Assembly: GCF_001984125.1 (NCBI RefSeq)
Contig: NZ_MTQL01000007.1
Coordinates: 620,001 to 684,000 of the forward strand
DNA from: Leifsonia sp. ALI-44-B
GTDB taxonomy: Bacteria > Actinomycetota > Actinomycetes > Actinomycetales > Microbacteriaceae
Length of the DNA stretch: 64,000 nucleotides
Reading direction: 5' to 3'
Made by a program: the position numbers and the translations under genes. Below the pieces are notes generated by a model, which was not told where the DNA came from, did no database searches, and worked only from the letters and a program-made list of their open reading frames with translations. Below, one piece after another: positions 1 to 64,000 of this stretch; within the stretch, counting starts at the first letter, position 1, and every line of letters starts with the position of its first letter.

Positions 1-1
1 C

Positions 2-379
2 GAGGCGACCGCGTTGGGCCTGACGGCCGAAGATGCGGTCGTGCGCGTGACGCGGTTGCGCAGCGACCACGACGAACCACTCATGTACAGCATCGACACC
101 ATCGTCCGCTCGCACCTGCCCGGGCCGATCAAGCACGTCGACTGGAACGGTTCGCTGAGCGCGCTCATGCGCGACCAGGGCAAGGAGATGACGTTCTCCA
201 CCGCTCGCATCCAGGCCGTCAATCTGCCCGACGAGGCCGCAGACCGGTTCTCGCTCACCGGGCACGATCCCTGGCTGCTCATCACCGAGACGGCGTTCTC
301 CACGACCGGCGAGGCCGTCCTGTATGCCCAGGACTATCACCGCGGGGACATGTTCAGCTTCAACGTGCTGCGGCGCTGA
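2..379 (+). CDS. GntR-family regulator, C-terminal (UTRA) part only
   Basis: The frame is open from base 2, so the start and the N-terminal winged-helix DNA-binding domain lie outside the window. The visible 125 residues look like a UTRA effector-binding domain: the stretch VTRLRSDHDEPLMYSIDTIV and the end GEAVLYAQDYHRGDMFSF match the usual UTRA pattern of a first strand, a ligand-contacting YS segment and a final strand. UTRA-GntR proteins are normally ligand-responsive repressors. It lies 155 nt upstream of a FAD amine oxidoreductase on the same strand and could control it; that link is inferred from position only. Confidence 0.75.
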   Translation, partial: EATALGLTAEDAVVRVTRLRSDHDEPLMYSIDTIVRSHLPGPIKHVDWNGSLSALMRDQGKEMTFSTARIQAVNLPDEAADRFSLTGHDPWLLITETAFSTTGEAVLYAQDYHRGDMFSFNVLRR

Positions 380-490
380 CCGCAGCACGACCTCTCACGA
401 CCCCGGGCCCGGGCAGTCGGCGTCAGCACCTCCGACGCCGCTCATCGGCGTACCCGGAATCGCACCACCGACCGACTCATCGATCCACTG

Positions 491-516
491 ACCCACCGAC
501 CCACCGACCCACCGAC
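491..516. repeat. Short 8-bp tandem repeat upstream of oxidoreductase
   Basis: The unit ACCCACCG occurs three times head to tail (491, 499, 507) and then starts again. It lies about 20 nt upstream of the next start codon, just before the ribosome-binding site GAAGG. It could be a slippage-prone leader or simply low-complexity sequence. Confidence 0.6.
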
Positions 517-534
517 CAGTGAAGGACCAGGACC

Positions 535-2013
535 ATGGCCAGCACCGACACCACGACTCGCACCTCGTCATCCCGTCGCCGTTCCCGCCGTTCCCACCGC
601 ACCGAGTGGCATCTGCGCCGTCCCGTCGATGCACCCGCCGCCGACCGTTCGTTCTGGTTGCAGGATGCGCCCGCGGGCCCCGCCCTTCCAAGCCTCGCCG
701 GCGACACCACGGCGGATGTCGTCATCGTCGGCGGTGGCCTCACCGGGCTGTGGACCGCGCTGCGCATCCGCGAGGCGGCCCCGGAGAAACGTGTCGTCGT
801 GCTCGAGGCGCTCACGTGCGGCTCGGGTGCGTCGGGACGCAATGGCGGCCAGGTGCACTCCTGGTACGAGAGCCTTGACCGCCTCACCCACGTGACGGAT
901 GCTGCCGAGGCCGAGCGGTTGGCTCGAGCGACCTCCGAGGCGATCGACGAGTTGCACGACCTGCAGAGCTCGGGCGAACTGGACATGGGCCTGCGCCTGG
1001 ACGGCTGGTTGTGGACCGCATCCTCTCGCGCTCAAGAGGGCGCGTGGGATGACGCGGTGCGCGCGAGTTCGGCGCTCGGCGTCGACGCTTACACGCCGCA
1101 GGATGCCGACACAATCGCTCGGTCGACAGGCTCGACGGCGTCCTATGTCGGCGTACGAGAGACGCACGCGGGAAGCCTGCACCCGGGCAAGCTCATGCGC
1201 GGGCTGCGCGCTCTCGCCGAGCGACGCGGTGTCGTGATCCACGAGCACACGCCCGTCGACACCATCCGCATCGGACCCCGGCCCTCTGTCGTCACCCCGA
1301 CGGGCACTGTGACGGCCGACGCCGTTCTCGTCGCGACCAACGTGTGGGCCTCCTCCATCCCAGAACTCCGACGCCGCATGTTCATCGTCGACAGCGAGGT
1401 CATCGCCACGGAACCCATTCCCGAGCGGCTGGACGCCCTCGGGTGGACGGGTGGCGAGGCCATCTGCGACGCTCAGCAGCAGGTCCTGTACTACCAACGC
1501 ACCGCCGACGGCCGCATCGTCTTCGGGCGCGGCAGCGGGCGCACCATCTTCGCCGATCGCGTGGGGGCCTCGCTCAACCGCCGCTCCGGAGAGCGCACCG
1601 ACACCGTGGCCGAATTGCACCGCGTCTTCCCGGAGTTGAGCGATGTGCGCATCGACTACGACTGGACGGGCGGCATCGACTGCGTGCCCGAACACGTTCC
1701 GATCTTCGGTGCCCTCGACGACCAGCGCAGCGTGTTCTATGCCGTCGGATGGAACGGCACCGCTCTGGCGCAGATTCCGGCATGCTCGCGCATCATCGCC
1801 TCGATGGTGTTGAAGCGCGACGACGAGTGGAGCGGGAGCAAGCTCATCGACCAGACATCGCCGACGTTGCCGCCGGAGCCCATCCGCTTCATCGGCGCGA
1901 ACATCGTGCGAGCGGCCGTCGTGCGCAAGAATCGGGCCGAGATCCGGAACCGTCGCCCCGGCCTGCTCACGCGCCTCATCCTGCGCCTCATGCCGGGTTC
2001 GTCCGAGCACTGA
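535..2013 (+). CDS. FAD-dependent amine/amino acid oxidoreductase (DAO family)
   Basis: This 492-residue flavoprotein of the D-amino acid oxidase (DAO) fold would oxidise a C-N bond and form imine and H2O2 or pass electrons on. The Rossmann motif VVIVGGGLTGLWTAL is near residues 64-78, followed by an FAD-contact segment GSGASGRNGGQVHSWYESL typical of the PuuB / putative aminophosphonate oxidoreductase branch. The C-terminal part has the second FAD/substrate block (DYDWTGGIDCVPEHVPIFG and GWNGTALAQ). The first ~30 residues are unusually rich in Ser, Thr and Arg and precede the conserved FWLQ motif, so they may be a variable extension. The start is ATG 535 with GAAGG upstream. The substrate is not identifiable; gamma-glutamylputrescine or an aminophosphonate are family-based options. 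No signal peptide or membrane segment is visible. Confidence 0.85.
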   Translation: MASTDTTTRTSSSRRRSRRSHRTEWHLRRPVDAPAADRSFWLQDAPAGPALPSLAGDTTADVVIVGGGLTGLWTALRIREAAPEKRVVVLEALTCGSGASGRNGGQVHSWYESLDRLTHVTDAAEAERLARATSEAIDELHDLQSSGELDMGLRLDGWLWTASSRAQEGAWDDAVRASSALGVDAYTPQDADTIARSTGSTASYVGVRETHAGSLHPGKLMRGLRALAERRGVVIHEHTPVDTIRIGPRPSVVTPTGTVTADAVLVATNVWASSIPELRRRMFIVDSEVIATEPIPERLDALGWTGGEAICDAQQQVLYYQRTADGRIVFGRGSGRTIFADRVGASLNRRSGERTDTVAELHRVFPELSDVRIDYDWTGGIDCVPEHVPIFGALDDQRSVFYAVGWNGTALAQIPACSRIIASMVLKRDDEWSGSKLIDQTSPTLPPEPIRFIGANIVRAAVVRKNRAEIRNRRPGLLTRLILRLMPGSSEH

Positions 2014-2037
2014 GCGAGGCCCGCGAGCGTCATGCCG

Positions 2038-2334
2038 TCAGTGCAGGCACGTGCCCCGGATGGTGCGCATCGCCTCGGTGAAGTCGGGGTGCCGGCTGAT
2101 GCGTGCCTGTGGCCGCATCCAGGTCAGCTCGACGTGCGAGCCGCATTCGTCGACGTAGCAGAGCACCTGGAAGTCCTCGGTGACGTCGACGTGGTCGGTG
2201 ACCCGCCACTGCGTCTCGGTGAGGCGCACGATGTCGAGCGAATTGGCGTGCGTCTGCGTCAGCGCGCGCGCCCGCGTCTCGGTCTCGGCTTCGGCCTGGG
2301 CCTCGGCACGTGTCCTGGTCTCCACAGTGGTCAT
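2038..2334 (-). CDS. Small hypothetical protein, 98 aa
   Basis: I do not recognise this family. The product (98 aa) begins with a repetitive Thr/Arg/Glu/Ala stretch (TRAEAQAEAETETRARAL) likely to be helical, followed by a compact beta-like domain containing WRVTDHVDVTEDFQVLCYVD and ending in Cys-Leu-His. Two cysteines flank an acidic loop. The start ATG at 2334 is preceded by GGGAGGG at ideal spacing, which rules out the longer upstream start. It converges with the oxidoreductase gene and diverges from the KGG stress gene, sharing a 265-nt promoter region with it. Confidence 0.6.
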   Translation of the reverse strand: MTTVETRTRAEAQAEAETETRARALTQTHANSLDIVRLTETQWRVTDHVDVTEDFQVLCYVDECGSHVELTWMRPQARISRHPDFTEAMRTIRGTCLH

Positions 2335-2395
2335 GATGTCCCTCCCGTCCCTGATCGTCACGGCGTTCCGTGCTCGTGTGACGACGGTACGGCGT

Positions 2396-2408
2396 ACCCC
2401 CAACGGGT
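2396..2408. promoter_or_regulatory. ACCC-N5-GGGT motif upstream of the small divergent genes
   Basis: ACCC CCAAC GGGT lies about 60 nt upstream of the 98-aa gene. Closely related sequences are present upstream of sulP/luxR (9584), upstream of DUF2795 and the APC permease (19407) and upstream of the SipW operon (24105). A regulator-binding role is an inference; short GC-rich inverted repeats also arise by chance. Confidence 0.35.
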
Positions 2409-2463
2409 GTCACGAGGATTGACAGATCGGCGAACCAGTGCAGGATGCGGGGGCCGCCGCGAG

Positions 2464-2504
2464 CACTTGTCCCCCAAAAGGGGGAGAAGTGTAGAAGCGC
2501 TTCT
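2464..2504. promoter_or_regulatory. Hairpin plus adjoining perfect palindrome upstream of KGG gene
   Basis: Bases 2464-2475 (CACTTGTCCCCC) and 2480-2491 (GGGGGAGAAGTG) form an inverted repeat with one mismatch around an AAAA loop. Two bases later comes the perfect 12-bp palindrome AGAAGCGCTTCT (2493-2504), which resembles LacI-family operators. Both lie 96-136 nt upstream of the KGG gene start. No T-run follows, so a terminator is less likely than a protein-binding site. Confidence 0.5.
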
Positions 2505-2599
2505 CGGTCTTGTGAATCCCCTCCTCAGGGGCGCCGCTTCTTCCTAACGTGGGGTCCGCGAGCAAACGTTCGTGACGCATGACGAAGGGAGAAATCATC

Positions 2600-2785
2600 A
2601 TGGCAGATCAGAGTAACCCGGGTCAGTTCGGCAACCGCGAGGACACCGAAGAGCAGGCTAGCAAGGGCGGCCAGGCGAGCTCCGGCAGCTTCGGCAGCGA
2701 GAATTCCGCAGACCCCAGCGAGGCCGGCAAGAAGGGCGCAGAAGCCCAGCCGACCGAGGCGAAGGCAGAGGGCGGCCGCAACTAG
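2600..2785 (+). CDS. KGG-motif general stress protein, 61 aa
   Basis: This small, highly charged, Gly/Ser/Glu-rich protein has two imperfect copies of the KGG stress motif: GQFGNREDTEEQASKGGQ and GSFGSENSADPSEAGKKGA. The motif (family of B. subtilis GsiB and fungal Con-10) marks hydrophilic, probably disordered stress proteins. The start is ATG 2600 because GAAGGGAGAA precedes it with good spacing; the ATG at 2579 has no ribosome-binding site. The upstream region holds a hairpin and palindrome, and a terminator follows at 2800. Together with the DUF2795/SDR pair further right, it suggests a general stress regulon in this region. Confidence 0.8.
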   Translation: MADQSNPGQFGNREDTEEQASKGGQASSGSFGSENSADPSEAGKKGAEAQPTEAKAEGGRN

Positions 2786-2799
2786 GTCGCGCATGCGGG

Positions 2800-2830
2800 C
2801 GGGGTGGGGAGCGTGCTCCTCACCCCGTTT
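2800..2830 (+). terminator. Stem-loop terminator between converging genes
   Basis: CGGGGTGGGGAGC (2800-2812) pairs with GCTCCTCACCCCG (2815-2827) with one mismatch, followed by TTT. It sits between the KGG gene and the converging TetR gene and could serve both. Confidence 0.6.
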
Positions 2831-2846
2831 GTGTTGCCCGGGTTTG

Positions 2847-3419
2847 TCAGCGACCGGGCTGCGCGCGCAAACCGCGGTCGACGAGATCGATGAGCCACTC
2901 GAAGCTGTCGTCGATGTCTTCGGCCCAGCGAAAGCCACCCGTCGATTGGATGCTCGCGAACCCGTGGAACATGCTGCGAACGGCGCGCAGCGCGTGGGTG
3001 GACTGCTCGGGCGCCACATCGTATCCCCGCAGCACGGCCCGCAGCGGGCGCAGGCCCTCGGCCGCCGCGAGCGCGAGCGGGTCGCCGGGGCCGAGGGGCT
3101 CGAAACTGACGGTGGCGGCATAGCGACCCGGATGCGTGAGCGCGAAGTCCCGCAGCGCGTGGGCCGCGGCGGCGAGCGCATCGCGACCCGCGAGCCCCTG
3201 GATGGCGGCACCCATCGCCTCGCCCGCTTCGGTGAGCGCCAACGTCGCGATCGCACGGTTGAGGTCGGCCTGGTTCTCGACGTGTTTGTAGAGCGACGGC
3301 GTGCGCACCCCGACGCGCTGGGCGAGCGCTCCCATGCTGAGCGCCGCGAAGCCGATCTCGTCGGCCAGGTCGGCGCCCGCGGCGATGACGGATGCGCGAT
3401 CGAGGCCCGCCCTAGGCAT
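2847..3419 (-). CDS. TetR-family repressor with WHG-type C-terminal domain
   Basis: This 190-aa regulator has an N-terminal TetR helix-turn-helix (LDRASVIAAGADLADEIGF ... LAQRVGVRTPSLYKHV) and a C-terminal ligand pocket with the FHGFASIQSTGGF segment that defines the WHG (TetR_C) subfamily. The ATG at 3419 overlaps the last 8 nt of the upstream hydrolase gene, so the two are translationally coupled in one operon. A pair of palindromic operators lies in front of that operon (4282-4322), which is the expected autoregulatory arrangement. A longer N-terminal extension up to 3482 is possible in frame but lacks family support. Confidence 0.85.
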   Translation of the reverse strand: MPRAGLDRASVIAAGADLADEIGFAALSMGALAQRVGVRTPSLYKHVENQADLNRAIATLALTEAGEAMGAAIQGLAGRDALAAAAHALRDFALTHPGRYAATVSFEPLGPGDPLALAAAEGLRPLRAVLRGYDVAPEQSTHALRAVRSMFHGFASIQSTGGFRWAEDIDDSFEWLIDLVDRGLRAQPGR

Positions 3420-4263
3420 GCGAACCGTTGCGGGTGGGGGCGATCGTGCTGAGGAAGGGGAGCATCGCCTCGAGTGTCTCATGCGGTGCCTCGACGTGCG
3501 GGTAGTGCCCGGCGCCCTCGATCACGGTCAGCTGACCGAGACCCGCTGGCAGGTCGGCGAGGATCGCTTCGCCTTCGGCACGGGGCGACACCCAGTCGGG
3601 ATCGGCGGAGCCCTGAATGACGAGCACGGGTTGCGTGACGCGCGGCAGGGCCTCGCCGGCGTCGACGGGCGGCAGCGAGCCCATCTTCTGCAAAACCTTC
3701 ATGCGGCCGGGCTGCTCGAGCGAGTCCGTGATCTCGGCGAGGCGCGCGGACCAGTCGGCGGGCTTCGCGCCCGGGTAGGCGACGTCGAGGTACTTCGCCC
3801 ACTGGCGCGTGCTGCCGAGCATCGTGGTGCCGATGAGATGCAGCGCGCCACGGCGGTAACGAGCCACACCGAAGTCGCCGAGGCGGATCTTCTGCTTGCG
3901 CGTGAACGGGCCGAGCTCGACGACCGCGGTGACGAGTTCGGGTGCGTCGGCGGCGGCGATGGTGACGGCGCCGCCCGCGATGGAGTGGCCGACCAGGACC
4001 GCCGGGCCCCCGAGGTGACGCACGAGGGCGAGCAGATCGCCCGCGATGGCCGCGCGGGTGTAGGTGGGCCAGTCGACGCTCGATTCGCCGCAGCCGCGCA
4101 GATCGACCGAGGCGACGCGGTAGCCGGCCGACACGAGCGCGGGGGCGATGAAGCGGAAGGCTTCGCGGCTGTCGCCCATGCCGTGAGCGAGCACGACGAG
4201 CGGGCCGGAGCCGGCGATGTCGTAGGCGAGGGTGCCTTCGTCGAGTGCGAGGTACTCGGTCAT
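3412..4263 (-). CDS. Alpha/beta hydrolase
   Basis: This 283-aa alpha/beta-hydrolase fold enzyme has all family landmarks: oxyanion region LAHGMGDSREAF, nucleophile elbow GHSIAGG (Ser near residue 94), acid in QGSADPDW and catalytic His in GAGHYPHVEAP. It has no signal peptide, so it is cytosolic. It shares an operon with the WHG-TetR gene downstream (8-nt overlap), a common arrangement for detoxifying hydrolases controlled by their substrate, but the substrate is unknown. Ribosome-binding site GGAG precedes ATG 4263. Confidence 0.88.
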   Translation of the reverse strand: MTEYLALDEGTLAYDIAGSGPLVVLAHGMGDSREAFRFIAPALVSAGYRVASVDLRGCGESSVDWPTYTRAAIAGDLLALVRHLGGPAVLVGHSIAGGAVTIAAADAPELVTAVVELGPFTRKQKIRLGDFGVARYRRGALHLIGTTMLGSTRQWAKYLDVAYPGAKPADWSARLAEITDSLEQPGRMKVLQKMGSLPPVDAGEALPRVTQPVLVIQGSADPDWVSPRAEGEAILADLPAGLGQLTVIEGAGHYPHVEAPHETLEAMLPFLSTIAPTRNGSHA

Positions 4264-4281
4264 GATGAACTCCTGTCGATT

Positions 4282-4322
4282 GCGGCTAACGCCGTTAGCT
4301 AGAAACTAACAGCGTTAGCCGC
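4282..4322. promoter_or_regulatory. Double TetR operator (41-bp near-perfect palindrome)
   Basis: Two 13-bp palindromes, CTAACGCCGTTAG (4286-4298) and CTAACAGCGTTAG (4306-4318), are centred exactly 20 bp apart. Together with outer GCGG/CCGC they form one 41-bp palindrome with few mismatches. It lies 19-59 nt upstream of the hydrolase start and is the obvious binding site for the TetR protein of the same operon; two dimers could bind cooperatively on the same DNA face. Confidence 0.85.
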
Positions 4323-4365
4323 AGGAGTCAACCCGCGTCAGTCCGGTATCCGCCGCACGCGAAAC

Positions 4366-6729
4366 TTATTGCCTCGTCATGGCGATCTGCATGAGGTGGT
4401 GCGGATCGGCCAGATGGCTGTGATCGTCGTCGCCGGCGTCGAGGCGCAGCCATGCGATCTTGCCCGTGAACTGGTTTCCCGTCGGCCCGTAGTCGTCGGA
4501 GACGGGTGAGGCCAGGTCTGAGCCGATATCTACCGTTTCGTCCATCGAGAAGAAGAACGGAAGGGTGCGCTCGATGCGCCCCTCCGCGAGCACGGTCTCA
4601 CCCTCGAAGAGCGTGACCGTACCGCCTTTGCCGAGACCGCCGCCGTCGTAGGCGAAGTGCGCCCGCAGTTCGACTGCCCCCTCGCTGACCGCCGTCTCGC
4701 TCCTCACGTAGTCGGTGTGGACGCCTCCCAAGTTGTAGGCGAACGCGGGCTTGCCATCGAGAAGGTACAAGCTCCACCCGCCGTACGCACCGCCCTGGGC
4801 GATGAGCACGCCCGCTGCCCCACCACGGGGCACCTCGATTTTGGCCGTCACGGTGAAGGACTTGTTCTTCACATTCACGACCGAGTTTTCACTCATGCGC
4901 TTCATGCCCGAGTAGAACGTCTGGCTCGAGCCCTTGACGAGCTCCGGGCGACCGACGAGCTCACCGTTGAAGCGCTCAGCGGACCGCGTGTCCATGGGGA
5001 GCACGTTGAAGCGCGCAGCCTGGATCAGGAAGAGCCTCTGAAGCTCGGCCAGCTTCTCGGGGAACTCGGCGGCGAGGTCGTGCGATTGAGTCCAGTCCTC
5101 TTCGACGTTGTACAGCTCCCAGACGTCGTCGTCGAGCCCGTGCGAGGAGCTGAGCCACGGGTCTTTGTGTTTTGCCACGGCCGTCCAACCGAGGTGGAAG
5201 ATGGCTCGGTTCCCGAACATCTCGAAGTACTGCGTGGTGTGCCGTTCGGGCGCATCAGCGTCGTCGAAGCTGTAGTTCATCGCGGTGCCCTCGTAGGGTC
5301 GCTGCGTAACGCCGTTTACGGTGTGGGGTTCTGGGATGCCGGCCGCCTGCAACACGGTCGGCGCCACGTCGATCACATGCGCGAACTGGTCGCGAACTTC
5401 ACCGCGCGCCGCGATTCCCTTGGGCCACGCGACGATCGTTCCATTGCGCGTTCCGCCCCAGTGGCTGGCGACTTGCTTCGTCCACTGATAAGGCGTGTCC
5501 ATCGCATGCGCCCAGCCGATGGCGTAGTGGTTGTAGGAGCGCGGCGTGCCCAGGTCGGCCGTGTGGGCGATCTTGTATTCGTCGGTCTCGACGTCTTCCA
5601 TATGGTTGATCGTGAAGCCCTCGTTCGTGGTGCCCGTCATGGTGCCCTCTGCGCTGGCGCCATTGTCGCCGATGATCAGGTAGATGAGCGTGTTGTCGAG
5701 CTCGTCGAGTTCTTCGAGCGCATCGAGCAGCAGACCCACGTGGTGGTCGGTGTACTCGAGGTACCCGGCATATACCTCCATCTGGCGCGCCAGCGTTGGT
5801 TTGATGTCCTCACTCATCTCGTCCCAGGCCGGGATGCCGGGGCTCCGCTTCGTCAGCTCGGCGTCGTCAGGGATCACACCGAGCTTCTTCTGCGCCTCGA
5901 AGGTGTCGGCGCGCACGGCATCCCACCCCGTGTCGAACCGACCGCGGTACTTGTCGGCCCATTCCTCGGGAACGTGGTGGGGCGCGTGGGTCGCACCGGG
6001 GGCGAAGTACGTGAAGAAAGGCTTGTCGGGGGCCAGGGACTTCTGCTGCTTCGTCCAGTCGATGGCCTTATCGGTCATGTCGGCCATGAAGTGGTAGCCC
6101 TCTTCGGGCGTGCCCCAGGGTTCGACCGGTGAGGTGTTCTCGTAGATGGCCGGATACCACTGGTTCGTCTCGCCACCGATGAAGCCGTAGAAGTACTCGA
6201 ATCCTCCGCCGGGGTGGGGCCAGTGATCGAACGGCCCGACCGCGCTCGTCTGCCACACGGGCACCTCGTGGCATTTGCCGAACTGGGCGGTGCTGTAGCC
6301 ATTGAGCTTCAGCGTCTCGGGAAGAGGGGCGCAATTGTTCGGCCGTAGGGAGTTGTACCCGGGGGCACTCGTCGCGATCTCGGTGATGCCCCCCATGCCG
6401 ACAGTGTGGTGATTGCGACCCGAGAGCAGGGCGGCACGCGTCGGCGAGCACAGCGCCGTCGTGTGAAAGCGCGAGTATTTCACGCCGAGTGCGGCGATGC
6501 GCTCGAACGTGGGCGTGTTGACGGGGCCTCCGAAAGCGCTCGTCGCGCCGAAGCCGCAATCGTCGATGAGGACGACGAGCACATTGGGCGCACCCTCCGG
6601 CGGGCGCACATCGGCGATGGGCGGAAAGTGCGTGTCGGGTGACGTGGCGTCATACGTGACTGTTCCGGTGTACGCGAGGTCCGGAATCGGCAGACTCGAT
6701 CGCTGCAGATTGTCGTCGTTGGTGGTCAT
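4366..6729 (-). CDS. Type I arylsulfatase (formylglycine-dependent)
   Basis: This 787-aa sulfatase carries metal-binding LIDDCGFG near residues 54-61 and the core motif CSPTRAALLSGR with the formylglycine-forming Cys at residue 94 (C-x-P-x-R). Further active-site blocks are HPGGGFEYFYGF, TYFAPGATHAPHHVP and IIGDNGASAEGT. The C-terminal ~200 residues (from about 600) form a separate beta-rich region seen in large bacterial arylsulfatases. No signal peptide is visible, so it is predicted cytoplasmic. The divergent neighbour encodes the formylglycine-generating enzyme that would activate this Cys, supporting a functional pair. It would hydrolyse sulfate esters for sulfur or carbon scavenging; the substrate is unknown. 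Confidence 0.93.
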   Translation of the reverse strand: MTTNDDNLQRSSLPIPDLAYTGTVTYDATSPDTHFPPIADVRPPEGAPNVLVVLIDDCGFGATSAFGGPVNTPTFERIAALGVKYSRFHTTALCSPTRAALLSGRNHHTVGMGGITEIATSAPGYNSLRPNNCAPLPETLKLNGYSTAQFGKCHEVPVWQTSAVGPFDHWPHPGGGFEYFYGFIGGETNQWYPAIYENTSPVEPWGTPEEGYHFMADMTDKAIDWTKQQKSLAPDKPFFTYFAPGATHAPHHVPEEWADKYRGRFDTGWDAVRADTFEAQKKLGVIPDDAELTKRSPGIPAWDEMSEDIKPTLARQMEVYAGYLEYTDHHVGLLLDALEELDELDNTLIYLIIGDNGASAEGTMTGTTNEGFTINHMEDVETDEYKIAHTADLGTPRSYNHYAIGWAHAMDTPYQWTKQVASHWGGTRNGTIVAWPKGIAARGEVRDQFAHVIDVAPTVLQAAGIPEPHTVNGVTQRPYEGTAMNYSFDDADAPERHTTQYFEMFGNRAIFHLGWTAVAKHKDPWLSSSHGLDDDVWELYNVEEDWTQSHDLAAEFPEKLAELQRLFLIQAARFNVLPMDTRSAERFNGELVGRPELVKGSSQTFYSGMKRMSENSVVNVKNKSFTVTAKIEVPRGGAAGVLIAQGGAYGGWSLYLLDGKPAFAYNLGGVHTDYVRSETAVSEGAVELRAHFAYDGGGLGKGGTVTLFEGETVLAEGRIERTLPFFFSMDETVDIGSDLASPVSDDYGPTGNQFTGKIAWLRLDAGDDDHSHLADPHHLMQIAMTRQ

Positions 6730-6886
6730 GCGTGCCCCTTCATCGGCGCGGTGGATGTCTGATCCGCGATGCCTTCAGTGAAGTGCGCCCGGTGCCGCCC
6801 TTCCACACCCGAAAGAGGTGAGGTTGGGCGACGCCATTGAGTCCGGAGGGTCGACACGATTGGATGTCTACAGAGGAGGAACATCT

Positions 6887-7807
6887 GTGGCGGTCGTGGA
6901 ATTGAGCGATATGAAGCACATCGAGGCGGGGACGTTCAGCATGGGCTCCGCCGAGTTCTATGCCGACGAGATGCCCGTGCACGATCGCCGTGTCGACGCT
7001 TTCGAGCTCGATGTGCGCCCGGTCACGAATCGGGATTTCGCAGCTTTCGTGGCCGATACGGGTTATGTGACGGTCGCTGAGCGCGAACTCGACCCCGCCG
7101 ATTTTCCGGGCGCCGACCCAGCCGACCTCGTGCCGGGCGCCCTGGTCTTCCGCCCCACCGCCGGGCCGGTGAATCTCGCGGATTGGCGCGCGTGGTGGGA
7201 TTGGGTGCCCGGTGCGCACTGGCGTCGACCGTTCGGTCCGGGCAGCTCCGTCGACGACAGGCTCGATCATCCGGTGGTGTCGGTGTCGTTCGACGATGCG
7301 AGCGCCTTTGCCGAATGGGCGGGGAAACGCCTGCCCACCGAGGCGGAGTGGGAACGTGCCGCTCGGGGACACCAGTCGGGTGCGCGGTACGCCTGGGGCG
7401 ACGATCTGCGCCCCGGTGACCGCATCATGGCGAATACCTGGCAGGGCCGCTTCCCCTATGCCAACAGCGGCGCCCAGGGCTGGGTCGGCACCTCGCCCGT
7501 CGGGTCCTTCCCCGCGAACGATTTCGGGTTGGTCGACATGATCGGCAACGTCTGGGAATGGACCACGACGCGCTACACATTCGGGCATGTCGTCCCCGAG
7601 ATCGAGCAGAAACGCGTCTTACGCGGCGCCCGAGCCGATCTACTCGGGCCTGAGGAGCCCACCGGCGACGAACGTCGGGCGCTCAAGGGCGGCTCGCACC
7701 TGTGCGCCCCCGAGTACTGTCTGCGCTATCGGCCGGCGGCACGTTCACCTCAATCGGATGATTCCGCCACCACACATATCGGCTTTCGCTGCGCCCGCTC
7801 CATCTAG
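6887..7807 (+). CDS. Formylglycine-generating enzyme (sulfatase modifier)
   Basis: This 306-aa SUMF1/FGE-family oxidase would convert the sulfatase Cys to formylglycine using O2 and copper. It has N-terminal GTFSMGS, the HPVVSVSFDDASAFAEWAG block, RLPTEAEWERAARG, GNVWEWT and the C-terminal GGSHLC..EYC..RYRPAARS with the two copper-binding cysteines at 273 and 278, in register with characterised aerobic FGEs. It starts at GTG 6887 because GAGGAGGA precedes it at good spacing. It is divergent from the sulfatase gene with a 157-nt shared promoter region, so both are probably co-induced. No membrane segment is visible. Confidence 0.93.
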   Translation: MAVVELSDMKHIEAGTFSMGSAEFYADEMPVHDRRVDAFELDVRPVTNRDFAAFVADTGYVTVAERELDPADFPGADPADLVPGALVFRPTAGPVNLADWRAWWDWVPGAHWRRPFGPGSSVDDRLDHPVVSVSFDDASAFAEWAGKRLPTEAEWERAARGHQSGARYAWGDDLRPGDRIMANTWQGRFPYANSGAQGWVGTSPVGSFPANDFGLVDMIGNVWEWTTTRYTFGHVVPEIEQKRVLRGARADLLGPEEPTGDERRALKGGSHLCAPEYCLRYRPAARSPQSDDSATTHIGFRCARSI

Positions 7808-7864
7808 TCGCTCGCCCGCGGGCGGGCTCACCGTATTCGCGCCGACGAGCTGCGCCCGCCATGC

Positions 7865-9517
7865 CTATGCGCCGTCGACATCGCCACGTGTTTCAGCTGT
7901 GGGTCGGGCGTCGGCCGCCAGCGCCTCTCGCGCCGAGGAGTGCACTCGACCCGATTCGTCGAGCGCGCGCCACCACGCCGTCCGCTCGGCCAGACGGAGC
8001 GCGCCGGTCGGCATGCCGGCCACCTCGAGCCGCACGCCCGTGCCGCGCAACTCGGCGTCGAGATCGGCGAGCGTGTCGAGAACCGTGACCGACGTGATCT
8101 GCAGGATCGAGGCATCGAGAATGACCACGCGGGGACGCTCTCGCCCGACAGCCTCCTGCACCGCGGCCGTGGTGCCCAAGACGTTGGCTGTGTAGAGCGG
8201 CGACTCGAGCACGACGACGAGAACCCCCGGCCGCGGCTCCGTCACCGCGATGCGAGGCCGGTTGAGCTCGCGGAGCACCAGCAACAGCGTGAAGAGCACG
8301 CCCGCCGCCACCGCGGGTATCAGGCCCGCCGCGAGCCCGATCACGGCGGTGAGGGCCGCGATCCAGAACTCGGCGCGGCTGATGCGCCAGAGGCGAACGA
8401 GGCCCTGGATGTCGATGAGACCGACGACCGCGACGAAGACGAGCGCCGCCAGGGTGGCCTGGGGCAGCTGGCTGAGGACGGGGGCCAGGAGAACGGCGAC
8501 GAGGACGGCGAGCCCGGCCGTGACGAGGGAGGCGACCTGCGATTTCGCCCCGGCGCGCTGATTCACGGCGCTCTGAGAGAAACCGCCGGCCGCTGGAAGC
8601 GACTGGAAGAACGCCCCGATCGCGCTCGTCACGCCGGTTGCGAGCAGCTCGCGGTTGCTTCGGATCTGCGGATCGCCCGCCACACGGATTCCGCGAGCGA
8701 CCGAGGCGGATTCGAGGAAGGCCATGACGGCGATCGCAAGTGCCCCCGGAAGGAGCGCACCGATCAGGTCGAATTGCGGCAGCATCGGGACGGGCAAACC
8801 CGTCGGCACCGGGTCGATGAGGCGCAGGCCGTTGTCGCTCAGTGCGGTGAACGTCACGAGAAGGATTCCAGCGGCCACCACGACGAGCGGGCCCGGCACG
8901 CGCGGCGCGAATCGCCGCAGGGCCACCAAGAGCACGATCGAACCCACCGAGAGCAGCAGGGTCGCGAGGTGCGTTCCCGGCACAGCGGCGAGCGTGGCGG
9001 CTAACGTGGCCGCGAACCCACGCCCGGTCGGTTCGACGTCGACGCCCAGAAGCTTCGGCACCTGTCCGAGCGCGACCGTCGCCCCCAGACCCACCTTGAT
9101 GCCGACGAGGGTCGCGTGATTGATGTTCTCGACCAGGCTGCCGAGGCGCAGAACGCGGGCAAGAATCAGGATGACGCCGACGAGCAAGGTAAGGGTGGTC
9201 AGGGCGCGCAGCGGGTCGGATGAACTCGCCGCCACGCCGGCGGAGACGAAAGTCGTCGCGGTCAATGTTGCGATCGTCGATGTCGTCGTCACGCTCATAG
9301 CCCGCGAACCGCCGACGGCGGCATAAACGACGAGCGGCACGATGCACGTGTAGAGCCCGACCTGCACGGGCAGCTCGGCGATGGTTGCGTAGGCCATGGC
9401 TTGCGGAATGACGACGGCGCCCGCAGACAGGCCAGCGATGGCGTCGGGCAGGGCCCACGCCCGTCGATACCCTCGAAGCGTCGGAAAGAGCCAAGCTGCC
9501 GTCACGAGCGTCACCAT
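7865..9517 (-). CDS. SulP-family anion transporter with STAS domain
   Basis: This 550-aa transporter has about 10-12 hydrophobic segments over residues 20-420, including the SulP signature region near PDAIAGLSAGAVVIPQAMAYATIA. A C-terminal STAS domain follows (about residues 435-530, VLVVVLESPLYTANV ... ILDASILQITSV). SulP proteins carry sulfate, bicarbonate or related anions; specificity is not readable. Its location next to the sulfatase/FGE pair makes sulfate an attractive but unproven substrate. The start ATG 9517 is chosen because the in-frame extension to 9790 is low-quality sequence and would cross the promoter of the divergent luxR gene. Confidence 0.88.
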   Translation of the reverse strand: MVTLVTAAWLFPTLRGYRRAWALPDAIAGLSAGAVVIPQAMAYATIAELPVQVGLYTCIVPLVVYAAVGGSRAMSVTTTSTIATLTATTFVSAGVAASSSDPLRALTTLTLLVGVILILARVLRLGSLVENINHATLVGIKVGLGATVALGQVPKLLGVDVEPTGRGFAATLAATLAAVPGTHLATLLLSVGSIVLLVALRRFAPRVPGPLVVVAAGILLVTFTALSDNGLRLIDPVPTGLPVPMLPQFDLIGALLPGALAIAVMAFLESASVARGIRVAGDPQIRSNRELLATGVTSAIGAFFQSLPAAGGFSQSAVNQRAGAKSQVASLVTAGLAVLVAVLLAPVLSQLPQATLAALVFVAVVGLIDIQGLVRLWRISRAEFWIAALTAVIGLAAGLIPAVAAGVLFTLLLVLRELNRPRIAVTEPRPGVLVVVLESPLYTANVLGTTAAVQEAVGRERPRVVILDASILQITSVTVLDTLADLDAELRGTGVRLEVAGMPTGALRLAERTAWWRALDESGRVHSSAREALAADARPTAETRGDVDGA

Positions 9518-9583
9518 CCTGTTCCTGCCGTCCCCGCCGAACCGAGTTCTGCCAGTGTGGGCGACCCCGGCGGCTCCTTCACC

Positions 9584-9615
9584 ACCCCAAGCGGGTGAAT
9601 TCGCTGAACGAATTC
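9584..9615. promoter_or_regulatory. Operator-like repeats between sulP and luxR-type gene
   Basis: CACCC CAAGC GGGTG (9583-9597) is followed directly by the palindrome GAATTCG CTGAA CGAATTC (9597-9615). They lie 70-100 nt from both divergent start codons. The first element belongs to the ACCC-N5/6-GGGT group seen near other stress genes here. Confidence 0.45.
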
Positions 9616-9688
9616 GTGGCCCGGCATCTCCCTGCTGAGCTAACCTGGCGCTGTTCAGGGGAAATCGGCGGCGGCGGGAGGAGGCGAC

Positions 9689-12271
9689 GTGGTGCAGGAG
9701 GCGGAGCTTCGGGCCGGTTCGCGCGATTCCGGCGCGCGCATCCCCTCTGCCGGCCCACGCACTCTCGTGCGAAATCGCTTCGACGCCCACGTGGCGTCGC
9801 TGAGCGAAGGCCCGGCGCGACTTCTCGGCGTGTGGGGAGCAGCGGGCTCGGGCAAGACGACCCTGCTCGCGGCGTGGGCCCGCCGCGCACAGGAGGCCGA
9901 CCAGACCGTGCTCTGGGTCTCCGCGACGGAACTGCGGCTCGACGCCGACATCGAGACCCTGCTCGCATACCTCGCCAGGCCCCCGGCCGAGGCGTTGGTC
10001 ATCGTCGACGACCTACACCGACTCGGGCCGCGGGCGCGCAACCTGGCGGAGCGGCTGCTCGATACGCCGCGGCGAGAAACGGGCATCATTCTGGCGGGAC
10101 GCTTCGACCCGTCGGGCCGACACGCCTATCTCGAGGCATCCGGCGCCCTGATCGATATCCGCGAGGCCGAGCTCGCGTGCACGCTCGAAGAGGTGCTCGA
10201 GTTGGCGAACCTGCATGGTCTCGAGCTGAGCAGCGGCTCGGCCGAGCGTCTGGTGCGGCGCACGGGCGGGTGGATGACGGGTGTCGCGCTCGCCATGCCG
10301 TGGTTGCTGCGCGAACCGACGCCGGATCGGGCCATCCGCCGGTTCGACGGCAACCACCGCGCTATCGCCGACTTTCTGACCAGCGAAATCATCGCCGACC
10401 TCGACGACGGTGACCGGGCCGTGCTGATGGACGCAGCGGTGCAATCGTGCGTGCCACTCGGACTCGCGATCGCCGTCACCGGGCGCGTCGACGCGGGATC
10501 AATCTTGCACCGGCTCGCCGCGCACAACGCATTGATCACCGAAGATCTGCACGACGAGACCTTCACCTACCACCCCATCCTGCTGGCCTTTCTGCAGGCC
10601 GAGAACCGCAGGCGGGACTTCGTGCGCGCCAACGATCGCCACCGGGCGGCGGCGGATTGGTACGCCGCACGGGGAGACGGCGCGTCGACCCTGACCCATT
10701 CGGCCCTCTCCGGCATGCCCGGGGTGGCGGAGGCGGCACTCGACGAGTTCGGGCTCGAAGTCTGTCTCACAGGCCCGATCGAAGCCGTCGGTGCGGCAAC
10801 GACGACTGTTGGTTCGCGCGCGGGCCCCGCCGCCGCGGCACTGCGGATGCTCATGCAGTGGCCTCTCGGCGTGCACACGCCCGAGAGCCGGCACGCGCTG
10901 CGCGACGTCGAGGCCGCACTCGCCGCTGCCCGGCAGCCGCCGAGGGACGCGGCGACCGTGCGGGTGGCCCGCTGGTCAGCCGTGCTCGCGGCCCTGCGTG
11001 CGTGGGCACTCTCCGCTGACGACGGCGACGCCGCCGCCGAGACCGAGCTGGCGCTCCGCTCACCCGAGGTCCGCGAGGCCCGGGCCGCCTGTCTCTCCCT
11101 GGATCTGTTGTGTCTGACGGCCGAGGGCCTCGTCTCACTGCGGCGAGGCCGCGGGAGTGAGGCGGCCGCGCGGCTGGCCCATGCCTCGGAATCGGCGCGC
11201 GCGGCCGGGCTCCTGCGTCTCGCGGCCATTGCGGACGACCTCGCGCGCGAACCGGCCCGGCAGGCGCACGACTGGCGGCAGGTCGCGCGACTCGAACTCC
11301 GACTCACCCGGATGCGTCGCGTCGACGCGTCCGCCGATCCCGTCGACGCCCATATCGATCTCCTCCGAGATCTGCGCGCCTGGGAGGCTTTCGCGCCGCT
11401 TCCCGCGTCGACTGCCGTGCCCTTCATCGACGTGCGGCCGGCTGGCCCGGGCGAGCTGGGCACCGCACAGCACGCGTTGTCGCTCGTCATGCGCTTGGGC
11501 GAGGGAGTCGACCCCTCTGCCGACCTGACGGACTTCGAGGCCTGGGCAGTCGAGTTCGGTCCGGGGCACCCGGCCAGCGTCGCCACCGCCGCCCTGGCAT
11601 GGTTCTCGGCGGTGTACTCCCTGCGTGGCCGCAGCGACGCTCTTGCAACGGCACGATTCGTGTCGGCGACGCTCGGTGCGGGAACGCTCGAAGACATCGT
11701 CATGCGCGCGGCAACCGCCGACTCCAAGAACCGCGCGTCCACTCTCGCCGACCTGCGTGCCGCGCTCGGCGATGGTGGTTCGGCCCCCTCGCACGAACAC
11801 GCGCGGGCCTGGCGCGGTACGACCGAGGTCTGCGCGTGGATCATGTTGGCGCACACCGCTGAAGCGGCCTCGCGACTGGTCGAAGCGGATGCGGCTGTGC
11901 GGCGCGCCCTCGAACTCGCCCAAGCCATCGATTGCGTGCGAGCGTTCACTTTCTTCGACGCCGCCGGCATCCGTCTCCTGCACAGCCGGCGCGGGCGACT
12001 CGGGCATTCAGAGGGTTACGCGCGACACATCCTCGTTCGCTCGGGCTTCACGGGGACGCGAGACCCCGTCGGGCAGACCGGAACGCTGACCGCCCGAGAG
12101 TTCGCTGTGCTGCGCGAGCTTCCGGCCCACCAATCGGTCGCCGAGATCGCCAAGCGTCACAGCGTCAGCGTCAATACGGTCAAGACGCATCTGCGCAGCA
12201 TCTACCAGAAGCTGGGCGCGAACGATCGCGCGCACGCGATCGCGATCGCTCACGACATCGGCCTGCTCTGA
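9689..12271 (+). CDS. Large MalT-like (LAL-type) LuxR transcriptional regulator
   Basis: This 860-aa protein has an N-terminal NTPase domain with Walker A GAAGSGKTTLL (about residues 50-60) and Walker B EALVIVDDLHR (about 103-113), a long helical middle typical of TPR-like sensor regions, and a C-terminal LuxR helix-turn-helix LTAREFAVL ... VAEIAKRHSVSVNTVKTHLRSIYQKL. Such ATP-dependent activators respond to a small molecule. It begins at GTG 9689 after GGGAGGAGG. It diverges from the SulP gene and precedes a 66-aa gene; a second LAL-type regulator lies at 21052. Which genes it controls is unknown, but the surrounding stress-type genes and the shared promoter motif make them candidates. Confidence 0.9.
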   Translation: MVQEAELRAGSRDSGARIPSAGPRTLVRNRFDAHVASLSEGPARLLGVWGAAGSGKTTLLAAWARRAQEADQTVLWVSATELRLDADIETLLAYLARPPAEALVIVDDLHRLGPRARNLAERLLDTPRRETGIILAGRFDPSGRHAYLEASGALIDIREAELACTLEEVLELANLHGLELSSGSAERLVRRTGGWMTGVALAMPWLLREPTPDRAIRRFDGNHRAIADFLTSEIIADLDDGDRAVLMDAAVQSCVPLGLAIAVTGRVDAGSILHRLAAHNALITEDLHDETFTYHPILLAFLQAENRRRDFVRANDRHRAAADWYAARGDGASTLTHSALSGMPGVAEAALDEFGLEVCLTGPIEAVGAATTTVGSRAGPAAAALRMLMQWPLGVHTPESRHALRDVEAALAAARQPPRDAATVRVARWSAVLAALRAWALSADDGDAAAETELALRSPEVREARAACLSLDLLCLTAEGLVSLRRGRGSEAAARLAHASESARAAGLLRLAAIADDLAREPARQAHDWRQVARLELRLTRMRRVDASADPVDAHIDLLRDLRAWEAFAPLPASTAVPFIDVRPAGPGELGTAQHALSLVMRLGEGVDPSADLTDFEAWAVEFGPGHPASVATAALAWFSAVYSLRGRSDALATARFVSATLGAGTLEDIVMRAATADSKNRASTLADLRAALGDGGSAPSHEHARAWRGTTEVCAWIMLAHTAEAASRLVEADAAVRRALELAQAIDCVRAFTFFDAAGIRLLHSRRGRLGHSEGYARHILVRSGFTGTRDPVGQTGTLTAREFAVLRELPAHQSVAEIAKRHSVSVNTVKTHLRSIYQKLGANDRAHAIAIAHDIGLL

Positions 12272-12291
12272 TCGGCTCGACCCGCCACCCC

Positions 12292-12316
12292 GGCCTCACC
12301 CTTCCCGGGTGAGGCC
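12292..12316. terminator. Perfect 10-bp stem-loop after luxR gene
   Basis: GGCCTCACCC (12292-12301) and GGGTGAGGCC (12307-12316) pair perfectly around TTCCC. There is no T-run, so it could be an attenuating hairpin or, since it contains ACCC-N5-GGGT, a protein-binding site in front of the next gene. Confidence 0.45.
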
Positions 12317-12368
12317 CCGGCATCGCCAGAAGACCATCATGGTCCCAAGCCGGCAGGGAGGATCGGGC

Positions 12369-12569
12369 ATGAAGCGCTACGAGTTCCGAGTGCCCTGCGC
12401 GCTGTCCGACACACTCGCCGCCGCCTTCCCCGAGCTCGACGCCGTGCAGATCGGCCCGGCCACGACCATGCTCACGGGCGAGATCCGCGATCAATCCGAG
12501 CTCCACGGCATGATCGCGCGCATCGGCGACCTCGGTCTCGAATTGCTCGAGGTGCGCCAGGGGCAGTGA
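12369..12569 (+). CDS. Small conserved-type hypothetical protein, 66 aa
   Basis: The product reads MKRYEFRVPCALSDTLAAAF...TTMLTGEIRDQSELHGMIARIGDLGLELLEV. The strand-helix-strand-strand-helix-strand pattern predicted from this fits a small ACT-like or ferredoxin-like fold; similar short proteins are widespread in actinobacteria but have no assigned function. The start ATG 12369 follows GGGAGGA. It lies 97 nt after the LuxR gene on the same strand and may be co-regulated with it. Confidence 0.65.
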   Translation: MKRYEFRVPCALSDTLAAAFPELDAVQIGPATTMLTGEIRDQSELHGMIARIGDLGLELLEVRQGQ

Positions 12570-12579
12570 CGTGATGCGG

Positions 12580-12609
12580 GGTCCGCGAGGTCAGGGTCCG
12601 CGAGGTCAG
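12580..12609. repeat. 15-bp perfect tandem duplication at gene ends
   Basis: GGTCCGCGAGGTCAG is present twice in direct succession (12580-12594 and 12595-12609). The second copy supplies the stop codon of the converging DUF6328 gene. It looks like a recent replication-slippage duplication. Confidence 0.85.
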
Positions 12610-13124
12610 GGCCGAGCGTCCTCGCGATCACCATCCGGTACGTCTGCGCGTCGCAGGATGAGCGGGACGACCACCCAGATGATGGCGACGACCACGAGGA
12701 TGCCGGCACCCGCGACGATTCCGGCGGTGCGCCCGATCACGAAATCGCACACGAACATGGCGACGCCGCCGAACAGCAACGAGCCGAGCGCGAGACACAC
12801 GATCAGGATGCGGCTCGCCGCCGTCACGAGCACGGCCTTCGCCCCGCGGCGGAACAGGAGGCGGTGCAGCGCGACCGGCGCGAGGGCCAGCAATGTGACC
12901 GCGGCCGCCAGGAACACGAGCACCAGATAGGTCGTCACCTCGAACGCGTCGAGCTTCGTGAAGCGCGCCTGGAACGGGAGGGTGACGAGAAAGCCGGCGA
13001 GGATCTGCGTGCCCGTCTGCAGCACCCGGAACTCCTGCATGAGCTCGTCCCAGTTGCGATCGGAACGCTCGTTGGGTGTCTCGTTGCGGCCGTCGTTCGG
13101 CGCGACATCCATCGTCTTCTGCAC
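12606..13124 (-). CDS. DUF6328 family membrane protein
   Basis: This 172-aa protein has the DUF6328 landmark WDELMQEFRVLQTGTQILAGFLVTLPFQARF near residues 26-56 followed by four hydrophobic segments (about 40-60, 68-92, 105-128, 132-155). Family members are often labelled sodium:proton antiporters without evidence; function is unknown. The start GTG 13124 is chosen because GAGGGAGG precedes it. It diverges from the crcB pair and contains the last bases of a tandem repeat in its stop region. Confidence 0.75.
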   Translation of the reverse strand: MQKTMDVAPNDGRNETPNERSDRNWDELMQEFRVLQTGTQILAGFLVTLPFQARFTKLDAFEVTTYLVLVFLAAAVTLLALAPVALHRLLFRRGAKAVLVTAASRILIVCLALGSLLFGGVAMFVCDFVIGRTAGIVAGAGILVVVAIIWVVVPLILRRADVPDGDREDARP

Positions 13125-13302
13125 GGTACGCCTCCCTCGGTGTCTCGGGCGGCGATCGGGCGCGGGCCTCGCCACCGCTGGGCCAGAAGTTTAGTCCCGT
13201 CGGGCTGCGCTCGCGCGGGGGGGCGACGCCCCGATTGTCGGCGCCGTGCGAAGGTGGGAAGATCGACGGGTCGCGTGCGTGCGGCCGTGGGTTGGGAGAC
13301 AC

Positions 13303-13950
13303 GTGGACGAGCGGGAACCGATATCCGGTGTACACGGCCTGCCCACCGACAGCGATCTCGGTGACCATGATTCGCCCGGCCCGACGCCCCCCGCGTCGGC
13401 GCCGCCTGCCGGCGCTGACCGCCCCGCGCATCTGCAGTGGCCACTCATCGCACTCGTCGCTCTCGGCGGGGCCGTCGGCACGGCCGCCCGCGAAGCGTTG
13501 ACGCTGGCCTTTCCCGTGCAGACGTCGACTGCCGACGGGACGATCGGCTCCGTCGCACCGGGCCTTCCCCTCACGGTCGGCGTCATCAACGTGGGCGGCG
13601 CCTTCGTGCTCGGCATCCTGCTCGCCGCCCTCGCCGCGCGGGGCCCGGATGTCGGGCGCCGCCGCGCACTGCGCCTGACCTTCGGCACGGGTGTGCTCGG
13701 CGGTTTCACCACCTACAGCGCCCTGGCCGCCGACACCGCTGGGCTGCTCACGAGCGGCTTGGCGGGGCAGCAACTCACCGGCGCCGCCTACGCGGTCGGC
13801 AGCATCGTCATCGGCGGCGCGGCGAGCGCCCTGGGCATGTGGATCGGCAGCCGGGGCGCACCACACCTGGGCAGTCGCCTGCCAGCCGCAGACTCCCCCG
13901 CCGGCGGCCCGCGCCCGGCTGCGCCTCGCGAACGCGCAGGCGAATCGTGA
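13303..13950 (+). CDS. crcB: CrcB/Fluc fluoride channel subunit 1
   Basis: This 215-aa four-helix membrane protein of the CrcB (Fluc) family exports fluoride down its gradient. It shows GGAVGTAAREALT, the pore Asn segment NVGGAFVLG and GTGVLGGFTTYS, the conserved Phe/Thr region of the channel. It has about 45 extra N-terminal residues rich in Pro and a ~30-residue hydrophilic tail compared with the second subunit. The start is GTG 13303 preceded by GGGAG. It overlaps the second crcB by GTGA. Actinobacterial pairs act as heterodimers. I looked for a fluoride riboswitch upstream and did not recognise one. Confidence 0.9.
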   Translation: MDEREPISGVHGLPTDSDLGDHDSPGPTPPASAPPAGADRPAHLQWPLIALVALGGAVGTAAREALTLAFPVQTSTADGTIGSVAPGLPLTVGVINVGGAFVLGILLAALAARGPDVGRRRALRLTFGTGVLGGFTTYSALAADTAGLLTSGLAGQQLTGAAYAVGSIVIGGAASALGMWIGSRGAPHLGSRLPAADSPAGGPRPAAPRERAGES

Positions 13951-14330
13951 CCCCGCTGCTCTTCATCGCCATCGCCTTGGCCGGCGGTCTCGGTGCCGCC
14001 GCCCGGTTCGTGCTCGACGGCGTCGTGCGCGCCCGAACGGCATCGCGCACGACGTTCCCGGTGGGCACCTTCGTCATCAACGCAACGGGTTCGCTTTTGC
14101 TCGGGCTGGTCGTCGGGCTCACCTCGGCGCAGCTCCTTCCCGAAACGCTGCAGGCGGTCGTCGGGGCGGGCTTCCTCGGCGGCTACACGACGTTCAGCAC
14201 GGCCAGTTTCGAGACGGTGCGCCTGCTGCAGGAGCGACGTTTCAGCGCGGCCGCCGTCAACGGCATCGGGATGCTCGCGGTCTGCGTGCTGCTCGCCACC
14301 GCCGGGCTCCTTTTCGGCTCAGCCCTCTAA
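13947..14330 (+). CDS. crcB: CrcB/Fluc fluoride channel subunit 2
   Basis: This 127-aa CrcB protein has four hydrophobic helices with GGLGAAARFVLD, NATGSLLLG and GAGFLGGYTTFSTASFE, all standard Fluc motifs. It begins at GTG 13947, overlapping the stop of the first crcB (GTGA), so the two are translated as a coupled pair and probably form one heterodimeric fluoride channel. Its 3' end overlaps the converging methyltransferase gene by 12 nt. Confidence 0.92.
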   Translation: MTPLLFIAIALAGGLGAAARFVLDGVVRARTASRTTFPVGTFVINATGSLLLGLVVGLTSAQLLPETLQAVVGAGFLGGYTTFSTASFETVRLLQERRFSAAAVNGIGMLAVCVLLATAGLLFGSAL

Positions 14331-15437
14331 CGTCGGGGCCGCGCCAAGGAGCCGGTTTCGGCGCGGCGCGAACGCGGTGGTCACGGTCACCGAAACGGTC
14401 ACGCTGACGGGTTCGGGCAGCTGCGCAACCCGCTCAGCCAGGACATCCTCGTCGACGTGGTGGGCGCTCGGCCCCATGAGCACGTCGTTCAGGACATCCG
14501 CGTGACTCATAGAGGTCTCGTATTCGACGGGGGTGGACGAGAGGTCGACGAAGCCGTCGAGTTGAGCCGCCAGGCGCTCCTGTTTGCGATCGTCGACCCC
14601 GATCATGCCCAGCGGCCCGACGAGTTCGCGCAAGTGACGCGAGGTGGGCGTGACGACGATGAGCCGTCCGCCGGGCTGCAGCACGCGCAGGATCTCGGGT
14701 CGATTGCGCGGCCCGAAAATGCTCAGGATGGCGGCGGCCACACCCGTTTGCAGGGGCAGCGGTTGCCACACATCCGCCACGACCGCGGCCAGCGTCGGTG
14801 AGGGAACATCACCATTGAGCGTGCCACGGCGGGCCGCTCGGCGGGCGGCGAACTTGGACAGGTCGATGTCGATGCCGCGCATTTCGGGATGGGCGCGCAA
14901 GACGCGTTCGAGGTAGTAGCCCGTGCCGCCCGCGAGATCGACGACGAACCCCTGTCGGCTCACCGGGGCCGGCGCCGGCGCCGGCGCGCGGGCAGGGGCC
15001 TCGGCATCGATGTGAACGTCCTCGCCCGCGCCGGAAGAAGGAACGGTCGCGAGAGCGGCGGCCACGGTATCGGCGATGCGCTCGTAGTGGCCACGGCTGA
15101 GGAGGGCGTCGCGCGCCGCGACCATGTCGGCGTTATCCCCTGTCCCCGCGTTTCCGCCGCCGCGAAGCAGCGACACGTAGCCCTGTTTCGCGACGTCGAA
15201 ACCGTGTCCGGCGGCGCAGGTCAGCGCCGTCTCGTCTTCGGTGAACGCGATCGCCTCGCCACAGACGGGGCACGCGAGTGCGTCGATCACCCGTGAGAGC
15301 GAACCGCGCCGCGCGCGGTCCGGCGAGGCCACCGGCGTCGCGCTCGTTCGCGAGGGCGAACCCGTTGCGGTGGTTCGAGAGAAAGAACCCGTCGCGGTGG
15401 TCGCCGCGCGTTCTGCGTGCTCGCTGCCGGATGTCAC
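14319..15437 (-). CDS. RlmA-like 23S rRNA (guanine) methyltransferase
   Basis: This 372-aa class I SAM methyltransferase has an N-terminal zinc finger (LACPVCG ... LTCAAGHGFDVAKQGYVSLL) as in RlmA(I/II), which methylates helix 35 of 23S rRNA at N1 of a guanine. The SAM site is VVDLAGGTGYYLE and motif II GIDIDLSKFAARRAAR. The first ~50 residues before the zinc finger are a low-complexity Thr/Ser/Ala stretch with TATGS-like repeats, not seen in the family; the true start might be further in, but GTG 15437 has a good GAGGAG site. A second Ala-Pro run (PARAPAPAPAP) interrupts the domain. The last of three minus-strand genes after the metallopeptidase. Confidence 0.82.
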   Translation of the reverse strand: MTSGSEHAERAATTATGSFSRTTATGSPSRTSATPVASPDRARRGSLSRVIDALACPVCGEAIAFTEDETALTCAAGHGFDVAKQGYVSLLRGGGNAGTGDNADMVAARDALLSRGHYERIADTVAAALATVPSSGAGEDVHIDAEAPARAPAPAPAPVSRQGFVVDLAGGTGYYLERVLRAHPEMRGIDIDLSKFAARRAARRGTLNGDVPSPTLAAVVADVWQPLPLQTGVAAAILSIFGPRNRPEILRVLQPGGRLIVVTPTSRHLRELVGPLGMIGVDDRKQERLAAQLDGFVDLSSTPVEYETSMSHADVLNDVLMGPSAHHVDEDVLAERVAQLPEPVSVTVSVTVTTAFAPRRNRLLGAAPTLEG

Positions 15438-15514
15438 GGTCGAAGTCTCCTCGAGGTCGATCCATCCTCCCACGCGCTCGATGATGCGAGTCGGGACCAG
15501 GCGTGGCGGAACGC

Positions 15515-15763
15515 TCAGCGCTGCGAGGCGCTCCACTCGAGGGAGTGCTGCACCTGCTCGGCGCTCAGCTGCGTCTCGGCGCCGCAGTTGGTGCACCGGT
15601 TGACGTGCTTCTTCGAGAAGGAGAACAGAGGGACGAAGAACAGCGTGAAGCGGTTCGCGCGTTTGACGACCTGCTGCGGCGCCCGCACGTTGCACACGGC
15701 ACAGACGAAGGTGACGACGTTGACGATGCTCTCGGTCACGCGACTGCCGAAGATGAGTAACAC
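15515..15763 (-). CDS. Zinc-ribbon domain protein, 82 aa
   Basis: This short protein has two CxxC pairs, CAVC and CTNC, separated by a hydrophobic segment FTLFFVPLFSFSKKH, the usual layout of small zinc-ribbon membrane-associated proteins of actinobacteria. It starts with GTG 15763, 9 nt after the metallopeptidase stop, so it is in the same operon. Function unknown. Confidence 0.75.
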   Translation of the reverse strand: MLLIFGSRVTESIVNVVTFVCAVCNVRAPQQVVKRANRFTLFFVPLFSFSKKHVNRCTNCGAETQLSAEQVQHSLEWSASQR

Positions 15764-15772
15764 GTGCGCGCC

Positions 15773-16660
15773 CTACAGTTCCGAGGCCGAGACGGAGAAC
15801 GTGTCGCACGCCTGCGGGCCGCCGTCGAGACCCGCGGTGAACCACTTCTGGCGCGAGGCGCTCGAGCCGTGCGTCCAGGTGTCGGGGTCGACCTGACCCG
15901 AGGACTGTTCCTGAATGCGGTCGTCACCGATGACGGACGCCGCATTCAGGGCATCCGCGATCTGCTCGTCGGTGAAGGGTTTGAGCAGGGCCTGACCCGA
16001 AGCGTCCTCGGTGGTCGACGCGAACTTGGCCCAGGCGCCCGCATAGCAGTCGGCCTGCAGCTCGGTGCGCACCGAATCGGATGCCGGGCCGGAGCCTCCA
16101 CGGTCGGTGCGGTCGAAAACCCCCGTGACCTTCTGGATGTGGTGGCCCCACTCGTGCGCGATGACGTACATCTGCGCGAGCGAACCGCCCGAGGCGCCGA
16201 ACTGGGTGCGCAGCTGCTCGAAGAACGACGGGTCGACGTAGATCTGCTCGTCGGCCGGGCAGTAGAAGGGGCCCGTGGCGCTGGACGCCTGACCGCAACC
16301 CGTGGAGATGCCCTGGCTGAAGAGGTTGACGTCGGCGGGCGACCGATAGGCGGCACCGAGCACGGCGGGCGAGGCCTCGGCCCAGTAGTCGTCGAGCGAG
16401 TTCGAGGCGCCGACCACCAGGCAGTCGGTGCGTTCGTTGGCGTCGGCCCCGGTCTCGCAGTCGAGTGCGACCTCTTGCGACGAGCTGCCCCCGCCGACAC
16501 CGCCGCCGCCCACGAGCCCCGTGAGATCGACGCCCAGCAGCTGCGACAGGATGAACAGGCCCACCACGACGACCGCGCCGCCACCGCCGGCGATAGCGGT
16601 GTTGCGGCCGCGCTTCGACACCTTGGACGTATCGAGGCGCGCGTTGTCGTTGAAAGTCAT
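15773..16660 (-). CDS. YpfJ-family neutral zinc metallopeptidase
   Basis: This 295-aa membrane-anchored protease has one N-terminal hydrophobic segment (about residues 24-44) after a short cytoplasmic tail, a Gly-rich linker, and an extracytoplasmic peptidase domain with zincin motif YVIAHEWGHHIQ near residue 168 and the downstream QADCYAGAWA that supplies the third ligand. This is the signature of the YpfJ/DUF neutral zinc metallopeptidase family. It is first in a likely operon with the zinc-ribbon and methyltransferase genes. Confidence 0.9.
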   Translation of the reverse strand: MTFNDNARLDTSKVSKRGRNTAIAGGGGAVVVVGLFILSQLLGVDLTGLVGGGGVGGGSSSQEVALDCETGADANERTDCLVVGASNSLDDYWAEASPAVLGAAYRSPADVNLFSQGISTGCGQASSATGPFYCPADEQIYVDPSFFEQLRTQFGASGGSLAQMYVIAHEWGHHIQKVTGVFDRTDRGGSGPASDSVRTELQADCYAGAWAKFASTTEDASGQALLKPFTDEQIADALNAASVIGDDRIQEQSSGQVDPDTWTHGSSASRQKWFTAGLDGGPQACDTFSVSASEL

Positions 16661-16699
16661 CCCCCGAAGTTACCCGTTTCCCGAATCGCGCGGGGAGGG

Positions 16700-16787
16700 G
16701 TTGCGCGGCCGACGCGGCACAGTTGCGCGGCACCGCCGGCGCGGTTGCGCAAGAGCGCCGACACGGTTGCGCCCACACGAACGAGGG
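16700..16787. repeat. 22-bp tandem repeat, four copies
   Basis: GTTGCGC begins at 16700, 16722, 16744 and 16766, an exact 22-bp period. The remaining part of each unit is GC-rich and diverged (for example GGCCGACGCGGCACA and GGCACCGCCGGCGCG). It lies between the metallopeptidase promoter side and the end of the binding-protein gene. Confidence 0.8.
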
Positions 16788-16824
16788 GTGGGATGCCGCA
16801 GCCCGCGCGCCATCCCACCCCTCG
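16782..16824. terminator. Long stem-loop downstream of sugar-binding lipoprotein gene
   Basis: CGAGGGGTGGGATG (16782-16795) pairs perfectly over 14 bp with CATCCCACCCCTCG (16811-16824) around a GC-rich loop. It begins 18 nt after the stop of the minus-strand binding-protein gene; a T-run is absent. Confidence 0.65.
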
Positions 16825-16841
16825 TGATCGAGCGTGATCGG

Positions 16842-18206
16842 CTATTGCCCGCCCGCCTGCGTGTAGGCCGTCATGGCGGCGGCCTGCGCGTCTTCGAGCG
16901 CCTTCTCGGGCGTCTTGTCGCCCAGCAGCGCCGACGTGATGGCGTTGTTCAGCTCGCTCTTGATGGCCTGACCGGCCGGCGAGGAGCCGAACGACCGACC
17001 CTCGGCGGCGACGTCGTAGAACGTGGAGATCGTCTGGTCGAAGCCGGCGTTACCGCTGTCCCCGACGAACTTCTCGCGCACGGCCTTGTCGGCTTCGGGC
17101 GATCCGGTGAAGAGGCCCGTGTTGATGGCGCCGGGTTTCGCGGCAATGGTGTCGGCTCGAGCCTCACCCGCGGCCATCCAGGCGTCCTGCGACGTCAAGT
17201 CGAGGGCCCACTGGCACGCGGCCGACGGGTTCTTGGCGCCCGTCGGAATGACGAACGCCGTGCCGCCGGTGACCGAGAAGGGCTCGCCGTCCTGGTCGCG
17301 GAAGGGCACGGCCTCGATCTCGACCTGGTCGGCATAGGGCGAGAGCACGTTCACGTACCACTGCGCGTTCAGCTGCGCGCCGACCTGGTCGGCCACGAAC
17401 TGGTTGTTGTCGCCGAACGTGTCGAAGGAGTCGGAGAAGCTCTTCATCTTGGCGAAGCCGCCCTGAGCGTCGGCCAGCTCGGTCAAGAATTCGATGGCCT
17501 TGACGTTGTTGGGGTCGTCGAGCGTGGGCTTGCCGTCGTCGTCGATGACCTGGCCGCCGTAGCCCAGCATCCACAATTCGCCTTGGCCGGTCGCGACCGG
17601 GTCGAAGCCGATGGTGGTGGGATTGCCGCCCGACTCCTTGTACATCTTCTTGGCGGCCTCGATGAGGACATCGGGTTTCGAGGTGTCGATCTGATCGGCC
17701 GTGACGCCCGCGGCATCCATGACCTTCTTGTTCAGGATGATTGCGGGCGGCTGGTAGAACTGCGGAACGCCCCACATCTGGTCGTCGTAGGTGACATCGT
17801 CGACCACGTTCTCATACCAGCGCTCGTCGGCGTCGACGTCGCCCGCCGCGAAGCATTTGTCGAGGGGCTGGATGAGGCCCTGCGCGGCGTAGGTGCCCAC
17901 GAATTGGCGGTCCATCTGCACGATGTCCGGCACCGAACCGCTCGCGGCGCGCGTGGTGAACTTCTGCGCATCGAAGGCGGTCTGGTCGATCTTGATGTCG
18001 ACGTCCTTCAGCTGCGCCTTCGCGTAGTCCAGGCGGCTGGTGCCCACGTCATCCGCGTTGTCGAAGCCCCAGGCGTTGAGCGTGCCCGTCGGCGTGGTGG
18101 TGAAATCGGCGGCGGCGGTGTCGTTGCCCCCGCCGGAGCATCCCGCGAGTGCGACCATGGCGGTCGCGACCCCGACGGCGAGCAGAGTCTTCTGTGACTT
18201 CTTCAC
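16842..18206 (-). CDS. ABC-type sugar-binding lipoprotein (orphan)
   Basis: This 454-aa extracellular solute-binding protein has a lipoprotein signal peptide with lipobox LAGC at residues 20-23 and a family 1 fold (IVQMDRQFVGTYAAQGLIQPLD, GVPQFYQPPAIILNKK, GGTAFVIPTGAKNPSAACQWAL). It would capture a carbohydrate for an ABC importer. No permease or ATPase gene is adjacent, so it must work with components encoded elsewhere or in a system split from its locus. The GTG 18206 start follows GAGGGAC. Its promoter TTGACC/TTGTTA is overlapped by LacI-type operator halves at 18251-18290, implying repression by a LacI regulator that is not in the window. Confidence 0.88.
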   Translation of the reverse strand: MKKSQKTLLAVGVATAMVALAGCSGGGNDTAAADFTTTPTGTLNAWGFDNADDVGTSRLDYAKAQLKDVDIKIDQTAFDAQKFTTRAASGSVPDIVQMDRQFVGTYAAQGLIQPLDKCFAAGDVDADERWYENVVDDVTYDDQMWGVPQFYQPPAIILNKKVMDAAGVTADQIDTSKPDVLIEAAKKMYKESGGNPTTIGFDPVATGQGELWMLGYGGQVIDDDGKPTLDDPNNVKAIEFLTELADAQGGFAKMKSFSDSFDTFGDNNQFVADQVGAQLNAQWYVNVLSPYADQVEIEAVPFRDQDGEPFSVTGGTAFVIPTGAKNPSAACQWALDLTSQDAWMAAGEARADTIAAKPGAINTGLFTGSPEADKAVREKFVGDSGNAGFDQTISTFYDVAAEGRSFGSSPAGQAIKSELNNAITSALLGDKTPEKALEDAQAAAMTAYTQAGGQ

Positions 18207-18236
18207 GTGTCCCTCACTTCTTTCGAAACTACTTCT

Positions 18237-18290
18237 TAACAACCACAGCGGAGAAGCGCTGGTCAATCCCTTTCATTGCCAGCGCTTCTC
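18237..18290 (-). promoter_or_regulatory. Promoter with paired LacI-like operators
   Basis: Perfect 12-bp arms GAGAAGCGCTGG (18251-18262) and CCAGCGCTTCTC (18279-18290) contain the AGCGCT core of LacI-family sites. Reading toward the binding-protein gene, a -35 TTGACC (18261-18266) and a possible -10 TTGTTA (18237-18242) with 18-nt spacing overlap the proximal arm. Binding there would block transcription, and the two sites could be joined by one tetramer. Confidence 0.75.
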
Positions 18291-18329
18291 TGCATGCGGA
18301 TGCGAGCCCGCCTCGTTTTTCGTTCGGGA

Positions 18330-19181
18330 TCAGCCCTTCCGCCACTCGTCGGACTCGAGGTGCGAACCCGCCTGAGGGCCCATCTGCAGCATGCCGCCGT
18401 CGACCACGAGCGAGGCGCCCGTAACATACGAGGCCTGCGGCGACGCCAGGAAGGCGATGGCCGCGGCGATCTCGCGCGCGTCGCCGGGGCGGCCGAGCGG
18501 GATGCCGGGGCGCTCGGTCTGGCGCGGGTCCTCGTCGGTCTGACCCGTCATGGGCGTCGCGATCTCGCCCGGTGCGACCGAGTTGGCGGTGATGCCGTAG
18601 CGGCCCAGTTCGAGCGCGATGGTCTTCATGAGGCCGCCGAGACCGTGTTTGGCGGCGTCGTAGGCACTCGACCCGACGCGTGGCTGGTGTTCGTGCACGC
18701 TCGTCACGGCGATGATCCGGCCGCCGTGGCCCGCTTGCACCATGCGCGCCGCTGCCCGCTGCAGGCACACGAACGCGCCGTCGAGGTCGGTGGCAACGGT
18801 GTGCCGCCAATCGGCGAGCGACATCTCGAGGAACGGCGCGTTGTCGCCCGTCCCCGCGTTGTTGACGAACACGTCGACGCCGCCCAGCTCATCGGCGAGA
18901 GCGTCGATGACCGAGCCGGCCGACTCGAGTTTCGTCGTGTCGAGGTGGCGCACCGCGGCCGTGCGACCGAGCGCCCGCACCTCCTCGGCCGTGCCCTGCG
19001 CGCCCTCCTCGTCCTCATGCCACGTGATGCCCACGTCGAGACCCGCTTCGGCCAGCACCACGGCCGTGGCCTTGCCGATGCCCGAGTCGGCACCCGTCAC
19101 GATGGCGACGCGGGGCCGGAACTCGGGCGAGCGCTCGACCGGGGCTCCGGCATCCGCACCGCTTTCTTGGCCGTCGCTCAT
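18330..19181 (-). CDS. Short-chain dehydrogenase of the general-stress type
   Basis: This 283-aa SDR shows TGADSGIGKA for NAD(P) binding, NNAG, the catalytic Ser in AVTSVHEH and YDAAKHG with Tyr and Lys. The C-terminal ASYVTGASLVVDGGM is typical of the YdaD/YhdF group of glucose/ribitol-like stress dehydrogenases. The ATG at 19181 overlaps the stop of the DUF2795 gene (ATGA), so expression is coupled. Substrate unknown. Confidence 0.88.
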   Translation of the reverse strand: MSDGQESGADAGAPVERSPEFRPRVAIVTGADSGIGKATAVVLAEAGLDVGITWHEDEEGAQGTAEEVRALGRTAAVRHLDTTKLESAGSVIDALADELGGVDVFVNNAGTGDNAPFLEMSLADWRHTVATDLDGAFVCLQRAAARMVQAGHGGRIIAVTSVHEHQPRVGSSAYDAAKHGLGGLMKTIALELGRYGITANSVAPGEIATPMTGQTDEDPRQTERPGIPLGRPGDAREIAAAIAFLASPQASYVTGASLVVDGGMLQMGPQAGSHLESDEWRKG

Positions 19182-19366
19182 TCGCCGCTCACCGCCTGGG
19201 TGACGGCGGTCGGGGCGTCGAAGTCCTGCTCGGGCAGGCCCTTCAGCGCGTCGAGCACCTCGTCGCCGGCGCCGTTCTTCTCGGCTGCCGACACCAGGTC
19301 GTCGCGGCTGGCGGGGTAGTCGACGCCGCCCAGGTGCTTCTGCAGTTCGATCGGATTGACCGTCAT
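19178..19366 (-). CDS. DUF2795 domain protein, 62 aa
   Basis: This small protein reads MTVNPIELQKHLGGVDYPAS followed by a short helical region ending LKGLPEQDFDAPTAV, matching DUF2795, a family of ~60-90-residue proteins common in stress loci. The ribosome-binding site GAGGAGG is strong. It overlaps the SDR gene by ATGA. The shared upstream region with the APC permease carries an ACCC-N6-GGGT motif. Confidence 0.85.
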   Translation of the reverse strand: MTVNPIELQKHLGGVDYPASRDDLVSAAEKNGAGDEVLDALKGLPEQDFDAPTAVTQAVSGE

Positions 19367-19406
19367 CGTTTCCTCCTCGGATCGACAGATTGGTGAGCAC
19401 CAGAAA

Positions 19407-19464
19407 ACCCCCGAACGGGTGACAGCGAAAGACCCTTGACGAACCCGCGGTGGCGGCTTTAATT
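19407..19464 (+). promoter_or_regulatory. Promoter region of APC permease with ACCC-N6-GGGT motif
   Basis: ACCC CCGAAC GGGT (19407-19420) precedes a sigma-70-like promoter TTGACG (19436-19441), 17-nt spacer, TTAATT (19459-19464). This would give a 5' leader of about 120 nt before ATG 19595. The leader contains a CCGCGA...TCGCGG inverted repeat but no riboswitch class I recognise. Confidence 0.55.
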
Positions 19465-19594
19465 GCCTCGACAGACACGGGGGCGCATCCATTAGCCCAT
19501 CCGCGAGGATTTCTCTCCCCCTTTCGCGGGTCGCGGAGCGCGCAGTACCGTCTAACCGGCCTCGAGGCCACGCCCCACACGAAAGACGAAAATC

Positions 19595-20989
19595 ATGAGC
19601 GACAAGACACGTCCTGCCACCGGACCGGGTTCCTCCGGCGCGGCCGCCGACCCCGGCTCGGGCTCCGGCACGAACTCCGGCTCCAAGCTGAAGCAGGGCA
19701 TCACGGGTCCGCTGCTCTTCCTCTTCATCCTGGGCGATGTGCTCGGCGCGGGCATCTACGCCCTCATGGGCAGCCTGTCGGCGGATGTCGGGGGCGCGCT
19801 CTGGGCCCCGCTCGCCGTCGCGCTCCTGCTCGCACTCCTGACGGCCGGCTCCTACGCCGAACTCGTCACGAAGTACCCGAAGGCCGGCGGAGCCGCCATT
19901 TTCGCCGAGCGCGCCTATAAACAGCCCCTCATCTCGTTTCTCGTCGGCTTCAGCATGCTGGCCGCCGGCGTGGTCTCCGCCGCCGGTCTCGCTCTCGCCT
20001 TCGCGGGCGACTACCTCTCGGTCTTCATCGAGCTGCCGCCCATCCCCACGGCCATGGTGTTCCTGCTGCTCATCGGCGCCCTCAACGCCCGGGGCATCTC
20101 GGAGTCGATGAAGAGCAACCTCGTGATGACGATCATCGAGCTCAGCGGCCTCGTCATCGTGATCGTCGTCGTGGCCGTCATGCTGGGCCGCGGCGATGGC
20201 GACGTCAGCCGCGTCGGCGAGTTCCCCGAGGGTTCGGTGCCGGCCCTCGCCACTCTGAGCGCCGCCATCGTTGCCTACTACTCGTTCGTGGGCTTCGAGA
20301 CGTCGGCCAACGTGGCCGAGGAGGTCAAGAACCCGAGCAAGGTCTATCCCCGGGCCCTCTTCGGCTCGCTCGCCACGGCCGGTGTCGTCTACATCCTCGT
20401 CGGCCTGGCGAGCGCCATCGCCCTGCCGCCCGCCGACCTCGAGGGCTCCTCGAGTCCGTTGCTCGACGTCGTGGCCGCGACGGGCGTTGGCGTGCCCAGC
20501 TGGATCTTCAGCCTCATCGCCCTCGTCGCCGTCGCGAACGGCGCGCTCCTCACCATGATCATGGCGAGCCGCGTGACCTACGGCATGGCCGAGCAGGGCC
20601 TTCTGCCGAGCGTTCTGGGCAAGGTGCTGTCGAAGCGCAAGACGCCGTGGACCGCCATCCTCTCGACCACGCTCGTGGCGATGCTGCTGACGCTCGTCGG
20701 GGATGTCTCCACCCTCGCCGAGACCGTCGTGCTGCTGCTGCTCTTCGTGTTCATCAGCACCAATGTGGCCGTGCTGGTGCTGCGCCGCGACCCGGTCGAG
20801 CACGACCACTTCCGCGTGTGGACCTTCGTGCCCGTGCTGGGCGTCGCCTCGTGCATCCTGTTGCTCACGCAGCAGAGCCCGCAGGTGTGGCTGTTCGGGG
20901 CGATCCTGCTGGCCGTGGGTGTGGTGCTGTACTTCGTGGCTCGTTTCACGCGCAACCGTCAGGATGCCTCGGCGCGCCGCGACGTCTGA
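19595..20989 (+). CDS. APC-superfamily amino acid permease
   Basis: This 464-aa permease has a 35-residue Gly/Ser-rich cytoplasmic N-terminus and about 12 transmembrane segments. It shows the APC motif FILGDVLGAGIYALMG at segment 1, AELVTKYPKAGGAAIFAERAY, the FVGFETSANVAEEVKNP block and MASRVTYGMAEQGLLP. These define the amino acid/polyamine/organocation transporters. Substrate cannot be read. It is monocistronic; its stop is followed by 17-bp tandem repeats. Confidence 0.9.
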   Translation: MSDKTRPATGPGSSGAAADPGSGSGTNSGSKLKQGITGPLLFLFILGDVLGAGIYALMGSLSADVGGALWAPLAVALLLALLTAGSYAELVTKYPKAGGAAIFAERAYKQPLISFLVGFSMLAAGVVSAAGLALAFAGDYLSVFIELPPIPTAMVFLLLIGALNARGISESMKSNLVMTIIELSGLVIVIVVVAVMLGRGDGDVSRVGEFPEGSVPALATLSAAIVAYYSFVGFETSANVAEEVKNPSKVYPRALFGSLATAGVVYILVGLASAIALPPADLEGSSSPLLDVVAATGVGVPSWIFSLIALVAVANGALLTMIMASRVTYGMAEQGLLPSVLGKVLSKRKTPWTAILSTTLVAMLLTLVGDVSTLAETVVLLLLFVFISTNVAVLVLRRDPVEHDHFRVWTFVPVLGVASCILLLTQQSPQVWLFGAILLAVGVVLYFVARFTRNRQDASARRDV

Positions 20990-21040
20990 GCCGAGAAGCC
21001 GCCCGCGCCGAGAAACCGCCTGGGCCGAGAAAGCGCCTGC
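20990..21040. repeat. 17-bp tandem repeat, three copies
   Basis: GCCGAGAAGCCGCCCGC, GCCGAGAAACCGCCTGG and GCCGAGAAAGCGCCTGC follow each other with an exact 17-bp period, starting directly at the end of the APC stop codon. A degenerate fourth unit leads into the end of the converging LuxR gene. Confidence 0.85.
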
Positions 21041-21051
21041 GCCGCGGGCGT

Positions 21052-23814
21052 CTAAGCCGAGGGTTCGACGCCGAGGGCCGCGGCCAGCCCGCGCCGTGAC
21101 GCCACCCCGAGCTTCAGGCGCGCCTGGTAGAGGTGCGACTCCACGGTGCGCACCGACAGGAACAGCGTCTGCGCGATCTCGCGGTCGCTGCGCCCCGTGG
21201 CCGCGAGTGTCGCGACCTCGAGTTCGCGGCGCGTGAGCGTCGCCGTGGTCTCGGGTTCGACGATCGGCGCCGGCAGGGCACCCTGGTCGCTGGCGCGCCG
21301 CCACTCCTGCCGTTCGGCGTGCGCGCGGCTCTGCTGGGCGGCCGCATGGTCCCCGAGAGAGGCATGGATGACCGCAGCGTGACGCGAGGCATCGGCGGCG
21401 AGCCCGAACGCGTTCATGCGCGCGAATCGACATGCCGAGGCATCCAGTCGGCCCGGATCGACCTCGACGAGGGCGCGTGCGTAGGCGGCCTTGGCGTGCA
21501 GAAGCGGCGCGTCGGTGAGCGATGCGACACGCTCGAGGCGGTCGACCACACGCTCGCTCTGCGCCCCCAACCGGAAGAGCTCGAAGACCCCCCACGCACC
21601 GACGGCGCTCCCCATCGGGTCGTCCTGATCGAGCATGAGCGTGATTGCGCGATCCCGTTCGGTGCGCGTGTCGGCCCCTTCGCCGGGAACGAACGCGAGG
21701 ATGGCGTTGAACCACGCGTGCTGACCCTCGAGCGTGGTGCGCCCGATCGAGGCGGCCAATTTGCGGCGTGTCGCGGAGGCGTCGCCCCGACGTGCCGAGA
21801 CGAGGGCGAGCTGCACGAGCATCCAGGGTCGCCATCCCGCGATGTCGAACGGATCGAGGCGCTGCTGGGCGCTCCGCAACTCGACAGTGGCGCGGGCATC
21901 GTCGCCCTCGTGCAGCGCCACGAGCGCGGCGACCATGCTGATGGCGGCGAGCAGATAGCGATCGTCGAGGGCGTCAGGCCGGGACAGCAGCTCGACCGTG
22001 CTGTCGGTGGCGAGGCCCACGTCGAAACCGGCCGTGCACCGGATGACGGCCTCCGTGCCCCGCACTTTCGCGCGATAGTCCACCGACCCGAAGGCGACGG
22101 TCGCGGGCGAGATGTCGTCGATCAGCGTGTCGAGCACGTCGATGGCGTCGAGCGCCCGCCCGCAACGGCCGGTGTGGCAGAGCAACAGGGCCGTGAGGCA
22201 TCCGGCGACGATGCGGGTCGCGAGATCGGCCGAGGGGTCGCGCAGCAGGGGGTCGCCGAGGCGGATGGCCGCCTCCTGGTCGCCCGTCACGTTGGCGCGC
22301 ACCACGGCGACGCCCGTCGCGAGACACGGGCCCGCGAGGCCGTCATCCACCCACAAGGTGACGGTGTCGAAGAGTCGGCCGAGTTCGGTTTCCGCGTCGG
22401 GCAGAGACACGGCCAGCTCGGACCACCAGATTACGAGACGGGCGAGCTCGGGATGGGTTGCGCCGCGCACATCCGCCTCGGCCAGCACGGTCAGGGCAGA
22501 GCGCTGACGACCCCGCTGGGCGAGGGAGCGGGAGCGCTCGACATCCGCCAGGACCGACCCGCGCAAGCGCCGGCTGCGCAGGGCGAATCGCTCGGCACGC
22601 ACATACTCGCCTTGGCGGTTGGAGCCCGAGGCTGCGGCCAGCAGCACGTCGGCCACACGCTCCTCGCCCCACTCGGCGAGCGCCGCGGGCTCTTCGTCAT
22701 ACCCCCACTGCCCGGCGATGGCGATGGCCTGGGCGGGGCTCGGCAGGTGATCGACGTCGCGCAGGATGGATTCACCGAAAGCGCCCGTGACCTGGTGCAC
22801 GCGGTCGGGATCGGCGATCTCGAAGGCCGCGCCGGCGAACAAGGTTCCTGGCACGACGAGCTGCGTCGAAGCATAGTCGGAGGCGATGAAACCGTGCTGT
22901 GACAGCACGCGCAGGTCGCTGCGGGTCGCCGCGGCTCCGAGCACGCCGAGCGGGATCGGCCCGGTCACGTGCAACGCGGCGAGCGCCGTCAGCTGCCGCT
23001 CGGTGAGCACGCGCAGCTGATGCTGCAGCAGGTCCAGGATGCGGGGCGACTGGGCCGGCAGGTTCGAGAAGGCCGCGATGGGCGATTCGGTCGGGTCGAG
23101 TGCGTGCACGGCCGCCGCGAGTTCTTTGATGAGCTGGGGCGAACCGCCGCTGTTCGCGAAGATCAGCGCGCGCGACACCGTGTCGAATACGGCGTCGGGC
23201 ATCACCTGTGCCAGCAACTCGTCGGCCTCGCGGGCGGTCAGGGGCGCGACGTCGACGCGTTCGGCACCGCGCTCGATCCACAGCTCGTTGATGGCCCGCA
23301 CGGTGTCGCGGTCGTAGCGGTGATCGCCGTCGGGCGTACTTCCGGGCGCGCTCCCGAGTGCCACCGGGGTGGAGGTCAGCAGGAGCGCCACCGTTCCGGC
23401 CTCGGCCAGTTCGGTAAGGCGGCGCATGATTCGGGGGTGCAGCGTCTGGGCGTCATCGACGTGGACGACCACGGGCGCAGCGGATGCGGGCGGCCCCGCC
23501 TCGATGCGTTCGGTGATGAAGCCCAGCGCGTCGTCGAGCCCGCCGGCCCGGGGCGATCCATCGAGCGCGGTCGTGCCGTCGCGGTGCAGGCCGAGCAGGG
23601 TGACGGGTTCGATGCCCTCCGTGCGCAGCAGTTCGGCCACGGCCGACGCCAGGTAACTCTTACCGAAGCCGAATTCGCCGACGATCACGACGCTCCGGCC
23701 GGCGAGCAGGCATTCCGAAAGCAACCTCGGATTCTTGCCGCGGCCCACCATGCGGTGTCTCCCCGGCGACCGTCTGACGGATATCGGAGCCGTCCCTCGT
23801 TCTGCGTCATTCAT
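21052..23814 (-). CDS. Large LuxR-family ATPase regulator near SipW operon
   Basis: This 920-aa regulator has an N-terminal P-loop GEFGFGKSYLAS (about residues 46-57), a Walker B-like VVHVDDAQTLH, a long alpha-helical mid-region and a C-terminal LuxR helix-turn-helix (LTRRELEVATLAATGRSDRE ... LFLSVRTVESHLYQARLKL). It is divergent from the SipW-type export operon, with 368 nt between them. In actinobacteria large LuxR regulators are often adjacent to such operons, so it is the probable controller. It differs from the 9689 regulator in sequence, and both are over 850 residues. Confidence 0.9.
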   Translation of the reverse strand: MNDAERGTAPISVRRSPGRHRMVGRGKNPRLLSECLLAGRSVVIVGEFGFGKSYLASAVAELLRTEGIEPVTLLGLHRDGTTALDGSPRAGGLDDALGFITERIEAGPPASAAPVVVHVDDAQTLHPRIMRRLTELAEAGTVALLLTSTPVALGSAPGSTPDGDHRYDRDTVRAINELWIERGAERVDVAPLTAREADELLAQVMPDAVFDTVSRALIFANSGGSPQLIKELAAAVHALDPTESPIAAFSNLPAQSPRILDLLQHQLRVLTERQLTALAALHVTGPIPLGVLGAAATRSDLRVLSQHGFIASDYASTQLVVPGTLFAGAAFEIADPDRVHQVTGAFGESILRDVDHLPSPAQAIAIAGQWGYDEEPAALAEWGEERVADVLLAAASGSNRQGEYVRAERFALRSRRLRGSVLADVERSRSLAQRGRQRSALTVLAEADVRGATHPELARLVIWWSELAVSLPDAETELGRLFDTVTLWVDDGLAGPCLATGVAVVRANVTGDQEAAIRLGDPLLRDPSADLATRIVAGCLTALLLCHTGRCGRALDAIDVLDTLIDDISPATVAFGSVDYRAKVRGTEAVIRCTAGFDVGLATDSTVELLSRPDALDDRYLLAAISMVAALVALHEGDDARATVELRSAQQRLDPFDIAGWRPWMLVQLALVSARRGDASATRRKLAASIGRTTLEGQHAWFNAILAFVPGEGADTRTERDRAITLMLDQDDPMGSAVGAWGVFELFRLGAQSERVVDRLERVASLTDAPLLHAKAAYARALVEVDPGRLDASACRFARMNAFGLAADASRHAAVIHASLGDHAAAQQSRAHAERQEWRRASDQGALPAPIVEPETTATLTRRELEVATLAATGRSDREIAQTLFLSVRTVESHLYQARLKLGVASRRGLAAALGVEPSA

Positions 23815-24182
23815 CGCACTCGTCCCCCAAAGACTCGCACTCGGGTATTGCCCCGGTGCGGCGACGCTGCTGCCCCTGAGCCTCTTTCTTCCCCCCCAGT
23901 ATGCCGAGAATTCATCCCCTTTACGTCCTCGGAGTACTGAGTTCGACCACTGAGTTGTCCCAGTAGTGCGTGGCGAATGCTCAGAATCCGCGGGACTGAG
24001 TCGCTCGAATTGCGGAGGAGAGAGGCCCAGACACGGGGGTAACCACGGAGAACGGCGGGACAGTGTGGTCGGCCGCGCCCCAAAACCCGAAGCTTTCCTC
24101 AGCTACCCCGTCCGGGGTGGCACACGTGATGTGACGCAGCTCGACGACGGGCACGTCACCGTGCATCAGCAAGGGGAAAACC
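23815..24182. promoter_or_regulatory. Divergent control region between LuxR gene and SipW operon
   Basis: No coding region is visible in these 368 nt. Three direct copies of ACTGAGT(T/C) occur at 23936, 23949 and 23995, the first two 13 bp apart. A palindrome ACCCCGTCCGGGGT spans 24105-24118. The ribosome-binding site AAGGGGA precedes ATG 24183. These are candidate binding sites for the divergent LuxR regulator. Confidence 0.5.
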
Positions 24183-24872
24183 ATGGCTCAACACGTTTCC
24201 GCACCGCGCAGCTCCCGTCGAGGAAAGGTCATGGCCATCGCGGCCGGCGGCCTCGTCATCGGGCTCGCGACCGCCGCCACCCTGGCCGCCTGGACCGACA
24301 CCGAATGGGTGTTCGGCGGCAACGCTGCGGGCGACGGACCCGGCGTCGGCACCAGCGCCTTCGAAGTCGAACAGAACGTCACCGCACCGTTCGCCGCCGC
24401 CGGCTTCGTGCAGGACGAGGAGAACCCGGGCTCGCCGCTCACGTTCGGCCTCGACGCCCTGAGCCTCAGCCCCGGCGACTCCGTCTACGCGCCCGTCGCC
24501 CTGCGCACGGTCGACGGTTCCATCGGAGGCACCATCGACCTGCAGTCGGCCGTCGCCGCCGACGGCATCACCGTGACCGACGCCGACGGCGTCCTCTTCG
24601 GCGCCCTCGAGCTGCGCGTCGCCGTGAACGCGACAGCGGTCACCTGCGACGCCGGCGCCTTCACTGCCACCAGCACCATCGCAGACGGCACTCTGGCCGA
24701 CGCCGAGGGCAACGCCGCTCAGGCCCTGACGGCCGACTCGGGCAACACCCAGTACTACTGCTTCGAGCTGACGCTGCCCGACGCGCCCACCCTGCCGACC
24801 GGCACCACGCTCGACGACCTGCAGGGTCGCACCGTGGCCCCCGCGTGGGAGTTCGCCGCAGAATCCGAGTAA
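24183..24872 (+). CDS. Exported protein with alternate (SipW-type) signal peptide
   Basis: This 229-aa secreted protein has a basic N-terminus, a hydrophobic stretch MAIAAGGLVIGLATAATLAAW and then WTDTEWVFGG, the pattern of alternate signal peptides cleaved by SipW-type peptidases in actinobacteria. The mature part is Ala/Gly/Asp/Thr-rich, contains two Cys and lacks catalytic motifs, as expected for a TasA/camelysin-like matrix or fibre component. It opens a four-gene operon with its own signal peptidase. A role in a cell-surface or biofilm structure is inferred from the family, not shown. Confidence 0.85.
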   Translation: MAQHVSAPRSSRRGKVMAIAAGGLVIGLATAATLAAWTDTEWVFGGNAAGDGPGVGTSAFEVEQNVTAPFAAAGFVQDEENPGSPLTFGLDALSLSPGDSVYAPVALRTVDGSIGGTIDLQSAVAADGITVTDADGVLFGALELRVAVNATAVTCDAGAFTATSTIADGTLADAEGNAAQALTADSGNTQYYCFELTLPDAPTLPTGTTLDDLQGRTVAPAWEFAAESE

Positions 24873-24933
24873 CCCGCATCATCCGCTGAGGCACATCACA
24901 CACGAGAACGACGAGACGGGCGGGACGGACACC

Positions 24934-25587
24934 ATGAACACGGTCAGTACGACTGCCACGCACGACCGTGACGGGTCGGATGTGGGCGGCGAAACCCCCA
25001 TCGCCACCGCATCCGCCCCCGTCCCGACCCGTCGGTCGCTCTCGGGCCGCGCACCCCGGCGCCCCCGCGCCAACGGCTCGCGCGCCACCCGCCTCATCAA
25101 AGAAGTCCTGCTCCTCATCGCCGGGATCGGTGGCATCCTGTCGGTCCTCTGGCTCGTCGCCTCGCTCGTCTTCGGCCTCTCGATCGTGATCTTCATGACG
25201 GGTTCGATGTCGCCGACGCTGCCGACGGGCGCGGCCGCGATCGTGAAGGATGCCGTGCCCGCCGCCGAGCTGCAGGTCGGCGACGTCGTGACGGTCCCCC
25301 GCGAGGGCCAGCCGCTGCCCGTCACCCACCGCATCGTCGACATCTCCCCCGTCGACCCGCTGTCGGGTGCCGGACCGGAGGCCCGCGAGCTCACGCTGCG
25401 CGGCGACGACAACGACACCAACGACCGCGACACCTACATCGTCACCGCCGCCGACCGCGTCATCGTCGGGGCTCCGTTCATCGGTCACGCGCTCACCATC
25501 ATGCAGACACCGATCTTCTTCGGCGCCCTCACCCTCGGGGTCATGCTGCTCGTCATCTGGGCCTTCTGGCCCGTCCGTACATCCTGA
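24934..25587 (+). CDS. SipW-like signal peptidase I (Ser-His type)
   Basis: This 217-aa ER/archaeal-type signal peptidase has a long 50-residue N-terminal cytoplasmic part, one transmembrane helix (about 57-87), the nucleophile motif TGSMSPTLPTG (Ser91), THRIV with His132 in place of the usual Lys, a RGDDNDTND acidic box and a C-terminal second transmembrane helix. The His in place of Lys separates it from the housekeeping LepB. Flanked by two substrates with SipW-type signal peptides, it is probably their dedicated processing enzyme. Confidence 0.92.
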   Translation: MNTVSTTATHDRDGSDVGGETPIATASAPVPTRRSLSGRAPRRPRANGSRATRLIKEVLLLIAGIGGILSVLWLVASLVFGLSIVIFMTGSMSPTLPTGAAAIVKDAVPAAELQVGDVVTVPREGQPLPVTHRIVDISPVDPLSGAGPEARELTLRGDDNDTNDRDTYIVTAADRVIVGAPFIGHALTIMQTPIFFGALTLGVMLLVIWAFWPVRTS

Positions 25588-25596
25588 GGAGGATTC

Positions 25597-26481
25597 GTGC
25601 ACACCATCGGCGCATCGACGAAGCTGCACCGAGCGTGGAGCCCAATGCGGCTCGTGCTCGCCAGCGTCGCCACCCTCGTGCTCGTCGCCGGGGCGAGCCT
25701 GTTCTCGGTCCGAGCGTTCGCCGTGCTGAACGACGTTCCCGAGACCGGCACCCCGGGCTATCTCTCGCTGCGATCGGATCCCTACCCCGCGCAGTTCCTC
25801 GAACTCTCGCCCGGCTCGCCCGCCCGCTGGCAGATCGCCGCCGACCTGCAGGATGCCGAGACCGCTCGCCTCACGCTCGAGATGCGCAAGGACGGCGAGC
25901 TCGTCGACCACCCGCGCGGCCTCGAGGTCACGGTCGAGCGCTGCGATGCCGAGTGGACCGGTTTTCCGGATGCTCCCACGTGCGCCGCCAACCCGGTGCT
26001 CGTCACCGAAGCCACACCGCTCGACGACTACTCGTCCACGAGCCCCGTCTTCGATCTGGATGGCCTCACCGCCGCCTCGGGCAAATACCTGCTCGTGACG
26101 CTGGCCGTCGAAGACTCGCCCGAGGCCGCGGCCGACGAAAGCCTCATGAACCTCACGGGAGACATCGGGTTCGCTCTCACGGCGACCGGTGACAGCATCG
26201 GGGCCACGCCGACTCCGACCCCCTCGCCGAGCACGACTCCCGGCGCCCCGGCCCAACCCGGACAACCCGCCCAGCCGGGGCAGCCCGGCCAGCCCGGCGC
26301 CAACGGCCGCTCGCCCCTCGCGGCAACGGGCGTCGACATCGTCGCCCTCGTGGCCCTGGGCGCGGGAGCCATCGGCCTCGGCCTCGTGGTCTCGTCGGCC
26401 CGCGCGGCCGGCCGACGTAACGCCGCCGCTGCCCCCACCGGCACCCCCCTCATCACCGACGACCGAGGAGACCTGCGATGA
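25597..26481 (+). CDS. LAXTG-anchored surface protein of SipW operon
   Basis: This 294-aa protein has an N-terminal signal anchor (about 18-45), an extracellular beta-rich domain with two Cys, a Pro/Gln/Gly repeat linker (PGQPAQPGQPGQPG around 225) and the sorting signal LAATG at 241-245 followed by a hydrophobic helix and basic residues. LAXTG is the signal used by actinobacterial class E sortases; no sortase gene is present here. Unusually, about 20 residues follow the basic stop-transfer. The start GTG 25597 follows GAGGAGG; the stop overlaps the next start (ATGA). Confidence 0.85.
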   Translation: MHTIGASTKLHRAWSPMRLVLASVATLVLVAGASLFSVRAFAVLNDVPETGTPGYLSLRSDPYPAQFLELSPGSPARWQIAADLQDAETARLTLEMRKDGELVDHPRGLEVTVERCDAEWTGFPDAPTCAANPVLVTEATPLDDYSSTSPVFDLDGLTAASGKYLLVTLAVEDSPEAAADESLMNLTGDIGFALTATGDSIGATPTPTPSPSTTPGAPAQPGQPAQPGQPGQPGANGRSPLAATGVDIVALVALGAGAIGLGLVVSSARAAGRRNAAAAPTGTPLITDDRGDLR

Positions 26482-28340
26482 CCCGCACGACACCGTCCCG
26501 GCACGGGCTCGCCCCGGCACCCCGCTCCCTGCGGGGCCGGCTGCGCAGCGTCACCGACAACAACCGCTTGCTGGGCTCGCTCGCCGGGGTGGCCGCCGCC
26601 ACCCTCGTCGTGGCCACCGTGCCCGCCACCGTCGGCCAGACCGTCGCGTCGTGGGGTGGCAGCGAGTGGGTGCACGCCCCCGCCGTCGGCACCTCGGCGT
26701 TCGACTGCGGCACCGACACGAACTACCGCACCACGTCGTCCGGCACGTTCCTGAGCGGCCAGCTGCTCGGCATCGACCTGGACGACATCGCCGAGCTGAG
26801 AGACATCCGCACCGTGCGCGAGCCCGGCCAGCCCGTCGTCGTCGACCCGCCGAACGCCGTCGACCTGGGTGGCACCAACCCCGAGGTCAGCACCTACGCC
26901 AACCCGCTCGCCGTGAGCGTGCTCGACGACCTGGCGGTGCTCGACCTCACGGGCCTCAGCGTCGGCCTGCCCGCCGGTTCGACGGGTGCCGTCAACCAGT
27001 ACAGCCAGTCATCCACGCTCGGCACCTCAGCGGGCGCGGCGGGCCTCGTGACCAACTCGGGCGGCGTCGGCGTCACGTCGACCACGCCGGACTCCGAGCT
27101 GCCCGAACCCGCCACACTGCAGCTCTCGAACGTGCTCGCGCCCCTCACGGGCGTCGGGGATGTCTCGCTCGAGGTCGGCGCGGTCGCGGCGTCATCGGCC
27201 CTCGACTGGTGTGCCGCCCGCGAAAGCGACGAATGGGGCGACGGCAGCGTCACGGGTGTCACGCGCGACTACGGCATCGCCGGCCTCGATCTCGTCGTCG
27301 ACAGCCCCCTCGTCTCGGGGCTCGTCACCGAGGTCAACGACACCGTCACCGACCTGAACACCGCCGTCACGGCGCTCTCGGGCGTGAACGGCGGCATCGC
27401 CAATCTCGTGCGCGCCCAGGTCGCCGCCAACCTTCCCGGGCTGCTGGGCGTCAACCTCGGCGGCAACGTGACCATCAGCAACCTCAACCTCACGGGCGCC
27501 GTGCAGAACCTGCTGACCACGCCGCTCACCGACGGAACCGTCACGATCGATCTGAGCGCGGGCACCGTGTCGGTCGATCTCGCGTCGCTGCTGGGCGACG
27601 GTGCGAACGGGCTGAACGACCTCTCCCCCAACACCGAGCTGCTCATCAACAACGCCGTGCTCAACCCGCTCGTCGACCGGGTCGGCGACCTGCTGGATGC
27701 CTGGACCACCCAGGTCACGCAGGCCCTCACCACGGCCCTCGACAACGCCACGGTCACCATCGACCTCTCGGGCGCGATCAGCATCCTGGGCTCGGGCCCG
27801 AACAGCGGGCTGCAGGTGGCGACGCTCGATGTCGACGTGAACGCGAGCATCGCCTCCATCCGCGCCGGCACGGCCCCCGTCACGATCGATACGGATGTCG
27901 TGGGCGCCGTCACGGTGGTCAACATCATCCTCGGCGGGCTCGGCCTCCCGACGATCACGACCATCCTGAGCACCCTCACCTCGGGCCTGACCACGGGTCT
28001 GCTCGCCCCGATCGCTGCCACGTTGAGCACGAACCTCTTCGGTCTCGTCACGACGCTCGGATCGACGCTCGCCACCGCGGTGAACCCGATCCTGACGGCC
28101 GTCGGCGGTGTCTTCAACGCCCTGCCGAGCGTGCTGTCGGTGGGCGTCAACGTGCAGCCCGACCAACCGAACCCGCTGCCGGGCAGCACCTTCGACCCGG
28201 GAGCTGCGCCGCTCGAGAGCCCCGAATACGCGGTCTCGGCCCTGCGCATCGGCCTCGTCGACGCGGTCGCTCCGACCAATGGGTTCGTCTACTTCTCTCT
28301 CGCCACGGCCACCGCCGGGCCCACTGTCGCACTCCCCTAG
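26478..28340 (+). CDS. Choice-of-anchor G-like surface protein
   Basis: This 620-aa protein has an alternate signal peptide ending in TVASWGGSEWVHAP, very like that of the first operon gene, so it is probably cleaved by the adjacent SipW peptidase. The mature part begins GTSAFDCGTDTNYRTTSSGTFLSG and consists of long stretches of Leu/Val/Thr/Asp/Gly-rich beta segments (for example NGLNDLSPNTELLINNAVL), as in the choice-of-anchor G family. It ends without a visible LPXTG or transmembrane anchor. A Ser/Thr-rich, low-charge composition suits a cell-surface structural protein. Coupled to the upstream gene by ATGA, and followed by a strong terminator. Confidence 0.8.
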   Translation: MTRTTPSRHGLAPAPRSLRGRLRSVTDNNRLLGSLAGVAAATLVVATVPATVGQTVASWGGSEWVHAPAVGTSAFDCGTDTNYRTTSSGTFLSGQLLGIDLDDIAELRDIRTVREPGQPVVVDPPNAVDLGGTNPEVSTYANPLAVSVLDDLAVLDLTGLSVGLPAGSTGAVNQYSQSSTLGTSAGAAGLVTNSGGVGVTSTTPDSELPEPATLQLSNVLAPLTGVGDVSLEVGAVAASSALDWCAARESDEWGDGSVTGVTRDYGIAGLDLVVDSPLVSGLVTEVNDTVTDLNTAVTALSGVNGGIANLVRAQVAANLPGLLGVNLGGNVTISNLNLTGAVQNLLTTPLTDGTVTIDLSAGTVSVDLASLLGDGANGLNDLSPNTELLINNAVLNPLVDRVGDLLDAWTTQVTQALTTALDNATVTIDLSGAISILGSGPNSGLQVATLDVDVNASIASIRAGTAPVTIDTDVVGAVTVVNIILGGLGLPTITTILSTLTSGLTTGLLAPIAATLSTNLFGLVTTLGSTLATAVNPILTAVGGVFNALPSVLSVGVNVQPDQPNPLPGSTFDPGAAPLESPEYAVSALRIGLVDAVAPTNGFVYFSLATATAGPTVALP

Positions 28341-28376
28341 CGCGTCGGGCGCGGGGCACGCGATTGAGAGAAGATC

Positions 28377-28424
28377 GGCGGGCCGGATGCTGGGCGAACA
28401 GCCCCGCACCCGGCCCGCCGTTTT
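28377..28424 (+). terminator. Rho-independent terminator of SipW operon
   Basis: GGCGGGCCGG (28377-28386) and CCGGCCCGCC (28410-28419) form a perfect 10-bp stem, followed by GTTTT. It ends the four-gene SipW operon 37 nt after the stop codon. Confidence 0.85.
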
Positions 28425-28491
28425 GTCCGCTCGTGCTGAGCCTGGGCCGACCCCACAAGCATCGGGTTTGCCAGCAGTGGCGAGGGCGCCC

Positions 28492-29697
28492 TCAGCTAGC
28501 TGTAGGAGACCGTAACGTTACTGACGGTCGCCGATACGAGGCCGGGACCGTGCGCCGGCTGAGCGTCCAGGTTAGTAGTCCGCAGAGGGCGAAACTTGCG
28601 CCGAGAACGGCACATCCTGCCCACCCCGAGGTGGAGTAGATCGTGGTGGTGGCGGTCGCGCCGAGAGCGGAGCCGAGCGAGTAGAAGATCATGTAGCCGC
28701 CGATGGTGCTGCTGGTCTGTTCCGAGTAAACGGCGGTGAGTAGGGACTGATTGCTCACGTGCACGGCCTGGACCGCGAAGTCTAGGACGATGACACCGAC
28801 CACGACTAGCCAAAGCGACCAGGTGGCCTGCCCTGATGCGATCCAGGACAGGGCCAGCAGCGCGAGCGCCAAACCGGTCACGGAGTTGGCTCGGCCGCAA
28901 TCGGCCCATCCGCCAGCCCGCGCAGCTCCCAGTGCGCCAGCGAGCCCGGCGATTCCGAACAGGCCTATCTGGGCCGTGCTCAGTTCCCACGGTTCGGCAG
29001 CCAGTGGCAGCGCCAGCGCGCTCCAGAGCGTGCCGAAGGAAGCGAAGAGGAAGAACGCGATCATCCCGCGCGAGATGAACAGCGGCTCGCGGAAGAGGTG
29101 CCCGAATGAGGTCAGCACGTCTCCGTAGGTCCTGCGGTTCGACCGGTGGTCTGCTGGTAGCCGCTTCAGTACGGCGATCGAGAGCACGACGAGGAGCAAC
29201 ATGAGCGTGATGTAGATGCTTCGCCACCCCCACAGGTCGGTGAGAACCCCGGCCAAGACTCGGGCCCCGAGAATTCCGATGATGACTCCCGAGGTAACGA
29301 TCCCGAGCGTGCGCCCACGCTCCGCGGGCGTCGACAGATCAACAGCGAATGCGACGGCGGTTTGCACGACGACCGCGAAGAGCCCCGTCGCGGCGAGACC
29401 GATAAGCAATAGCCACACGTCTGAAGAGACCGCGGCCACCAGCATGCCGATGGCAGCGAGAATGAGTTGGGCCCCGATGAGCTTGCGCCGATCCAGCATG
29501 TCTCCCAAGGGGACGAGGACAGCCAAACCCGCCAGATAGCCGATCTGTCCAGTTGCCACGATCCAACCCAGGTCGGCCTCGGGCACTCCTAAGTCTTGAC
29601 CGATCTGCGCGAGCACTGGCTGGGCGACGTAGATCGTCGCGACAGCAACCGAGCAGACCATCGCGAGTAACAACCTTGAGCCATGCGAGCGTTTCAC
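28492..29697 (-). CDS. MFS transporter (drug/solute efflux type)
   Basis: This 401-aa protein has 12 hydrophobic segments of the major facilitator superfamily, with the loop 2-3 motif PLGDMLDRRKLIGAQ and the VTSGVIIGILGARVLAGVLTDLWGWR motif C-like region of antiporters. The start GTG 29697 follows TTGGAG. It is divergent from an HxlR regulator, with a candidate operator between them (29724-29750), a usual efflux-plus-sensor layout. Codon choice is less biased than in neighbouring genes (more AG-ending and T-ending codons), suggesting recent acquisition. Substrate unknown. Confidence 0.88.
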   Translation of the reverse strand: MKRSHGSRLLLAMVCSVAVATIYVAQPVLAQIGQDLGVPEADLGWIVATGQIGYLAGLAVLVPLGDMLDRRKLIGAQLILAAIGMLVAAVSSDVWLLLIGLAATGLFAVVVQTAVAFAVDLSTPAERGRTLGIVTSGVIIGILGARVLAGVLTDLWGWRSIYITLMLLLVVLSIAVLKRLPADHRSNRRTYGDVLTSFGHLFREPLFISRGMIAFFLFASFGTLWSALALPLAAEPWELSTAQIGLFGIAGLAGALGAARAGGWADCGRANSVTGLALALLALSWIASGQATWSLWLVVVGVIVLDFAVQAVHVSNQSLLTAVYSEQTSSTIGGYMIFYSLGSALGATATTTIYSTSGWAGCAVLGASFALCGLLTWTLSRRTVPASYRRPSVTLRSPTAS

Positions 29698-29723
29698 ACC
29701 ATCTCCAATCAGTAGCAATTTGC

Positions 29724-29750
29724 AACCGTTCTCACTATGGCAGAATGGTT
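29724..29750. promoter_or_regulatory. Candidate HxlR operator
   Basis: AACCGTTCT (29724-29732) and AGAATGGTT (29742-29750) form a 9-bp inverted repeat with one mismatch around 9 nt. It lies midway between the divergent MFS and HxlR start codons, where a regulator could control both. Confidence 0.55.
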
Positions 29751-29776
29751 TCGTTCTGCAACTTATCGGAGGCGTA

Positions 29777-30232
29777 ATGGATCAAGTCGTATCGATTGAC
29801 GACGTGACCTGGACTGACCCCACGTGCCCAGTCGCGCGGACGCTCGACCTCGTCGGAGACCGGTGGAGCCTGCTGATCATTCGCGACGCGATGGACAACG
29901 CGCGGTCGTTCACGGACTTCCAGCAGCGCACCGGGGTCGCGCGCAACATCCTCACCGACCGGCTTCGCCGCCTCGTCGACCACGGCATCCTCGAGCGAGA
30001 GACGGCGATCTCCGGACGCCGGCAGATCTACGTCCTTACCGAAGCGGGCCGCGACCTCTTCACGACCATCGTGGCAATGCGTCAGTGGGGCGAGCGACAC
30101 GCGTTCGCCGACGATGAAGCGCATTCCGCTCTCGTGGACGCGAGCGGCACCCCCGTGGGCCGACTGCGCCCGACCGACGCACACGGTCACCCGGTTGACG
30201 TCGACTCAACCGAAGTCATACGTAACCGCTAG
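29777..30232 (+). CDS. HxlR-family transcriptional regulator
   Basis: This 151-aa winged-helix protein contains the HxlR signature CPVARTLDLVGDRWSLLIIRDA with its N-terminal Cys, and the DNA-contact helix RTGVARNILTDRLRRLVDHGIL. These dimeric regulators sense reactive or aromatic compounds, often via that Cys. A C-terminal ~40-residue extension after the wing is rich in Asp and Arg. The start ATG 29777 follows GGAGG. Divergent from the MFS gene, which it probably represses. Confidence 0.9.
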   Translation: MDQVVSIDDVTWTDPTCPVARTLDLVGDRWSLLIIRDAMDNARSFTDFQQRTGVARNILTDRLRRLVDHGILERETAISGRRQIYVLTEAGRDLFTTIVAMRQWGERHAFADDEAHSALVDASGTPVGRLRPTDAHGHPVDVDSTEVIRNR

Positions 30233-30268
30233 CAGGGATGCTCACTGGGCGACCGAGCGGCGACCGAT

Positions 30269-30374
30269 TTGGCGCCGCCGCGGCCGCGTGTTAGTTTTCT
30301 CGCGGACATGTGACTGGTCATGCAGGCAGGATCCGACAATTCGTGCACGTTGCGCGAGGTCGGGTCCTTTTTTT
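30269..30374 (+). promoter_or_regulatory. Antitermination leader of bgl operon (promoter, RAT, terminator)
   Basis: A promoter TTGGCG-N17-TAGTTT (30269-30297) is followed by a ribonucleic antiterminator (RAT) with the conserved core GACTG....GCAGGCA (30304-30333). The RAT overlaps the left arm GGATCCGAC (30329-30337) of an intrinsic terminator whose right arm is GTCGGGTCC (30359-30367), ending in seven Ts. The two structures exclude each other. A BglG/LicT-type protein is encoded in this same operon, so it would bind the RAT and allow read-through when beta-glucosides are present. Confidence 0.88.
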
Positions 30375-30416
30375 GTGCCCGGAACGGTCCTGACAACCCC
30401 GGTTCAAGGAGGATCC

Positions 30417-33984
<3,568 letters not shown>

Positions 33985-34026
33985 TCGCCCCGCCGCCCGG
34001 TGCGGTGGGTGTCGATGGAGTCACGC

Positions 34027-34857
34027 ATGCAGATCATCAAGAAGGTGCTCAACTCGTCCGTCGTGCTCGTCGAAGACGAGCGCGGCGTCGAGCGGGTGCT
34101 GCTCGGCAAGGGCATCGGTTTCGGTCAGAAGGCCGGAACCGCCCTGCCGTCGACCGCCGCGGACCAGGTGTTCGTGGCGCTCGACGACTCCGACCACCGC
34201 AACCTCGTCGAACTGCTGGCCCAGATTCCCGCCGAATACGTCGAACTCACGCGTGCCATCGTGGCGGATGCCGAGGCCTCCGGTCTCGAACTCGACCCGC
34301 ACATCTACCTGACGCTCACCGACCACCTGCACTTCGCGGTGGACCGGCAGCGTCGGGGGCTGTTCGTGGCCAACCGGCTCGCGTGGGAGATGCGCACCGT
34401 CTACCCCACCGAACACGCCGTCGGGGTGCGCGCCGTCGATCGGCTGCGCGAGCGGCTGCAGGTCGAGCTGCCCGCCGAGGAGGCCGCCAACGTGGCCTTC
34501 CACCTCGTCAACGCCGAGGTCGGCAAGGTGGGCATCGACTCCCAGCGCGTCGTGCAGCTCATCGCCCAGGTCACGCAGATCGTGTCGCACACGAGCGGCG
34601 TGCGCGTGAACCGCGACGATCTGCACTCCTCGCGGTTCGTCGCGCATCTGCAGTACTTCGCCGAGCGGTTCTTCGCCGGCAAGCTGCTCACGAGCGAGGA
34701 CGACTTCCTGTTCCGCAGCCTGAGCGAGCGCTACCCAGCGGCCGTCGCCTCGGCCGAACGGGTGCGCACCTTCGTCCGTCACGAATATGACGCCGATCTC
34801 CCCAACGAAGAGGTCGCGTTCCTCGCCCTGCACATTGCACGGGCGTCATCCGAATAG
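34027..34857 (+). CDS. BglG/LicT-family transcriptional antiterminator
   Basis: This 276-aa protein has an N-terminal co-antiterminator RNA-binding domain (MQIIKKVLNSSVVLVEDERG ... GKGIGF, residues 1-55) and two PRD domains (about 65-170, 175-276) with histidines (DHLHFAVDR, TEHAVG, HLQYFAERF, ALHIARA) that receive phosphates from HPr or EII. It would bind the RAT in the operon leader. The start ATG 34027 matches the family N-terminus and has GGAG upstream; other in-frame starts add only unrelated residues. It sits between the glucosidase and HPr genes. Confidence 0.92.
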   Translation: MQIIKKVLNSSVVLVEDERGVERVLLGKGIGFGQKAGTALPSTAADQVFVALDDSDHRNLVELLAQIPAEYVELTRAIVADAEASGLELDPHIYLTLTDHLHFAVDRQRRGLFVANRLAWEMRTVYPTEHAVGVRAVDRLRERLQVELPAEEAANVAFHLVNAEVGKVGIDSQRVVQLIAQVTQIVSHTSGVRVNRDDLHSSRFVAHLQYFAERFFAGKLLTSEDDFLFRSLSERYPAAVASAERVRTFVRHEYDADLPNEEVAFLALHIARASSE

Positions 34858-34885
34858 GTTTGATCACAGAAGAAAGGCACCACCC

Positions 34886-35149
34886 ATGGCACAACGCACC
34901 ACCACCGTCGCCTCGTCCGTCGGCCTGCACGCCCGCCCCGCCGCCGTGCTCGCCAAGGCCGTCGCCAAGACCGGCCACGAGGTCACCCTCACGGCCAAAG
35001 GCAAGACCATCGACCCGAGGAGCCTGCTCTCGGTCATCGCGCTGTCGATCGGCCACGGCGACGAGGTCACCCTCGACGTGACCGGTGACGACGCCGAGCG
35101 TGTCGCCGACGAACTGCAGGCGCTGCTCGAGTCGGACCTCGACGCCTAG
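34886..35149 (+). CDS. ptsH: HPr phosphocarrier protein
   Basis: This 87-aa protein is HPr: His15 in SSVGLHARPAAVLAK receives phosphate from enzyme I, and Ser46 (PRSLLSVIALSI) lies at the regulatory kinase position. In many actinobacteria ptsH is at a separate locus, so its presence inside a sugar-specific operon is notable. It follows the antiterminator gene and overlaps the phosphatase start by 1 nt. Confidence 0.92.
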   Translation: MAQRTTTVASSVGLHARPAAVLAKAVAKTGHEVTLTAKGKTIDPRSLLSVIALSIGHGDEVTLDVTGDDAERVADELQALLESDLDA

Positions 35150-35877
35150 TGCCCTCCGTCGCGCGCATCCATTTCGTCCGGCACGCCGAGACGCTGTTCA
35201 ACGTCAACCGCCAGCTGCAGGGGTGGTGCGATTCGCCGCTCACCGAACGCGGTGAACGCCAGGTCGCCGCGCTGGGCGAGTGGATGCGTGAGGTGCCGCT
35301 GACCGCGGCGTTCATGAGCGACCTCACCCGCACGCGCACCACCATGGCGGGCGCGCTGATCGGCCACCCCGACCTCGAGCCCGTGCCCATGACGGCGCTA
35401 CGCGAGTGGCACTACGGCGGATGGGAGGGCCAGCCCAACCCCGACATGTGGACGCCCGTCTATGCCGACCACGGTTTCACCTACAAACCGGGTTCGGGCA
35501 GCTGGCCCGCGCTCACGACCGACAGCTTCGACCACGTGATCGACTCGATCCACGCGCACGATCCGCTCGGTCGGGCCGAGACATCCGCTCACGTTCGCGC
35601 GCGCGTCGAGACGGCCTTCGAGACCATCCTGGCCGAGGCTCGCTCGGGTTCTGGCGACGTCATCGTGGTCACGCACGGCACCATGCTGGGCAGCCTCCTG
35701 CGGCACCTCGTGCCCACCAATGTGGCCCCACCCTCGGGCTACCCCAACTGCGGCATCGTCACGGCCACGGTCACCTGGCCCGACGCCGACGCCCCGGATG
35801 ACGCGGCCTCAGCTGCTGCGCTCAGCTACACCGTCACGCTCGCCGACGTCGACGGGTCGAACGCGACCCCCGCCTAG
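35149..35877 (+). CDS. Histidine phosphatase (phosphoglycerate mutase-like)
   Basis: This 242-aa histidine phosphatase has the catalytic FVRHAETLFN near residues 9-18, the DLTRTRTTM arginine segment, the acid in ALREWHYGGWEG and the second His in VVTHGTMLGSLLRHL. It begins with GTG 35149, overlapping the ptsH stop by 1 nt, so it is translated in the PTS operon. Such enzymes dephosphorylate sugar or other small phosphates; here it could act on excess sugar-phosphate. Specificity unknown. Confidence 0.9.
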   Translation: MPSVARIHFVRHAETLFNVNRQLQGWCDSPLTERGERQVAALGEWMREVPLTAAFMSDLTRTRTTMAGALIGHPDLEPVPMTALREWHYGGWEGQPNPDMWTPVYADHGFTYKPGSGSWPALTTDSFDHVIDSIHAHDPLGRAETSAHVRARVETAFETILAEARSGSGDVIVVTHGTMLGSLLRHLVPTNVAPPSGYPNCGIVTATVTWPDADAPDDAASAAALSYTVTLADVDGSNATPA

Positions 35878-35910
35878 CGATCCATGAACGGGCCGGTGAC
35901 TCCTCACACC

Positions 35911-37155
35911 TCAGTCATAGAAGATGCCCGGGTTGAGGAATTGCCGGCCCCACAGCGCTTTCGCCTGGGTGTTTGTGAGCATCGCGACGTCTCGCGCCTC
36001 GTCCCAACGGTCATTGATCACAGCGACCATGCCGTCGATTCTCGATCGCGCCGTTTTCTGGTCGAGCCCGTATCTCCCGGAGTGTTTCTCGAGACGCTTC
36101 AGAGAAGACGTTCTCTCTCCGGGGCGCCCCTCCTCGACCGAATAGGCCATCGCTTGCGATGCGGTTTCCCCCGACCTGGCGTTGGGGGCGAGGTCGTATG
36201 CGGGGGTGAGTGAGAGGGCTCGACCATCCCAGAAGGCCGCGTGGTTGCGGGCGTGATCATCGGAGTTCGAGATCATCATGTTGAATGCAATGCGATCGAA
36301 GAGGCCGGGGCCCGGATCGACGTCGGGACCGTGTTCGCGAAGCCGTTCGAGAAGCCCGGGATAGGTTGCGTAGCGGGCGTACATCTCGTCGAGTCGAGCG
36401 AGTGTGAGCGCGGAGACAATCAGACGCCTGCCCCCTTTCGGCGTTCTGTCGAACCGTCGCACGAGGAGCACCTGCTTGCCTAAGGAGCGAGTGACCGTGA
36501 CGTCGGCCACGGGGAGCCCGGCGAAACGGGCAAGGGTCATCGCAGCCCCCTCGGCCTGAACCACGGGCAGAGTGTCGGTCAGCGATGAGAACTTCGCGAT
36601 GTAGTGGTCGCCTCCGTCGCGGATGAGGGCCTTCGGCCGGGCGCCCCCGATGGTTGTTCCGTGTTCGAGGGCCGCTTCCAGGTCACGCGAGAGCGGCCGC
36701 CCCTCCTCGATGCGATCTGCTGCCTCGTGCAGTTCATCGAGAGTGGCAGTGGTTTCGCGAGGGACCCAGGAGACGTGATCGTCTTGGAAATCGAGCCCGC
36801 CGAAGCGGTCCGTCCCTGAGCTGCGCATGAAGGCCAGTTCCATATGGGCGTGAGGGTCGGCTTCGGCATCGAGTTCTTCCGATGCGCGCGCGGCGAGAAC
36901 ACGTCGCCCCCAGGCGTCTGGCATGGCGTCTCGGAGCGTGGCCGGCATGAGCATGCCCCCGTCGGGCGAAACGATGTCATTCCCCAGCGGCATGTCAGGG
37001 GAAAGGGTAATCGCATCGTCCCGGGCAAGGTAAGAACTGGCGTAGACGAATTCAAGCGCCCGACCGGTCGGATCAACGCGCACCGTGCCGACGGCGGTCG
37101 GTTCGGTCGCGCCCGGAAGCCAGGCCCAGACGCGCTGCCGATTAGAAATCATCAT
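35911..37155 (-). CDS. hipA: HipA-like kinase toxin
   Basis: This 414-aa HipA family kinase inactivates translation in type II toxin-antitoxin systems by phosphorylating glutamyl-tRNA synthetase or a related target. It shows the Gly-rich ATP loop TTIGGARPKALI, kinase core IAFNMMISNSDDHARNHAAF with catalytic Asp-Asp-His, and metal-binding PAYDLAPN. It starts within the end of hipB (14-nt overlap), so the antitoxin is made first. The C-terminal region is normal in length. A tag stop at 35911 is shortly after the histidine phosphatase end. Confidence 0.9.
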   Translation of the reverse strand: MMISNRQRVWAWLPGATEPTAVGTVRVDPTGRALEFVYASSYLARDDAITLSPDMPLGNDIVSPDGGMLMPATLRDAMPDAWGRRVLAARASEELDAEADPHAHMELAFMRSSGTDRFGGLDFQDDHVSWVPRETTATLDELHEAADRIEEGRPLSRDLEAALEHGTTIGGARPKALIRDGGDHYIAKFSSLTDTLPVVQAEGAAMTLARFAGLPVADVTVTRSLGKQVLLVRRFDRTPKGGRRLIVSALTLARLDEMYARYATYPGLLERLREHGPDVDPGPGLFDRIAFNMMISNSDDHARNHAAFWDGRALSLTPAYDLAPNARSGETASQAMAYSVEEGRPGERTSSLKRLEKHSGRYGLDQKTARSRIDGMVAVINDRWDEARDVAMLTNTQAKALWGRQFLNPGIFYD

Positions 37156-37480
37156 CAATGTCCAGGCGCCGGGAAGTCGCGACCCGCTTCGGCAGGAGCG
37201 ACTCGATGTAACGCGCCGAACCCGCCGCGCGCGCCAGGCCCTCGCGATCTTCACCGAACAAGGGAACCCCCAACACGCCAGCTGCCGAGAAGACGTGCCC
37301 GATGGAGACCGTGTGAATGCCGCGCTCGAGCGAATGGATGGTGCGGGCACTTGCACCGATCGCGTTGCCGAGTTGCTCCTGCGTCCAACCGCGATCCACG
37401 CGCGCCGATCGGATGGCTGCTCCCAGAACGAGCGCCGCGTCGGCGGCCTCTTGGCGAGGCGCGAAAGATTGACGGCCCAT
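37142..37480 (-). CDS. hipB: HipB-like antitoxin, Xre-type repressor
   Basis: This 112-aa protein has an Xre helix-turn-helix (RVDRGWTQEQLGNAIGASARTIHSLERG, residues 28-55) and an acidic C-terminal tail (RRLDIDDDF). It is the antitoxin and autorepressor of the downstream hipA. The start ATG 37480 follows AGAGGAG; a GTG one codon earlier is too close to that site. An exact 13-bp operator pair lies at 37492-37538. Confidence 0.9.
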   Translation of the reverse strand: MGRQSFAPRQEAADAALVLGAAIRSARVDRGWTQEQLGNAIGASARTIHSLERGIHTVSIGHVFSAAGVLGVPLFGEDREGLARAAGSARYIESLLPKRVATSRRLDIDDDF

Positions 37481-37491
37481 CACGCACTCCT

Positions 37492-37538
37492 CTGCAATAA
37501 ATTGGCTCTACGTGCATCTTAGCATCAATCTATTGCAG
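37492..37538. promoter_or_regulatory. hipBA operator pair
   Basis: CTGCAATAAATTG (37492-37504) and CAATCTATTGCAG (37526-37538) are inverted copies matching at 12 of 13 positions, 21 nt apart. They lie directly upstream of hipB and are a natural site for HipB autorepression. Confidence 0.8.
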
Positions 37539-37574
37539 ATTGGTCGGCTAGACCGGCGCGCGACCGCAGGACAT

Positions 37575-38513
37575 CTAGTGATTCGGGCGCCGGGTTCGCA
37601 GCGCTCGGGCGGCGAGGCCGAGTGCGGCGACGACGATCGCGAGGGCGACGTAGCGCAGCGAGACGCCGGGCTCGAGAAGAGCGGCCTGGAAGACCTGCAG
37701 CCCGTATTCGAGCATTTCTGCGGGGTAGCGGGCGAGGCCGCGGGAGCCGATGGACGACGCGACGGCCGTGAAGGTGACCGGGCCGATCCACAGCACGAGG
37801 AGGCCGAAGAGCGCGGCCACGATGCGGCCCGCCGACCCGAGCCCGCACCACGCGATGGTGAGGCCGACGACGATGGCGGGGATCCACAGTGAGGCCGACT
37901 GCAGGAACGCGAGGAACTCGGGCGGGACCGGCTGAAGCGTGTGCGGCAGAATGAGGCCGCTCAGCCAGGGGCCGAGGGCGACGGCGGCGAGGCTCGTGCC
38001 GACCAGGGCGCCCGCGGCGGGGGCGGCGGCGATGAGGCCGAGCACGAGCATCCCGACCACGATGGATGCCACGGCCCCGCCCGTCAGGCCGTAGAAGTAG
38101 AGCTCGGTGGCGCTGGTCTCGCGCAGACCGTCCTCGACGACGGAGGCGGTCTGGATGACAGCGATCAGCTGCACGAGCAGGACCCCGAAAGCCACCGCCG
38201 CCGTTCCGAATCGCGGCCGGTGCCGTTTCGTCAGGCGCGCGACGAGGCCGCCGAGCGCCGAACCCACCGCGATCACACCGATGAGCAACGTCACGAAGTA
38301 CTGACTGAAGGGCAGCAGCACGAACGGCATCGGCTCGGCGAGCCCGGCCCCCTCGTCGGCCCACAGGTTCTGCAGCGGCAGCCGCATGCCCGTGATGATC
38401 CAGGGCAGAAGCCCCACCACGGCGGCCCCGACACCCATCAGCACGTAGAGCCACACGTTCCAGGTCTTCGCCGTAGCGGTGGCGGTAGCGGTACCCGCAG
38501 CGGTCACACTCAT
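37575..38513 (-). CDS. Hypothetical integral membrane protein, 312 aa
   Basis: I do not recognise the family. About eight hydrophobic segments are visible (for example residues 20-42, 63-85, 103-122, 138-160, 168-188, 205-224, 232-252, 280-298) separated by short loops; a Thr/Ala repeat (TATATATAK) is at the N-terminus. The start ATG 38513 follows GGGGAG. Its upstream region carries the TTATGAGTAAC palindrome, so it is probably regulated with or by that site. Substrate or role unknown. Confidence 0.7.
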   Translation of the reverse strand: MSVTAAGTATATATAKTWNVWLYVLMGVGAAVVGLLPWIITGMRLPLQNLWADEGAGLAEPMPFVLLPFSQYFVTLLIGVIAVGSALGGLVARLTKRHRPRFGTAAVAFGVLLVQLIAVIQTASVVEDGLRETSATELYFYGLTGGAVASIVVGMLVLGLIAAAPAAGALVGTSLAAVALGPWLSGLILPHTLQPVPPEFLAFLQSASLWIPAIVVGLTIAWCGLGSAGRIVAALFGLLVLWIGPVTFTAVASSIGSRGLARYPAEMLEYGLQVFQAALLEPGVSLRYVALAIVVAALGLAARALRTRRPNH

Positions 38514-38572
38514 ATCGTCAGAACTCCCCCGGTCATGCACGCCGTCAGCCTAGCGGGCGGCGTGAGCCGGTC

Positions 38573-38626
38573 TTATGAGTAACCGAGTTACTCATAATCT
38601 TGGCCCGGGCTTTTATGAGTAACTCG
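38573..38626. promoter_or_regulatory. Palindromic operator with extra half-site
   Basis: TTATGAGTAAC CGA GTTACTCATAA (38573-38597) is perfect over 11-bp arms. A third half-site TTATGAGTAACTCG occurs at 38613-38626. It is 60 nt upstream of the membrane protein gene and resembles TetR/MarR-type operators. No regulator gene is adjacent. Confidence 0.75.
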
Positions 38627-38775
38627 TCGGGCGTCGACCCGAGGGGGCCGGGTGAGGGCGGGAGTACTCGTGCTCGAGCCGTCGGCGTCAATCCGGGGCC
38701 CCCAAAGCGGCGTCGCGCGTAAAATTGGGGCGGTTCGGTGACGACACGTACGAGCGAGTTCAGGCAGGGGATGGC

Positions 38776-39132
38776 ATGGGGCGAGCAAGACGCGCGGGCG
38801 ACACGGCCAGCTCGACCCACCTGTTTCGGGCCGCCGCCCTGAGCTACGCCGCGAACTGCGCGCTCGGCACCGCCGTGGGCCTGCGCCTGATCGACACGCG
38901 CCGCATCCGGTGGGTGCACCACGGGTTGTATGTGACGACGTCGGTTCTCGCCGGGGCGGCCGTCGTGCGCGCGGTTCCCGCCGGCAACCCGGTGGCCGCC
39001 GCCGCTCTCGTGCCCGCGGCCGTGCCGCTCGCACTGATTCCGCGCATCAGCGCCCGGTCTCGCCGACATCCGCTGCTCGCCCTCACCGCTGCGCCGTTCT
39101 TCGTGGCGGCCGTCCTGCTCTCACGGAGGTAA
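38776..39132 (+). CDS. Hypothetical small membrane protein, 118 aa
   Basis: The product has three or four hydrophobic segments (about 20-38, 50-68, 72-92, 101-116) and basic loops such as [15 protein letters not shown] do not recognise the family. The start ATG 38776 follows GGCAGGGG. The 3' end carries the GGAGG ribosome-binding site of the nitroreductase gene, which begins 3 nt after its stop, so they are an operon. Confidence 0.65.
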
Positions 39133-39134
39133 CC

Positions 39135-39929
<795 letters not shown>

Positions 39930-39935
39930 CGGCCG

Positions 39936-39979
39936 GCGTTCAATCGGCCCAGACGTAGCGTTCAGTCGGCCCAGACCTG
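39936..39979. repeat. 22-bp tandem duplication of a gene end
   Basis: GCGTTCAATCGGCCCAGACG (39936-) is repeated 22 bp later with GCGTTCAGTCGGCCCAGACC (39958-). On the minus strand both encode ...VWAD-stop, so the 3' end of the oxidoreductase gene has been duplicated just beyond its stop codon. Confidence 0.85.
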
Positions 39980-41047
39980 GCGCTCGGAGCGGATCGGCTC
40001 ACCCGTCTCGGCGGCCCGGTGCATGAGCATCCCTAGGTAGTGATCCTGACTCGCCTCGGCGAGGCTGTAGAGCGCGGGGCCGCCCGCGATGTGGTCGCGC
40101 ATGCGCACGAGGCAGCTGGCGATGGCGATCTCGTCGTCGTTGAGGCGCGCGGGCGCGAACTCGTTGACGTACTCCCACGACGAGCCCACGAGGATGCCGC
40201 GCAGGAACATGCCCTCGAGGTTGCCGCCCTCGCCCGTCGCGACGCGGCGGAATTCGGTGAACACGGGCGTGCGGAAGTCGTCGAGGGAGGCGAGGTCGAG
40301 GTTGTTGATCTCGCCGCGGTCGCCACGGATGAGGATGCGGTTCGCGCGGATCCACGAGAAGTACTGCTCGTCGGCGAAGTCGTAGACACCGAGGCGGTCG
40401 CCGAAGTCGAGGCGGGCCGAGAGCTGCCGGGCGGTCACATGCGACTCCTCGCGCGGGTCGCCGGCGCGGTCGGGCCCCTGCACGAGCGGGGACTCGAAGA
40501 GCGACGCGGTGATCACGGCATCCTCGAAACCGATGCCGAGTGCCCGCCGCAACACGCTGACGCCGTGATAGTCGTGGCACTGCGCGACCAGGGCCGAACT
40601 CACCGTGCCCAGGCGACCGGATGCCGCGACCCCGAGTTGCGCCCGCAGCAGCGGCGACAGGTGATACTGCTCGGCGACCTGGATGATCGCGCCCCCGAGC
40701 ACGAGCTCGTGCAACCGTTCGAGCGCCGCGACGTCGGGTGCCGGCGGCGTCTCGGTGAGCACGGGCATGCGGTGCTCGGCGAGTTGCGCGATGATCGCGG
40801 GCGCGGCGTCGCGCGGCACGGAGACGACCACGAACTCGGGGGTGGAGGCATCCAGGAGCGCGTCGATGTCGGGGAAGGCTCGCACGTTCCACTCGGTTTC
40901 GATGGCGCGGGCCGTCTGGGGGTTGCGCGTGACGAGGCCCGTGACCTCGAAGCGGTCGGGCAGGGCGCGGGCGATGCGCAGGAAGAATTCGCTGCGCCAT
41001 CCGCTGCCTACGATGCCGAATCGGATGCGGTCGCCGTTGTCGCTCAT
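39962..41047 (-). CDS. Gfo/Idh/MocA family oxidoreductase
   Basis: This 361-aa enzyme has an N-terminal Rossmann domain (RFGIVGSGWRSEFFLR) and the EKP-like position replaced by TETPPAPD, where family members usually have EKP. The C-terminal alpha/beta domain includes VAEQYHLSPLL and CHDYHGV. The altered EKP (Thr-Glu-Thr-Pro) suggests a divergent substrate or a loss of the canonical Lys. The end of the gene is duplicated downstream. It likely acts on a sugar or inositol derivative. Confidence 0.85.
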   Translation of the reverse strand: MSDNGDRIRFGIVGSGWRSEFFLRIARALPDRFEVTGLVTRNPQTARAIETEWNVRAFPDIDALLDASTPEFVVVSVPRDAAPAIIAQLAEHRMPVLTETPPAPDVAALERLHELVLGGAIIQVAEQYHLSPLLRAQLGVAASGRLGTVSSALVAQCHDYHGVSVLRRALGIGFEDAVITASLFESPLVQGPDRAGDPREESHVTARQLSARLDFGDRLGVYDFADEQYFSWIRANRILIRGDRGEINNLDLASLDDFRTPVFTEFRRVATGEGGNLEGMFLRGILVGSSWEYVNEFAPARLNDDEIAIASCLVRMRDHIAGGPALYSLAEASQDHYLGMLMHRAAETGEPIRSERQVWAD

Positions 41048-41131
41048 GCGTCCAGCCTAAAGTCGGCCGCCGGCTGGCGCGAGGTTCGGGCACCGGGCCG
41101 CGCGCGAGGTTCTCTCAGCGAGGAGGCCCAC

Positions 41132-42169
41132 TCAGGGGACGAGGCGTTGCGTGATGCGGGCCGATGCGGCATCCCACTCGACCTCGGCGAGCGCGCCGTT
41201 GACGAGCGGCAGCTGCGGCGGTTCGTGGCCGAAGTCGACGTCGTACAAGACCGGGACGCCGAGGCCGCCCAGCGTGTCGGCGAGCGCCTGCAACCGCGTA
41301 TAGCCCGGGCTTTCGGGCGCCGGGGTGCGGCCGATGAGCACGGCATTGGCGTGATCGAACCAGCCCGCGAGGCGCAGGCGGTGCAGCAAGCGCGCGGTCT
41401 CGAGCGTGTCGGCTTCGGCCGCCTCGAGGTAGACGAGCAGGCCCTCGGGGGCGTGGCGGCGGGCGAAACCGTCGAGGTCGCCGTAGGGGGTTCCGGGCAG
41501 GAGCGCGACGGTTTCGAGGCATCCGCCGATCAGTCGGCCCGTGACCGTGACCGGGTCGTCGCCGTCGAGCCGGCGCCAGCGCGTGGGTTCCTCGTAGGCG
41601 TCGTCGCGCGTGCGGGGTTCGGTGGCCCAGGGACCCCAGGGCCGGATGCGGCGGCGAGGGGCGGCCGATTGCACGAGGGTGGCCCCGGCCGGCGCGGTGA
41701 CGACATCCACCCAGCTGGAGAATTCGACGGGCAGCTCGTAGGGCGTGTCCATGAGGTTTGCTCCGTGCAGCGTGGCGACGCCCGTTGCGAGGGTCAGCGG
41801 CGTCATGAGCGTGGACAGGTCGGAGTAGCCGATCAACCAGGTCGGGTCGACGGTCAACGCGTCGAAGTCGAGCCGGTCGAGCAGGTCGACGGCCAGGTCG
41901 CCACCCCACGGCGGGATGACGGCGCGTACGGACGGGTCGGTCATCATCTCGGTGAGCTCGGCGGCGCGGGCTTCGGGCGGGCCCGACGTCACGCCGTCGA
42001 CGCGGGCCAGCTCGCCGACGCGCGCGCGGAAACCGTGCGCGGCAACCGCATCGAGCGCCGCGTCGAGCCGATCGTGCAGCGACGCGGGAACCCCCGAAGA
42101 CGGTGTCGCCACCCCCACGAGATCGCCGGCGACGAGGGGACGTGGGTAGCGGATTCCGACCATCGCCAC
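41132..42169 (-). CDS. S66 family LD-carboxypeptidase-like protein
   Basis: This 345-aa S66 peptidase family protein has the nucleophile region LIGYSDLSTLM, GRLIGGCLETVALL and a C-terminal DFGHEPPQLPL with the catalytic His. Relatives hydrolyse the LD-peptide bond of murein tetrapeptides or give immunity to microcin C (MccF). The annotated start GTG 42169 leads to MVGIRY; ATG 42163 is an alternative with no better ribosome site. Three nt separate it from the preceding gene, so they are co-transcribed. Confidence 0.83.
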   Translation of the reverse strand: MAMVGIRYPRPLVAGDLVGVATPSSGVPASLHDRLDAALDAVAAHGFRARVGELARVDGVTSGPPEARAAELTEMMTDPSVRAVIPPWGGDLAVDLLDRLDFDALTVDPTWLIGYSDLSTLMTPLTLATGVATLHGANLMDTPYELPVEFSSWVDVVTAPAGATLVQSAAPRRRIRPWGPWATEPRTRDDAYEEPTRWRRLDGDDPVTVTGRLIGGCLETVALLPGTPYGDLDGFARRHAPEGLLVYLEAAEADTLETARLLHRLRLAGWFDHANAVLIGRTPAPESPGYTRLQALADTLGGLGVPVLYDVDFGHEPPQLPLVNGALAEVEWDAASARITQRLVP

Positions 42170-42172
42170 AGC

Positions 42173-42658
42173 CTAACGACCGGGCGCGGGCACGACGAAG
42201 GGCGCGTAGCCCGCGGGCGCCGGCTCGACGCGCAGATCAGAGAATACGAGCGTCAGGGTGTGGCCGTTCGCCTGCACGCGAACCTCGTGAAACGGGATCC
42301 CGACGTCGGCCGACCAGGAGCGAGCGAGCTCGGAATCGGGAACAATCGCGAAACCGGGGTAGAGCGCCTGCCACTTCACGCCCCAGACATACCCGTCGAG
42401 GTCGATCCCGGTCGCCGCGCCGATCAGACGTTCGTCGAGCGAACCCGCCCAGCCGGTAGGGCTCAGGGCCGTCGTGACCTCGGCGCGAACGCAGTTCACG
42501 AAGAGGAACCGGAGGAAGCGCGTCGGGATGCCGGTGCTCGGCGCGGCACTGGTCTCGATCACGACCTCGTAATCCCTCATGTACGTCGCGAAGCCGTGGA
42601 AGACGATCGCCTCGTCGAACACGTCATCGAACGCCGCCTGCATCTCCCCGATATCCAT
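42173..42658 (-). CDS. YxiG-like hypothetical protein, 161 aa
   Basis: The sequence MDIGEMQAAFDDVFDEAIVFHGFATYMRDYEVVI matches the N-terminal pattern of YxiG-like proteins with the conserved aromatic HGFATYMRDY and a later YVWGVKWQALYPG. No catalytic motif is seen. The start ATG 42658 is the first Met giving this pattern. It precedes the S66 carboxypeptidase gene by 3 nt. Confidence 0.65.
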   Translation of the reverse strand: MDIGEMQAAFDDVFDEAIVFHGFATYMRDYEVVIETSAAPSTGIPTRFLRFLFVNCVRAEVTTALSPTGWAGSLDERLIGAATGIDLDGYVWGVKWQALYPGFAIVPDSELARSWSADVGIPFHEVRVQANGHTLTLVFSDLRVEPAPAGYAPFVVPAPGR

Positions 42659-42833
42659 GACCCCCAGGGTAAACCGCCGGATACAAGCTGCGACGGCGTG
42701 TCGCCGCCGGGCCGGACCTCGGCGGGTGCCGGGCCGATTGCTCGTGCCGGGAATGAGCGGGCGCGCGGCGTCCGTTACCTTTGACACACTGAGCGCGGCC
42801 GATGCCCGGGCCGCCGCCGACGAAGGGACCGCC

Positions 42834-44429
42834 ATGTCCGCGAACAGCACGCCCTCCTCATCCGCCTCGTCTTCACCACGCGCAGCCTCGCCAGGAAGCC
42901 CGTCGTCGGCCACCAGCACCGCCGACACCGCCGCCGCCGCCAGCCGTACGCTCGGCGTCGAGCTCAACGGCATCAACGTCGTGCACGAGAGCGAGCACAA
43001 GGGGCGCCCGCGCGACCTCTTCTGGCCGTGGTTCGCCGCCAACGTGTCGGTGCTGGGAGTGAGCTACGGCTCGTTCCTGCTCGGCTTCGGCATCTCGTTC
43101 TGGCAGGCGACCATCGTGGGCCTCATCGGCATCGTCGTGTCGTTCCTGTTCTGCGGCATCATCGCGCTGGCGGGCAAACGCGGCAACGCGCCGACCATGA
43201 CGCTCAGCCGCGCGCCCTTCGGCGTCAACGGCAACCGCGTTCCGTCGGCGATCTCGTGGATCTTGACGGTCGGTTGGGAGACTGTGCTCGCCTCCCTGGC
43301 CGTGCTCGCCACCGCGACGGTGTTCGAGGCGCTCGGCTGGGAGGGCGGCGTCGTTACGAAGGTGGTGGCGCTCATCGTGGTCGCCGCGCTCATCGTGGGC
43401 GGAGGCATCCTCGGTTTCGAGTTCATCATGAAGCTGCAGATGTACATCACGATCGTCACGGGCGTGCTGACCGTCGTCTACATCGTGCTCGTCGCGCCGA
43501 CCATCGACTTCGCGGCCGTCTCGGCCATCCCCGCGGGTTCGGCTCCCGCATTCATCGGCGCGCTCGTATTCATGATGACCGGTTTCGGCCTCGGCTGGGT
43601 GAACGCCGCCGCCGACTATTCGCGCTACCTGCCGAAGTCGGCCTCGAGCCGCGGCGTCGTCTTCTGGACCACGTTCGGCGCCTCGCTCGCGCCCCTGCTG
43701 CTGCTCTTCTTCGGCCTGCTGCTCGCGGGCAGCGACCCCGAGCTCAACGCCGCCATCGCCTCCGACCCGATCGGCGCGTTGACGACCATCCTGCCGATCT
43801 GGTTCCTCGTGCCGTTCGCCCTCGTCGCCATCCTCGGTCTCGTCGGCGGCGCCGTGCTCGACATCTACTCGTCGGGCCTCGCGCTGCTGAGCACCGGTTT
43901 GAAGGCCCCGCGTTACGTCGCCGCCTCGATCGACGGCCTGCTCATGATCGCGGGTGCCATCTACGTGGTGTTCTTCGCGGCCGACTTCCTCGGCCCGTTC
44001 CAGGGCTTCCTGATCACGCTTGGTGTTCCCGTCGCGGCGTGGTGCGGCATCTTCATCGCCGACCTGCAGCTGCGCAAGAAGGACTACGCGCTGGCCGAGC
44101 TGTTCGATCCGAAGGGGCGCTACGGCAACTGGAACGTGCGCGCCATCCTGCTCATCGTCGTCGGCGCGGTCGTGGGCTGGGGCTTCGTCGTCAGCTCGTC
44201 GCCCGGTTTCGAGTGGGAGGGCTACCTGCTGGGCCTCGTCGGCGGCAAGGACGGCGAGTGGGCCTACGCCAACCTGGGCGTGCTGTTCGCCCTCGTGATC
44301 GGATATCTGGGCACGCTCGTCTTCGGTCGCGCCTCGGTGCGCCGCCAGGAGTCGCTGCCGACCAACAACGAGCAGATCGCGGGTCGGGCAGCCGCCGAGG
44401 CCACGACGCCGACAGGTCTCAACCGGTGA
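42834..44429 (+). CDS. NCS1-family nucleobase permease
   Basis: This 531-aa permease has a 40-residue Ser/Ala-rich N-terminus and about 12 transmembrane segments of the NCS1 cytosine/purine/allantoin family (LGVELNGINVVHESEH, RGNAPTMTLSRAPFGVNGNRVPSAISW, GWVNAAADYSRYLP). The start ATG 42834 follows GAAGGGA. It overlaps the isochorismatase gene by GTGA. The pairing suggests uptake and hydrolysis of a ring compound, such as a pyrimidine, hydantoin or nicotinamide. Confidence 0.88.
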   Translation: MSANSTPSSSASSSPRAASPGSPSSATSTADTAAAASRTLGVELNGINVVHESEHKGRPRDLFWPWFAANVSVLGVSYGSFLLGFGISFWQATIVGLIGIVVSFLFCGIIALAGKRGNAPTMTLSRAPFGVNGNRVPSAISWILTVGWETVLASLAVLATATVFEALGWEGGVVTKVVALIVVAALIVGGGILGFEFIMKLQMYITIVTGVLTVVYIVLVAPTIDFAAVSAIPAGSAPAFIGALVFMMTGFGLGWVNAAADYSRYLPKSASSRGVVFWTTFGASLAPLLLLFFGLLLAGSDPELNAAIASDPIGALTTILPIWFLVPFALVAILGLVGGAVLDIYSSGLALLSTGLKAPRYVAASIDGLLMIAGAIYVVFFAADFLGPFQGFLITLGVPVAAWCGIFIADLQLRKKDYALAELFDPKGRYGNWNVRAILLIVVGAVVGWGFVVSSSPGFEWEGYLLGLVGGKDGEWAYANLGVLFALVIGYLGTLVFGRASVRRQESLPTNNEQIAGRAAAEATTPTGLNR

Positions 44430-44971
44430 AAACCACGCTCATGATCATCGACATGCAACGCATCTTCGGTGAGCAGACCAGCGGATGGTTCACGCCCGAG
44501 TTCGCGGCCGCCTCGGAGGGTTCGCGCCGCCTGCGTGCCGCCTTCGGGCCACGCGTCACCCTCACCAGCTTCGTCGCCCCGGCCGAGCCGCAGGGCGCGT
44601 GGGTGCCCTACTACGAGGACTGGCCGTTCGCCCTCGATCCGGCCAACGCCGACCTTTACGAGCTGATGCCCGAGTTCCCGGTCGACGACGCCACCGTCAT
44701 CACGCGCACCACGTTCGGCAAATGGGATGCCGACACCCGGACCGCGCTCGGCAACCCCGACAGCCTCGTGCTCACGGGCGTGTCGACCGACTGCTGCGTG
44801 CTCTCGACGGCCCTCGCGGCCGCGGATGCCGGAGTGCACGTGCGCGTGGCCACCGACGCCTGCGCGGGCGCCAGTGCCGCCGACCACCAGCGCGCGCTCG
44901 ACGCCATGGCGCTCTACGCGCCACTCATAGAACTCACGACGGTCGACGAGGTTCTCGCGGGCATGGCGTAA
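44426..44971 (+). CDS. Isochorismatase-family cysteine hydrolase
   Basis: This 181-aa hydrolase has the cysteine triad Asp9 (MIIDMQ), Lys99 (TTFGKWD) and Cys124 (GVSTDCCVLSTAL). The family includes nicotinamidases, isochorismatases and peroxyureidoacrylate amidohydrolases. The adjacent NCS1 gene with GTGA overlap suggests that it acts on a product of an imported base. The start GTG 44426 is forced by the overlap. Confidence 0.88.
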   Translation: MKTTLMIIDMQRIFGEQTSGWFTPEFAAASEGSRRLRAAFGPRVTLTSFVAPAEPQGAWVPYYEDWPFALDPANADLYELMPEFPVDDATVITRTTFGKWDADTRTALGNPDSLVLTGVSTDCCVLSTALAAADAGVHVRVATDACAGASAADHQRALDAMALYAPLIELTTVDEVLAGMA

Positions 44972-44986
44972 CGCTCACGACTCATG

Positions 44987-45024
44987 ACGACGCCCGCCCC
45001 GGCAAGGCCGAGGGCGGGCGTCGT
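44987..45024. terminator. Bidirectional terminator
   Basis: ACGACGCCCGCCC (44987-44999) and GGGCGGGCGTCGT (45012-45024) form a perfect 13-bp stem between the converging isochorismatase and OYE genes, with TT next to the right arm. Confidence 0.8.
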
Positions 45025-45041
45025 TTCGTGCGTTCCGCCGG

Positions 45042-46145
45042 TTACGCGTTCGCGCCCTCACGGGTTCCGTTGGCCTCGGCCAGCGTCGGGTAGTCGGTGT
45101 ACCCGTGCGGCCCGGGCGAGTAGAACGTCGACGGGTCGGGCTCGTTGAGCTCGGCATCCTGAGCCCAGCGCTCGGCCAGGTCGGGGTTCGCGATCGCCAG
45201 GCGACCGACGGCCACGGCATCCGCGTGGTCGCCACCGACGAGTTCGAGGGCCTCGTCGCGCGTGGTCACGACGCCGAAACCGGTGTTGGCGATCCAGTTG
45301 CCGCCGAAGCGGTGGCGCAGGTCCTGCACGAGAGTGCCCGTGGGTTCGGCGTGCAGCACGCTCACGTAGGCCAGGCCGAGGGGTGCGATGCCGTCGACGA
45401 GGGCCTCATACGTGGCGCGCACGTCGGCCTCGTCCTTCTCCCAGACATCCTGGATGTTGTGAGCCGGCGAGATGCGGATGCCCGTGCGGCCGGCACCGAT
45501 GGCCTCGGCGATGGCCGTGGTGACCTCGATGCCGTAACGGGCGCGGTTCTCGGGCGATCCGCCGTACTGGTCCTCGCGCACGTTGGCGACGGGCGACAGG
45601 AATTCGTGCAGCAGGTAGCCGTTGGCGCTGTGCACCTCGACGCCGTCGAAACCGGCGCGGATGGCGTTGCGGGCGCCGGCGACGAGAGCCTGCTTGGTGG
45701 TCTCGAGCTCGTCGAGCGTGAGGGCGTGCGGCACGGGGAAGGCCTGCTTGCCCGTTGGCGTGTAGAGCTCGCCCTCGATGGCGACGGCGCTCGGGGCGAC
45801 GATGCGGTCGGTGCCCGTGATGTCGGTGTGGGTGACGCGCCCGCCGTGCATGAGCTGCAGCACGATGGTTCCGCCGGCGGCGTGCACCGAATCGGTGACG
45901 ACCTTCCAGCCGGCGACCTGCTCGTCGGTCTCAATGCCGGGCTGGCCCGAGTAGGCCTTCGACTCCTGCACGGGGAAGACACCCTCGGTGACGATCATGC
46001 CCAGGCCGGCGCGCTGCGTGTAGTGCTCGACGACGATGTCGCCGGGAACGCCGTCGGCGCTCGAGCGCATGCGGGTCAGCGGGGCCATGGTGATGCGGTT
46101 GGCAAGGTGAAGGTCGCCGAAGGTGGCGGGCGAGAACAGGTCCAT
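45042..46145 (-). CDS. Old Yellow Enzyme-type alkene reductase
   Basis: This 367-aa FMN TIM-barrel enzyme has NRITMAPLTRMRS, GIETDEQVAGWKVVTDSVH, the substrate-binding QLMHGGR and HSANGYLLHEFLSP with His/Asn pair, then FGGNWIANTGFG for FMN phosphate. It would reduce the C=C of enones or nitro compounds with NAD(P)H, as NemA. The start ATG 46145 lies 8 residues into a longer frame and is preceded by AAAGGC. No regulator of the TetR type is adjacent. Confidence 0.92.
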   Translation of the reverse strand: MDLFSPATFGDLHLANRITMAPLTRMRSSADGVPGDIVVEHYTQRAGLGMIVTEGVFPVQESKAYSGQPGIETDEQVAGWKVVTDSVHAAGGTIVLQLMHGGRVTHTDITGTDRIVAPSAVAIEGELYTPTGKQAFPVPHALTLDELETTKQALVAGARNAIRAGFDGVEVHSANGYLLHEFLSPVANVREDQYGGSPENRARYGIEVTTAIAEAIGAGRTGIRISPAHNIQDVWEKDEADVRATYEALVDGIAPLGLAYVSVLHAEPTGTLVQDLRHRFGGNWIANTGFGVVTTRDEALELVGGDHADAVAVGRLAIANPDLAERWAQDAELNEPDPSTFYSPGPHGYTDYPTLAEANGTREGANA

Positions 46146-46235
46146 AGATGAAGCCTTTCGAGTGATCGGTACCAACGCTGAAACGCTCGCGCGGCATCCC
46201 TATTCCATGTCGGTGGGGTCTGTCAGAGTATTCAC

Positions 46236-46967
46236 ATGGCCCAGGATGATGCGGACGCGTTCGGTCGCTTGCCCGTGCGGCAGGTGCGCGAGTTGTCGGT
46301 CAAACCGATGGCGCGCAATCGCTGGCCGGCCACCCTGGCACCCGTGCGGCAACTGCTCGACGACGGTCTCGACCTCGGCGCGATCACGGTCCTCGTCGGC
46401 GACAACGGTGCCGGCAAGTCCACGATGGTCGAGGCCATCGCCGCGGTCTACGGCCTGAACCCCGAGGGCGGGTCTACGAGTTCGAGATATCAATCGCGCG
46501 TCGACGAGTCGGGGCTGGCCGAACATCTGCAGCTGGTGCGCAACGGCGGCGCATCCAAACGTGGCTTCTTCTTGCGCGCCGAGACCATGCACGGCTTCTT
46601 CACCTATCTCGAGTCGATCGGCGATTCGGGAGTGTTCCACGAGCGCAGCCACGGCGAGTCGTTCCTCGACATCGTGGTCGAGCGTTCGCGCATCAGCGGC
46701 CTGTGGATCCTCGACGAGCCCGAATCGGCGCTCTCCCTGCCGGGATGCCTGGCGCTCATCGGTCTGCTGCGCGACCTCGTCGCCGGGGGCTCGCAGATCA
46801 TCCTGTCGACGCACTCACCCGTGCTGGCGGCCATCCCCGGTGCCGAGCTGTACGAGATCGGCGAGTGGGGCATCCGCGCGTGCGACTACGACGACCTCGA
46901 CCTGGTGCGCAACTGGCGGGCGTTCCTCGACGCGCCCGAGCGCTATCTACGGCACCTCGACGACTGA
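46236..46967 (+). CDS. AAA family ATPase (ABC-like, SMC-related)
   Basis: This 243-aa ATPase has Walker A VLVGDNGAGKSTMVEAI (about 52-68), a signature-like RSHGESFLD and Walker B with D-loop LWILDEPESALS, plus the switch His in STHSPVLA. No transmembrane or partner domain is present, so it belongs to the stand-alone COG3910-like ATPases of unknown function. It diverges from the OYE gene and its 3' end overlaps the regulator gene on the other strand by 21 nt. Confidence 0.85.
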   Translation: MAQDDADAFGRLPVRQVRELSVKPMARNRWPATLAPVRQLLDDGLDLGAITVLVGDNGAGKSTMVEAIAAVYGLNPEGGSTSSRYQSRVDESGLAEHLQLVRNGGASKRGFFLRAETMHGFFTYLESIGDSGVFHERSHGESFLDIVVERSRISGLWILDEPESALSLPGCLALIGLLRDLVAGGSQIILSTHSPVLAAIPGAELYEIGEWGIRACDYDDLDLVRNWRAFLDAPERYLRHLDD

Positions 46968-47801
46968 CGCAGACCCGGCGAAGGTCTGCAAACCCGTGAC
47001 GCGCAGCAGCTCGAGCGCTTCGGCATCCCGGCTGCCGGGAACGGTCGTGTAGACGACGATGCGCAGGTCGCCGCCCGGCACCGCGAGCACGTCGCAGTCG
47101 ATCTCGATGGGCCCGACGGGCGTGCTCACGACCTTGCGGCTCGACCGATGTTCGGCGATGCGCGCCGACCCCCAGCGCCGCTCGAACTCGGGCGAGGTGG
47201 ACCTCAGACGTGCCACGAGCGCGGCCAGAGACGCGTCGCGCGGGTAGCGACCGACCGCGGCACGCAGGTCGGCCACGAGGTCGCTGGCGAATTCTTCCTC
47301 GTGGATGTCGTCGAACTCGACGCCGTCGTGCCCGTGCGTGAAGTGCCGCCACACGAGGTTGCGTTCGAGCGCCGACTCGGCCGAGGGGTCGCCGTTGACG
47401 GCCGCCCACAGCGGGTTCCACATGATGATGTCGTGGGCCGCGCTGAACACCGCAAGCGGCACGTCGCCGAGCCGGTCGACCAGGCGTTGCACCCCGGGCG
47501 TCACGTGGCGGGGCACGAGATCGCGCGAGGGCGGCGCGGCGCCCGCGACACGGTAGAGGTGGTCGCGCTCATCGGCGCTCAGGCGCAGGGCCAGGGCCAG
47601 GGCTCCCAATAGTTGTGGCGACGGATGCTGCGCCCGCCCCTGCTCGAGCCGCACGATGTAGTCGACGCTGACGCCGGCGAGCGCCGCCAGCTCTTCGCGC
47701 CGCAGCCCGGCCGCGCGTCGCCCCGAACCGGCCGGCAGCCCGACATCCGCGGGGCTGAGCCGTTCGCGCCAGGACCTCAGCACACTCGCGAACTCACTCA
47801 T
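46947..47801 (-). CDS. Xre-type regulator with MmyB-like ligand domain
   Basis: This 284-aa regulator has an N-terminal helix-turn-helix with the RRAAGLRREELAALAGVSVD motif, followed from about residue 105 by the MmyB-like domain (SAAHDIIMWNPLWAAVNGD ... RNLVWRHFT ... EFERRWGSARI). Such domains bind a hydrophobic ligand. It diverges from the SDR gene at 47903, a common arrangement in which the regulator controls the dehydrogenase. Confidence 0.9.
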   Translation of the reverse strand: MSEFASVLRSWRERLSPADVGLPAGSGRRAAGLRREELAALAGVSVDYIVRLEQGRAQHPSPQLLGALALALRLSADERDHLYRVAGAAPPSRDLVPRHVTPGVQRLVDRLGDVPLAVFSAAHDIIMWNPLWAAVNGDPSAESALERNLVWRHFTHGHDGVEFDDIHEEEFASDLVADLRAAVGRYPRDASLAALVARLRSTSPEFERRWGSARIAEHRSSRKVVSTPVGPIEIDCDVLAVPGGDLRIVVYTTVPGSRDAEALELLRVTGLQTFAGSASVVEVP

Positions 47802-47902
47802 GTGCCCATCATGCCCCGGTCGCGTGGCCGGTCGGTGGTATCAGCAGTCCTACCGTCGACCAAGGCCTGGGCGCCGGCGTGATCGGAGCGCAGGCTGTAA
47901 AC

Positions 47903-48583
47903 ATGACAACGACACTCATCACCGGGGCCAACAAGAGCCTCGGCCTCGAAACCGCCCGCCGCCTGATCGACGCGGGCCACACCGTCTATGCCGGCATGCG
48001 CGACCCCGCCAACGGTGACGCCGCCCGGGCTCTCGGCGCCCACATCGTGCAACTCGACGTCACCGACCAAGCCAGCGTGGATGCCGCCGTCGCCGCCCTG
48101 CCGAACCTCGACGTGCTGGTGAACAACGCCGGCATCCTGGGCTCCTCGTTCGGGGTCGACGACCTCGACGCCGATGCCATGCGCACCGTGCTCGAGACCA
48201 ATGTCGTCGGCATCGTGCGGGTGACGCAGGCAGCGCTTCCGCTCCTGCGTGCGTCCGAGCATCCGGTCATCGTGAATGTCGCCTCGGGCGTGGGCTGGCC
48301 GCGATTCCTGTCGACCGAGACGGCCGACGAGTTCCCGGTCAAGGCCGTGCCCTATGCCTCCTCGAAGGCCGCGGTCATCGCGCTGACGGTGCAGTATGCG
48401 AAGAATCTTCCCGACTTCCGCGTCAACGTGAGCGACCCGGGCTACACCGCCACGGACTTCAACGGCCACGGCGGCCACCAGACCGTCACCGAGGGCACCG
48501 ATGCGACGGTCGCCCTGGCCCTCATCGGCGCCGACGGCCCGACGGGCGAGTTCCACAGCCGCCACGGCCGCATCGACTACTAG
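47903..48583 (+). CDS. Short-chain dehydrogenase divergent to MmyB-type regulator
   Basis: This 226-aa SDR shows TGANKSLGLETAR, NNAG, the catalytic VASGVGW Ser region and YASSKAAV. The start ATG 47903 yields the typical MTTTLITGANKSLG. The length is short for the family but complete. The divergent MmyB-type regulator is the likely controller. Substrate unknown. Confidence 0.88.
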   Translation: MTTTLITGANKSLGLETARRLIDAGHTVYAGMRDPANGDAARALGAHIVQLDVTDQASVDAAVAALPNLDVLVNNAGILGSSFGVDDLDADAMRTVLETNVVGIVRVTQAALPLLRASEHPVIVNVASGVGWPRFLSTETADEFPVKAVPYASSKAAVIALTVQYAKNLPDFRVNVSDPGYTATDFNGHGGHQTVTEGTDATVALALIGADGPTGEFHSRHGRIDY

Positions 48584-48655
48584 TCGCTCAGGAGGTCTCA
48601 GCGCGGCGGCATGCCAGCCCCTTGACGCTGGTGCCCGGTCGCGCACACTTGAAGG

Positions 48656-49057
48656 ATGGCTCACAAACAACGCGCGGCGGCCTCCCCGGTGCCCGAAAGC
48701 AAGGTCTGCGCCTCGTGCGGCCGGGAGATGCAGTGGCGCTCGAAGTGGGCCGACAACTGGGATGCCGTTCGCTACTGCTCGGACGCGTGCCGACGCCGCG
48801 GCGTCACCGACGTCGACCGCCGCCTCGAAGAAACCATCATCGAACTCCTCGACAAACGTGCAGCCACCTCGACCATCTGCCCGTCGGATGCCGCGCGGGC
48901 CGTCGGCACGAAGGATGACTGGCGCGACCTCATGGAACCGGCCCGCCGCGCCGCGCGCCGCCTCGTCGACGCGGGCGTCGTCGACATCACGCAGGGCGGC
49001 TCGGTCGTCGACCCCTCCACGGCCCGCGGCCCCATCCGCATCCGCCGCCACCGCTGA
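48656..49057 (+). CDS. DUF2256 and DUF3253 domain protein
   Basis: This 133-aa protein combines DUF2256 (VCASCGREMQWRSKWADNWDAVRYCSDAC, four Cys likely binding zinc, residues 17-45) and DUF3253 (TIIELLDKRAATSTICPSDAARAVG ... ARRLVDAGVVDI), a winged-helix-like module. The fusion is seen in other bacteria; function unknown. It is monocistronic. Confidence 0.85.
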   Translation: MAHKQRAAASPVPESKVCASCGREMQWRSKWADNWDAVRYCSDACRRRGVTDVDRRLEETIIELLDKRAATSTICPSDAARAVGTKDDWRDLMEPARRAARRLVDAGVVDITQGGSVVDPSTARGPIRIRRHR

Positions 49058-49134
49058 CGTCACCCCCGCGAAAATGACCAACCCTCAGTTATCGTCAAGC
49101 CCCCCTTGCGGGCACCTGCCAGGGGGACTAGCGT

Positions 49135-49350
49135 ATGATGATGCCGAGACCGCAAAAGTACCGCGATGTCATCAAGTTCCTGCGATCTCAGGGCTGGGTT
49201 GTTCTGCGCCAGGGCAAAGGTTCACACGTCATCTGGGGTCAACCGGACGGTTCCAGCTGGTTGAGCATTCCAGCCCACGGTGAGATCAGTGCCGGCATCG
49301 TCAAGCAGCTCGTCCGCATTTTTCCGAATGCACCCGAAGGGTGGAGGTAG
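49135..49350 (+). CDS. hicA: HicA-like mRNA interferase toxin
   Basis: This 71-aa dsRBD-fold toxin of the HicA family has the catalytic His31 in QGKGSHVIWGQPDG and the C-terminal SAGIVKQL. It degrades mRNA when free. Start ATG 49135 (followed by two more ATGs) comes after AGGGGGA. The hicB gene begins 3 nt after its stop. Confidence 0.9.
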   Translation: MMMPRPQKYRDVIKFLRSQGWVVLRQGKGSHVIWGQPDGSSWLSIPAHGEISAGIVKQLVRIFPNAPEGWR

Positions 49351-49352
49351 AC

Positions 49353-49754
49353 ATGGCTCACTACGACGTGAACACATATCAAGATGGCAAGTGGTGGACG
49401 TTCGAGATCCCCGAACTCACGTCTCCCGCACCCCACGGGGGCGAACCGATCGTCGCGATGGGACAGGCGCGCCATCTGTCTCAAGTCGAGCGAGAGGCGA
49501 GAGAGCTGGCGGATGTGTGGACCGAAACCGAAGGATCGACGGTTTCGGTGCGCGTAAAACTAGCGCCGCACATCGCGGCCTGGGTGGAGCAGGCCCGTGG
49601 GCGCGAGACTGAAGGCCGAGCAGCGCTCGAGGAAGCCGCGACCCTGCGCCGTGAAGCTGCGAACGCGCTTCTTGCGAGTGGCATCACGCAGGCCGATGCA
49701 GCAGTCGCGCTCGGCGTGTCGCGCCAGCGTGTGCAACAACTCGTCAGCCACTGA
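49353..49754 (+). CDS. hicB: HicB-like antitoxin with C-terminal helix-turn-helix
   Basis: This 133-aa protein has an N-terminal partial RNase H-like HicB region (YQDGKWWTFEIPELTS ... REARELADVW) and a C-terminal DNA-binding helix-turn-helix (GITQADAAVALGVSRQRVQQLV). It would neutralise HicA and repress the operon. The start ATG 49353 has GGAGG. The order toxin-antitoxin is normal for hicAB. Confidence 0.88.
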   Translation: MAHYDVNTYQDGKWWTFEIPELTSPAPHGGEPIVAMGQARHLSQVEREARELADVWTETEGSTVSVRVKLAPHIAAWVEQARGRETEGRAALEEAATLRREAANALLASGITQADAAVALGVSRQRVQQLVSH

Positions 49755-49832
49755 CCCCGCCGCTCGGCTCGGCTGCCGACCAGAGAGTAGCGTCGGGCCG
49801 ACGGAACCCGTCGACTGCAGATGGAGGACCAC

Positions 49833-50234
49833 GTGACACCGAGTGAAGAGATCGACGCGCTCATCGCGAAGCATCCCGACTGGCGGGGCGAGGTGCTCGC
49901 CCAGGCGCGGAAGGCGATCCTCGAGGTCGACCCCGACATCGTCGAAGAGTGGAAGTGGATGGGCGCTCCCGTCTGGGAGATCGACGGCATCCTCGTGGTC
50001 GGCAACATCTTCAAGACCAAGGTGAAACTCGGCTTCATGTACGGCGCCTCGTTGGACGACCCCGATGGGCTGTTCAACGGCGAGCTAGGCGGCAATCAGC
50101 GCCGCTCCTACGAACTCGCGGCCGGCGACACGCTCGACGTGCCCGGATTGCAGGGCCTCGTTCGCCGCGCCATCGAGTTCAACCGCGCCAAGCGCGCGGC
50201 CAAACCCGTCCGAGCGACGAAGGCTCCGCAGTAG
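49833..50234 (+). CDS. DUF1801 domain protein
   Basis: This 133-aa protein has the DUF1801 pattern: WRGEVLAQARKAILEVDPDIVEEWKWMGAPVWE and VKLGFMYGASLDDPDGLFNG. The family is a small fold near YdhG/YjhX-like proteins with unknown biochemical role. Its start GTG 49833 is preceded by ATGGAGG, making the ATG 49821 part of the ribosome site. It is separate from hicAB by 78 nt. Confidence 0.82.
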   Translation: MTPSEEIDALIAKHPDWRGEVLAQARKAILEVDPDIVEEWKWMGAPVWEIDGILVVGNIFKTKVKLGFMYGASLDDPDGLFNGELGGNQRRSYELAAGDTLDVPGLQGLVRRAIEFNRAKRAAKPVRATKAPQ

Positions 50235-50268
50235 CGAACAGCCCTGTCAGCAGCGCGCCGACCCGACC

Positions 50269-51024
50269 TCAGACCTGGTCGAGCTCGATGGCCGGGTCGT
50301 GCTGTTGCGTCGCAACCACCGTCAGGGTCATACGTGCGGGCACGCATTCGATGCGCGAGGTGTGAACGACCCCGCCGTCGACGTCGGTGACCAGCTTGTT
50401 GATGGCGATGATGGGGTCGTTTTCGGGGCGTTCGAGCCATTGCGCGCTGCGCGGGCTCGTGTAGCCGACACCGATTTCGCGCTGCACGGTGGCGAACTTG
50501 GCTCCGTAGCGCTCGCGCAACACCTGATACGTGGAGGTCGCGTCGTCGATGAGGGTGTCGAAGTCGGGGTAGCGCTCGAGCGAGTAGTAGGCCTCGTCGG
50601 TGGCGATGGGCAGCCCCTCGAGGCTGAACGCGCGGATGAGGTGGAAGACGGGCGCACCGGCGTCAATTCCGAGCGAGGACGCAACCCGTTCGCTCGCTTC
50701 GGCCCGTTCGGCGAGCAGGATGGTGCGCGTCGAGTTGCGCCCCTCGCCGAGGAACTGGTCCGAGAATCCGCCGACCGCCATGGTCGCCATGGTCGCCTGC
50801 CGCGGCGTGACGAACGTGCCCCGGCCCTGTTTGCGCTGCACCAGGCCGGCGGTTTCGAGCTCGGAAACCGCGCGACGAACCGTGATGCGGCTGACCCCGA
50901 AACGCTCACCCAATTCGGATTCGACGGGCAGGCGGCCGGTCTCCTCGTACTCCCCCGATTCGATCTCGTGGGTGAGGATGTTCCGGATCTGCTCGTGCAG
51001 CGGGATGGATGGCCGGTCGAGCAT
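50269..51024 (-). CDS. GntR/UTRA regulator of fructosamine operon (FrlR-like)
   Basis: This 251-aa protein has an N-terminal GntR winged helix (LHEQIRNILTHEIESGEYEETGRLPVESEL ... VSRITVRRAVSELETAGLV) and a C-terminal UTRA domain (VFHLIRAFSLEGLPIATDEAYY ... DGGVVHTSRIECVPARM). It is last in the six-gene operon with a FrlD-like kinase 16 nt upstream. By analogy to FrlR it would repress the operon until an Amadori phosphate is present. Confidence 0.88.
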   Translation of the reverse strand: MLDRPSIPLHEQIRNILTHEIESGEYEETGRLPVESELGERFGVSRITVRRAVSELETAGLVQRKQGRGTFVTPRQATMATMAVGGFSDQFLGEGRNSTRTILLAERAEASERVASSLGIDAGAPVFHLIRAFSLEGLPIATDEAYYSLERYPDFDTLIDDATSTYQVLRERYGAKFATVQREIGVGYTSPRSAQWLERPENDPIIAINKLVTDVDGGVVHTSRIECVPARMTLTVVATQQHDPAIELDQV

Positions 51025-51039
51025 CGCGTTCCTCTCCCC

Positions 51040-51948
51040 CTACACAGACTCGTAGGTGCGCGTCATCTGGCGCCGCGCGTCCGCGCCCGCTTCAACAGGG
51101 TAACCAAATGCGCCCCTCCGCGTGCAGGCGAGCGCGCCACTCGTCGCCGCCACGTGCAAACACTCGTCGAGTTCGGCGCCGGATGACCGCGCCGCGATGA
51201 AACCGGTGATGAACCCGTCGCCGGCCCCCAACGTGTCGACCACGTGTGTCTGCTGGATCCCGATCGTGGTCACCCCCGAGCGGTCGAAAGCCTTGGCGCC
51301 CCGCGAACCCTGTGTGAGGACCACGCGGTCCATTCCCGCATCGACGGCGAAGCGGCCGAGGGCGTCGACGTCGGCATCCGACAAGCCCTCGCCCGACAAG
51401 AAGCCCACCGAGACGTGCGCGGCGACCTGTTCGATGCTCGCGGCATCCCGCACCGTCGAGAAGTCGAAGGAGACCTCGCTGTTCTCGGCAATGGCGGCGA
51501 GATCGGCGGTGAGCGACGAGTAGGCCGAGGTGTGCACGACGCCGAAGCCGGCCAGATAGTCGAGGTCGAAAGGCGTCATGCGCAACCGCAGCTCGGCCTG
51601 CACCCCACCCCAGTTGGAGCCCACGAAACGGCGGTCGCCGTCGGCGTCGACACGCACGAATGCCATCCCGTTCTGGCCGATCGCGGTGCGGCTGCGCGAG
51701 TGATCCACGCCCACGTCGTCGAGGGTGGAGCGCAGGTGGTCGGCGAAACGGTCCGTGCCGAAGATGCCCACGAAACCGCTGTGGGCACCGAAGAACAGCG
51801 TCGAATACACGGCGATGTTCAGCGCGTTGCCGCCTGGAAAAGCGAGTTCCTCGTCGACGTAGCAGTCGAGCACGTTGTCGCCCACCCCGACGACGCTCGG
51901 CGCGGGCACGGTGTTCAGCTGCTCCTGCAGCTCTTCGGCGGTCTTCAC
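51040..51948 (-). CDS. frlD: PfkB-type kinase, fructoselysine 6-kinase-like
   Basis: This 302-aa ribokinase-family enzyme has GVGDNVLDCYVDEELAFPGGNALNIAVYS, the FrlD-like N-terminal pattern, and the catalytic DTLGAGDGFITGF (Asp base). It would phosphorylate fructosamine on the sugar 6-OH. It begins 5 nt downstream of the permease gene, within the same operon as a FrlB-like deglycase. The exact substrate (fructoselysine, glucoselysine or psicosyl compounds) cannot be told. Confidence 0.85.
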   Translation of the reverse strand: MKTAEELQEQLNTVPAPSVVGVGDNVLDCYVDEELAFPGGNALNIAVYSTLFFGAHSGFVGIFGTDRFADHLRSTLDDVGVDHSRSRTAIGQNGMAFVRVDADGDRRFVGSNWGGVQAELRLRMTPFDLDYLAGFGVVHTSAYSSLTADLAAIAENSEVSFDFSTVRDAASIEQVAAHVSVGFLSGEGLSDADVDALGRFAVDAGMDRVVLTQGSRGAKAFDRSGVTTIGIQQTHVVDTLGAGDGFITGFIAARSSGAELDECLHVAATSGALACTRRGAFGYPVEAGADARRQMTRTYESV

Positions 51949-51952
51949 GGTT

Positions 51953-52810
51953 CTACCCTTTCCAGCTTCCGGCCGTGATGCCGGCCACGAAATACCGCTG
52001 CAAGAAGATGAACAGCACGATGATCGGCAGCGCGGCGATCACGAGCCCGGCGATGAGCACACCCCAGTCTGTCGACAAGGCGTCGCGGAACGACATCAGC
52101 CCCGCGGGGATGGTGCGCAACTCGTCGGAGTCGACATAGACGATCGCGAAGAGGAACTCGTTCCAGGCGAAATACGCGGTCAGCACGCCGGCGGTCATGA
52201 GCACCGATTTGCTGATCGGCAGGTAGACGTTGCGCAGCACCTGGAGCGACGAGCATCCGTCGATGATGGCCGCATCGACGAGTTCCTTCGGCACACCGAT
52301 GAAGACCGAGCGGATGAGGATGATGGCCATGGGCAGCCGGAACGCGATGTAGGGCAAGATCATGGCCCACAACGTGTTCAGCAGGCCGAGCGTGTCGAGC
52401 AGGCGGTACAGCGGAATGAGGCTCACTTGCGGGGCGACCACGAGGCCGCCGATCGCGAGCACCAACACGATGCTCGACAGCCGGTTCGAGATGCGCGTCA
52501 TGCCGTAGGCGCACAGGGCGGCGATGAGCACCGTGCCGACCGTCGACACGATGGTGACGATGACCGAGTTCACGAAGTAGTCCGAGATGCCGCGGTCCCA
52601 GGCGTTCACGTAGTTCGACACCAGCCAGGTGGTGGGCGGGGCCCACGGGCTCTGGCGGATGTCGGCCGACGTCTTGAACGACGACATGACCATCCACACG
52701 AGCGGCACCGCCACCACGACGGCGTAGACGGCGAGAACGAGATAGACGGGGGTCTGGCGCAGGTGGTCGGCGGTTCTCATGCGCCCGCCCACGATGGTGC
52801 TTGTCGTCAT
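51953..52810 (-). CDS. ABC sugar permease, MalG type
   Basis: This 285-aa membrane subunit has six hydrophobic segments and the EAA loop VPKELVDAAIIDGCSSLQVL, as in MalG-like carbohydrate permeases. It lies 1 nt from the partner permease and 4 nt before the kinase. It would form the channel for the fructosamine-type substrate. Confidence 0.9.
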   Translation of the reverse strand: MTTSTIVGGRMRTADHLRQTPVYLVLAVYAVVVAVPLVWMVMSSFKTSADIRQSPWAPPTTWLVSNYVNAWDRGISDYFVNSVIVTIVSTVGTVLIAALCAYGMTRISNRLSSIVLVLAIGGLVVAPQVSLIPLYRLLDTLGLLNTLWAMILPYIAFRLPMAIILIRSVFIGVPKELVDAAIIDGCSSLQVLRNVYLPISKSVLMTAGVLTAYFAWNEFLFAIVYVDSDELRTIPAGLMSFRDALSTDWGVLIAGLVIAALPIIVLFIFLQRYFVAGITAGSWKG

Positions 52811-52811
52811 G

Positions 52812-53690
52812 TCAGTCTTCCTTTCCGGTGCGCAAGACGACCATCTGGATGATCGACACGACGAGTGTGATGACGAAGATGAGGCTGGCTATCGAGGATG
52901 CATAACCCATCTGCCCCTGGAAGAAGCCCTGGTTGTACATGTAGGTGGCCAGCACCTGCGTCGAGTTTCCGGGCCCGCCGCCCGTCATGATGTAGGGCTC
53001 GTTGAAGACCGTGAATGCGCCCGACACCGTGAGGATCATGGCGACGAAGATCATCTCGCGGCTCTGCGGCACCGTGATGGCGAAGAACTGTCGAATGCGG
53101 CCGGCACCGTCGAGCGAGGCGGCCTCATAGAGTTCGGTGGGGATCTGTTGCAGCGAGACCACGTAGAGCATGGTGACGTAGCCGATGCTCTGCCACTGGG
53201 ACACGGCTATGACCGAACCCATGGCGGTCGCGGCATCCCCCAACCAGGCGTGGCCCTCGACGCCGAAGAAGCCGAGCACCGAATTGAGCAGGCCGTTGCG
53301 GGCGTCGTAGATGAAGGTGAAGAGCAGCGCGATGACGGTCATCGAGATGACGGCCGGCACGAAGTACACGCTGCGCAGGAAACCACCCATGCGCGGCCCG
53401 AGCAGATGCGTGAGCCAGGCCGCGACGACGAGGCCACCGCCGACCTGCAAGACGATCGACACGACGGCGTAGAAGAGGTTGTTGCCGAGCGCCGTGGCGA
53501 TGATGGGGTCGCGGAAGAGGCGCAGGTAGTTGTCGAGACCGACGAACTCCATGGTGCTGCCGGCCGCGTTGAAGCGGAAGAAGCCGAACGAGACGTTGGC
53601 GACGAGGGGGTAGTAGACGAAGAGCCCGATGAGCGCGAGGGCGGGAAGCAGATAGATCGCGTTGACGAGACGCCGAGACGTTGAGCGCAT
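52812..53690 (-). CDS. ABC sugar permease, MalF type
   Basis: This 292-aa MalF-like subunit has about six hydrophobic segments and the EAA loop IPTELYEAASLDGAGRIRQF. The start ATG 53690 gives MRSTSRRLVNAIYLLPAL and follows GAGG. It pairs with the next permease gene. Confidence 0.9.
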   Translation of the reverse strand: MRSTSRRLVNAIYLLPALALIGLFVYYPLVANVSFGFFRFNAAGSTMEFVGLDNYLRLFRDPIIATALGNNLFYAVVSIVLQVGGGLVVAAWLTHLLGPRMGGFLRSVYFVPAVISMTVIALLFTFIYDARNGLLNSVLGFFGVEGHAWLGDAATAMGSVIAVSQWQSIGYVTMLYVVSLQQIPTELYEAASLDGAGRIRQFFAITVPQSREMIFVAMILTVSGAFTVFNEPYIMTGGGPGNSTQVLATYMYNQGFFQGQMGYASSIASLIFVITLVVSIIQMVVLRTGKED

Positions 53691-53758
53691 GTGAACCTCG
53701 AGAGAGAAGGTCCCGGCGGGCCTGCACAGTGGCCCGCCGGGAGTAGGTGGCGTCCGGG

Positions 53759-55039
53759 CTAGGAGGCGTCGCGCACGAGAGCCGCAGCCTCTTGCACGGC
53801 CTTCATGACGTCCTTCGCCGATTTCTGGCCGCCCAGCATGAGCTGCGTTTCGCTCAGATAGGCCTGCACGATCTGAGCGTCGTAGGCGTTGTCGAGCCAT
53901 GGGGTCATGGCCGACGCGTCGACGATGTCGGTGGCGATCGACTTCAGGATGTCGGGGGCGTCCGACTCCTCGACCGCTCCGACGACGGCGCTCAACTCAC
54001 CGGTCTTCTCCGTGTAGGCGATGCCGTTCTCCTTGTTCAACATGAAGTCGAGGAACCGCAGCGCTTCTTTCGGGTGTTTGGTGTTCTTCGACACGACGAA
54101 CCCTTCGGGTGCGCCCGTCAGCTGCGCCGGGTCGCCCTTGCCGTCTTCGACCTCGGGGAAGTTGAACGTGCCGTAGTCGAAGGCGACGTCGGTGAGGTAG
54201 TTGACCTCGGAGCCCTGCAGATACATGACGGCGGCCTCACCTGCGGCCCACGACGCTCGCGCGTCTTCGTGGCCGACGGCGTTGGGGTCGGGGTTCATGT
54301 ATTCGCTGAGCTCGGCGAAGTCGTCCAACGCCCCGACGTAGCCGGGGTCCGTGAACTTTCCCTTGGCCGGATCCTGGTCGGCGGCGAGCACCTTCGGATC
54401 GAGGACGCGCTGGTTGAGCGTGCCGACGTAGTGCGCGATCGTCCACGGCTCCTTCGACGCGTATTCGAGCGGCGTGATGCCCGCATCCTTCAACGACTTC
54501 AGCACGTCGAGCAGCTCGGCGTAGGTCGTCGGCACCTCGAGTCCCTGCTCGGCGAAGATGTCCTTGTTGTAGAAGAACAGCTTGGCGTGCATGCCGACGG
54601 GCAGGCCGTACTGCGCACCATCCACCTGGAAGGGTTTCAGCTGCGACTCGTAATAGCGGTCGCGGATGTCGGGGTTCTCGGTCAGCCAGTCGGTGAGGTC
54701 CATCACACTGCCTGAATCGACGAGGTCTTCGACGAATGTGCCACTCCACGAGAACATGACGTCGGGGGCGTTCGACGAACCGGCGACCACCTTCACCTTG
54801 TCTTTGTAGGAGTCGTTGAGCACGCTCTCGACGTTGACCTTGATGTCGGGGTTCTCGGCTTCGAACTCCTCGACGAGCTCCGAGAAGTAGGTGTTCTTCG
54901 GTTCGTTCGGCCACCGGTGGAAGAAATCGATCTCGACCACGTCGCTGTTGCCGGCTGACGAGCTGCCGCAGGCGGCGAGGGGCACGACGAGCGCTGCGGC
55001 CGCGATGGCGACGAGAGCCCGACGGAAGGTTTTTCGCAT
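53759..55039 (-). CDS. ABC sugar-binding lipoprotein of fructosamine operon
   Basis: This 426-aa extracellular solute-binding protein has a lipoprotein signal peptide with PLAACGSS (Cys24) and family 1 landmarks (ELVEEFEAENPDIKVNVES, GLPVGMHAKLFFYNKDIF, GAPEGFVVSKNTKHPKEALRFLDFM). It sits between the FrlB-like deglycase and the permeases. No ATP-binding gene is present, so a shared MsmK/MalK-type ATPase from elsewhere must energise it. Confidence 0.92.
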   Translation of the reverse strand: MRKTFRRALVAIAAAALVVPLAACGSSSAGNSDVVEIDFFHRWPNEPKNTYFSELVEEFEAENPDIKVNVESVLNDSYKDKVKVVAGSSNAPDVMFSWSGTFVEDLVDSGSVMDLTDWLTENPDIRDRYYESQLKPFQVDGAQYGLPVGMHAKLFFYNKDIFAEQGLEVPTTYAELLDVLKSLKDAGITPLEYASKEPWTIAHYVGTLNQRVLDPKVLAADQDPAKGKFTDPGYVGALDDFAELSEYMNPDPNAVGHEDARASWAAGEAAVMYLQGSEVNYLTDVAFDYGTFNFPEVEDGKGDPAQLTGAPEGFVVSKNTKHPKEALRFLDFMLNKENGIAYTEKTGELSAVVGAVEESDAPDILKSIATDIVDASAMTPWLDNAYDAQIVQAYLSETQLMLGGQKSAKDVMKAVQEAAALVRDAS

Positions 55040-55062
55040 GATGAACTCCAGGGTGGTTTCTG

Positions 55063-56067
55063 TTAGTACTCCATGCGCCACATGTAGCGGCGCACGCTGA
55101 GCGGGTGGCCTCGGTGGTCGGCGAGCGCGTCGGCGTAGGCGCGCAGTGCCGGTCCGAAGAGGAGGTGCGAGACGATGCCGCGCACGGATTCGTCGACGCT
55201 GTCGAGGCCGAAGGTGTTGGCGTCGATCACGAGCGTGCGGTCGGAGTGCTGCGTGACGAAGTCGACGGCGCGCTGTTCGATGGCGCGTGTCTCGTCGAGC
55301 CCGACGAGGGCGATGAACGGAACGTCGCGGTCGGTCACCTCGAAGGGGCCGTGGAAGTACTCGCCGGCGTGGATGGCCTGGGAGTGGATCCACTGCATCT
55401 CCTGCAGCAGGCAGATCGCGAACGAGTAGGCGGTGCCGTAGTTGGAGCCGGCCGCCATCGTGTAGATGAGCTTCTCGTTCTTGTACTGCGCGCCGTAGGC
55501 GTCGGCGGGCGCCGTGTGGGCGTGACGCACGTCGCCGACGAGCGTGGGCAGCTGCGCGACGGCGTCGTCGATGGATGCCGAGAGCGTCGTCCCTTCACGG
55601 TCGTCGAGCAGTCCGGCGACAAGTCGCAGCAACAGCGCGGGCGCCACGTAGCTCTCGCTCTTCTCGGGGCCGTGCTGATAGCCGATGACGTATTCGGAGG
55701 CCTGCGCGAGCGGCGACTCCAGTTCGTGGGTGAAGGCGACCGTGAGGGCGCCGAGCGAGCGGGCGTGTTCGGCGGCGGCGACCGTCTCGGGCGTGTTGCC
55801 CGAGTGCGAGCAGAGGATGACGACGGTGTTCTCGCCGACGAGCTTCGACGAGCGGGCCGTGAATTCGGCCGCGTTGAACGCGTGCGTTTCGAGCGTCGTG
55901 GCGGTCGTCGAGAGGAAGTACTCGTTGGGCATCATCACGGCGTATGAGCCGCCGCAGGCGGTCAGGACCACGTTGGTGACGGTGGTGCGCTCAGCGATGG
56001 CGGCGCGGGCAGCGGCGAGCTGCTCCTCGATGACGGTCGTTTCGGTGGACAGGGCAAGGGTGGACAA
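55063..56067 (-). CDS. frlB: SIS-domain deglycase, FrlB-like
   Basis: This 334-aa tandem SIS-domain enzyme shows VVLTACGGSYAVMMPNEYF, LCSHSGNTPETVAAAEHARSLGALTVAFTHELESPLAQASEYVIGYQ and HAGEYFHGPFEVTDRDVPFIALVG, and ends in RYMWRMEY, comparable to RRYYGGLVEY in E. coli FrlB. It would split fructosamine 6-phosphate into glucose 6-phosphate and amine. The TTG at 56067 is preferred because GGAAGGA precedes it; a GTG at 56085 has no ribosome site. First gene of the six-gene operon. Confidence 0.85.
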   Translation of the reverse strand: MSTLALSTETTVIEEQLAAARAAIAERTTVTNVVLTACGGSYAVMMPNEYFLSTTATTLETHAFNAAEFTARSSKLVGENTVVILCSHSGNTPETVAAAEHARSLGALTVAFTHELESPLAQASEYVIGYQHGPEKSESYVAPALLLRLVAGLLDDREGTTLSASIDDAVAQLPTLVGDVRHAHTAPADAYGAQYKNEKLIYTMAAGSNYGTAYSFAICLLQEMQWIHSQAIHAGEYFHGPFEVTDRDVPFIALVGLDETRAIEQRAVDFVTQHSDRTLVIDANTFGLDSVDESVRGIVSHLLFGPALRAYADALADHRGHPLSVRRYMWRMEY

Positions 56068-56110
56068 GGAGATCCTTCCGATCACGGATGTATTGCTTGG
56101 TCATGTTGCA

Positions 56111-56130
56111 AACGTTATAGAACGTTATGG
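56111..56130. promoter_or_regulatory. Operator-like direct repeat upstream of frlB
   Basis: AACGTTATAG AACGTTATGG (56111-56130) is a perfect 8-nt direct repeat of AACGTTAT with a 10-bp period. Each AACGTT is itself palindromic. It lies 44-63 nt upstream of the frlB start and is a candidate for the GntR/UTRA protein of this operon. Confidence 0.55.
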
Positions 56131-56319
56131 TGACAGTAGCAGCGCGACCCCGGCTCGTCTAGACCCGTTTACACGGAATTTACGTGGCGGCACTAAGCGT
56201 CTCGACGTGCCCTCCTCACACCCTCCGCGCGCCCGCGGACATTTCTCCTGAGCCCCCGGCCGCGCCCCGCACTAGGCTGAGCGCACGCGCCAGGCGACCG
56301 ACACCGGGGGGGTTCACAC

Positions 56320-58356
56320 GTGTATCTGTTCATCGCCATTCCCCTCGCGATCGTCTACGCCCTCGGGGTCGGCTTCATGACGCGCCGTCTGCTCGGCGCC
56401 CCGGTCGGATGGCCGCGCACCTTCGTTGTGGGCCTCGTGGTCTTCGCCACGAGCGTGCCGTTCACGCAGTACACGGCCGGCAAGGCGGGCCTCCTCGACG
56501 ACGGCGGCGGCCTTGATGTCCACCCCGTCGTCGCGCTCGCCTTCATCCTGCTGGCCTTCGGGTGGACCTTCGCGTTCGGCGTCGCGTTCCTCGTCGGCAC
56601 CGAAGCCATTTGGCCCACCGCCTCGGTGCCCAACCCCATCTACGCGTTCCAGGAGGCCGTGCACCGCCGCCGCCGCACGCAGCGCTACCTGCAGATCCTC
56701 GCGATCGCCTCGCGCCACGGCGTCGGGCACGCCATCCACGGCCACCCGCGCCGGCGCACGTCGGCGGATGCGACGGCCGGCGCCTCGGTGGCGACCAACC
56801 CCAGCAGCGCGCCGTCACCCTCCGGCACCTCCCGCTCCCCCGACGCCATCGTCTCCTTCCTCAACGACGCCGGGGTCACCTTCGTGAAGCTCGGCCAGGT
56901 CATGTCCACGCGCCGCGACCTGCTGCCCCCGCGCTTCATCGAGGCGTTGTCGTCGCTGCAGACGAGCGCCACGACGCTGCCGTGGTCGGATATCGAGCGC
57001 GTCGTCGAACACGAGCTGGGCCGCCCCCTCGGCGAGGTGTTCGCGTGGGTCGATCAGAAACCCCTCGCCGCGGCATCCGTGGCCCAGGTGCATCGCGCGA
57101 CCCTGCTCGACGGCACCGACGTGGTGCTCAAGGTGCAGAGGCCGGATGCGGAGCGCCAGGTGCGCGCCGACGTCGACATCATCCTGCGCATCGCCGACCG
57201 TATCGAGGCCAAGACCTCCTGGGGGGCCGAGTTCGGAGCCATCTCGCTCGCCAACGGTTTCGCGAAGACGCTTGAAGAAGAGCTCGACTACCGCATCGAG
57301 TTCGGCAACACCGAGATGATCCGCAGCGCCGTCGAGCACACGGCATCCCACGTCCTGTCGGTGCCGCGCGTGTTCGCCGAGGCGAGCAGCCGGCGCGTGC
57401 TGACGCAGGAGCGGGTCGACGGCATCCCGCTCGGCAAGGCGCAGAAACACCTGGCGAGCATGCCGATGGCCGACCGCCAGGCGCTGGCCGAGGCGTTGTT
57501 GGATGCCGTGCTGCAGCAGGTCATCGTCGAGGGCGTGTTCCACGCGGATCTGCACCCCGGCAACCTCATCCTGCGCGAGGACGGCACGCTCGGCATGATC
57601 GACTTCGGCGCCATCGGCGTGCTCGAGCGCAGCATGCGCGAGGCCCTGGCAACGCTGCTGCTGGCCGCGGCCAGCGAAGACGACGTCGCGACGACCGATG
57701 CGCTACTGCTCGTGGTCACGGTTCCCGAGGGCACCGACACGCAGGCCATGCAGCGCGAGATCGGAAAAGTGCTCACGTTGATGCGGCACCGGCGCAAGGG
57801 CGACGGCTCGATCTTCAGCGTGCTGCTCGACGTCATCCGCGCCTACCACCTGGGGCTGCCGGCATCCCTCAGCTCGGCTTTTCGCACCATCGTCACGCTC
57901 GACGGATGCCTCACCCTGCTCGATCCCGATTTCGATCTCGTCGATCACGCCCTCAAACGCGTGCCCCACTTCATGCGGCACCTGCTCAGCCCCGAGCGAC
58001 TGTTCGCGTCGGCTCAGGCGCAGGCTGCGACATCCCTCGCCACCCTGCGCAAGCTGCCGCGGCGCATCGAATCGGTGTCGTCGCGCATCGAGAACGGCAC
58101 GTTCAGCGTGCGTGTGCGTTCCTTTGCCACGGGCGACGACCGCTGGTGGGTGTCCACGCTCGTCTCCGAGACGGTCGGCGTGCTCATCGCCATCACGGCC
58201 GTCGTGGTCGGAATCGTTCTCGTGGTGACCGATTCGGGGCCCTACATCGTGCCCGATGTGCGACTTTTCGCGTTCCTGGGGTCGACGATCGGGCTCGTCG
58301 GGTTCATCCTGATACTGCGGTCGTTGCGGCGGGTGTTCTTGACGAAGCCCCGCTAG
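56320..58356 (+). CDS. ABC1/AarF (UbiB-like) kinase family protein
   Basis: This 678-aa protein has an N-terminal membrane region (four hydrophobic stretches in residues 1-100), a UbiB kinase core with the KxGQ motif FVKLGQVMSTRRDLLPP, the Ala-rich loop AAASVAQVH, the catalytic HADLHPGN and the metal-binding IDFGAIG, and two C-terminal transmembrane helices (about 615-670). UbiB proteins are ATPases linked to quinone and lipid metabolism. The start GTG 56320 lies at the left edge of the hydrophobic region. No nearby quinone genes. Confidence 0.9.
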   Translation: MYLFIAIPLAIVYALGVGFMTRRLLGAPVGWPRTFVVGLVVFATSVPFTQYTAGKAGLLDDGGGLDVHPVVALAFILLAFGWTFAFGVAFLVGTEAIWPTASVPNPIYAFQEAVHRRRRTQRYLQILAIASRHGVGHAIHGHPRRRTSADATAGASVATNPSSAPSPSGTSRSPDAIVSFLNDAGVTFVKLGQVMSTRRDLLPPRFIEALSSLQTSATTLPWSDIERVVEHELGRPLGEVFAWVDQKPLAAASVAQVHRATLLDGTDVVLKVQRPDAERQVRADVDIILRIADRIEAKTSWGAEFGAISLANGFAKTLEEELDYRIEFGNTEMIRSAVEHTASHVLSVPRVFAEASSRRVLTQERVDGIPLGKAQKHLASMPMADRQALAEALLDAVLQQVIVEGVFHADLHPGNLILREDGTLGMIDFGAIGVLERSMREALATLLLAAASEDDVATTDALLLVVTVPEGTDTQAMQREIGKVLTLMRHRRKGDGSIFSVLLDVIRAYHLGLPASLSSAFRTIVTLDGCLTLLDPDFDLVDHALKRVPHFMRHLLSPERLFASAQAQAATSLATLRKLPRRIESVSSRIENGTFSVRVRSFATGDDRWWVSTLVSETVGVLIAITAVVVGIVLVVTDSGPYIVPDVRLFAFLGSTIGLVGFILILRSLRRVFLTKPR

Positions 58357-58404
58357 CGGCCGGCGCCGATGGAATTCTGACCCCGAAGGGACGTTGTACC
58401 GAAG

Positions 58405-59088
58405 ATGACAGTAATCATCGCAGGAGGACACGGAAAGATCGCCCAGCTCGTGGAGCGTCGACTGGCGGATGCCGGCCAGGAGGTCGTCGGAATCATCCGC
58501 AACCCCGACCACGCCGCCGATCTCGAGAAGGCCGGAGCGAAAGCCCTGGTGCTCGACCTCGAGTCGATCGACGCCGACACGCTCGCGCAGCACCTGCAGG
58601 GTGCCGACGCCGTGGTGTTCGCGGCCGGCGGCGGAGCGAAGAGCGGCGCCGAGCGCAAGATGACGGTCGACCGCGACGGCGCGATCCTGTTGGCGGATGC
58701 CGCAGAGAAGGCCGGCGTCGACCGCTACGTGATCATCTCGGCCATGTCGGTCGATGGTTTCGACGTCGAGAAGTCCACGCTGCCCGTCGACGACAACGAC
58801 GATGCGGCCGTGTGGGAGGTCTACCGCCGCGCCAAGAGCGAGGCCGACGCCGACATCCGCTCGCGCGACTTCGACTGGACGATCGTGCGCCCCGGCGCCC
58901 TGACCGACGAGCACGGCACCGGCCAGATCACGACCGGCTCGACTGTCGACCGCGGCGAGATCCCGCGCGCCGATGTCGCCGAGATCGTGGCGACCGCCAT
59001 TCTCGAGGGAACGGCCGTGCGCACGCAGTTCGAGGTCGTCTCGGGCGAGACGCCGATCTCCGACGCTCTGGCCGAGATCAAGTACTAG
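58405..59088 (+). CDS. NAD(P)H-binding oxidoreductase, atypical SDR
   Basis: This 227-aa protein begins MTVIIAGGHGKIAQLVERRL with the glycine motif of NAD(P)-binding atypical SDRs (NmrA-like, GGHGKIA) and has an FDWTIVRPGALTDEHGTG core as in YwnB/BVR-B-like reductases. No YxxxK is seen at the canonical position. It follows the UbiB gene by 48 nt on the same strand and is followed by a strong terminator. Confidence 0.86.
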   Translation: MTVIIAGGHGKIAQLVERRLADAGQEVVGIIRNPDHAADLEKAGAKALVLDLESIDADTLAQHLQGADAVVFAAGGGAKSGAERKMTVDRDGAILLADAAEKAGVDRYVIISAMSVDGFDVEKSTLPVDDNDDAAVWEVYRRAKSEADADIRSRDFDWTIVRPGALTDEHGTGQITTGSTVDRGEIPRADVAEIVATAILEGTAVRTQFEVVSGETPISDALAEIKY

Positions 59089-59129
59089 GCAACGAAGCGC
59101 CGGCGAGGCTTTTACGCCGAACGGCAACG

Positions 59130-59163
59130 AAAAAGGGACCGATCAGCCGATCGGTCCCTTTTT
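59130..59163. terminator. Bidirectional terminator
   Basis: AAAAAGGGACCGATC (59130-59144) and GATCGGTCCCTTTTT (59149-59163) are perfectly complementary over 15 bp with a 4-nt loop. With A-run before and T-run after, it can terminate both converging transcripts. Confidence 0.93.
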
Positions 59164-59183
59164 GTGTCCAGCTGCGCCGCCGG

Positions 59184-59489
59184 TCAGGGCTGCGGCGGCT
59201 CCGGCATGATCTGCATGCCGTTGGTGCTCGAAGCCGAAATGAGCATTGCCTCGGCCCACGCGCGGTTTAGCACCGGCTCGCGGCCGCCGAAGAACAAGAA
59301 GTGCAGGGGGATGCCGGGGTGCAGCCAGATGGTGCTGCGGCCGCTGCCCTGATCGTGGCCGTGATCCCACGACAACGTGAAGGTCTCGCTGCGACGGAGT
59401 TTCGTCACGATGGCCACCTTGAGGTGCGCCAAGAGGCGGTCCTCGAACTCGATTTCGGTGCTTCCGTCACCGTAGATCAATTTTCCCAT
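59184..59489 (-). CDS. DUF7882 small protein
   Basis: This 101-aa protein reads MGKLIYGDGSTEIEFEDRLLAHLKVAIVT ... GRSTIWLHPGIPLHFLFFGG, the pattern of a family common in Microbacteriaceae and often mislabelled ATP-dependent DNA ligase. The length is too short for a ligase and no KxDG is present. Function unknown. The start ATG 59489 lies after a 222-nt AT-richer gap. Confidence 0.8.
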   Translation of the reverse strand: MGKLIYGDGSTEIEFEDRLLAHLKVAIVTKLRRSETFTLSWDHGHDQGSGRSTIWLHPGIPLHFLFFGGREPVLNRAWAEAMLISASSTNGMQIMPEPPQP

Positions 59490-59711
59490 CGCGCCGTGCC
59501 AGTCTCCTCATCAAACGATCCGACCAGGCTCCGGGGGTGGGCATCGGGGGATCGAATTCCGAGTTTATGGACCCCGTTGGACTTCTCGAAATCTAGCCGC
59601 AAGGGGGCGAAATTTGAGGTCCATTTGCTCTATAGTTTCGGTTTGCAGAGGGCGCTGGGCGCCGCCGCTCGACAGCCGCAGGAATCTCCACGGAGCTATG
59701 CGTTTTCGCGT
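59490..59711. other. AT-richer gap with no coding call
   Basis: No gene is supported in these 222 nt. Features seen: inverted repeat ATGGACC (59567-59573) / GGTCCAT (59618-59624), a TATAGT box near 59634 and AATTTGAGG. It is AT-richer than its surroundings and lies downstream of the Lrp gene and upstream of the DUF7882 gene. A small RNA is possible but not shown. Confidence 0.3.
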
Positions 59712-60197
59712 TTAACGGGGGTCGAGGGCCGGGCTGTTTTGGTAGTGCTCGAACATCACGCTCGTGCGCGTCGACGCAACGGCTGGGTGAGCCGAGAGGT
59801 GCGTGACGACGAAGTCGCGCAGGTGATCGGAATCGCGCGTCGCGAGATGCACGATGAAGTCCTCAGAACCGCCCAGGAAGAAGAGTTGCACGACATCCGG
59901 CAACGAGCGCATCTCCTCGGTGAAGGTGCGGATCTGCTGGCGCGCGCCGGCACGGATGTTGACGCTGATGAGCGCTTGCAGTCCCAGGCCGACCGCCGCC
60001 GGGTCGATGTCCGCGCGGAAGCCCCGGATCGCCCCACGGTCGACGAGCGAGCGCACGCGGGCCACGCACGTCGACGGCGCGATGCCCACGCGCTCGGCCA
60101 ACTGGTTGTTCGGCAGTCGCGCATCACCCGCGAGCTGGGCCAGGATGGCGCGGTCGATGTCGTCCAGATCCCGCACATTCTTCGGTGACACCGACAT
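59712..60197 (-). CDS. Lrp/AsnC-family transcriptional regulator
   Basis: This 161-aa protein has an N-terminal helix-turn-helix (LDDIDRAILAQLAGDARLPNNQLAERVGIAPSTCVARVRSL) and a C-terminal RAM ligand domain (GLQALISVNIRAGARQQIRTF ... FFLGGSEDFIVHLATRDSDHL). It is divergent from alanine dehydrogenase and would activate or repress it in response to alanine or leucine. The start ATG 60197 follows GAGGGG. Confidence 0.92.
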   Translation of the reverse strand: MSVSPKNVRDLDDIDRAILAQLAGDARLPNNQLAERVGIAPSTCVARVRSLVDRGAIRGFRADIDPAAVGLGLQALISVNIRAGARQQIRTFTEEMRSLPDVVQLFFLGGSEDFIVHLATRDSDHLRDFVVTHLSAHPAVASTRTSVMFEHYQNSPALDPR

Positions 60198-60229
60198 CGA
60201 AGCCCCTCTTCCCCGCATGAAAATGCAAA

Positions 60230-60243
60230 TTGGATGCATCCAA
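60230..60243. promoter_or_regulatory. Perfect palindrome between lrp and ald
   Basis: TTGGATGCATCCAA is a 14-bp perfect palindrome in the 159-nt divergent region of the Lrp and ald genes. ATGCA and TGCAT halves repeat just outside. It is a plausible Lrp operator. Confidence 0.6.
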
Positions 60244-60356
60244 CCGCTGATTCTGCACAGTTTACGTCCCTGTAACGCAGAATCCGGAGCATTGTTCTGT
60301 CGCGAACGACCGGCAACGACGCCGGCGCTGAGACGGCCTCTCGATTGGAGAAACGC

Positions 60357-61478
60357 ATGCGCGTCGGCATCCCCACCGAAATCAAGAACAACGAGAACCG
60401 GGTGGCCATCACGCCCGCCGGGGTGCACGAGCTCGTGCGACTCGGGCACGACGTCGTCGTCCAGCGCGGCGCGGGACTCGGCTCCTCGATCTCAGACGAC
60501 GACTACACGACGGCCGGCGCCACGCTCGCCGAGACGGCCGACGAGGTTTGGGCGGCGGGCGACCTCATCCTCAAGGTCAAGGAGCCCATCGCCGAGGAGT
60601 ACCCGCGCATGCGCGCCGGGCAGACGCTCTTCACCTACCTGCACCTCGCGGCCTCGAAGCCGTGCGCCGACGCCGTGCTCGCCTCGGGCACCACGGCCAT
60701 CGCCTACGAAACGGTGCAGTTGCCGAACCGGTCGCTGCCCCTGCTGCAGCCCATGAGCGAGGTTGCCGGGCGCCTCTCGACCCAGGTCGGCGCCTACCAT
60801 TTGATGCGCGCGGCGGGCGGTCGCGGCATCCTGCTCGGCGGCGTGCCCGGAACCCAGAAGGCCAAAGTCGTCGTCATCGGTGGCGGCGTCGCGGGCGAAC
60901 ATGCCGCGGCGAATGCGCTCGGCATGGGTGCCGACGTCACCGTCATCGACCTGTCCATCCCGCGACTGCGCGAGCTCGAGGTGCGTTTCGGCGGCCAGAT
61001 CCAAACGCGCGTGTCGTCGACCTACGAGATCGCCGCACAGCTGCGCGAGGCCGACCTGGTCATCGGTTCGGTGCTCATCCCGGGGGCGCAGGCGCCGAAG
61101 CTCGTGACCCACGAGATGGTCTCGACTATGAAGCACGGCTCGGTGCTCGTCGACATCGCCATCGACCAGGGCGGATGCTTCGAGGGTTCGCGCCCGACCA
61201 CCCACGACGACCCCACCTTCGCCGTGCACGACAGCGTCTACTACTGCGTCGCCAACATGCCGGGCGCCGTGCCCGAGACATCCACCCGTGCGCTCACCAA
61301 CGCCACGTTGCCCTACGCCATCGCCCTCGCCGAGAAGGGCTGGAAGAAGGCGGTGTCGGATGATGCGGCCCTCGCGCTCGGCCTCAACGCGCAGGCCGGT
61401 TCGCTCACCAACGCCCCGGTCGCGCGCGCCCTGGGCCTCCCGTCCGTCTCGCTCGACGAGGCCCTCGCGCTGAACTAG
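60357..61478 (+). CDS. ald: Alanine dehydrogenase
   Basis: This 373-aa enzyme interconverts L-alanine and pyruvate with NAD. N-terminal [20 protein letters not shown] and VKEPIAEEY carry the substrate Lys and Arg residues; [28 protein letters not shown] is the Rossmann motif; the C-terminal [24 protein letters not shown] is diagnostic. The start ATG 60357 with TTGGAG upstream gives the conserved N-terminus. The divergent Lrp gene probably controls it. Confidence 0.96.
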
Positions 61479-61498
61479 CGCAGGCTAGAGTCGCCCTT

Positions 61499-62173
61499 AT
61501 GCCGGCGCCGTCACCCTATGAAGCCACGATCCCCGAGGTGTTGGCGCACCTGCATCCTCGTCTGCGCCTCTACTTCTCTGCCATCCCGCACGGGTCGGTC
61601 GGCCGGGGCGACGGGGTCTTCCACACGGTCGGAACGCCGCGCCGATGGATGTGGCCCGTGCTCGCCGTCTTGGCCCGGCGCGGCATCCTCTTTCCCGTGT
61701 GGCAGCGCGACGTGCCCTTCACGGTGCAGAACAGGCCCGTTGCGGATGCGGGCGGGGGCCCCGGTGTCGCGGCCACGCGCACGTTTCGGCTGGCCGGGCG
61801 CGCCGGGTCGGCCCGCCGAGATCGCGACATGGTGGATGTCATCGCCGGGGAGGACGGCTCGCTCGTCGACCGCCTGGGTCTCGGAGCGCCCCTCTGGGCT
61901 CGCTTCGATGCACGCGCCGAAGACGGCGCGCTCCTGCTGCGCTCCAACGCCGTCGCCGTGTGCCTCGGCTCGCGACATTTCCGCATCCCTCGTGTCGTCG
62001 CTCCCCATGTGACCCTGCGCGAAGCCTTCGACGAGTCGGTCGACCGGCAGCGCGTCGATGTGACGCTCTCGCTCCCCCTCGTCGGGCTCGTGTACGAGTA
62101 CCGCGGCACCTTTCGCTACGAGATCCGCCCGGATCGGCCGGGTTCTGAGGGTTCACACACCGCCACTGCCTAG
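61499..62173 (+). CDS. DUF4166 domain protein
   Basis: This 224-aa protein has the DUF4166 features GVFHTVGTPRRWMWPVL and GILFPVWQRDVPFTVQN, then a beta-rich C-terminal part ending in RGTFRYEIR. Function is unknown. It begins 20 nt after ald and ends 9 nt before the coiled-coil gene on the same strand, so it may be an operon with these. Confidence 0.85.
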   Translation: MPAPSPYEATIPEVLAHLHPRLRLYFSAIPHGSVGRGDGVFHTVGTPRRWMWPVLAVLARRGILFPVWQRDVPFTVQNRPVADAGGGPGVAATRTFRLAGRAGSARRDRDMVDVIAGEDGSLVDRLGLGAPLWARFDARAEDGALLLRSNAVAVCLGSRHFRIPRVVAPHVTLREAFDESVDRQRVDVTLSLPLVGLVYEYRGTFRYEIRPDRPGSEGSHTATA

Positions 62174-62182
62174 AATCGGCGT

Positions 62183-63628
62183 ATGTCTGGCGCACTGTGG
62201 TGGCTTCCCTCGCTCATCGTTTTCGGGGGCGCCGCCATTGCGGCCGTTCTGCTCGTGCGCGGCCTGCGCGCCCGGGGCCGCCGGGTGCTCGAGGACGAGG
62301 GTCGCACGCCCGAAGCGCTCGACCAGCGCGCGGGCCTGGCGCTCGTGCAGGCCGACGACGTCGTGCGGCAGGCCGAAGACGAGGTCGGTTTCGCCGAGGC
62401 GCAGTTCGGCAAGTCCGATGCGGCGCAGGTGGCCCGCGCGGTGAGCTCGGCACGGCAGGCTTTGCGCGAAGCGTTCCTCCTTCGACAGAAGCTCGACGAT
62501 CATATTCCCGATACGGAATCCGACCGCACGCGCTGGAATACACGCATCATCGAGCTGTGTGCCACGGCCACGCGACTCGTCGAGACCGAGAACTCGTCGC
62601 TCAGCGAGCGGCGCTCCGTCGAGCGAGATGCACCCGAACGACTCGCTCAGCTGACCGCCGGCCTCGCCGAAACCGAGGCCGCCCTCCCCGCCGCCCGGGC
62701 TACGCTCGACGCCCTCGCTCGCCGCTTCTCCCCCGCCGCGATCGGTGCCGCCGCCGACGCACCGCGCGCCGCAGCAGCCCTCCTCGCCGAAGCGCGACGA
62801 TCCGCGGATGCCGCGACCGACGCCGTTTCACGTGGAACACTCGCCGCTCCCCACCTGGACGCCGTCGCGCGCCATCTCGGAACAGCCCGCACGACATTGG
62901 CGCAGGTAACGCATATCGCCGACACGCTGAACGGTGCCGCGACCGAACTCGAAAGCTCCCTCGCCGATACGCGCGCGGGCATCGCCGAGGCCCGCGCCGC
63001 GCGCGACGCCAACCCCTTGCCCGATGCGGCGGACCTGATCGGCGATGCGATCGCCGTCGCCCAGCGCGCGGCCGATGAAGCAGAGACGCAGGTTCGCGCC
63101 CTCGCCGCGGGCCCAGCTGCGGCTGGAGCAATCGGAGCCGCGAACGGTGCCATCGGTGCGAGCCTCCCCCCGTCTCGCGCCGATGACGGCGACGCGGCAC
63201 CGGCCGAGGCCGACGGCGGCTCGGCGGCCGATGCCGAGCGCGAACTCGTTCCCGTCGGCGCTCTCAACCCGTTGCCGGCCATCGGGCGCCTGCGCGACGC
63301 ATCCCTGCAGCTCGACCAGGCGCTGGCCGAGGCCCGCAGCAACGTCGAACGCATCAAGAACGCGCAGGCCGCCCTGCGCGGCGCGGTCTTCTCGGCCAAC
63401 AGCTACATCGAGGTGGCCGCCGACTTCATCACGTCGAACCGTTCGCGCGTCGGCCCGGAGGCGCGCACGCGACTCGCCGAAGCGGAGCGCCAGATCGTAC
63501 TCGCCGGCGCCTCCGCCGATCCGGTCGAAGCTCTCGACATCGCTCGCCGAGCCGCGCGCCTCGCCCAGGACGCCGACGCGCTCGCCCGCTATGACGCCGG
63601 GCCGCGGCAAGCCCCAGTTCGCCGCTGA
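62183..63628 (+). CDS. Coiled-coil membrane protein resembling TPM-protein tail
   Basis: This 481-aa protein has one N-terminal transmembrane helix (about residues 5-26), a basic RGLRARGRR, and then almost all Ala/Arg/Glu-rich alpha-helix. The region QRAGLALVQADDVVRQAEDEVGFAEAQFG ... ALREAFLLRQKLDDHIPDTE resembles the cytoplasmic C-terminal part of actinobacterial TPM-domain (YgcG-like) proteins, but the extracytoplasmic TPM domain is missing. A Gly/Ala/Asp linker (about 310-355) splits the coiled coil. Its coding sequence includes a parS-like site at 62824. Function unknown. Confidence 0.7.
   Translation: MSGALWWLPSLIVFGGAAIAAVLLVRGLRARGRRVLEDEGRTPEALDQRAGLALVQADDVVRQAEDEVGFAEAQFGKSDAAQVARAVSSARQALREAFLLRQKLDDHIPDTESDRTRWNTRIIELCATATRLVETENSSLSERRSVERDAPERLAQLTAGLAETEAALPAARATLDALARRFSPAAIGAAADAPRAAAALLAEARRSADAATDAVSRGTLAAPHLDAVARHLGTARTTLAQVTHIADTLNGAATELESSLADTRAGIAEARAARDANPLPDAADLIGDAIAVAQRAADEAETQVRALAAGPAAAGAIGAANGAIGASLPPSRADDGDAAPAEADGGSAADAERELVPVGALNPLPAIGRLRDASLQLDQALAEARSNVERIKNAQAALRGAVFSANSYIEVAADFITSNRSRVGPEARTRLAEAERQIVLAGASADPVEALDIARRAARLAQDADALARYDAGPRQAPVRR
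62824..62839. other. parS-like ParB-binding site within CDS
   Basis: CGTTTCACGTGGAACA (its reverse is TGTTCCACGTGAAACG) differs from the B. subtilis parS consensus TGTTCCACGTGAAACA at a single end position, with the 14-bp core intact. It encodes Val-Ser-Arg-Gly in the coiled-coil protein. parS sites bind ParB for chromosome segregation and usually cluster near oriC. Confidence 0.75.
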
Positions 63629-63800
63629 GCTCCGCCGCCCCTCCCCTTCCGTCCTTCGACGAGGAATCCTTCGACAAATAAGTGTTGCGCGGCCCCGGCC
63701 ACACGCACCAGAATCAGCCGCAGGGCACACGTTGCGCGTTCGCACGGGCGGCGGCCGAGCCATCCGCCGCGCCACCGCGCACCGAACGAAGGGCGAGACC

Positions 63801-64000
63801 ATGGCCGTCATCTCACGCGGGTTCGGCGCACGCCGCCGCGAATCGACACCCGATCTGCCGCCCGGGCAGTTTCTCACCACCGACTTCCCGGTGCTCTCGG
63901 CCGGGCCGACGCCCGAGGTCGACACCGCGGAGTGGGAGTTCCTCATCCGCACCGAGACGGGCGACGAGAAGAAGTGGTCGTGGGATGACCTGCAGGCGCT
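63801..64000 (+). CDS. Sulfite-oxidase-like molybdoenzyme, 5' part
   Basis: The gene begins at ATG 63801 (after GAAGGGCGAG) and runs off the window. The 66 visible residues include RESTPDLPPGQFLTTDFPVLSAG and VDTAEWEFLIRTETG, the N-terminal pattern of small sulfite-oxidase-like (YuiH-type) molybdopterin oxidoreductases. The cofactor-binding part lies outside, so this is a family call on a fragment. Confidence 0.75.
   Translation, partial: MAVISRGFGARRRESTPDLPPGQFLTTDFPVLSAGPTPEVDTAEWEFLIRTETGDEKKWSWDDLQA

Follow-up and report, generated by a model that had tools for sequence, protein, structure and literature searches.

The window, a stretch of 64,000 nucleotides from Leifsonia sp. ALI-44-B, an actinobacterium near Okibacterium, carries on its forward strand a leader followed by a run of beta-glucoside genes (Table 1). 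The candidate targets of control, a PTS permease gene (EIIBCA) and a metabolic gene (GH1), both lie downstream of the leader, and the genes follow each other closely, with in order a 14-nt overlap, gaps of 42 and 28 nt and a 1-nt overlap. The permease matches best NCBIfam TIGR01995, at 596.8 bits, slightly below the cut-off of 614.7. LicT, the sole CAT_RBD protein of the genome, obtains 257.6 bits with the NCBIfam LicT equivalog NF046042, below the curated cut-off of 300; this is still its best-scoring family, and we thus consider the protein as a member of a LicT-like subfamily rather than as the curated equivalog. In an alignment with 1TLV, each of the four histidines in the PRDs of B. subtilis LicT has a histidine counterpart in this protein, those of PRD2 being located by two Asp positions in the 1H99 chain. 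An earlier note on this DNA had placed the antiterminator gene inside the controlled operon; licT indeed belongs to the same tightly spaced run, from which positive feedback may fairly be inferred. The genome also encodes two EI N-domain genes and four HPr-like domains, including one in the gene run, so that with the EII phosphorylation control is feasible. A search with PF07475 (HPr kinase) gave no match in the genome, and the same search was silent in the B. subtilis control as well. The HPr-like gene is present in the run at 13 of 28 related actinobacterial loci and at none of the Firmicutes loci; it would place a phosphocarrier under a switch that it may itself help regulate.

Table 1. Features of the bgl locus (positions in the window) and of related Microbacteriaceae loci (positions in each locus)
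Feature	Position	Strand	Basis and remarks
Putative promoter: -35-like TTGGCG (30269-30274), spacer 17 nt, -10-like TAGTTT (30292-30297)	30269-30297	+	Sequence; position relative to the RAT kept in relatives
Ribonucleic antiterminator (RAT), 31 nt, GGACATGTGACTGGTCATGCAGGCAGGATCC	30304-30334	+	Sequence, conservation, folding
Intrinsic terminator hairpin (-24.5 kcal/mol), its left arm overlapping the RAT at 30329-30334	30329-30367	+	Folding
Seven-T run of the terminator	30368-30374	+	Sequence
Ribosome-binding site AAGGAGG of the EII gene	30406-30412	+	Sequence; EII ATG at 30417
Beta-glucoside-type PTS permease EIIBCA (bglF/bglP-like)	30417-32546	+	Pfam PTS_EIIB, PTS_EIIC, PTS_EIIA_1
GH1 6-phospho-beta-glucosidase (bglA/bglH-like)	32533-33984	+	Profile matches; 14-nt overlap with the EII gene
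BglG-family antiterminator LicT, CAT and two PRDs	34027-34857	+	PF03123 and two PF00874 stretches
HPr-like phosphocarrier, within the gene run	34886-35149	+	Profile matches
Histidine-phosphatase-family protein, final gene of the run	35149-35877	+	Profile match, neighbourhood
Canonical RAT/terminators of other Microbacteriaceae	L074:5903-5990, L078:1111-1200, L080:16497 (-), L082:5923, L075:2070 (-), L083:8354 (-)		

The sequence-level observation, a RAT with an overlapping terminator ahead of a bgl operon, is confirmed. Direct reading of the leader finds the two RAT core elements exactly as previously described, GACTG at 30312-30316 and GCAGGCA at 30322-30328, and both are kept in relatives. 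The GGATCC which closes the RAT is also the opening of the terminator left arm, in agreement with the overlap claimed before, and the T-run ends 42 nt before the EIIBCA start codon. The promoter, also announced by the earlier note, can be read as well and is the weakest part of the leader anatomy, with 7 of 12 consensus matches. It was not flagged by a generic sigma-70 scan; the generic promoter/terminator scan, a weak one, lists no + strand terminator inside the gene run and overlooks the leader's own terminator too. In 21 loci, promoter-like hexamers nevertheless recur at a near-constant distance from the RAT; their summed score is 159, whereas 1000 mononucleotide shuffles give 101.7 +/- 4.4. 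Since the rows are related, this score is not to be taken as a probability. The -10-like element lies 6-8 nt before the RAT in most loci, which probably places the transcript 5′ end at or next to the RAT; judging from this spacing, no more than about 2 nt are likely to separate that end from the first RAT base. In S. mutans licT-bglP, the transcription start lies 7 nt downstream of the -10 and precedes the RAT by 4 nt (PMC1489936). Upstream, the leader adjoins a divergent pair of genes for an MFS transporter and an HxlR-type regulator (28492-30232), which was not found at the corresponding locus of O. fritillariae; beyond the promoter, the two loci differ in their upstream DNA.

The leader is more stable than expected by chance, its minimum free energy having a z-score of -3.1, with 1 of 200 shuffles equally stable. 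The RAT hairpin is attainable when forced, at about -5.2 kcal/mol, and the RAT and terminator folds are mutually exclusive, bases 30329-30334 being common to both. Free, and taken without its T-run, the leader folds at -27.6 kcal/mol, against -18.7 kcal/mol when it is forced into the RAT fold, which is thus 8.9 kcal/mol less stable. In all 28 actinobacterial leaders GGATCC is common to both folds and the terminator is favoured by 6.4-9.0 kcal/mol. The earlier note had made its reading depend on such a competition; found in 28 of 28 leaders, it leaves that reading standing. With the RAT fold about 9 kcal/mol worse, a protein is needed to hold the RAT, and the LicT model predicts precisely that the RAT loses without help. 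This weighs on the idea that the leader is a protein-independent RNA switch, a riboswitch or T-box-like element instead of a LicT target. Such elements would also display alternative folds, as this leader does, yet something must hold the RAT, a search of the leader against Rfam, with the gathering score as well as with E values up to 1, found no matching family, and the leader is strictly tied to licT (see below). We find this explanation barely credible.

Conservation gives further support to the antitermination switch. The core GTGACTGGTNNNGCAGGCA has one exact match in the 3.33-Mb genome; the remaining matches carry two mismatches and are about as numerous as for a reversed control pattern. 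Among LicT relatives taken from GTDB genomes, the RAT and terminator precede EIIBCA-GH1-LicT in 27 of the 27 actinobacterial loci with upstream DNA, in Okibacterium, Cryobacterium, Rathayibacter, Herbiconiux, Microbacterium, Pseudoclavibacter, Subtercola, Frigoribacterium and the micrococcacean Pseudarthrobacter. Sixteen Firmicutes loci, mostly Clostridia and three Streptococcus, have the same gene order behind a closely similar RAT. The aligned leaders are almost invariant in the RAT and the outer terminator arms, whereas the inner stem and loop differ in sequence and length and still pair. The consensus fold accordingly displays little covariation, because the RAT and outer arms hardly vary; within the clade, the RAT varies too little to be tested for covariation.

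A covariance model of the leader (R1) was searched in 199 Microbacteriaceae genomes and in a phylum sample. Leader RNA was found in 12 of the 199 family genomes, and a CAT_RBD gene in 11 of these 12 as opposed to 4 of the remaining 187 (Fisher p about 4e-14, a value computed on genomes that are not independent). In the twelfth, the leader lies on an 8.2-kb contig that ends ahead of the expected licT position. All R1 RNA matches (13/13) precede an EIIBCA gene. In the phylum sample, R1 did not find the leader elsewhere, save for one false match: this candidate (L071), the only one outside the family, is terminator-like and has neither RAT nor EII gene.

Two further explanations can be considered. 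The hairpin could be a constitutive intrinsic terminator, for example of an upstream transcript, lying beside a chance RAT-like sequence, with the EII promoter downstream of it; terminators are common between genes, and the 42 nt between T-run and EII start may house a promoter. However, the RAT/terminator register is kept in all relatives, the left arm being always the GGATCC of the RAT while inner stem and flanks vary, and the leader RNA tracks CAT proteins across genomes. Moreover, even O. fritillariae has other genes upstream of the leader, hence the terminator does not serve one upstream gene. We consider this explanation very improbable. That we have here a switch of the family which has decayed or become constitutive in this strain is likewise very improbable: every gene has an open frame, with 97-100% identity to its O. 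fritillariae counterpart, and the RAT and T-run are intact, matching those of intact relatives.

Given the anatomy of the leader, the exclusion between its folds, their conservation, the co-occurrence with LicT and the domain make-up of this protein, we consider the locus as a LicT/BglG-type transcription-antitermination switch, with a probability of about 0.94. The leader switch is of the familiar BglG/LicT kind and well preserved, and its former interpretation as a bgl antitermination switch is supported. Its operation, including promoter use, read-through, sugar and phosphorylation control and feedback, can be proposed by analogy with the family. RNA polymerase would start at or beside the first RAT base and transcribe first the RAT and then the terminator. 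In the absence of active LicT, the hairpin of the latter would form with the last six RAT bases in its left arm and transcription would stop after 30374. Uptake of beta-glucosides would drain EIIBCA of phosphate, PRD1 of LicT would lose its inhibitory phosphate and the protein would dimerise. Its CAT domain would then clamp the RAT hairpin, blocking the terminator left arm and allowing read-through into the genes for EIIBCA, 6-phospho-beta-glucosidase, LicT and HPr; LicT made from the read-through transcript would provide positive feedback.

These properties recall those of several known systems. In the B. subtilis bglPH/licS system (structures 1L1C, 1H99, 1TLV, 6TWR), LicT is likewise composed of CAT-PRD1-PRD2 with four conserved histidines, and the RAT likewise overlaps an intrinsic terminator and controls a beta-glucoside EII and a 6-phospho-beta-glucosidase. 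On the other hand, licT is here third in the operon and followed by an HPr gene. The 31-nt RAT differs too, having the form GGACATGTGACTGGT...GCAGGCAGGATCC which is that of the bgl clade, and residues 8-10 of CAT are N-S-S, not N-N-N. The comparison with LicT/BglG sites retains the core nACTG...GCAGGC but not the B. subtilis type, the RAT here being a diverged form. In C. acetobutylicum bglGTH, read-through by BglG-RAT has been tested with reporters, so that the same architecture is known to work, and the RAT 3′ end likewise builds the terminator; unlike here, bglG comes first and the two RATs are canonical, of GGATTGTTACTG...CAGGCGAGACC type (PMC12628678). Transcript mapping of S. mutans licT-bglP has revealed a short terminated transcript without inducer and a requirement for LicT; the start is near the RAT, as probably here, and licT is upstream of the RAT, unlike here (PMC1489936). 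Parallels also come from Clostridia and relatives (Faecalibacterium, Lachnospiraceae; L031, L034-L046), with the same order EIIBCA-GH1-LicT, a near-identical RAT core ACATGTnACTGGTnnnGCAGGC and CAT residues N-S-S or N-Y-S. The clostridial bgl loci found are without the terminal HPr gene, and LicT identity is 46-54%.

Clostridia with these CAT residues display a RAT form similar to that of the bgl clade, while Streptococcus combines N-A-N with GGCATGTAACTGGT...GCAGGCATAACC. In the same family as our strain, six other antiterminators (L074, L075, L078, L080, L082, L083) carry CAT N-N-N together with a canonical RAT, GGAT[TC]GTTAC[TC]G...GC[AG]GGC[AG]A[AG]ACC. At these loci the RAT, of pattern GGATTGTTAC[TC]G...GC[AG]GGCAAAACC or a near variant, likewise overlaps a terminator ahead of a PTS EIIBCA gene, and the antiterminator gene precedes it. 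Among these canonical RATs, CTG/CAG is in some cases replaced by CCG/CGG; the exchange is compensatory and speaks for the RAT hairpin itself. No RAT was found with the pattern used near four additional antiterminator genes with CAT N-N-S or N-N-N (L076, L077, L079, L081), which may use yet another RAT form. Asn9 of LicT has been cited as a hotspot validated by experiment (PMC12261489). Comparison of these sequences suggests two mutually insulated specificity classes. We tentatively propose, at somewhat less than even odds, that RAT and CAT have co-diverged into a class of their own, N-S-S/N-Y-S with ACATGTnACTGGT...GCAGGC[AG][GA]GATC versus N-N-N with GGATTGTTAC[TC]G...GC[AG]GGCAAAACC, a co-variation seen across few clades, few of them independent. 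If true, some Microbacteriaceae genomes that possess both classes (G073 and G187) would need them insulated. The conserved leader, strictly tied to licT, and the canonical RAT class present in the same bacterial family form a natural pair in which to test how cross-talk between BglG-family proteins is avoided.

In the protein tree, actinobacterial LicT form one clade beside LicT of Clostridia and Streptococcus, far from other actinobacterial antiterminators. This position and the patchy occurrence suggest, without proving it, an acquisition from Firmicutes. No account of this leader in Microbacteriaceae turned up in a search of the literature outside subscription journals. Our results extend a switch known from Firmicutes and enterobacteria to Microbacteriaceae and Micrococcaceae, where its occurrence is patchy; the comparative support for this is strong. 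The switch could possibly serve as an inducible switch for high-GC actinobacteria. Two Microbacterium loci (L015 and L017, about 2505-3324 on the - strand) also contain, directly upstream of the bgl leader, another LicT-like gene that is divergent (29% identity), with EII- and GH1-like genes beyond it in L017.
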